Virus record (IMG/VR): IMGVR_UViG_3300044911_000941
Coordinates: 1-20,141 of that record
Source of the DNA: a virus
Direction: 5' to 3' (one strand)
Length of the DNA stretch: 20,141 nucleotides
Positions 1 to 20,141 of the stretch are shown here, piece after piece. Each line of letters opens with the position of its first letter. Position 1 is the first letter of the stretch. The notes under the pieces were generated by a model. The model searched no databases. It was not told where the DNA came from and worked only from the letters and a program-made list of their open reading frames with translations. A program made the position numbers and the translations under genes.

Positions 1-1
1 G

Positions 2-700
2 CTCACTGAAGAGCAGCCCAAGACTCGGTGGCACAAGAGCACCACCAGCCTCACCAAGAACGACTCCAGCCCACAAACCGTGGTGAGCATGTTCTCCTAC
101 TTCAACTTCTCAGCCAGGAAGCGCATGCTCCCATCAGTCGTTGACTGGTCTGAATCGCTGGCGTTCAAGTCCCAACTCAAGCGCTGGGTGAGTCTTGGGA
201 TCACCACCGACCAGTTCACGAAGATGTGTGATCTCTTCTTCGCCACCTACAAGGGCACCACGCCGTGGAAGAGTTTCACGTCCACAGCAGTTCGTGACCG
301 TCTCATTAGTGAGACAGCACCGGCTGGTGAGTCGTTCACCGAGATGGAGCAGTGGCTGATGAACGACCTAGCCTACGATGATTACCTCCCGTGGACTAGC
401 CGTGAGAACTCAGAGTCAGCATCGCTGGTTCTCCGCTTCCCTGGCCTGCTTCACACGTACCCTGACGTGGTGCTTGATGTGGTGGAGAAGGCGTCAGGCT
501 CCGATGCCATCGGCCTGCTGGAAGACGTGATGTTGCTGACGGACAATGGTGTCCGTGGTGCTGAGCGAAAGGCAGCAGTTGCCCGCCTACAGCAGAGCGA
601 TGTGCGTGTACCAAAGTCAATGATGACGGTGTCGACTCTTCGGTCACCTGCTACCTCGTTGCTCGCTGCGATCACCTTGGCAAGGTCTGACAAGTCATGA
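2..700 (+). CDS. Unknown phage protein, 5' end outside the window
   Basis: The reading frame is open from base 2, so the gene very probably starts upstream; the GTG at 80 is only the first internal start codon and the 26 codons before it read as ordinary protein. About 232 residues are visible. I see no signal peptide, membrane helix or catalytic motif, and I do not recognise the family. The middle (around FFATYKGTTPWKSF) is rich in aromatic residues and the C-terminal half looks helical. Its stop overlaps the start of the DnaC-like gene by 4 bases (ATGA), so the two are translationally coupled. A replication-initiation or loader-partner role would suit the position, but nothing in the sequence proves it. 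Confidence 0.75.
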   Translation, partial: LTEEQPKTRWHKSTTSLTKNDSSPQTVVSMFSYFNFSARKRMLPSVVDWSESLAFKSQLKRWVSLGITTDQFTKMCDLFFATYKGTTPWKSFTSTAVRDRLISETAPAGESFTEMEQWLMNDLAYDDYLPWTSRENSESASLVLRFPGLLHTYPDVVLDVVEKASGSDAIGLLEDVMLLTDNGVRGAERKAAVARLQQSDVRVPKSMMTVSTLRSPATSLLAAITLARSDKS

Positions 701-1326
701 CCGTTGGAAAACCGCCCCTGGACTGGAAGAGCAGCAAGTGGTGGGCACACCGTTCGCCAGAAGAGCGAACAGCGTGGGCTAACATCCCGAAGAGGTACAC
801 CGCCCTGACCCTCTCTGAGTTGGAACTACCTGCCAACGTACTCAAGCAGTCGAACGAGTGGATCGAAGCGTACGTCTCAGGCGAGACATCCGGCCTCTTG
901 ATCACTGGCGGTGCCTCCAGTGGAAAGACCGCCCTAGCACAGGCGATTGGCAAGGAGATCATCAACAGAACACCATCGATGGTCTACTTCCTGTCATCTG
1001 ATCGCTACGTAGAGATGATCAAGGACTCGTTCGACGCAGACAATGGCGAACTACCAGAGATGTACGAGATGCCCTGGCTCATCAAGTATGTGCGCGACGT
1101 GTTCCACTTGCCGATCATCGATTCTCTTGGAAGAGAACGCCCCACCGACTTCTCACAGTACGAACTTGGTGCACTCCTTCGGAGAAGGTGGGAAGAGTGC
1201 CGGTGCACTCTGATTACCACCAGCCTGTCGCTCATTGACGTATCCGCTAGGTACGGAGACTCTGCTAGGGCAGTGCTGGAAGACATGAACCGCATTCAGA
1301 TCAAAGGAGACCGTGGTGGAAGGTAA
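697..1326 (+). CDS. DnaC-like helicase loader ATPase
   Basis: This 209-residue AAA+ protein resembles the DnaC/IstB family, whose members load the replicative helicase onto DNA. A Walker A motif GGASSGKT is at residues 71-78. A Walker B-like strand, LPIIDS, is at 138-143, and a TTSLS segment at 174-178 matches the family's sensor I region (usually TTN), followed by a helix with RYGD, as in DnaC. Walker B is unusual: the second acidic residue is Ser143 where DD or DE is normal, so hydrolysis may be slow or the protein may act mainly as an ATP-bound loader. The DnaB-like helicase is two genes downstream, supporting the role. The start overlaps the upstream stop by 4 bases. Confidence 0.85.
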   Translation: MTVGKPPLDWKSSKWWAHRSPEERTAWANIPKRYTALTLSELELPANVLKQSNEWIEAYVSGETSGLLITGGASSGKTALAQAIGKEIINRTPSMVYFLSSDRYVEMIKDSFDADNGELPEMYEMPWLIKYVRDVFHLPIIDSLGRERPTDFSQYELGALLRRRWEECRCTLITTSLSLIDVSARYGDSARAVLEDMNRIQIKGDRGGR

Positions 1327-1759
1327 CGACCTGGCAGCGTGGACGGACTACACCGAAGCAGTTGTGTTTGAGGGTGTTCTTGCAGCACCGCCAGACCGTA
1401 CGTTGCAGAAGTTCAAGTTCAAAGTGTCTCAGTCGACTGGTGACTGGGATCGCGCCCTTCGGTTGTGGCGACCGGGCGACCACGCTCTCAAGACGCTCAT
1501 CAGCAACGTCAACAGGATCGGCATCAGGACGTACGTCTACACGTTTCTTGATGAGGGTGCAGCAGAGGCTATTGAAAGGTGGCTTGCCAGAAAAGGCGTA
1601 GGTGTGTCGTGTACGTACTACTCGTCGGTAGAGGCTCTTCGTGATGATCTCCGCTACAACCGTGAGGTCTACAAGGTGTACGTTCCAACGTACGACATGG
1701 TGAGGGAGATAGGCCCACGTGCAACGGCAGTATCTCCAGATAGTACATGGAGTAACTGA
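1313..1759 (+). CDS. Unknown protein with weak HAD-like pattern
   Basis: This 148-residue ORF starts at GTG 1313, inside the end of the loader gene, with a strong ribosome binding site (AAAGGAGA, 1303-1310). It ends in a TGATG junction with the helicase gene. The N-terminal strand VVFEGVLAAP, the later RTYVYTF strand, and a C-terminal IG.RATAVSPDSTW segment lie in the order expected of a small haloacid-dehalogenase fold (motif I, motif II, final strand). The catalytic aspartates of motif I are missing, so a phosphatase activity is unlikely. This resemblance is by eye and weak. The position between loader and helicase suggests a replication accessory role. Confidence 0.75.
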   Translation: MVEGNDLAAWTDYTEAVVFEGVLAAPPDRTLQKFKFKVSQSTGDWDRALRLWRPGDHALKTLISNVNRIGIRTYVYTFLDEGAAEAIERWLARKGVGVSCTYYSSVEALRDDLRYNREVYKVYVPTYDMVREIGPRATAVSPDSTWSN

Positions 1760-2997
1760 TGGCTTCACCTGAGTATCTGCTCATAGTAAAGTGCGTTGCT
1801 GAGGGGGACATGCACACGCCGCTGAAGAGCGGCATCAAGCCCGAGCACTTCTCTGGAGAATGGGCAGAGATCTGGGGGTGGATGGTTGAGTACCACCAAA
1901 AGCACTCGCAGTGTCCGTCCATTCGATCACTCCAGAACCAGTGGGGAGATCTAGACACAAACGAGGACACGACGAACGAGTCGTTCTCTGGCCTCGTTGA
2001 CGAGGTTCACGACGCATACACACGTCGAAAGTTGTTGGAGACAATCTCCGACACAATGCCGTCTCTTAACGGGGGAAGAACGGCAGAAGCGCTGAACACG
2101 CTGAGTTCGGGCGTACAGCAGGCAGCGGTGAGTGTCGCAAAGATTCGTGATGTTGACATCATCCAGACCTGGGAAGAGCGCATCCAGAAGTACGAGACGA
2201 TGCGGAACACTCCCAACAGTCTTCGTGGTATTCCGACAGGGTTCCCTGGTCTTGACAAGATCACGAATGGTCTTCGACCACAGCAGTTCATCGTCGTAGC
2301 AGGTGAGCCGAAGCGAGGAAAGTCATGGCTCGCTCTCATCATGGCAGACGAGGCACACCGCTACGGAAAGCGCCCGATGTTCATCTCGTTTGAAATGAGC
2401 ATTGAGGAGCAGGAGGCGCGATACGACGCAATCGTGTCAAAGGTTCCGTACGGGAACGTGCTGAGCGGCAACCTTACGTCTAGAGAACTGGACACGATCA
2501 GGGCGGCATTGAAGTTACGGAAGAACATGCACCCGTTCATCATGAGCGAGGACACGTCAAGCCTGACAACTGTCAGCGCTGTTTCGGCCAAGATCAAGGA
2601 GTACCAGCCCGATGTGTTGTTCATCGATGGTGTGTATCTCATGGACGACGAGAACGGGGAGCGCAAGGGTTCGCCGCAGGCTCTGACCAACATCACTCGT
2701 TCACTGAAGCGGTTGGCACAGCAGTACGACATTCCAGTTGTGGCAACCACACAGGTGTTGTCGTGGAAGTTGAACAACAAGACATCCCGAGCAGTGTCCG
2801 CTGATGCCATTGGCTACACGTCATCCTTCGCCCAGGACTCAGACCTTCTCTTGGGTATTGAGCGCAACCCAGACATCGACAACCGTGCAATCATCCGAGT
2901 AGTGCACGCCAGGTCATCAACTACTGGAATTGTTAACATTTGTTGGAACTGGACGACAATGGAGTTCGACGAGGTGTATGGTGACGATGACGAATAA
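1759..2997 (+). CDS. DnaB-like replicative DNA helicase
   Basis: This 412-residue protein has the DnaB layout: a helical N-terminal domain (roughly 1-130), a linker, then a RecA-like motor domain. Walker A (GEPKRGKS) is at 182-189, the catalytic glutamate follows in FISFEMS (Glu212), Walker B is DVLFIDG at 285-291, the sensor-like VVATTQVL lies at 327-334, and FAQDSD at 357-362 matches the conserved C-terminal motif. HARSS at 383-387 is a likely arginine-finger region. The family unwinds duplex DNA at the fork as a hexamer. The length is slightly under the bacterial norm of about 450. The start codon overlaps the previous stop (TGATG), and the DnaC-like loader is nearby. Confidence 0.95.
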   Translation: MASPEYLLIVKCVAEGDMHTPLKSGIKPEHFSGEWAEIWGWMVEYHQKHSQCPSIRSLQNQWGDLDTNEDTTNESFSGLVDEVHDAYTRRKLLETISDTMPSLNGGRTAEALNTLSSGVQQAAVSVAKIRDVDIIQTWEERIQKYETMRNTPNSLRGIPTGFPGLDKITNGLRPQQFIVVAGEPKRGKSWLALIMADEAHRYGKRPMFISFEMSIEEQEARYDAIVSKVPYGNVLSGNLTSRELDTIRAALKLRKNMHPFIMSEDTSSLTTVSAVSAKIKEYQPDVLFIDGVYLMDDENGERKGSPQALTNITRSLKRLAQQYDIPVVATTQVLSWKLNNKTSRAVSADAIGYTSSFAQDSDLLLGIERNPDIDNRAIIRVVHARSSTTGIVNICWNWTTMEFDEVYGDDDE

Positions 2998-3006
2998 GGA
3001 GAACCA

Positions 3007-3309
3007 ATGAGCGAGCAAGACATCGTGGAACGGCTACGGGCTGAAGTTGTCCCATGCCCCGGCAGGGGATTGGACGGGCACGGTATGCGGCACTGCGCCG
3101 AGTGTTGTTTCGGCAGTGGCATCGAAGCAACCAGCGAAGCCGATCTTCGGATCATGCTGCTTGCCCGAGATGCCGCCGACCAGATCGAACGGTTGCGAGC
3201 CGCAGGCGATGCGCTGGTGCAACTGATCTACCTGAATCCGAACACCCCTTCTCAAGAAGACTGGGATGCGGCTGTCGCCGCATGGCGGGAGGCCAGTCGT
3301 GAGCGGTGA
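3007..3309 (+). CDS. Small DIVERLR-family protein A
   Basis: This 100-residue protein opens with MSEQDIVERLRAE, has a cysteine-rich stretch (one Cys at 18, then HCAECC at 30-35), a predicted amphipathic helix AADQIERLRAAGDAL, and ends AWREASRER. The start is fixed by AAGGAGAA at 2997-3003, just after the helicase stop. The cysteine and histidine residues could bind a metal. The role of DIVERLR-type proteins is unknown to me; the helix suggests oligomers or binding to another protein. It is the first member of the array, and its last codons carry the ribosome binding site and start of the next gene. Confidence 0.8.
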   Translation: MSEQDIVERLRAEVVPCPGRGLDGHGMRHCAECCFGSGIEATSEADLRIMLLARDAADQIERLRAAGDALVQLIYLNPNTPSQEDWDAAVAAWREASRER

Positions 3310-3754
3310 CATCGTGGAGCGGCTACGGAACTGGGACGATGGCCGTGTCAGCACCCACTATGAGGGCTGCTGGGATTCCCACCCCGTTTGCGCCATCCTG
3401 CTTGCCGCTGACGCCATTGAAGCCCGTGATGCCGAGATCGAACGGCTGCGGAAGCGACTGCAAGCGTGTCAGTCGATCGACGCCTTGCCGCTGACCGACG
3501 ACTGCATCACGCAGAACGAGCGAATGCTCTTCACTGAGAACGAGCGGCTGCGGGCTGAGCGTGACGACCTGCACGTTCTTCTCAGAGGCAGAACGGCTGA
3601 ACTGCAAGCCGAGATCGGAGGGCTGCGAGGTAATCAGCGTGCGGTTGTTGCTCTTGCTCGCACAGTTCTAGGCAAGAGCGAGCATCCAGTTGAACGGTCG
3701 CCGTGGATCGACGTAATCCACATGATGGACGAGGAGGTCCGCTGTGAGCGGTGA
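3299..3754 (+). CDS. DIVERLR-family coiled-coil protein B
   Basis: This is the longest member of the array at 151 residues: MSGDIVERLRNW, then AADAIEARDAEIERLRKRL, and further helical segments (ENERLRAERDDLHVLL, TAELQAEIGGLR) that should form a long coiled coil. I chose GTG 3299 rather than an upstream ATG (3266) because it restores the shared MSxDIVERLR start and sits 8 bases after GGGAGG. It overlaps the previous gene by 11 bases. It ends DEEVRCER, where GAGGAGG supplies the next ribosome binding site. The function is unknown. Confidence 0.8.
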   Translation: MSGDIVERLRNWDDGRVSTHYEGCWDSHPVCAILLAADAIEARDAEIERLRKRLQACQSIDALPLTDDCITQNERMLFTENERLRAERDDLHVLLRGRTAELQAEIGGLRGNQRAVVALARTVLGKSEHPVERSPWIDVIHMMDEEVRCER

Positions 3755-4019
3755 AATGACCGAGTTGCCGGAAGTCGCACTATGGCGAGTGACATGGTGG
3801 GAGCCACCCGACCCAACTACGACCCGTCCTCGGAAAACGACCACCGTTTCGCCATACTGGCTAGGCGGCACTAACCACACAGCCGAAGTGGTCGCATCCA
3901 CGATGGAGGTTGCCATTGCAGCCGTCCGTGCCGATAACCCCACCGCCGTCTTTGCCAATGTCACGAAGGCAAGCAAGACAGGCCTGTTCTACGTTGCGCA
4001 GGAGGACCGCCATGAGTAG
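3744..4019 (+). CDS. Unknown small protein embedded in the module array
   Basis: This 91-residue protein begins MSGEMTE at GTG 3744 and overlaps protein B by 11 bases. Unlike its neighbours it has no ERLR coiled coil: it has a Trp-rich segment (WRVTWWEPPD) and a helix (STMEVAIAAVRADNP) and looks like a small alpha/beta domain. Its end, QEDRHE, is still in the same phase as the other module ends, because GAGGAC supplies the ribosome binding site for the next gene. This suggests that unrelated cargo can occupy a slot in the array. The family is not recognised. Confidence 0.75.
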   Translation: MSGEMTELPEVALWRVTWWEPPDPTTTRPRKTTTVSPYWLGGTNHTAEVVASTMEVAIAAVRADNPTAVFANVTKASKTGLFYVAQEDRHE

Positions 4020-4257
4020 TGACATTGTGGAGCGGCTGCGTACCGAAGCCAATGAATGGTGGGAGTGCTGTAACAACATCCATTTGCCCCTCATCGCTGC
4101 CGCCGACACCATCGAAGCCCGTGACGAAGAAATCGAACGGCTGCGTGCCGAACTGGAACTACATCGGGCTGGCACTCAGGAGGTAATCAGAGAAGAAATC
4201 AGATTGGCTACACAACGTGTCGTCGCAGCACACAGGGAGGCCCGTCGTGAGCGATGA
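4012..4257 (+). CDS. Small DIVERLR-family protein D
   Basis: The 81-residue product starts MSSDIVERLRTEANEWW, continues with AADTIEARDEEIERLRAELELHR and ends AAHREARRER. The stretch TIEARDEEIERLR closely matches AIEARDAEIERLR in protein B, so these two are likely recent duplicates. The start is ATG 4012, which overlaps the preceding stop by 8 bases behind AGGAGG. It is nearly all helix with no enzyme motif. The function is unknown. Confidence 0.8.
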   Translation: MSSDIVERLRTEANEWWECCNNIHLPLIAAADTIEARDEEIERLRAELELHRAGTQEVIREEIRLATQRVVAAHREARRER

Positions 4258-4486
4258 CATTTGCGATTGGCTTGCCGAAGAGGAAGCCGCTGCCGAGCAG
4301 TGGGGCGGCTTGGGCGGTGCCCAGTTCTATCGGGAACGGTTCGCCGCCGCCCGTGCCGAGATCGAACGGCTGCGTGCCGCAGGCGATGCGCTGGCCGACT
4401 CAGTTGACCTGACCCAATTCCACCTGACCCAGTTCGTCCTGGCCGCAGAAGCATGGCGGGAGGCCCGTCGTGAGCGGCAGGGATAG
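4247..4486 (+). CDS. Small EIERLRAAGDAL-type protein E
   Basis: This 79-residue protein starts MSDDICDWLAEEEAAAEQW, a diverged form of the DIVERLR start, then has AAARAEIERLRAAGDALADS and ends AEAWREARRERQG. EIERLRAAGDAL also occurs in protein A (as QIERLRAAGDAL) and nearly in the 7503 protein, linking both arrays. GTG 4247 is preferred because it lies 8 bases after GGGAGG and overlaps the previous gene by 11 bases. The reading frame runs three codons past the usual end before stopping, next to the primase gene. Confidence 0.8.
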   Translation: MSDDICDWLAEEEAAAEQWGGLGGAQFYRERFAAARAEIERLRAAGDALADSVDLTQFHLTQFVLAAEAWREARRERQG

Positions 4487-4490
4487 GTAA
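4470..4490 (+). other. Orphan module start (six-codon ORF) after protein E
   Basis: The end of protein E carries the full junction, CGGGAGG then GTGAGCGGC, but the GTG at 4470 opens only a six-codon frame ending TAA at 4488-4490. The primase start follows 4 bases later. This looks like the remains of a deleted module, or a coupling device that hands ribosomes to the primase gene, since GGGAGG is too far from ATG 4495 to serve it directly. Confidence 0.5.
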
Positions 4491-4494
4491 CCGC

Positions 4495-5403
4495 ATGTCC
4501 TTAGCACAAGTACTCAGTGACATCGGTGTAGATGTCAAGCGAGAAGACTCAAAGGAAATCACTGGCAAGTGCCCCGTTCATCTTCGTCGGACAGGGCGAG
4601 AAGACGGCCACCCGTCATGGAGTATGAACGCATCCACTGGTCTTTGGATCTGTTTCTCCTGCGGAGCACGTGGGACGCTGCCCATGCTTGTACAGGAGTT
4701 GACCGGGTCAGCAGATACCATGACGTTAGTACACAACGTCATCATAGAAGCAGGCATCAAGACAGCCGCAATAGGCAAAGGTGTCAAGACCAGTGTCCAA
4801 CTCACTAACGATGACCTGATCAAGTTTGGGCAATTTTCTTCCGTGCCTAAGAAGAAAGCGAAGCGTCGCAGCCTTGAACAAGACCTACTTGAAGAGTACA
4901 GCATTAGGTGGGATGACGACGACCATGCGTTCATCATCCCCATTGTCTCTCTCACAGGAGAGATGATGGGCTGGCAGTGCAAGGGAAACGGTTGGGTGAA
5001 GAACTATCCAGAAGGAGTAATCAAGTCAGACACTCTGTTTGGTGTGCACCACCTTGGCGTATCAGCATCGCCAAAGGCCGTGCTTGTAGAGTCACCGCTT
5101 GACGTAGTGCGGTGGGCAGCGGTATGGGACTTCCCTCGCGCAGTAGCGTCGTTTGGGTCGTACGTATCTGATAAACAGATTCGCCTACTGTCTAGGGCGG
5201 TAGACGGATTGGTCGTAGCGATGGACAACGATCCGGCTGGAGTGAGTTCCACCTCACGTCTCTTCCGAGTACTTCCTAACTTCCGTAGCGGCGTTGCGTA
5301 CCTGAAGTATCCAAAGGGAGTAAAAGACGTAGGCGACATGAGCGACGATCAGATCGTTGCTGCACTGGAGTCATCCGCTGCACTTCCTCCTTGGAAGTGC
5401 TAG
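4495..5403 (+). CDS. DnaG-like DNA primase (zinc finger plus TOPRIM)
   Basis: This 302-residue protein has the two parts of a DnaG-type primase in a compact form. A zinc-binding site is formed by Cys26, His29, Cys53 and Cys56 (CPVH ... CFSC). The TOPRIM core has the glutamate strand VLVESPLDVV (Glu199), a SFGS turn, and the metal-binding strand VAMDNDPAG (Asp244, Asp246). KDVGDMSDD at 277-285 near the end is also typical of phage primases. It is much shorter than cellular DnaG (about 580-600) and lacks a helicase-binding C-terminal domain. It should make RNA primers at the fork. The start is ATG 4495; no strong ribosome binding site is seen just upstream. Confidence 0.93.
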   Translation: MSLAQVLSDIGVDVKREDSKEITGKCPVHLRRTGREDGHPSWSMNASTGLWICFSCGARGTLPMLVQELTGSADTMTLVHNVIIEAGIKTAAIGKGVKTSVQLTNDDLIKFGQFSSVPKKKAKRRSLEQDLLEEYSIRWDDDDHAFIIPIVSLTGEMMGWQCKGNGWVKNYPEGVIKSDTLFGVHHLGVSASPKAVLVESPLDVVRWAAVWDFPRAVASFGSYVSDKQIRLLSRAVDGLVVAMDNDPAGVSSTSRLFRVLPNFRSGVAYLKYPKGVKDVGDMSDDQIVAALESSAALPPWKC

Positions 5404-5408
5404 AACTG

Positions 5409-5439
5409 TTGACTATTCGTGCCTGAATGCTAGTAGCAT
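5409..5439 (+). promoter_or_regulatory. Putative promoter giving a leaderless helicase transcript
   Basis: TTGACT at 5409-5414 is a good -35. TAGCAT at 5434-5439 fits the TANNNT pattern of actinobacterial -10 boxes, though the 19-base spacer is long. Transcription would start about 7 bases on, at or next to ATG 5448, giving a leaderless message. Neither ATG 5427 nor ATG 5448 has a ribosome binding site, which supports this reading. Confidence 0.35.
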
Positions 5440-5447
5440 CTATTGCT

Positions 5448-6989
5448 ATGGCGTTTATTGGTACACCATACCCGTATCAACAGGAAGCGATTGACCGCAT
5501 GGTCGATCAAGGGAAGATGCTTCTTGGTGTATGCATGGGCGGCGGGAAAACGCTAATGACGATTGCTGCCATTGAGCGTCTGTACGATGAGGGTGAAATC
5601 CGCCGAGCACTTGTTGTCGTTCCTGCGTCCCTCAAGTACCAGTGGCTGAGTGAGATCAAGAAGTTCACCGACTCACGGGCAGTTGTGATCGATGGGTCAG
5701 CCGAACAGCGTAAAGCGCTTTGGAGGGCCAGTACCTCTGTTAAGTACGTGATCATTAACCCCGAGTCATTGATCAACGACTTACCGCAGTTGGTAAGCCA
5801 CAAGTTTGACCTCATCGCTGTTGACGAGGCAACTATGCTGAAGACCCGTTCTTCTAAGCGCTCTCGCATGCTTAAGAAGATAGGTAACTCAATCTTCTAT
5901 AGGTTTGCGCTCACAGGGCAGCCGATTGAGAATCGCCCAGAAGAACTCTTCAGCATCATGGAGTTTGTCGACAAGGAAGTTCTCGGGGACTTTAGAAAGT
6001 TCGACAACACGTTCATCGTACGTAACAACTTCGGTCGTCCTGTTCGATACAGGAACCTTGATCGTCTGACTGATGCGCTGGTCGATAGATTGATTCGTAA
6101 AACCAGAGCAGACATTGCTGACCAGTTGCCGCAAGTGATCCATCAGACGATTGCCGTTCCGTTTGACGATGCTGGTGGTCGCCTGTATAGGCACATCGCT
6201 AACGATCTAATCAGCCAGATTCAGGACGCAACAGCAAAGCACGGCAAGGGTTTCAGTCTGTGGAGCCATTACAACGGTGAGGGTGATGAGGCGCAGGGGC
6301 AGATCATGTCTCGTCTCACGGTGCTTCGTATGCTGTGCGACAATCCACAACTCGTGAAGGACAGTGCTAACGAGTTCGCTGACAGCAGTACAAAGGCAGG
6401 TAGTCAGTACGCAGCAAACATCGCTGCTGCTGGCCTGCTTTCCAACGTAGATAAGACTCCCAAACTCAACGCAGTTCTGGAGTACATCGAACAGGTGTTG
6501 TCGGAAGACCCAGCGAACAAGGTCGTGCTGTTCTCGTTCTTCAAGAACAACCTACGCCTTCTACAGAGGAACACTTCTCACCTCACGAACAGCGTGCTGT
6601 TCATGGGCGGCATGACCAACGTAGAAAGAGAAGCGGCCAAGGAAAAGTTCCGCAACGACCCAGGAACCCGTCTCTTCTTATCGTCAGACGCAGGCGGATA
6701 CGGCGTAGACCTACCTATGGCCAACGTGCTTATATCGTACGACCTACCGTGGTCGTCTGGAAAACTAGAGCAGCGAGAAGCGCGCATCATCCGTTTGTCG
6801 TCTGAGTTCCCCCACGTCACCATTGCTACGTTCGTCATGCGTGGTTCGATTGAGGAGCGGCAGTACGAGATGCTCCAGCACAAGCGCATGGTCAATGAGG
6901 CGTTCGTGGACGGCAAGCACCATGAGCAGGGTGTTCTTGAGGTAGACGTGTCCACTCTGACAAACTTTCTAAAATCTACCGAACTGTAG
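5448..6989 (+). CDS. SNF2/DEAD-like superfamily 2 helicase
   Basis: This protein of 513 residues from ATG 5448 is an SNF2-type ATPase that moves along or remodels DNA. The Q-like PYPYQQEAIDRM start, Walker A (MGGGKT, 30-35), LVVVPASLKYQW (motif Ia), VDEAT (Walker B, 125-129, a DEAH variant), LTGQPIEN (motif III, 155-162), DAGGYGVDLPMANVLISYDLPW (motif V, starting at 414) and EQREARIIR (motif VI, 441-449) occur in the correct order. Motif VI lacks the usual R.GQ ending. I prefer ATG 5448 to ATG 5427 because the family alignment starts there and a -10 box ends 8 bases before it; neither has a ribosome binding site. In related phages such helicases sit in replication or recombination operons. 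Confidence 0.92.
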   Translation: MAFIGTPYPYQQEAIDRMVDQGKMLLGVCMGGGKTLMTIAAIERLYDEGEIRRALVVVPASLKYQWLSEIKKFTDSRAVVIDGSAEQRKALWRASTSVKYVIINPESLINDLPQLVSHKFDLIAVDEATMLKTRSSKRSRMLKKIGNSIFYRFALTGQPIENRPEELFSIMEFVDKEVLGDFRKFDNTFIVRNNFGRPVRYRNLDRLTDALVDRLIRKTRADIADQLPQVIHQTIAVPFDDAGGRLYRHIANDLISQIQDATAKHGKGFSLWSHYNGEGDEAQGQIMSRLTVLRMLCDNPQLVKDSANEFADSSTKAGSQYAANIAAAGLLSNVDKTPKLNAVLEYIEQVLSEDPANKVVLFSFFKNNLRLLQRNTSHLTNSVLFMGGMTNVEREAAKEKFRNDPGTRLFLSSDAGGYGVDLPMANVLISYDLPWSSGKLEQREARIIRLSSEFPHVTIATFVMRGSIEERQYEMLQHKRMVNEAFVDGKHHEQGVLEVDVSTLTNFLKSTEL

Positions 6990-7017
6990 TTGCTACCGTA
7001 CTTCGCCACGCTATGCT
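6990..7017 (+). promoter_or_regulatory. Putative sigma70-type promoter
   Basis: TTGCTA at 6990-6995 and TATGCT at 7012-7017 are separated by 16 bases, directly after the helicase stop. It would drive the unknown gene at 7042 and the second small-ORF array. The same TATGCT hexamer appears in the promoter at 17125. Confidence 0.5.
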
Positions 7018-7018
7018 G

Positions 7019-7041
7019 GTGCTCCTAGCACAAGGAGGAGC
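7019..7041 (+). promoter_or_regulatory. Competing hairpins over the ribosome binding site
   Basis: GCTCCT (7021-7026) can pair with AGGAGC (7036-7041), hiding the AAGGAGGAG ribosome binding site in front of ATG 7042. A rival small stem, GTGCT with AGCAC (7019-7031), would free it. A transcript from the local promoter would start around 7024 and lose most of the left arm, so only read-through messages from the helicase gene would form the blocking stem. Confidence 0.3.
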
Positions 7042-7506
7042 ATGAAGATCGTACGAGAAACCCGGCCAGACGGTCAGTATCTGGCCCGACTAGCAGATGA
7101 GTACGCCAATGCTAAAGCATTCGCAGAGAAGGCCACTGCTCGCGCTGATGAACTCAAGTCAGAACTCGCCCGAGTGACCGACGAGTTGGGCCAGCAGGAC
7201 AACAAGGGCAACATCTGGCTGCAAGCAGGCAAGTACGACCTCAAGCGTGAGCGTCGACTGTCGCGCAGTCTGGATCTGTCTCATGCTGAGACATGGGCAC
7301 GGGACAACGGAGTGTGGGGAGAAGTTTCCGAAATCAAGGCAGTCCTGAGCGAAGACCTGCTTCTTGGGTGGGCGTGGGATCACCCAGATAAGACGGATGA
7401 AGTCCAGGCTCTTTACAAAGAGAAAGAGGTCTGGGCCTTCAAACTCTCTGAGGCCAAGGTGCCTCTTACGGAGACCAGCGCCACAGATGTGGGAGGACAG
7501 CCATGA
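7042..7506 (+). CDS. Unknown phage protein with N-terminal coiled coil
   Basis: The 154-residue product has a helical N-terminus (RLADEYANAKAFAEKATARADELKSELARVTDELG, 16-50) likely to be a coiled coil, then a compact domain including KRERRLSRSLDLSHAETWARDNGVW and LLLGWAWDHPD, and ends VGGQP. It appears to be a conserved phage hypothetical, but I cannot name a function. The start is clear: AAGGAGGAG lies just before ATG 7042. The end overlaps the next gene by 4 bases (ATGA). Confidence 0.82.
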   Translation: MKIVRETRPDGQYLARLADEYANAKAFAEKATARADELKSELARVTDELGQQDNKGNIWLQAGKYDLKRERRLSRSLDLSHAETWARDNGVWGEVSEIKAVLSEDLLLGWAWDHPDKTDEVQALYKEKEVWAFKLSEAKVPLTETSATDVGGQP

Positions 7507-7739
7507 GCGGTAAGCAGAGTCTCTTGGAGTGGTTGCGCTGGATGGCCCTAATGGGCGTTGATAATGAAGTGGTCATGCTTCAGGGTGGAGCACTAGAGCG
7601 ATGCGCTGAAGCAGCCGTTGAGATCGAACGGTTGCGGGCCGCTGGCGATGTGCTGTGTCGCTACGTCATCGAGAGTGGCCCTGGGTTGCATGACGACGAA
7701 TCCGTTGTCGCCTACTGGCTGGAGGCCCGCCGTGAGTGA
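7503..7739 (+). CDS. Small EIERLRAAGD-type protein F
   Basis: The 78-residue protein begins MSGKQSLLEWLRWMALMG, has AVEIERLRAAGDVLCRYV in its middle, and ends AYWLEARRE. EIERLRAAGD is shared with the proteins at 3007 and 4247, over 3 kb away. ATG 7503 follows GGGAGGA and overlaps the previous stop by 4 bases. Its last codons (CTG GAG GCC CGC CGT GAG) contain the ribosome binding site and start of the next gene. No function is known to me. Confidence 0.78.
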   Translation: MSGKQSLLEWLRWMALMGVDNEVVMLQGGALERCAEAAVEIERLRAAGDVLCRYVIESGPGLHDDESVVAYWLEARRE

Positions 7740-8019
7740 GCGAGACATCGTGGAACGGCTGCGTGACGCGCACCAGACCGTACCGATCCCAGCCATTGCA
7801 TCGCTCTACAGCAATGCTGCCGACGAGATCAAACGGCTGCGTGCCGAGGTCAGGGGCTTTCAGGCTGAAAGCGGCTGCTGGCAGCGGTGGCACGACGCCG
7901 AGCGTGCCCTGGCCGACCAGTTGGCCGATGCGTTGCGAGATGAAGCCCGCAATCGCACACTGCGAGGGAGCGCTGCCCGAGCACTGGACGCCCACGAAGA
8001 GGCCCGCCGTGAGCGGTGA
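7732..8019 (+). CDS. DIVERLR-family protein G
   Basis: This 95-residue protein starts MSERDIVERLRDAHQT at GTG 7732, has AADEIKRLRAEVRGFQAE, a second helix rich in Ala and Asp (ERALADQLADALRDEARN), and ends AHEEARRER. It is a full DIVERLR module like those in the first array. It overlaps the previous ORF by 8 bases and is placed behind GGAGG. It is mainly helical, with no catalytic motif. The function is unknown. Confidence 0.8.
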   Translation: MSERDIVERLRDAHQTVPIPAIASLYSNAADEIKRLRAEVRGFQAESGCWQRWHDAERALADQLADALRDEARNRTLRGSAARALDAHEEARRER

Positions 8020-8206
8020 GTGTGTTGCGTTCCAGTGGATCGGCCAGCCGATCACGTCATGCGATGGTTGCGGGAAGCCAGCATGGGAGCACGACTACTA
8101 CCGAGGCTCTCCGTGGCAGGATTACCTCATCGCCACTTGGCTGGCGGATGGATTCATCAGCCGACAGCGAGCCGCAGCCCTACTCGTAGTGGAGGAGCGG
8201 TCATGA
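8009..8206 (+). CDS. Small zinc-finger-like protein H
   Basis: The 65-residue product starts MSGECVAFQWIGQPITSCDGCGKPAWEHDYY. The CDGCGKPAWEH segment gives a CxxC plus a histidine, suggesting metal binding. The C-terminal half (WQDYLIATWLADGFISRQRAAALL) looks helical. GTG 8009 overlaps the previous gene by 11 bases at the standard junction. Its own end is the exception: it meets the next gene by an ATGA overlap in a different phase. The family is unrecognised. Confidence 0.72.
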   Translation: MSGECVAFQWIGQPITSCDGCGKPAWEHDYYRGSPWQDYLIATWLADGFISRQRAAALLVVEERS

Positions 8207-8382
8207 GAAGTGGGCGGCACGACTTCGTCTGCGGCCAAGTCGCCTGGTTCGTGCGCCGCTGCTGGTGGGCGCTCAATCCATCACGAGCCGTGTGGTGCGA
8301 CGACCTGGCGTGCAAGTGTAGGACATGCACCGTGGACGGGTGCTGGTGCCGGGAGGCCCGCTATGAGCAGCGCAATGACTGA
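8203..8382 (+). CDS. Small Cys/Trp-rich protein I
   Basis: The 59-residue protein has CDDLACKCRTCTVDGCWC (33-50), six cysteines that could hold one or two metal ions, after a Trp-rich basic segment (FVRRCWWALNPSRAVW). It ends WCREARYEQRND. The REARYE end is the standard module end in the usual phase. ATG 8203 follows GTGGAGGAG. It is short, so the call rests on the junctions and clear ribosome binding site. Confidence 0.62.
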   Translation: MRSGRHDFVCGQVAWFVRRCWWALNPSRAVWCDDLACKCRTCTVDGCWCREARYEQRND

Positions 8383-8476
8383 GGTGACGACCTTCTTGGC
8401 TGTCTGGCTGGTGTTCTCGGTCGTCGTCGGGCTTGTCGTCGGCCGCATCATCAAGGAGGAGGCCCGACGTGAGTAG
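8363..8476 (+). CDS. 37-residue single-helix membrane protein J
   Basis: This very short ORF starts at ATG 8363 behind CGGGAGG, overlapping the previous gene by 20 bases. It encodes MSSAMTEVTT, then a hydrophobic stretch FLAVWLVFSVVVGLVVG (11-27) that should cross the membrane, then RIIKEEARRE. With positive residues after the helix, the C-terminus is likely inside the cell. The end carries the standard coupling phase. The helix is long and clean, and the junctions match the array, so it is likely real despite its size. Confidence 0.6.
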   Translation: MSSAMTEVTTFLAVWLVFSVVVGLVVGRIIKEEARRE

Positions 8477-8651
8477 GTACTACTACGTATGCGCCACGTG
8501 TGGAAACAAGTGCGACACCATCGCCCCATCAGTTGTCATATGCACTCATAGACCCCTGAACAAACAGGGGTCGTCTCACACGGCAAAGAAACCAACACAA
8601 TCCGTCGAAGTATCGAAGGAAGTATATGAGCAAGGGAAAGTACGTAATTAA
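8469..8651 (+). CDS. Small zinc-ribbon-like protein K
   Basis: The 60-residue protein starts MSRYYYVCATCGNKCDTIAPSVVICTH, with CATCGNKC followed by CTH, a likely zinc-ribbon fold, then a polar tail. GTG 8469 follows AAGGAGGAG, the standard junction. A hairpin (8551-8572) lies inside the coding region. It overlaps the next gene by 26 bases. The function is unknown. Confidence 0.65.
   Translation: MSRYYYVCATCGNKCDTIAPSVVICTHRPLNKQGSSHTAKKPTQSVEVSKEVYEQGKVRN
8551..8572 (+). other. Perfect 8-bp hairpin inside a coding region
   Basis: GACCCCTG, a 6-base AACAAA loop, and CAGGGGTC form a perfect stem, followed by GTCTCACACGG rather than a T-run. It could pause or attenuate transcription, or reduce translation, between the module array and the downstream regulators. 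Without a U-tract, a true intrinsic terminator is unlikely. Confidence 0.45.
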
Positions 8652-8904
8652 AAGCGGAGAACTGGCTGGCATGGCTTTGAGGTTTGCCAAGTTCAACAAG
8701 GGAACGATTGACTACCCGTTTCTGCGTTACATGAACCCACGGTTCTCTAACGCCCCGAACACATACCGCATGCTCAGCACGTTGGTCAGGTACCAACTCC
8801 TACGAGAAGGAGAGAACTGCTACGTACTCACCTCCCTCGGAGAGGAAGCAGTGCGTCTGCTTGCCGAGCGTGACAGCAAAGTAACGGTAGGGATGACGAC
8901 GTGA
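8626..8904 (+). CDS. Winged-helix-like small protein
   Basis: The 92-residue product reads like a small winged-helix domain: helices around GMALRFAKFNKG and YRMLSTLVRYQLL, followed by a two-stranded wing (REGENCYVLTSLGEEAVRLL). Such domains often bind DNA. The recognised features are general, so this is a guess from pattern. ATG 8626 has GAAGGAAG ahead of it. It overlaps the next gene by 4 bases (GTGA), and that neighbour is also a DNA-binding type, suggesting a regulatory pair. Confidence 0.72.
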   Translation: MSKGKYVIKSGELAGMALRFAKFNKGTIDYPFLRYMNPRFSNAPNTYRMLSTLVRYQLLREGENCYVLTSLGEEAVRLLAERDSKVTVGMTT

Positions 8905-9323
8905 GCGATATTGGATCAGGATGGCCTGACTACCCAGGAAAGCGCCCGCCCAAGAACAGGGGCGCTGCTAAACCAACGACTCCGATCAGTGATCGACCCG
9001 ACCTAAAGGGGAAGGTCTACAGAATCAAAGGAGTAGATGTTGAGTTGTTCACAATTGGCGAACTGGCTGGCGCAGTGCAGAGGAAGCCTGTTACACTGAG
9101 GATGTGGGAGTCAAGTGGGTGGATACCCAAGTCAAACTGGAGATCACCAACCCCACAAGGAACGCAGATTCCCGGCAAGACGACCCGTGGCCGAAGGCTG
9201 TACAGCAGGTCACAGGTAGAGTTGGTGGTCTCAGCAGTTGAGATGTTCAACATCAACGACCAGCGTCGTGCCGATTGGGCAGCGTTCAGAGAGCACATCA
9301 AAAAGCACTGGCTAGACCAGTAA
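8901..9323 (+). CDS. MerR-like helix-turn-helix DNA-binding protein
   Basis: The 140-residue protein has a MerR-type winged helix: LFTIGELAGAVQRKPVTLRMWESSGWIP (49-76) forms the HTH, where the family usually has T.R.WE..G.IP, and RGRRLYSRSQVELV (96-109) matches the R.Y....V wing. The N-terminal 35 residues are Pro/Gly/Lys-rich and probably unstructured. It is a likely regulator or DNA-architecture protein; its target cannot be read from the sequence. GTG 8901 overlaps the previous stop by 4 bases. The C-terminal part (WAAFREHIKKHWLDQ) is helical. Confidence 0.8.
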   Translation: MSDIGSGWPDYPGKRPPKNRGAAKPTTPISDRPDLKGKVYRIKGVDVELFTIGELAGAVQRKPVTLRMWESSGWIPKSNWRSPTPQGTQIPGKTTRGRRLYSRSQVELVVSAVEMFNINDQRRADWAAFREHIKKHWLDQ

Positions 9324-9358
9324 CTCCGCTAGACGGAAACACACAAAGGAGATACGCC

Positions 9359-10084
9359 ATGATTAGGCGTCCAGCAAACACAAACAACACTCGCAACGAC
9401 GAACGCGATGATGACGACGACGAGCAAGAGTTCAAGAAGCGCGACCGCAAGGTTGACGATGATGAAGAGGACGAGGAAGAGAGCAAGCCTCGCCCGTCAG
9501 CAGCCGGTAAGGTGATCAAGCGTGGCTGGGCAGCCGCCGACTCCCTTCAGTCGAAGAACTCGCCTTACGCCCAGTCGCTCAAGTTGAGCGAGAAAGCCAT
9601 CATCGTCAAGTTCATCGAAGATGAGCCGTACGCGTCGTTCCGTCAGCACTGGGTGGAGCGCAAGGGACAGAAGTCCTTCGTCTGCATCGATGGGATTGAC
9701 CCCAAGGGTTGTCCGCTCTGCGATGCCAGCAACCGCCCCACCGACCGCTATTCGTTCAACGTAGTGCTGCTGTCGGCAGGCGGCGATGACCCCGTCATCA
9801 AGTCGTACGATGTGGGTGGCCGTGTCATCGATCAGTTGCGTAACTTCCATCTGGACGACAAGCAGGGTCCGCTCAGCAAGCACTACTGGGCGATCAGTCG
9901 CAGCGGTACCGGTCCTCGCGCCTCTACGAACCACCAGATGATTCGTGAGCGTGACTTGTCTGACTACGACCTTGAGGCACTGTCGGATTCGGACATCCGT
10001 GCCCTTCGCAAGGATGCGTACGATGAGTCCATCGTGAACATCCCAAGCCGTAAGGAACTCTTGGAGATTGTCGACGAACTGTGA
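9359..10084 (+). CDS. T4 gp32-like single-stranded DNA-binding protein
   Basis: This 241-residue protein resembles phage gp32-type SSBs that coat single-stranded DNA during replication and recombination. Residues 107-135 (FVCIDGIDPKGCPLCDASNRPTDRYSFNVV region) carry Cys109, Cys118 and Cys121, a likely zinc site with nearby His97, followed by a beta-strand core. It has a striking acidic stretch at 14-42, with runs of Asp and Glu at the N-terminus; T4 and T7 SSBs keep acidic tails at the C-terminus, although the C-terminus here (ELLEIVDEL) is also mildly acidic. AAAGGAGA (9345-9352) fixes ATG 9359. It is followed by a hairpin that may limit read-through into the polymerase gene. Confidence 0.8.
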   Translation: MIRRPANTNNTRNDERDDDDDEQEFKKRDRKVDDDEEDEEESKPRPSAAGKVIKRGWAAADSLQSKNSPYAQSLKLSEKAIIVKFIEDEPYASFRQHWVERKGQKSFVCIDGIDPKGCPLCDASNRPTDRYSFNVVLLSAGGDDPVIKSYDVGGRVIDQLRNFHLDDKQGPLSKHYWAISRSGTGPRASTNHQMIRERDLSDYDLEALSDSDIRALRKDAYDESIVNIPSRKELLEIVDEL

Positions 10085-12168
10085 TCGGTAACGACTCACT
10101 GAGCAGCGGGAGGGTAACACCTCCCGCTGTTTCGTCTCTAGACGAAGTCCATTACATCGTTGAGAAGATCCGTGAGCACGGTGAGTTTGTGTTCGACGTA
10201 GAAACCCGTGGCAACGTGAGTAGGCACCCCGAGGTATCGTCACGCATGGAGGCGGAGTGGAGCAAGCACTTAGCCTCTTTGCGCACGGAGTCTCCATCAG
10301 TCATTGCCAGGTCTCGCTCTGCCTTTGAAGAGGAGTACAAGTCAGAGGTTGCTCTTGACCAACTCCTGAACGAGGTGTTCTGGATCGGCATTGCTCTGCC
10401 AGGAGAATCCTGGGCTATCCCGATGGGCCACAAGAACGGTGAAGTACTCGTTCCAGAAGAAGCCGGTGACGGAACAACTGTTCCACCTCCCGGCTATAGG
10501 AAGGTGCTTCAAAGCGGTAAAGAGTCTATGGCTAAGGCTAAGTACCGCATACCAGCACAGTTCAGCCCACCACCTGAGCAGTTAACCCGCTCAGACGTGT
10601 TCGACGTTCTTCGTCCCGTGTTCTTGGACGATTCGATCACGAAGATCGGCCACAACATCAAGTTCGATGCACGGTCTGTGGCTAAGTACATTGGGCAGAT
10701 CCCTAATGGGCCGTTTGTCGACACCATGATCATGCAGTTCGTGCTTGACGAGAACCTGATGACGTACAAGTTGGAAGCCTTGATTGCTAACAACTTCGAT
10801 GGGCATGATGCGTACCGTGGTGAGAAGTTGGGTTCACGAATCGACACAGTCTCATTCTCAAGTGCCTGTAATTACGTACACCTAGATGTCAGGTGGACGT
10901 GGATGCTCTACAAGAGGATGCTTCCGAAGATCACATCAAGTGAGTCGCTCAGTACAGCGTTTTCCTTGGACATGGATGTCATCGAAGCACTCATGCACAT
11001 GGAGCACACTGGTATTGAGGTTGACGCTGACAGGATGCGTGCTCTTGGGGTTGAACTTGACCACAGGAAGCAATCTGTGCTGATTGATATCGGAAAGTAC
11101 GCATACAAGGGGTTCAACCCTGACTCCAACAAGGACAAGCAGGCGCTGCTCTTCACTCCAAAGGATGACGGTGGTCTTGGGCTAAAGCCAGTGAGGGTAT
11201 CTGAGAAGACAAATGCCCCGTCTGTAGACGAGCAGTCACTGTCAGCACTTAAGCAGAAGCACCCGATTGTTCCGCTTTTGATGGAGTGGCAGGAAATCAC
11301 AAAGTTGAAGGGCACGTACGTAGACGGACTACTTCCCCGTCTCAGGTCTGGTCGCTTGCATCCTGACTTCAACCTGCACAGGGCCAAGACCTCTCGCCTG
11401 TCTGCCAGTAACCCGAACCTTCAGAACATCCCCAGAGAATCCTCACTACGAGAGTTGTTCGTAGCGAGTGAAGGCGAAGTGTTTATCGACGCTGACTACG
11501 ACCAGATCGAACTGCGCGTCTTCTGCATGTACTCAAAAGACCCAGTGATGAGCAGGTACTTCATCGATGGGATTGACATCCATAAGGGTGCCGCAGCGGC
11601 GGTCTTCAACAAGTCCGTTGAAGACGTGACCAAGGACGAGCGACAGATCGGAAAGATGGTCAACTTCTTGACCGGGTTCGATGGTGGCGCACAGAAACTG
11701 GCCGACAGCGCAGGCGTGTCTATCTCTGATGCTAGAAAGTTCATCGACCAGTACTACCGAAAGTTCCATGTTCTAGCAGCGTGGAAAGAGGACGTGCGGG
11801 CATCAGCCAGGAAAAAGGGATACGTTGAGACACTGGCAGGACACCGAAGGCGGCTTCCAGATATCATGTCATCAAACGCCGAGTTGCGATCCAGAGCAGA
11901 GCGTCAAGCGGTAAACTCAAAGATTCAAGGTTCCGCAGCAGATATCTGCAAGGAGGCGATGGTCGCTGTGCACAAAGCATTCTCTGGTACAGACGCCAGG
12001 CTTCTTGTTCAGGTGCACGACGAACTTATCTGCGCTGTACCAAAGGACAGCGCCCATGAGTACATGGAAGTGCTCAAGACGGCGATGGGTCATGGTGTAG
12101 AGATCAACGGCATCCCACTTGTGGTCAGTGCTGCAATCGGTCCATCATGGGCAGAGGCAAAGGAGTAA
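10081..12168 (+). CDS. polA: Family A DNA polymerase (Pol I type) with 3'-5' exonuclease
   Basis: This 695-residue replicative polymerase has an N-terminal proofreading exonuclease: Exo I FDVET (Asp39, Glu41), Exo II GHNIKFD (Asn192, Asp196), Exo III YVHLD (265-269). The polymerase domain has motif A DADYDQIELR (Asp472, Glu477), motif B starting R521...K525...F529, and motif C VHDE (His646-Glu648). Two residues matter: the position equal to E. coli Phe762 is Phe529, and that equal to Tyr766 is Phe533. It has no 5' nuclease domain. The only reasonable start is GTG 10081, with a 4-base overlap of the SSB stop; I find no in-frame ATG or GTG before the Exo I motif. A hairpin lies within codons 8-17. 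Confidence 0.97.
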   Translation: MIGNDSLSSGRVTPPAVSSLDEVHYIVEKIREHGEFVFDVETRGNVSRHPEVSSRMEAEWSKHLASLRTESPSVIARSRSAFEEEYKSEVALDQLLNEVFWIGIALPGESWAIPMGHKNGEVLVPEEAGDGTTVPPPGYRKVLQSGKESMAKAKYRIPAQFSPPPEQLTRSDVFDVLRPVFLDDSITKIGHNIKFDARSVAKYIGQIPNGPFVDTMIMQFVLDENLMTYKLEALIANNFDGHDAYRGEKLGSRIDTVSFSSACNYVHLDVRWTWMLYKRMLPKITSSESLSTAFSLDMDVIEALMHMEHTGIEVDADRMRALGVELDHRKQSVLIDIGKYAYKGFNPDSNKDKQALLFTPKDDGGLGLKPVRVSEKTNAPSVDEQSLSALKQKHPIVPLLMEWQEITKLKGTYVDGLLPRLRSGRLHPDFNLHRAKTSRLSASNPNLQNIPRESSLRELFVASEGEVFIDADYDQIELRVFCMYSKDPVMSRYFIDGIDIHKGAAAAVFNKSVEDVTKDERQIGKMVNFLTGFDGGAQKLADSAGVSISDARKFIDQYYRKFHVLAAWKEDVRASARKKGYVETLAGHRRRLPDIMSSNAELRSRAERQAVNSKIQGSAADICKEAMVAVHKAFSGTDARLLVQVHDELICAVPKDSAHEYMEVLKTAMGHGVEINGIPLVVSAAIGPSWAEAKE
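10104..10129 (+). terminator. Terminator-like hairpin at the start of the polymerase gene
   Basis: CAGCGGGAGG (10104-10113) pairs perfectly with CCTCCCGCTG (10120-10129) around a GTAACA loop, then TTTCGTCTC follows. It lies just after the SSB stop but inside the polymerase reading frame. It may be an incomplete terminator that makes SSB more abundant than polymerase. The U-tract is weak, so termination should be partial. Confidence 0.55.
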
Positions 12169-12170
12169 CC

Positions 12171-12557
12171 GTGGACGAAGATGACGACATCTCATTTGCC
12201 CACCGCAAACGGTCGTTTCTGCTCAATCTATCCGTGCAGGACGGCAGGTCATTCACCGAGTTTGCAGGAATGCAGCCAACTTCTCCTGATGTTGCATTGA
12301 AGGAGATGGAAGACGTGATGCGGTACTGGGCGACGTTGCGCATTGCCGGTGTCACTGATTCCATTGAAGAATCAGCGCAGTGGTTTGCTGACACGATGCA
12401 GGCAGCGAACGGCATGGGCGATACAGACACGGTTGTTGCGTACGCTCTAGTGGCATCGTTTGCCATGTCGGCAGTGATCAAACTTCTAGATGAGAAGTTG
12501 GTGTCACTAACCCACCCAGTGGATGTAAAAGTGCTCTATCTAGGAGATCAGAAGTGA
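12171..12557 (+). CDS. Unknown mainly helical protein
   Basis: I take GTG 12171 as the start because AAAGGAG (12159-12165) lies just before it; an upstream ATG at 12147 lies within the polymerase gene and lacks a site. The 128-residue product starts MDEDDDISF, has helices around ALKEMEDVMRYWATL and EESAQWFADTMQ, and a hydrophobic segment VVAYALVASFAMSAVIKLL (roughly 88-106) that could be a buried helix. No motif is recognised. It sits between polymerase and RecA genes. Confidence 0.7.
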   Translation: MDEDDDISFAHRKRSFLLNLSVQDGRSFTEFAGMQPTSPDVALKEMEDVMRYWATLRIAGVTDSIEESAQWFADTMQAANGMGDTDTVVAYALVASFAMSAVIKLLDEKLVSLTHPVDVKVLYLGDQK

Positions 12558-12572
12558 TGAATGGGGGTCAAC

Positions 12573-12938
12573 ATGTCATCTGATTGGTGGGCTTCAAAAC
12601 TTAGGTCAGATCAGCCGACTCAGCGTGCGCAGCAGCCAACGTACCCTGCGAGCAGCAGTAGGCCGCTTATCAACACCAACGCTCAGCGTATGGCGCACGA
12701 TGAGCAGCCAGCAAGACCAACGTACACTGACGGGAAGATTCCCGTTATGGATGCGATCAAGCAATGGAAGGGAACGAAGGCCGCTCAGGCCATCGATTCG
12801 TGCCCGTCCTGCGGTGGCCCTCATGTGTTTGCCATTAGAGAAGGCGGCATCAACGGGGCAAGCCCAGCACCCAGGTGTTACGAGTGCGGGTGGAATGGCG
12901 GCAAGTTCATCCAAGGCGATCAGTCGTCGTGGATCTAA
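12573..12938 (+). CDS. Protein with disordered N-terminus and C-terminal zinc ribbon
   Basis: The 121-residue protein begins MSSDWWASKLRS, then a Pro/Gln/Ser/Thr-rich disordered stretch to about residue 55, and ends with a four-cysteine zinc ribbon: CPSCGG (Cys77, Cys80) and CYECGW (Cys102, Cys105). Similar WW-then-disorder-then-ribbon proteins are familiar in phages of this type, with unknown role. ATG 12573 is preferred over ATG 12561, which lies 12 bases upstream and would add only four residues (MGVN); the GGGGGT before 12573 is a modest ribosome binding site, so this choice is uncertain. Confidence 0.75.
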   Translation: MSSDWWASKLRSDQPTQRAQQPTYPASSSRPLINTNAQRMAHDEQPARPTYTDGKIPVMDAIKQWKGTKAAQAIDSCPSCGGPHVFAIREGGINGASPAPRCYECGWNGGKFIQGDQSSWI

Positions 12939-12947
12939 GGGAGACAT

Positions 12948-13955
12948 ATGTTGCAGGAAATTGACAGCATTATTGCTGACGTAAATAAGAAGTATGGAGA
13001 TGACACCGTAGTAAAGGGTAGTCGTATCCATAAAGAACTGCCGCGTATTACGACTGGTGTTCTGTCCTTCGACCTAATGCTGGGAGGAGGGTGGCCCGTA
13101 AACCAGTGGTCAGAGATCATTGGTAATGAGTCATCGGGCAAGACTGCCCTTGCGTACAAGACCATCGCAGCCAACCAGGCACTAGACCCAGAGTGGACAG
13201 CGATGTGGGTAGCGGCAGAGGAGTACGTCCCAGCCTATGCTGAAGCAATCGGTGTCGATCTAGACCGCTTGTGGGTCGTTGAGACCAACGTGATGGAGTA
13301 CGTGTACGACATCTCTCTACGTGTGCTTGACAAGCGTGCAGTGGACTGCATTGTCATCGACTCGTTGCCTGCGCTCGTACCCTCAGTTGAGGACGAGAAG
13401 GAGATGATGGAGATGACGATGGGCCTTGGTGCCCGCATCACCGGAAAGTTCCTCCGCAAGTCAGGACGTGCACAGCGCAGGTCGTTGGTAGAGACCGAGC
13501 GTGGGTGCACTGGTTTGATCATCAATCAGTGGAGAGACAAGATCGGTGTCATGTACGGCGATCCGCGCACCACTCCTGGTGGTAAGGCCAAGAACTTCCA
13601 TTACTTTGCCCGTGTAGAAGTAGCACGTGATGAGTGGATCACCGAGAAGGATGAGAAGGTCGGCCAGTCGATCCGTGCAAAGACCTTGAAGAACAAGACC
13701 TACCGTCCCTATCAGGATGCGGTCGTGGACTTCTTCTTTACTGACACGAAGGGGTTCTCCCTTGGGTCATTCGATGTCATCAAGGACATGGTCAACACTG
13801 CCATGTCGCTGGGCATCATCAACCGGCGAGGTGCCTACTACTCGTTTGCTGAGCAGCAGTGGCAGGGCAAAGACGCCACATACCAGGCATTCAGGGAAGA
13901 CCTGGATATCCAGAACGCACTAAAAGAAGCAGTAATCGGAGCAGTACTGAAATGA
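12948..13955 (+). CDS. recA: RecA-like recombinase
   Basis: This 335-residue protein follows the RecA fold. It has a TTGVLSFDLMLGGGWP N-terminal turn, Walker A GNESSGKT (59-66), the catalytic-Glu region AAEEYVPAYAEAIGVD (Glu91 or Glu92), Walker B CIVIDSLPAL (134-143), and the L2-like segment NQWRDKIGVMYGDPRTTPGGKA (193-214) ending in the typical GG.A(L/K). RecA proteins bind single-stranded DNA and drive strand exchange. It is in the usual range for phage RecA. AAGGGAG (12938-12944) fixes ATG 12948. It overlaps the next gene by 4 bases and leads a recombination operon with several nucleases. Confidence 0.93.
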   Translation: MLQEIDSIIADVNKKYGDDTVVKGSRIHKELPRITTGVLSFDLMLGGGWPVNQWSEIIGNESSGKTALAYKTIAANQALDPEWTAMWVAAEEYVPAYAEAIGVDLDRLWVVETNVMEYVYDISLRVLDKRAVDCIVIDSLPALVPSVEDEKEMMEMTMGLGARITGKFLRKSGRAQRRSLVETERGCTGLIINQWRDKIGVMYGDPRTTPGGKAKNFHYFARVEVARDEWITEKDEKVGQSIRAKTLKNKTYRPYQDAVVDFFFTDTKGFSLGSFDVIKDMVNTAMSLGIINRRGAYYSFAEQQWQGKDATYQAFREDLDIQNALKEAVIGAVLK

Positions 13956-14491
13956 GCAAGAGTACGTATGACTGGGTTGGTGCGATCATTACCGCATCAG
14001 GTAACTCGTTTGACCTGAGTGAACCCAAGGCAGAGCAGGTGTCGCTAGAGGATGTGGCCCAGGCACTGTCTCTCACATGTCGATACAACGGACACATTCC
14101 GTTCTTCTACTCAGTAGCAGAGCACTCGTTCCGAGTAGCGCACTGGCTAGAGAACTCTGGTGAGTATCCAGAGGTGGTGCTTACCGGACTTCTCCACGAC
14201 GCAGCAGAAGCGTATGTAGGGGACATGGTTCGCCCACTGAAGCGAACTGAGCCGCTGGGCACTCTCTTCCAAGAAGCAGAGCATCGTGCAGCGGTAGCAG
14301 TGCATGAGAAGTTAGGCGGCATGTACCCATACCCACGTGAGGTGCACGCAGCAGACAAGCACGTGTATGAGTGGGAAGTAGAGAACATCCGCACAGGTAG
14401 GGTTCCTGGCTGGCCACCTGAGCATGCGCGCAACCTCTTCATTGAGCGATATCACCAGTTGGTCAATCAGATTAGCGAGGAGTCAAAGTGA
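13952..14491 (+). CDS. HD-domain phosphohydrolase (YfbR-like)
   Basis: The 179-residue protein has the HD superfamily pattern: SVAEHSFRVA (His58), LLHDAAEAYVGDM (His82, Asp83, Glu86), and HAADKHV (Asp135). This is the YfbR-type layout of 5'-deoxynucleotidases, which turn dNMPs into nucleosides, though other HD phosphohydrolases look similar. ATG 13952 overlaps the RecA stop by 4 bases, and the stop overlaps the next gene by 4. With the DUF6378 neighbour it may adjust the host nucleotide pool. The exact substrate cannot be read from sequence. Confidence 0.88.
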   Translation: MSKSTYDWVGAIITASGNSFDLSEPKAEQVSLEDVAQALSLTCRYNGHIPFFYSVAEHSFRVAHWLENSGEYPEVVLTGLLHDAAEAYVGDMVRPLKRTEPLGTLFQEAEHRAAVAVHEKLGGMYPYPREVHAADKHVYEWEVENIRTGRVPGWPPEHARNLFIERYHQLVNQISEESK

Positions 14492-14814
14492 ACAACAAGG
14501 GACAAGCAACAGCGTCTCATCTTGAGACAGAGCGAGAAGCCCTTCTTCTTGAAGCGGCCAGGATCATTACGGGCGACAGGAACACCAGTTACGATGAGCC
14601 TTTCGTTAACTTTCAAATAATCGCTCGTCTGTGGTCGGAGTACCTTGGGGCTAACATCAGTGTGCACGATGTTGCCGTGTTGAACATCCTTCAGAAGGTG
14701 TCTCGCATTATGGCATCTCCCGATAAGCGCGACCATTGGGTTGACATCGCCGGATACGCAGCGTGCGGGTACGAGGCGCTTAGCATCGCTGAGTCCATCA
14801 CACCGTTGTGGTAG
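14488..14814 (+). CDS. DUF6378 / MazG-like protein
   Basis: The 108-residue protein shows the DUF6378 pattern clearly: EAARIITGDRNTSYDEP (22-38), FQIIARLWSEYLGANIS (42-58), DVAVLNILQKVSRIMASPDKRDHWVDIAGYAACGYE (61-96). This family is all-alpha and is considered related to MazG-type nucleotide pyrophosphohydrolases. Glu/Asp residues of helices 1 and 4 could hold metal. The start is GTG 14488 (4-base overlap with the HD gene). It overlaps the next gene by 7 bases. Nucleotide binding or hydrolysis is probable but not shown. Confidence 0.88.
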   Translation: MNNKGQATASHLETEREALLLEAARIITGDRNTSYDEPFVNFQIIARLWSEYLGANISVHDVAVLNILQKVSRIMASPDKRDHWVDIAGYAACGYEALSIAESITPLW

Positions 14815-15131
14815 ACAAGGACATCCTCAAGGCTTCTCGTAAGCAGGAGGAACGTACCGCTAAGACGTACCGAGGTAGCCGTAACGCAGGGTCTGGGTCT
14901 GGTTGGATTCGTAAGAACGACGTTCGGTCAGAGAAGTTCTTGATTGAGAACAAACTGACTACCAACGCCAAGTCGTACACGGTAAAGTATCTAGACCTAA
15001 GAGACCTAGAGAAGAGAGCGATTCTGGACAACAGAGTGCCCGTTCTTCAGTTTGATCTTGGCGGTAAGCAATTCGTCATCCTTACTGAGGATGATTTCTT
15101 AGAGATGTCTATGCATGAAGAACAAACCTGA
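14808..15131 (+). CDS. PD-(D/E)XK Holliday-junction-resolvase-like nuclease
   Basis: The 107-residue protein has a restriction-fold core: GSGSGWIRKNDVR (28-40) with Asp38, then FLIENKLT (44-51) with Glu47 and Lys49, the D-x8-E-x-K spacing of PD-(D/E)XK enzymes. The flanking RKQEERTAKTYRG helix and the later QFDLGGKQFVILTEDDFLEM strands match small phage resolvase-like proteins as I know them. It would cut branched recombination intermediates or nick DNA. It overlaps neighbours on both sides (7 and 17 bases). A second, separate resolvase-like nuclease lies at 16673. Confidence 0.75.
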   Translation: MVDKDILKASRKQEERTAKTYRGSRNAGSGSGWIRKNDVRSEKFLIENKLTTNAKSYTVKYLDLRDLEKRAILDNRVPVLQFDLGGKQFVILTEDDFLEMSMHEEQT

Positions 15132-16143
15132 CTGGACAACCTTTAAGAAGAGCATCACCTCTCACGGTCGTGTTCTTCCGCTTATTGAGCGTATTGCCAT
15201 GCGTGAAAACGCAGACAATCAAAGTAAGCGAGACACTACCTACCTGCATCCGTCAGAGATCTGCAAAGATAACTGGTGCCCACGGTCGTCCTTCTATCGA
15301 CTCACTGGGGAGGAAGAGAAAGAAGAGGTACTGGCCTTCTCACTGTTGAACGTGTTTGCTGAGGGCAACATGATCCACGATAAGTATCAGCGCTGGCTAG
15401 GTGACGCTGGGGTTCTTATTGGTATGTGGGTGTGTACCGTATGCAAGGCCAAGCACGAAGGAAAGCGCCCCACCATCTGTGGTGTAGGTGGATGCACAGT
15501 CTCAGATCCCCGCCTCTTTCGGTACAGAGAAGTGCCCATCTTCAATGAAGATCACCACGTAATCGGCCATAGCGATGGTCTCATTGAGGACAGTAAGGGC
15601 AGGGCGCTGATTGAGATCAAGTCAGTAGGAGTAGGTACACTGCGCTTTGAAGCGCCCTCCATCTCTACTGCGTTGGGCAAGGGAGAGATGACGCTGGAGC
15701 AGGCGTGGTCTGCTATTCGTTATCCGTTCCCTACCCATATTCGCCAGGGCCAGTTGTACATGTACTTCACTGGTGTTCACACCATCATCTACGTGTACGA
15801 GTGTAAGTGGAACCAACAGGTGAAGGAGTTCACCGTCCACTTAGACGTATCAAAGATTGAGAACATCCTCCAAGGGTGCCTAGCGGTGAAGAGCGCCCTC
15901 AGTAGAGGTAAGCAGCCACCACGACCAATATGGGCGCAGGAAGACAACGCAGTTTGCAAGAAGTGCCCGTTCTACGAAAAGTGCTGGAGCAATGAAGATC
16001 ATCAGACAAGCAGCGGAAGATCAAGCGGTAGTGAACTTCAAGAAGAAGTTCTCGTTGCCGACGAAGCCCTCGGAAGAGGTACCGGAACTACCAAGGCGAT
16101 TAGACGAACTGTCCGACCAAGACCTGATGGAGTTGTACTCTGA
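15115..16143 (+). CDS. Cas4/RecB-like PD-(D/E)XK exonuclease with iron-sulfur cysteines
   Basis: This protein of 342 residues carries the RecB/Cas4 nuclease motifs: His88 in EGNMIHDKY, Asp154 in GHSDGLI, Glu167 and Lys169 in LIEIKS, and Gln211/Tyr215 in RQGQLYMY. Cys55 (CPRSSFY), Cys281, Cys284 and Cys290 (CKKCPFYEKC) are in Cas4-type positions for a 4Fe-4S cluster. Cys107, Cys110, Cys122 and Cys127 could form a second metal site. The family resects DNA ends for recombination. The conserved part ends near residue 295; the remaining 47 residues overlap a second ORF and look low in complexity. ATG 15115 overlaps the preceding gene by 17 bases. Confidence 0.88.
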   Translation: MKNKPDWTTFKKSITSHGRVLPLIERIAMRENADNQSKRDTTYLHPSEICKDNWCPRSSFYRLTGEEEKEEVLAFSLLNVFAEGNMIHDKYQRWLGDAGVLIGMWVCTVCKAKHEGKRPTICGVGGCTVSDPRLFRYREVPIFNEDHHVIGHSDGLIEDSKGRALIEIKSVGVGTLRFEAPSISTALGKGEMTLEQAWSAIRYPFPTHIRQGQLYMYFTGVHTIIYVYECKWNQQVKEFTVHLDVSKIENILQGCLAVKSALSRGKQPPRPIWAQEDNAVCKKCPFYEKCWSNEDHQTSSGRSSGSELQEEVLVADEALGRGTGTTKAIRRTVRPRPDGVVL

Positions 16144-16486
16144 GTACGTCTCCTGGGTGTCTTACACAAAGGCTCAGTTGGTTCTCGCAGAGATCGACGA
16201 GGAGAGAGAACTGTCTGCGCTGGAGGGCATGTCAGCGGTCAAGTTGCTTGACCAGTATGACCCCTCGGTTAAGGGAGAACTGGCGACGGTGATGAAGGCT
16301 CGTAGGGACTCAGACCCCGAAATCCTCAGCCAAAAAGACAAGCACAGAGAGTTCCGTATGTACCGTAAGTTGGTTGAAACGGTCTTCGATAAGTGCGAAC
16401 GAAACGCAAACCTTCTGAGCAGGGAACTGAGTAGAAGGATTGGAATGTCCAACACTACTAGCAAACACAACAGGTACATGCCATGA
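15992..16486 (+). CDS. Unknown helical protein overlapping the Cas4-like gene
   Basis: The 164-residue product starts at ATG 15992 behind GGAG, 152 bases before the Cas4-like gene stops. It has ELSDQDLMELYSEYVSWVSYTKAQLVLAEIDEERELSALEG (residues about 59-100), likely a long helical hairpin, and a basic C-terminal helix set. It reads as a normal protein from its first third on, so this frame is likely coding. The first 45 residues share their DNA with the nuclease C-terminus. I do not recognise the family; coupling to the nuclease suggests a recombination partner. A GTG at 16031 is an alternative start with no clear ribosome binding site. Confidence 0.8.
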   Translation: MKIIRQAAEDQAVVNFKKKFSLPTKPSEEVPELPRRLDELSDQDLMELYSEYVSWVSYTKAQLVLAEIDEERELSALEGMSAVKLLDQYDPSVKGELATVMKARRDSDPEILSQKDKHREFRMYRKLVETVFDKCERNANLLSRELSRRIGMSNTTSKHNRYMP

Positions 16487-16680
16487 CAAAGAACGTTGAA
16501 GAACGCCCTCGCCGTGCCCACGTATTCATCGAACTCAACGCATACGGTAGCGAAACGCATCTTGAGAACACAGTAAAGAAACTGTTCAAGGAACTTGAGT
16601 TGCAACGATTTGAGATTACCATGAAGCGGTGGTACGACATGGATGACCCCTTTACCCCCATCATCGATTACGATGAGTAA
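16483..16680 (+). CDS. Unknown 65-residue protein
   Basis: The product starts MTKNVEERPRRAHVFIELNAYG, with a beta strand (AHVFIEL), a helix (HLENTVKKLFKELE), and a second strand (RFEITMKRWYDMD), ending in an acidic tail (PIIDYDE). This beta-alpha-beta pattern is small and compact. ATG 16483 overlaps the previous stop by 4 bases, and the stop overlaps the next gene by 8 bases. No function is assigned; it probably belongs with its recombination neighbours. Confidence 0.75.
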   Translation: MTKNVEERPRRAHVFIELNAYGSETHLENTVKKLFKELELQRFEITMKRWYDMDDPFTPIIDYDE

Positions 16681-17032
16681 GTCAGGAAGAAAAGGCACCA
16701 AGGGAGAGACTGATCGCGTCAACTACTTCAAGTCTCGTGGATGGAAGTACGCAACACGCATCCCAAAAGCCGGTGCCAAGGACAAGGGAGACCTGATTCT
16801 TGATCAGGCTGTTCCTGTAATGATCGAATCGAAAGAAACGAAAGCGTTCACTCCTTCGACGTTCATTGCAGAGATGGAAGCGCAGATCATCAACTCTGAT
16901 GCGAAGTTTGGGTTCGTGGTGGTCAAGAAGAAGGGCACGACTGACGTGGGCAAGTACTACGCCATCACCACAGTTGACCACATGATGAACCTGATCGAAC
17001 AGGTATTCGACAAACCATCTCCAAACGAGTGA
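16673..17032 (+). CDS. Hjc/VRR-type PD-(D/E)XK nuclease, Holliday junction resolvase-like
   Basis: The 119-residue protein begins MSKSGRKGTKGETDRVNYFKSRGW, with Glu12 in the first helix, then GAKDKGDLILD (Asp40), and VPVMIESKETKAF (Glu52, Lys54). These residues match the E...D...E-x-K core of archaeal Hjc-like resolvases and related phage nucleases. It likely resolves four-way junctions made by the RecA-like protein, or trims branched DNA. ATG 16673 is chosen over ATG 16643 because the motif order begins there. It ends the recombination operon; a terminator hairpin follows 37 bases after the stop. Confidence 0.82.
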   Translation: MSKSGRKGTKGETDRVNYFKSRGWKYATRIPKAGAKDKGDLILDQAVPVMIESKETKAFTPSTFIAEMEAQIINSDAKFGFVVVKKKGTTDVGKYYAITTVDHMMNLIEQVFDKPSPNE

Positions 17033-17068
17033 CGTTCGTCACACAGTAGAGATCAACTCTCGGTTAGT

Positions 17069-17095
17069 AAACAGCCACCACATTGGTGGCTGTTT
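17069..17095 (+). terminator. Intrinsic terminator after the recombination operon
   Basis: AAACAGCCACCA (17069-17080) pairs perfectly over 12 bp with TGGTGGCTGTTT (17084-17095) around a CAT loop. The short A/T flanks allow it to work in both directions. It separates the replication/recombination genes from the SpoVS-led unit. Apart from this hairpin and the next promoter, the 133-base gap (17033-17165) holds no gene. Confidence 0.8.
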
Positions 17096-17121
17096 GCGTA
17101 TCGACGCACGTATTTATCTGG

Positions 17122-17130
17122 TGGTATGCT
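17122..17130 (+). promoter_or_regulatory. Extended -10 promoter for the SpoVS-led unit
   Basis: TGGTATGCT is an extended -10 (TGN plus TATGCT). No convincing -35 lies at the right distance. The SpoVS gene starts 35 bases downstream, with GAGGAG at 17155-17160. A near-identical element, TGGTATAGT, occurs at 19423. Confidence 0.55.
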
Positions 17131-17165
17131 ATCGATACGAAGTCATAACCATCTGAGGAGAAACC

Positions 17166-17444
17166 GTGGAAGACAACGTAATCGATGACGTAATCAAAGT
17201 AGGTGGTGATTCATCACCACAGAGCGTTGGTTCGGTAATCGCCCGTTCTGTATTCGGTGGTGCACAGCCCACCATTCGGGCCATTGGTGCTAGTTCGGTC
17301 AACCAGGCTGTCAAAGCGTGCGCTATTGCGCGAGGCTTCGTGGCACCACGTGGTATCGACCTGAAGTTCATCATTGGGTTCACAGACATCGAAGGCGAGA
17401 ACGGCAAGACCATTTCAGCAGTGATCTTCAAGCCAGTGTGGTGA
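17166..17444 (+). CDS. spoVS: SpoVS-family protein (stage V sporulation protein S homologue)
   Basis: The 92-residue protein matches SpoVS almost along its whole length: DVIKVGGDSSPQSVGSVIA (8-26), the signature IRAIGASSVNQAVKACAIA (37-55), RGFVAPRGIDL (56-66), and the final GFTDIE...ISAVIFKP. SpoVS belongs to the Alba-type nucleic-acid-binding fold and affects septation and sporulation in Bacillus; homologues occur in many non-sporulating bacteria. Its length equals the bacterial form (about 86). It has its own promoter and follows a terminator, so it is controlled apart from replication. The phage role is unknown: nucleoid remodelling, RNA binding or control of host development are possible. 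Confidence 0.93.
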   Translation: MEDNVIDDVIKVGGDSSPQSVGSVIARSVFGGAQPTIRAIGASSVNQAVKACAIARGFVAPRGIDLKFIIGFTDIEGENGKTISAVIFKPVW

Positions 17445-17450
17445 GAACTC

Positions 17451-17645
17451 ATGGGTAAACTTGACGACTGGTTCAGCAGGCCAAGAGAAGAAGTAGTCAA
17501 GAGCACCATGCGTGCTGCCAAGGGGTATATGGCAGAGAAGACACAGGTGCTATCCGGTGGTCAGTTCGCCCATCCTGAGTATATGGAACATGCCGAACTG
17601 CTAGCAGAGCAGATCAAAGAAGGCAAGAAAGAAGAGGACGAATAG
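17451..17645 (+). CDS. Unknown 64-residue charged protein
   Basis: The product starts MGKLDDWFSRPREEVVKSTMRAAKGYMAEK and ends KEGKKEEDE, with a helical C-terminal half (EYMEHAELLAEQIKEG). It is highly charged and soluble. Start ATG 17451 follows GTGAGAACTC, a weak ribosome binding site, six bases after the SpoVS stop. The stop overlaps the next start by one base (TAGTG). No function is recognised. Confidence 0.72.
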   Translation: MGKLDDWFSRPREEVVKSTMRAAKGYMAEKTQVLSGGQFAHPEYMEHAELLAEQIKEGKKEEDE

Positions 17646-18115
17646 TGCCGTCTTTCACTTCCGCTGATCTCATCACGACTCCGCAACCCAACCCAGGGCA
17701 GTCACTCCCTACGGGCATGGCTCCTGTCTTCCGTAATGCGAAAGACGCACGGCTGGCTTCCTACGGCGAGAGTACAGACGTTAACTACCCTGACGGGTAT
17801 CTGGGGACACTTCACGGTAGGCGTGAAGACAAGACGTTTACCTCTATGCGCACCAACTCGCGCTCGTACTCACGGGGAGTACACAAGGGTGAGCGGGTGA
17901 ACCCAGGAGACTACGTCTGGCCCGAAGAGTTCAACCCCATGACGGGGCTGATCCTAGAGTCGCAGGGAAAGAAGTTTGCCCCTCCAGGCGCTCAGGTTGT
18001 GCAGTTGACCGCAGGTGGCAAACCAGTGCCACGTGGTGTCTCACGCGCACAGTACGAGATGATCGACCTACAGCGAAGAAGTGCTCTCAAGACCCTAGCC
18101 CCTACTTGGCGATAA
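17645..18115 (+). CDS. Unknown phage protein
   Basis: The 156-residue protein has a Pro/Thr-rich start (PSFTSADLITTPQPNPGQSLPTG), then PVFRNAKDARLASYGESTDVNYPDGYLGTL, RSYSRGVHKGERVNPGDYVWPEEFNP, and a C-terminal helix (SRAQYEMIDLQRRSALKTLAPTWR). It gives the impression of a conserved phage hypothetical, perhaps a minor virion or assembly protein, but no known domain is visible. GTG 17645 overlaps the previous stop by one base. An imperfect inverted repeat spans its stop codon (18106-18139). Confidence 0.75.
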   Translation: MPSFTSADLITTPQPNPGQSLPTGMAPVFRNAKDARLASYGESTDVNYPDGYLGTLHGRREDKTFTSMRTNSRSYSRGVHKGERVNPGDYVWPEEFNPMTGLILESQGKKFAPPGAQVVQLTAGGKPVPRGVSRAQYEMIDLQRRSALKTLAPTWR

Positions 18116-18155
18116 CAGTAAAGTATCCATATCGCCCAATAAATAAGGAGTTACG

Positions 18156-18356
18156 ATGACTATCGGGCCACGACATCGCCGTGAAGGACACCCTAACCGC
18201 AAAGTAGGCCGTGAGCGCTTTACCGGCTACATGCCACCATTTGAGAGCGAAGACATTCGTGACTCAGGTGCCCTGAGTTCCGCAGTGCGTTGGGACGAAG
18301 ACCCAGAAGGAAACGAGTCGTGGAGAGGCAAGAAGTGGCTTGACTCCGACGACTGA
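18156..18356 (+). CDS. Unknown 66-residue protein
   Basis: AAGGAG at 18145-18150 gives a clear start at ATG 18156. The product is basic at the N-terminus (GPRHRREGHPNRKVGRERF) and acidic at the end (DEDPEGNESW...DSDD), with a Pro-aromatic middle. It appears mostly unstructured. No family is recognised. It follows a 40-base gap with an imperfect inverted repeat and an AT-rich leader. Confidence 0.72.
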   Translation: MTIGPRHRREGHPNRKVGRERFTGYMPPFESEDIRDSGALSSAVRWDEDPEGNESWRGKKWLDSDD

Positions 18357-18365
18357 CCAACGTCC

Positions 18366-18593
18366 ATGATCACGCACGTCAGACAATATGGGTCGTATAA
18401 CGTGCCTCAGCCGCAGGTAAAGGCGGGAGGCGCAGGTAAACCGCCTAAACCCCCTACCACACAGAAGATTGGTGGGTACGAGTCAGACGACTCTAGTTCT
18501 GACTACTACAGCCAGCGTACGTATACGTTCGGTAAGCAGTACGCCAACACACGACCAAACATGGATCAAGCCAGTTTGTGGAAGGATAAGTAA
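18366..18593 (+). CDS. Unknown low-complexity 75-residue protein
   Basis: The product is rich in Gly, Pro, Ser and Tyr (QVKAGGAGKPPKPPTTQK, YESDDSSSDYYSQRTYTFGKQY). It starts at ATG 18366 with no good ribosome binding site, so translation probably depends on coupling to the gene 9 bases upstream. It ends at a TAATG junction with the next gene. The composition suggests a disordered protein that could be part of a virion or a scaffold. No function is assigned. Confidence 0.68.
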   Translation: MITHVRQYGSYNVPQPQVKAGGAGKPPKPPTTQKIGGYESDDSSSDYYSQRTYTFGKQYANTRPNMDQASLWKDK

Positions 18594-18883
18594 TGCCCAA
18601 ACCGTGGCAGTCACGCCAAGAGATGCTTGTAGACCTGGCCTTGGAGTCCGCTCTTCAGCCAGTAGACAAGATCAAAGAGATCAGGCCACCATTCCCGGTG
18701 GCTCTGTTCCCTCAAACGCGTGGCGAGGCGCACATGGTTCCAGGGATCAATGACGTACTGAACATCGATAGGTACGTACAGACGAACAGGTCTTGGCTCA
18801 GTGGTCTACCTGTTATGCAGCAACAGTTGTCAGAGGGAGAGTTCTCCGCTGGAGGACGATACGCTATGAATAGCATCGTATGA
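18593..18883 (+). CDS. Unknown 96-residue protein
   Basis: The product begins MPKPWQSRQEMLVDLALESALQPVDKIKEIRPPFPV and has a hydrophobic/Pro middle (PFPVALFPQTRGEAHMVPGINDVLNIDRYVQ), then helix-like NRSWLSGLPVMQQQLSEGEFSAGG. ATG 18593 overlaps the previous stop by one base (TAATG). It ends with a 4-base overlap (ATGA). No known motif is seen. Confidence 0.72.
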   Translation: MPKPWQSRQEMLVDLALESALQPVDKIKEIRPPFPVALFPQTRGEAHMVPGINDVLNIDRYVQTNRSWLSGLPVMQQQLSEGEFSAGGRYAMNSIV

Positions 18884-19422
18884 GCAACACAGACGTAATG
18901 CGACAACTGGCACGTGCTATGCGTAGGTCTGGCACTATTGCTGAGTTCGACCTCAGTGCCCCACCTACTGCTTCATACGGAGAACTGCCTTTTCCTAAGG
19001 CATCCCCAGTGCGGTTTGGGTCTACTCGTGCAGGTGTTCGCCCTAACTACGGAATTAGTGGGGCGAAGATTACAACGTTTGGAAACATTACGTCGGGGGT
19101 CAAGACCGGCCTAGCAGGGAAGGGTGTCGGTACTCAACTAGCCCTTTCAGCAGGTAAGGGCGTAGCGAGCGCTGGATCTAAGGTGGTCTCTGCCGGATCT
19201 AACTATCTGGCAAAGACACGATACGGAGCGCAGCCTGGTCAGAGCGGCCCTCCTCCTCTAGAGGTTCCCGAATGGGGTGAACTTGACGAGCCTCCTGCTC
19301 CGGCGTTCCCACCATCTTGGGATGCACCGTCTGGCATGTCTGGCGCTAAGAAGACGAGCATCGCCAGACCGAAGAAGTCAAAGACTTCTGTTGAAGGTGA
19401 GCAACTAGACCTACCCTTCTAG
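18880..19422 (+). CDS. Gly/Ser/Ala-rich protein ending in a sliding-clamp-binding peptide
   Basis: The 180-residue protein has a short helical N-terminus (MSNTDVMRQLARAMRRSGT), a Gly/Ser/Ala-rich middle (ITSGVKTGLAGKGVGTQLALSAGKGVASAGS), a Pro-rich stretch, and a Lys-rich linker leading to EQLDLPF at the very end. QLDLPF (175-180) fits the QLxLxF bacterial DnaN clamp-binding consensus and is placed as expected, after a flexible linker at the C-terminus. The protein could therefore tether something to the host sliding clamp. The rest is not recognised. ATG 18880 overlaps the previous stop. Confidence 0.75.
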   Translation: MSNTDVMRQLARAMRRSGTIAEFDLSAPPTASYGELPFPKASPVRFGSTRAGVRPNYGISGAKITTFGNITSGVKTGLAGKGVGTQLALSAGKGVASAGSKVVSAGSNYLAKTRYGAQPGQSGPPPLEVPEWGELDEPPAPAFPPSWDAPSGMSGAKKTSIARPKKSKTSVEGEQLDLPF

Positions 19423-19431
19423 TGGTATAGT
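19423..19431 (+). promoter_or_regulatory. Extended -10 promoter before 19463
   Basis: TGGTATAGT, beginning one base after the stop codon of the previous gene, is an extended -10 close to the element at 17122 (TGGTATGCT). No -35 is visible at normal spacing. Transcripts would start near 19438 and serve the genes from 19463 on. Confidence 0.5.
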
Positions 19432-19462
19432 GTTGTCTATCCCGACGAGTAGGTAGGTACCT

Positions 19463-19660
19463 ATGTCTGCAAACTTTTCACGAAGCATGAACGCTGACCT
19501 CTACCTGGGGTCGCAGGTAGATGGTCGCAAGAAGACGATTTACCCCAACCGTGGCGGCACAGTAGAACAAGAGCGCCTCATTGAGCGAGCCAAAGATCTA
19601 CAAGAGCAGTACGGAGTAGCGCACATGAACTACTCGTACGCTGAGTCCTGCGGTCACTGA
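19463..19660 (+). CDS. Unknown 65-residue protein
   Basis: The product starts MSANFSRSMNADLYLGSQVDGRKKTIYPNRGG and ends in a helix (VEQERLIERAKDLQEQYGVAH) and MNYSYAESCGH. ATG 19463 has AGGTAGGT ahead of it. The fold cannot be named; Cys and His at the end are too few for a metal site alone. It is the first gene after the 19423 promoter. Confidence 0.7.
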   Translation: MSANFSRSMNADLYLGSQVDGRKKTIYPNRGGTVEQERLIERAKDLQEQYGVAHMNYSYAESCGH

Positions 19661-19685
19661 CAACCACTGCTAACTGGAGCACAAT

Positions 19686-20006
19686 ATGAATCAGACAATT
19701 TACATCAACAATGAAGTTGACGACGACGGAAACCCGGCAGGCGGAACAATCCAGGGTACTGGTCTGGATATCCGCTGGCAGAGTGGCCCCCTTGGTCAAG
19801 GCGACGAGCAGCAGGAGCCGAACGGGGCTATGCTTGAATCGGTCATTACCGCTGCGATCTCTCGTTTGCTGTTCTTTCAGAACTCCAAGTTCTCCTGCCG
19901 CGAGAACGCTCATGCTCTTGCCAAACTAGAGGAGGCGTTGCACTGGCTGAACGCACGGACAGCACGCCGCATTGTTGAAGGCAAGGAAGGGACGAACGAG
20001 GTCTGA
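19686..20006 (+). CDS. Protein resembling the Acb2/Tad1 hairpin family
   Basis: The 106-residue product has a beta-rich N-terminus (TIYINNE, GGTIQGTGLDIRWQ) and a C-terminal helical hairpin: LESVITAAISRLLFFQ (50-65), then CRENAHALAKLEEALHWLNARTARR (71-95). The EN..AL.KLEEAL.W...R pattern resembles the hairpin domain of Acb2/Tad1 proteins, phage sponges that bind cyclic nucleotide signals of CBASS and Thoeris defence. This is recognition by eye; the shared pattern is short. The ligand pocket cannot be checked here. ATG 19686 follows TGGAG. It overlaps the next start (TGATG). Confidence 0.75.
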   Translation: MNQTIYINNEVDDDGNPAGGTIQGTGLDIRWQSGPLGQGDEQQEPNGAMLESVITAAISRLLFFQNSKFSCRENAHALAKLEEALHWLNARTARRIVEGKEGTNEV

Positions 20007-20141
20007 TGGCTCGTCTACTTGCGTGCAAGTCCTGTGGTGTCATGTACAAGTTGCCCGACTATGACGGGCCACCTGAATATGATATGTCGCTTATCGACAT
20101 CATTGACCGCCACCTAGCAAAGGCTACAGACCCTCGTCCTG
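20006..20141 (+). CDS. Small zinc-binding-like protein, 3' end outside the window
   Basis: The ORF opens at ATG 20006, overlapping the previous stop by one base, and stays open to the window end. It reads MARLLACKSCGVMYKLPDYDGPP, with a CxxC pair at residues 7 and 10, then DMSLIDIIDRHLAKATDPRP. The second metal-binding pair, if any, would lie beyond the window. The function is unknown. Confidence 0.65.
   Translation, partial: MARLLACKSCGVMYKLPDYDGPPEYDMSLIDIIDRHLAKATDPRP

Follow-up and report, generated by a model that had tools for sequence, protein, structure and literature searches.

The window, that is the whole stretch of DNA analysed here, is IMG/VR record IMGVR_UViG_3300044911_000941 with a length of 20,141 bp, and its gene content, which also includes an IstB-like ATPase, reads as a replication region. 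The genes needed for orientation are the following (here and below, C-terminal tails are written up to the stop codon):

1759–2997, plus strand: DnaB-like helicase (PF03796, 1e-33); left flank of slot 1
4495–5403, plus strand: DnaG-like primase (Toprim); right flank of slot 1
5427–6989: SNF2 helicase
7042–7506, plus strand: conserved 154-aa protein with the tail ETSATDVGGQP; left flank of slot 2
8901–9323, plus strand: MerR-like HTH protein; right flank of slot 2
10081–12168: family A DNA polymerase
12948–13955, plus strand: phage-encoded RecA (PF00154, 2e-52); candidate recombinase

Named phages gave no megablast match to the window, and the nearest named relatives of its primase are Streptomyces phages at ~31–32% identity. 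Because of these primase relatives, and because WhiB-like modules occur in arrays elsewhere, the host of the phage probably belongs to the Actinobacteria. Promoter and terminator scans of the region stayed at or near chance level.

Small-gene arrays in two slots

The gap between the helicase and primase genes (slot 1) holds array 1, composed of five small ORFs with the following features:

3007–3309, plus strand: ORF1, 100 aa, MSEQDIVERLR...EASRER
3181–3197, plus strand: island QIERLRAAGDAL of ORF1
3288–3306, plus strand: connector 1, GGAGGCCAGTCGTGAGCGG; ORF1 stop together with SD and start of ORF2
3299–3754, plus strand: ORF2, 151 aa, MSGDIVERLRNWDDGR...EVRCER
3434–3450, plus strand: EIERLR island of ORF2, GAGATCGAACGGCTGCG
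3733–3751, plus strand: connector 2, GGAGGTCCGCTGTGAGCGG
3744–4019, plus strand: ORF3, 91 aa, MSGEMTELPEVALWRVTW...EDRHE; not of the DIVERLR type
4001–4019, plus strand: connector 3, GGAGGACCGCCATGAGTAG
4012–4257, plus strand: ORF4, 81 aa, MSSDIVERLRTEANEWW...EARRER; predicted two-helix protein
4129–4145, plus strand: EIERLR island of ORF4
4236–4254, plus strand: connector 4, GGAGGCCCGTCGTGAGCGA
4247–4486, plus strand: ORF5, 79 aa, MSDDICDWLAEEEAAAEQ...EARRERQG
4358–4374, plus strand: EIERLR island of ORF5
4459–4477, plus strand: terminal (fifth) connector, GGAGGCCCGTCGTGAGCGG; intact, inside the ORF5 tail

A first-pass annotation had described five linked ORFs of the DIVERLR type with one repeated junction, GGAGG followed 6–8 bases later by GTGAGC or ATGAGT. 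The linkage is confirmed by four internal junctions (3288, 3733, 4001, and 4236), of which three carry GTGAGC and one ATGAGT; the spacing lies within the range given and is exactly 6 nt at all four, and the overlaps of 8 or 11 nt agree with the 8–11 bases within which one gene had been said to end and the next to start. The DIVERLR designation fits ORFs 1, 2, and 4, which begin in this way, and has to be dropped for the other two, as the N-terminus of ORF5 reads DICDWLA and ORF3 has neither DIVERLR nor EIERLR. The start of ORF1 itself, AAGGAGAACCAATG, differs from the connector. At the other end of the array, the GTG of the terminal connector (4470) opens just a six-codon remnant, MSGRDR, before the primase gene; this intact connector with its remnant (4459–4490) looks like what a lost cassette would leave behind.

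A search with the primase returned 80 loci (L005–L084), 76 of them with both neighbours measurable. The helicase–primase distance is 17–47 nt in all 76 and 1501 in the window, a comparison that rests on distances, the junction letters in the relatives being uninformative. Because of this difference in gap length, array 1 is to be regarded as an insertion. Slot 2, between the 154-aa gene and the MerR-like gene, measures 18–680 nt in nearly all relatives and is expanded to 1.3–3.4 kb in the window, L078/L121 (one contig), L128, L115, and L005; connectors are present in the first four of these expanded slots and absent from that of L005. In the window, this slot holds array 2, in which six small ORFs are joined by the same connector (7492–8651) and which the annotation had missed:

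7492–7510, plus strand: first connector, GGAGGACAGCCATGAGCGG; upstream tail ...TDVGGQP, 4-nt overlap register
7503–7739, plus strand: ORF of 78 aa with island EIERLRAAGDVL at 7620–7636 and tail EARRE
7721–7739, plus strand: connector GGAGGCCCGCCGTGAGTGA
7732–8019, plus strand: ORF of 95 aa, MSERDIVERLRDAHQ...EARRER; island at 7825–7841
7998–8016, plus strand: connector AGAGGCCCGCCGTGAGCGG
8009–8206, plus strand: ORF of 65 aa, MSGECVAFQWIGQPITSCDGCGK...
8203–8382, plus strand: ORF of 59 aa, MRSGRHDFVCGQVAWFVRR...; weakest connector match (8 mismatches)
8352–8370, plus strand: connector GGAGGCCCGCTATGAGCAG
8363–8476, plus strand: ORF of 37 aa, hydrophobic single-helix type, MSSAMTEVTTFLAVWLVFSVVVGLVVG...EARRE
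8458–8476, plus strand: last connector, GGAGGCCCGACGTGAGTAG
8469–8651, plus strand: last ORF, 60 aa, containing CxxC

Together with its connector, the 8363 ORF is 96% identical to L096 12029–12152 across 124 nt.

The array ORFs look protein-coding. All 25 homologous module pairs compared are in frame, so the frame-shifting in relatives that would have told against the annotation is not seen, and dN/dS is about 0.20 by simple counting at single-change codons, the pairs being non-independent in either case. AlphaFold2 predicted helices 2–19 and 24–80 for ORF4 (21 sequences; mean pLDDT 93.6, pTM 0.64). The best Foldseek match of this model was no better than E 2, and tblastn of ORF4 against named phages yielded no match. 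The DIVERLR proteins have no match above the curated cut-offs of Pfam or NCBIfam and no confident one in PHROGs or PADLOC; a profile search with their alignment retrieved only four loci, and the papers listed by a literature search for the peptide motifs of the ORFs were all unrelated. The 37-aa membrane peptide (8363–8476) weakly matches phrog_9943, a family of unknown function (E 4e-4). An apparent relation of ORF4 to Csx3 (E 0.003) was dismissed, since the match spans the helical stretch and was taken as chance; the matches of a PDB sequence search with the alignment were likewise set aside, all being to coiled coils, namely the RevCC molecule and the mitochondrial ATPase inhibitor.

The connector and its reading registers

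The connector has the consensus GGAGGCCCGTCGTGAGCGG, near-identical copies of which join the ORFs of array 1, and consists of SD-CCCGYC-GTG followed by codons 2–5. With up to six mismatches it occurs at 10 sites on the plus strand of the window and none on the minus strand, compared with a mean of 0.5 sites (maximum 3) on both strands of 50 first-order shuffles. Nine of the 11 array starts are 1–5 mismatches away from the connector, the remaining listed gene starts of the window 7–14. Two forms can be distinguished, GTGAGCGGTGAC (MSGD) and GTGGCTGACGAC (MADD).

The upstream gene ends in GAG GCC CGT CGT GAG CGG TGA (EARRER) in one register and in GGA GGC CCG TCG TGA (GGPS), with a 4-nt overlap, in the other; the third register coincides with the frame of the downstream gene. 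The annotation had held the phase to be constant, each new start beginning at position two of an upstream codon. This applies to all four junctions of array 1 and is not supported as a general rule, array 2 being mixed and the 130 connector-started modules being divided into 98 in the "second base" register (EARRER) and 32 whose upstream gene closes in the 4-nt overlap register (GGPS). Read from its sequence, the connector works as a two-register stop/start adaptor. Across the 130 connectors, letters upstream of position −12 are near background. Conservation extends to letters superfluous to translation, namely the CCCGYC spacer in two registers and codons 2–5; in part, it could nevertheless reflect translation rather than recombination.

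A second recurring tail, TNGSASATDVGGPS or similar, is found before connectors in the 4-nt overlap register, as in L085 4646–4930, L121 9849–10163, L108 8400–8603, L088 3623–3985, and window 7042–7506.

Breakpoints at the connector and the EIERLR island

Pattern scans of IMG/VR yielded further arrays, the largest with about ten genes (L085, L096, L098, L105, L108, L119, L123, L139, L150, L161, and others), all from metagenomic contigs and many of them partial. As the collection is connector-based, it favours connector-like sites, and its pairs and contigs are statistically non-independent, related sequences being counted repeatedly. Each of 24 whole contigs has one to seven clustered sites for an 18-mer with at most one mismatch, on one strand per contig except in two single-site cases (G006, G023), and a reversed control pattern has no site in any of the 24. 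The window helicase finds a match in two of these contigs and none in the other 22; most of the 24 are fragments, so that unrelatedness is not proven thereby. In GTDB genomes, two stricter connector patterns had no match, and connector queries against named phages returned weak partial matches only, plus one full-length match at 80% identity in Microcystis phage yong2.

The modules joined by the connector are often non-homologous; an array module of L119, for instance, is a WhiB protein (PF02467, 1e-21, 77.7 bits against a gathering score of 23.6). Modules of the WhiB type lie at L119 1883–2272 (by Pfam) and, by similarity to that one, at L111 5914–6345 and L145 921–1415.

When pairs were selected solely by similarity inside the module, 11 front-sharing pairs had an identity of 0.22–0.32 at −80 to −11 and of 0.85–0.89 from −10 on, the change falling at or beside the first base of GGAGG. 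Ten back-sharing pairs had an identity of 0.76–0.99 up to the SD and of ~0.25 from 20 nt further. Likewise, L093 and L128 share 3815 bp at 99.5% identity from the connector on and have different upstream genes. Pairs that are identical or contig-end duplicates (L132 vs L139, L121 vs L122) were not counted as independent. The modular slot system suggested by the first-pass annotation, in which a gene carries the ribosome binding site of its successor, is supported by the empty slot 1 of the 76 relatives, by the joining of non-homologous ORFs through the same connector across many phage contigs, and by the arrest of cassette homology at the connector; one fixed set and order of genes everywhere is clearly not what is seen.

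A second putative recombination island, absent from the annotation, lies inside the ORFs: many modules contain an internal island with EIERLRAAGDAL. The front half of ORF2 is 95% identical to those of L105 12117 and L096 11799, that of ORF5 97% to L121 10398, and that of the 7732 ORF 98% to L121 9849, with different back halves in each case. The fronts shared with L105 and L121 run from the start codon to 2–19 nt past the island start (17 nt for ORF2 and L105) and are followed by unrelated sequence. Conversely, back-half homology begins −7 to −1 nt from the island in nine of nine pairs, which represent two back-half families and hence not nine independent events; the chance that a random point falls in this zone is 0.05–0.12 per module. 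Front-half homology ends within 35 nt of the island in all seven pairs with an island in the query module, and two more front-half pairs have no island at that place. Separate clustering of the front and back halves of 52 island-bearing modules gave five shared front halves, all with different back halves, and three shared back halves, all with different front halves. In L139, a 135-bp piece reaching from the island to past the connector is present twice in one genome at 100% identity. The EIERLR island is conserved at the DNA level: the first E is GAG in 31/34 (58% elsewhere), the second E is GAA in 27/31 (42% elsewhere), and R is CGG in 31/34 (~22% elsewhere).

In three contigs, a stretch of ~75 nt, ...FLESSLRGSSCLVVVVSGD with small variants, recurs between connectors on the array strand (L121 8084–8160, L108 about 9095–9180, L088 about 3985–4060); it is not a normal cassette and in some instances is fused in frame to the start that follows. 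In about one third of the contigs (G003, G008, G013, G017, G019, G020, G022, G023), connectors lie at most about 1.5 kb from a contig end, as though assembly tended to fail at arrays; variation of the arrays between strains would be compatible with this.

Array assembly and related systems

The reading favoured here, to which a probability of about 0.7 is assigned, is that of translationally coupled accessory-gene arrays, which homologous recombination rebuilds by acting on two short conserved islands. The unit would be a small ORF whose last codons hold the SD and the start codon of the next ORF, translation most likely being handed along the array by termination-reinitiation. By closing the upstream ORF in two of three registers, the connector would allow most cassettes to be joined without adjustment; both registers are in use, and their pairing may be a matter of design. 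The connector and the EIERLR(AAGDAL) island provide short, nearly invariant DNA common to otherwise unrelated cassettes, at which general homologous recombination would act, the enzyme being possibly a RecA, of the host or the phage, or else an annealing recombinase. The RecA of the window is put forward as a candidate only because its gene is present there. Recombination at both islands would insert, delete, and duplicate whole cassettes and re-pair front with back halves, in keeping with the breakpoints observed. The products are probably small proteins of helical, coiled-coil-like character whose N-terminal parts vary, occasionally regulators (WhiB) or membrane peptides, and it may be speculated that an array represents an early-gene repertoire for dealing with the host. 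A bolder version, which is rather doubtful, would see in the arrays a dedicated combinatorial gene-assembly system of actinophages with two standard DNA joints, the connector, tolerant of frame, between genes and the island within them. If this were true, lineages would trade mini-genes as well as front and back halves from a common pool, and new small anti-host proteins would arise continually, perhaps with the help of a recombinase tuned to short joints.

The main rival holds that selection alone has shaped the mosaic: illegitimate recombination would be random, the survivors would be exchanges at gene ends or between protein parts, and the connector would be kept as a good RBS and overlap, EIERLR as a structural joint. 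Most mosaicism of actinophages is by preference ascribed to such a mechanism (PMC3029335). The functional role of SD, spacing, and start is obvious, and the predicted structure places the island inside a long helix, a tolerant spot for a joint. This rival is nonetheless unlikely. Random events would also leave some tails and junctions without the motif. Both the conserved letters unneeded by translation and the homogenisation of EIERLR codons against background usage argue against selection alone, and the exact intragenomic copy in L139 is bounded by the two islands. Much less probable is plain tandem duplication and divergence of one ancestral DIVERLR gene with its overlap. Several ORFs do have DIVERLR, EIERLRAAGDAL, and EARRER in common, and six window ORFs align to the first at 35–43% identity, so that duplication contributes; it cannot explain the whole, being contradicted by non-homologous cassettes (ORF3, 8009, 8363, the WhiB protein of L119, and others) and by fronts 95–98% identical to units of other contigs with unrelated backs.

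The arrays also recall a dedicated site-specific, integron-like system, in which a specific enzyme would recognise the connector and move cassettes, in that a single short conserved boundary site occurs in nearly always one orientation and growth takes place at fixed slots. This is the least probable of the readings: no inverted repeat can be made out in the connector, whose sequence is free to drift somewhat; gene halves are swapped at a sequence other than the connector, for which an enzyme of this kind is not required; and among the window genes examined there is no integrase, invertase, or integron-integrase gene by the arrays. An integron likewise strings small cassettes together by means of a repeated site. 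No integrase or folded attC-like site is seen here (the ORFs examined in this 20-kb fragment include no tyrosine integrase, IntI), and, unlike in integrons, the connector is the translation signal itself. The re-pairing of halves at the island has its counterpart in the HsdS subunit of Type I restriction systems, where target-recognition domains shuffle and variable halves are re-paired by recombination within conserved gene segments. The array products differ from HsdS in being unrelated proteins, encoded by many tiny arrayed genes with gene-to-gene connectors.

Among phage systems, the lambdoid nin region has been referred to as an interlinked gene chain (Kroger and Hobom 1982, cited in PMC8022706). 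As in lambda nin, small genes are located beside replication genes and tightly packed through stop/start overlaps, and their content varies among relatives. The nin genes are mostly dispensable and early, as the array genes may be; the nin overlap is typically ATGA and its gene sets are related across lambdoids, whereas the arrays have 4-, 8-, or 11-nt overlaps. The nin region lies between the replication genes and the Q antiterminator, the window slots between helicase and primase and between the 154-aa and MerR-like genes. Further differences from nin are a connector of ~20 nt and fixed sequence common to non-homologous genes, its occurrence in phages without detected relation to the replication genes of the window, and the second island allowing half-gene swaps.

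Closer to the connector itself are the SAS/ESAS elements of Cluster K mycobacteriophages and Cluster EF Microbacterium phages. The SAS is a 13-bp sequence at the RBS upstream of starts, GGGATAGGAGCCC in Cluster K or GGGAAAGGACCCC in Cluster EF, suggested as a possible target of homologous recombination; the ESAS is an upstream 17-bp inverted repeat at about half the sites (PMC3203893, PMC7302621). Both SAS and connector are short conserved RBS motifs, mostly in one orientation, that accompany small genes of several unrelated families. The connector consensus GGAGGCCCGTCGTGAGCGG does not correspond to the 13-bp SAS consensus, and no inverted repeat comparable to ESAS lies upstream, where the 130 connectors are near background before −12 and pair identity falls to 0.22–0.32. 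Unlike the SAS, the connector contains the start and the next codons, sits in the upstream coding end, and supplies the upstream stop, and cassette exchange at the connector is seen directly by sequence comparison.

Homologous recombination at short conserved boundaries has been discussed for phage mosaic joints, as exemplified by genes 67/68 of Island3, neighbours with the C-terminal 18 residues in common; at most such joints, boundary sequences are unidentifiable (PMC3029335). In the arrays they are present at the examined cassette boundaries and at one internal joint: connector and island are each shared sequences flanked by unrelated ones. Overlapping early gene chains, conserved RBS-associated repeats, and short-boundary recombination are known ideas. 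The literature consulted, which mostly did not include subscription papers and so offers weak evidence, contained no description of the connector, the two-register adaptor, or half-gene shuffling at the island. It has long been asked whether phage mosaics come about through homologous exchange at short shared joints or through illegitimate recombination plus selection, partly for want of recognisable boundary sequences at most joints (PMC3029335). Since both joints are visible here, breakpoints can be read to a few bases, and halves assort freely, this question becomes directly testable, and the arrays constitute an unusually clear case for testing how phages mix genes. The connector, a natural two-register stop/start adaptor, also offers a simple DNA key with which accessory mini-genes can be found in uncultured phages. 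A different short array with the connector GGAGGCCAGCCGTGAGC and GGQP tails is found at L143 7016–7811 and is possibly an analogous system in another phage group.
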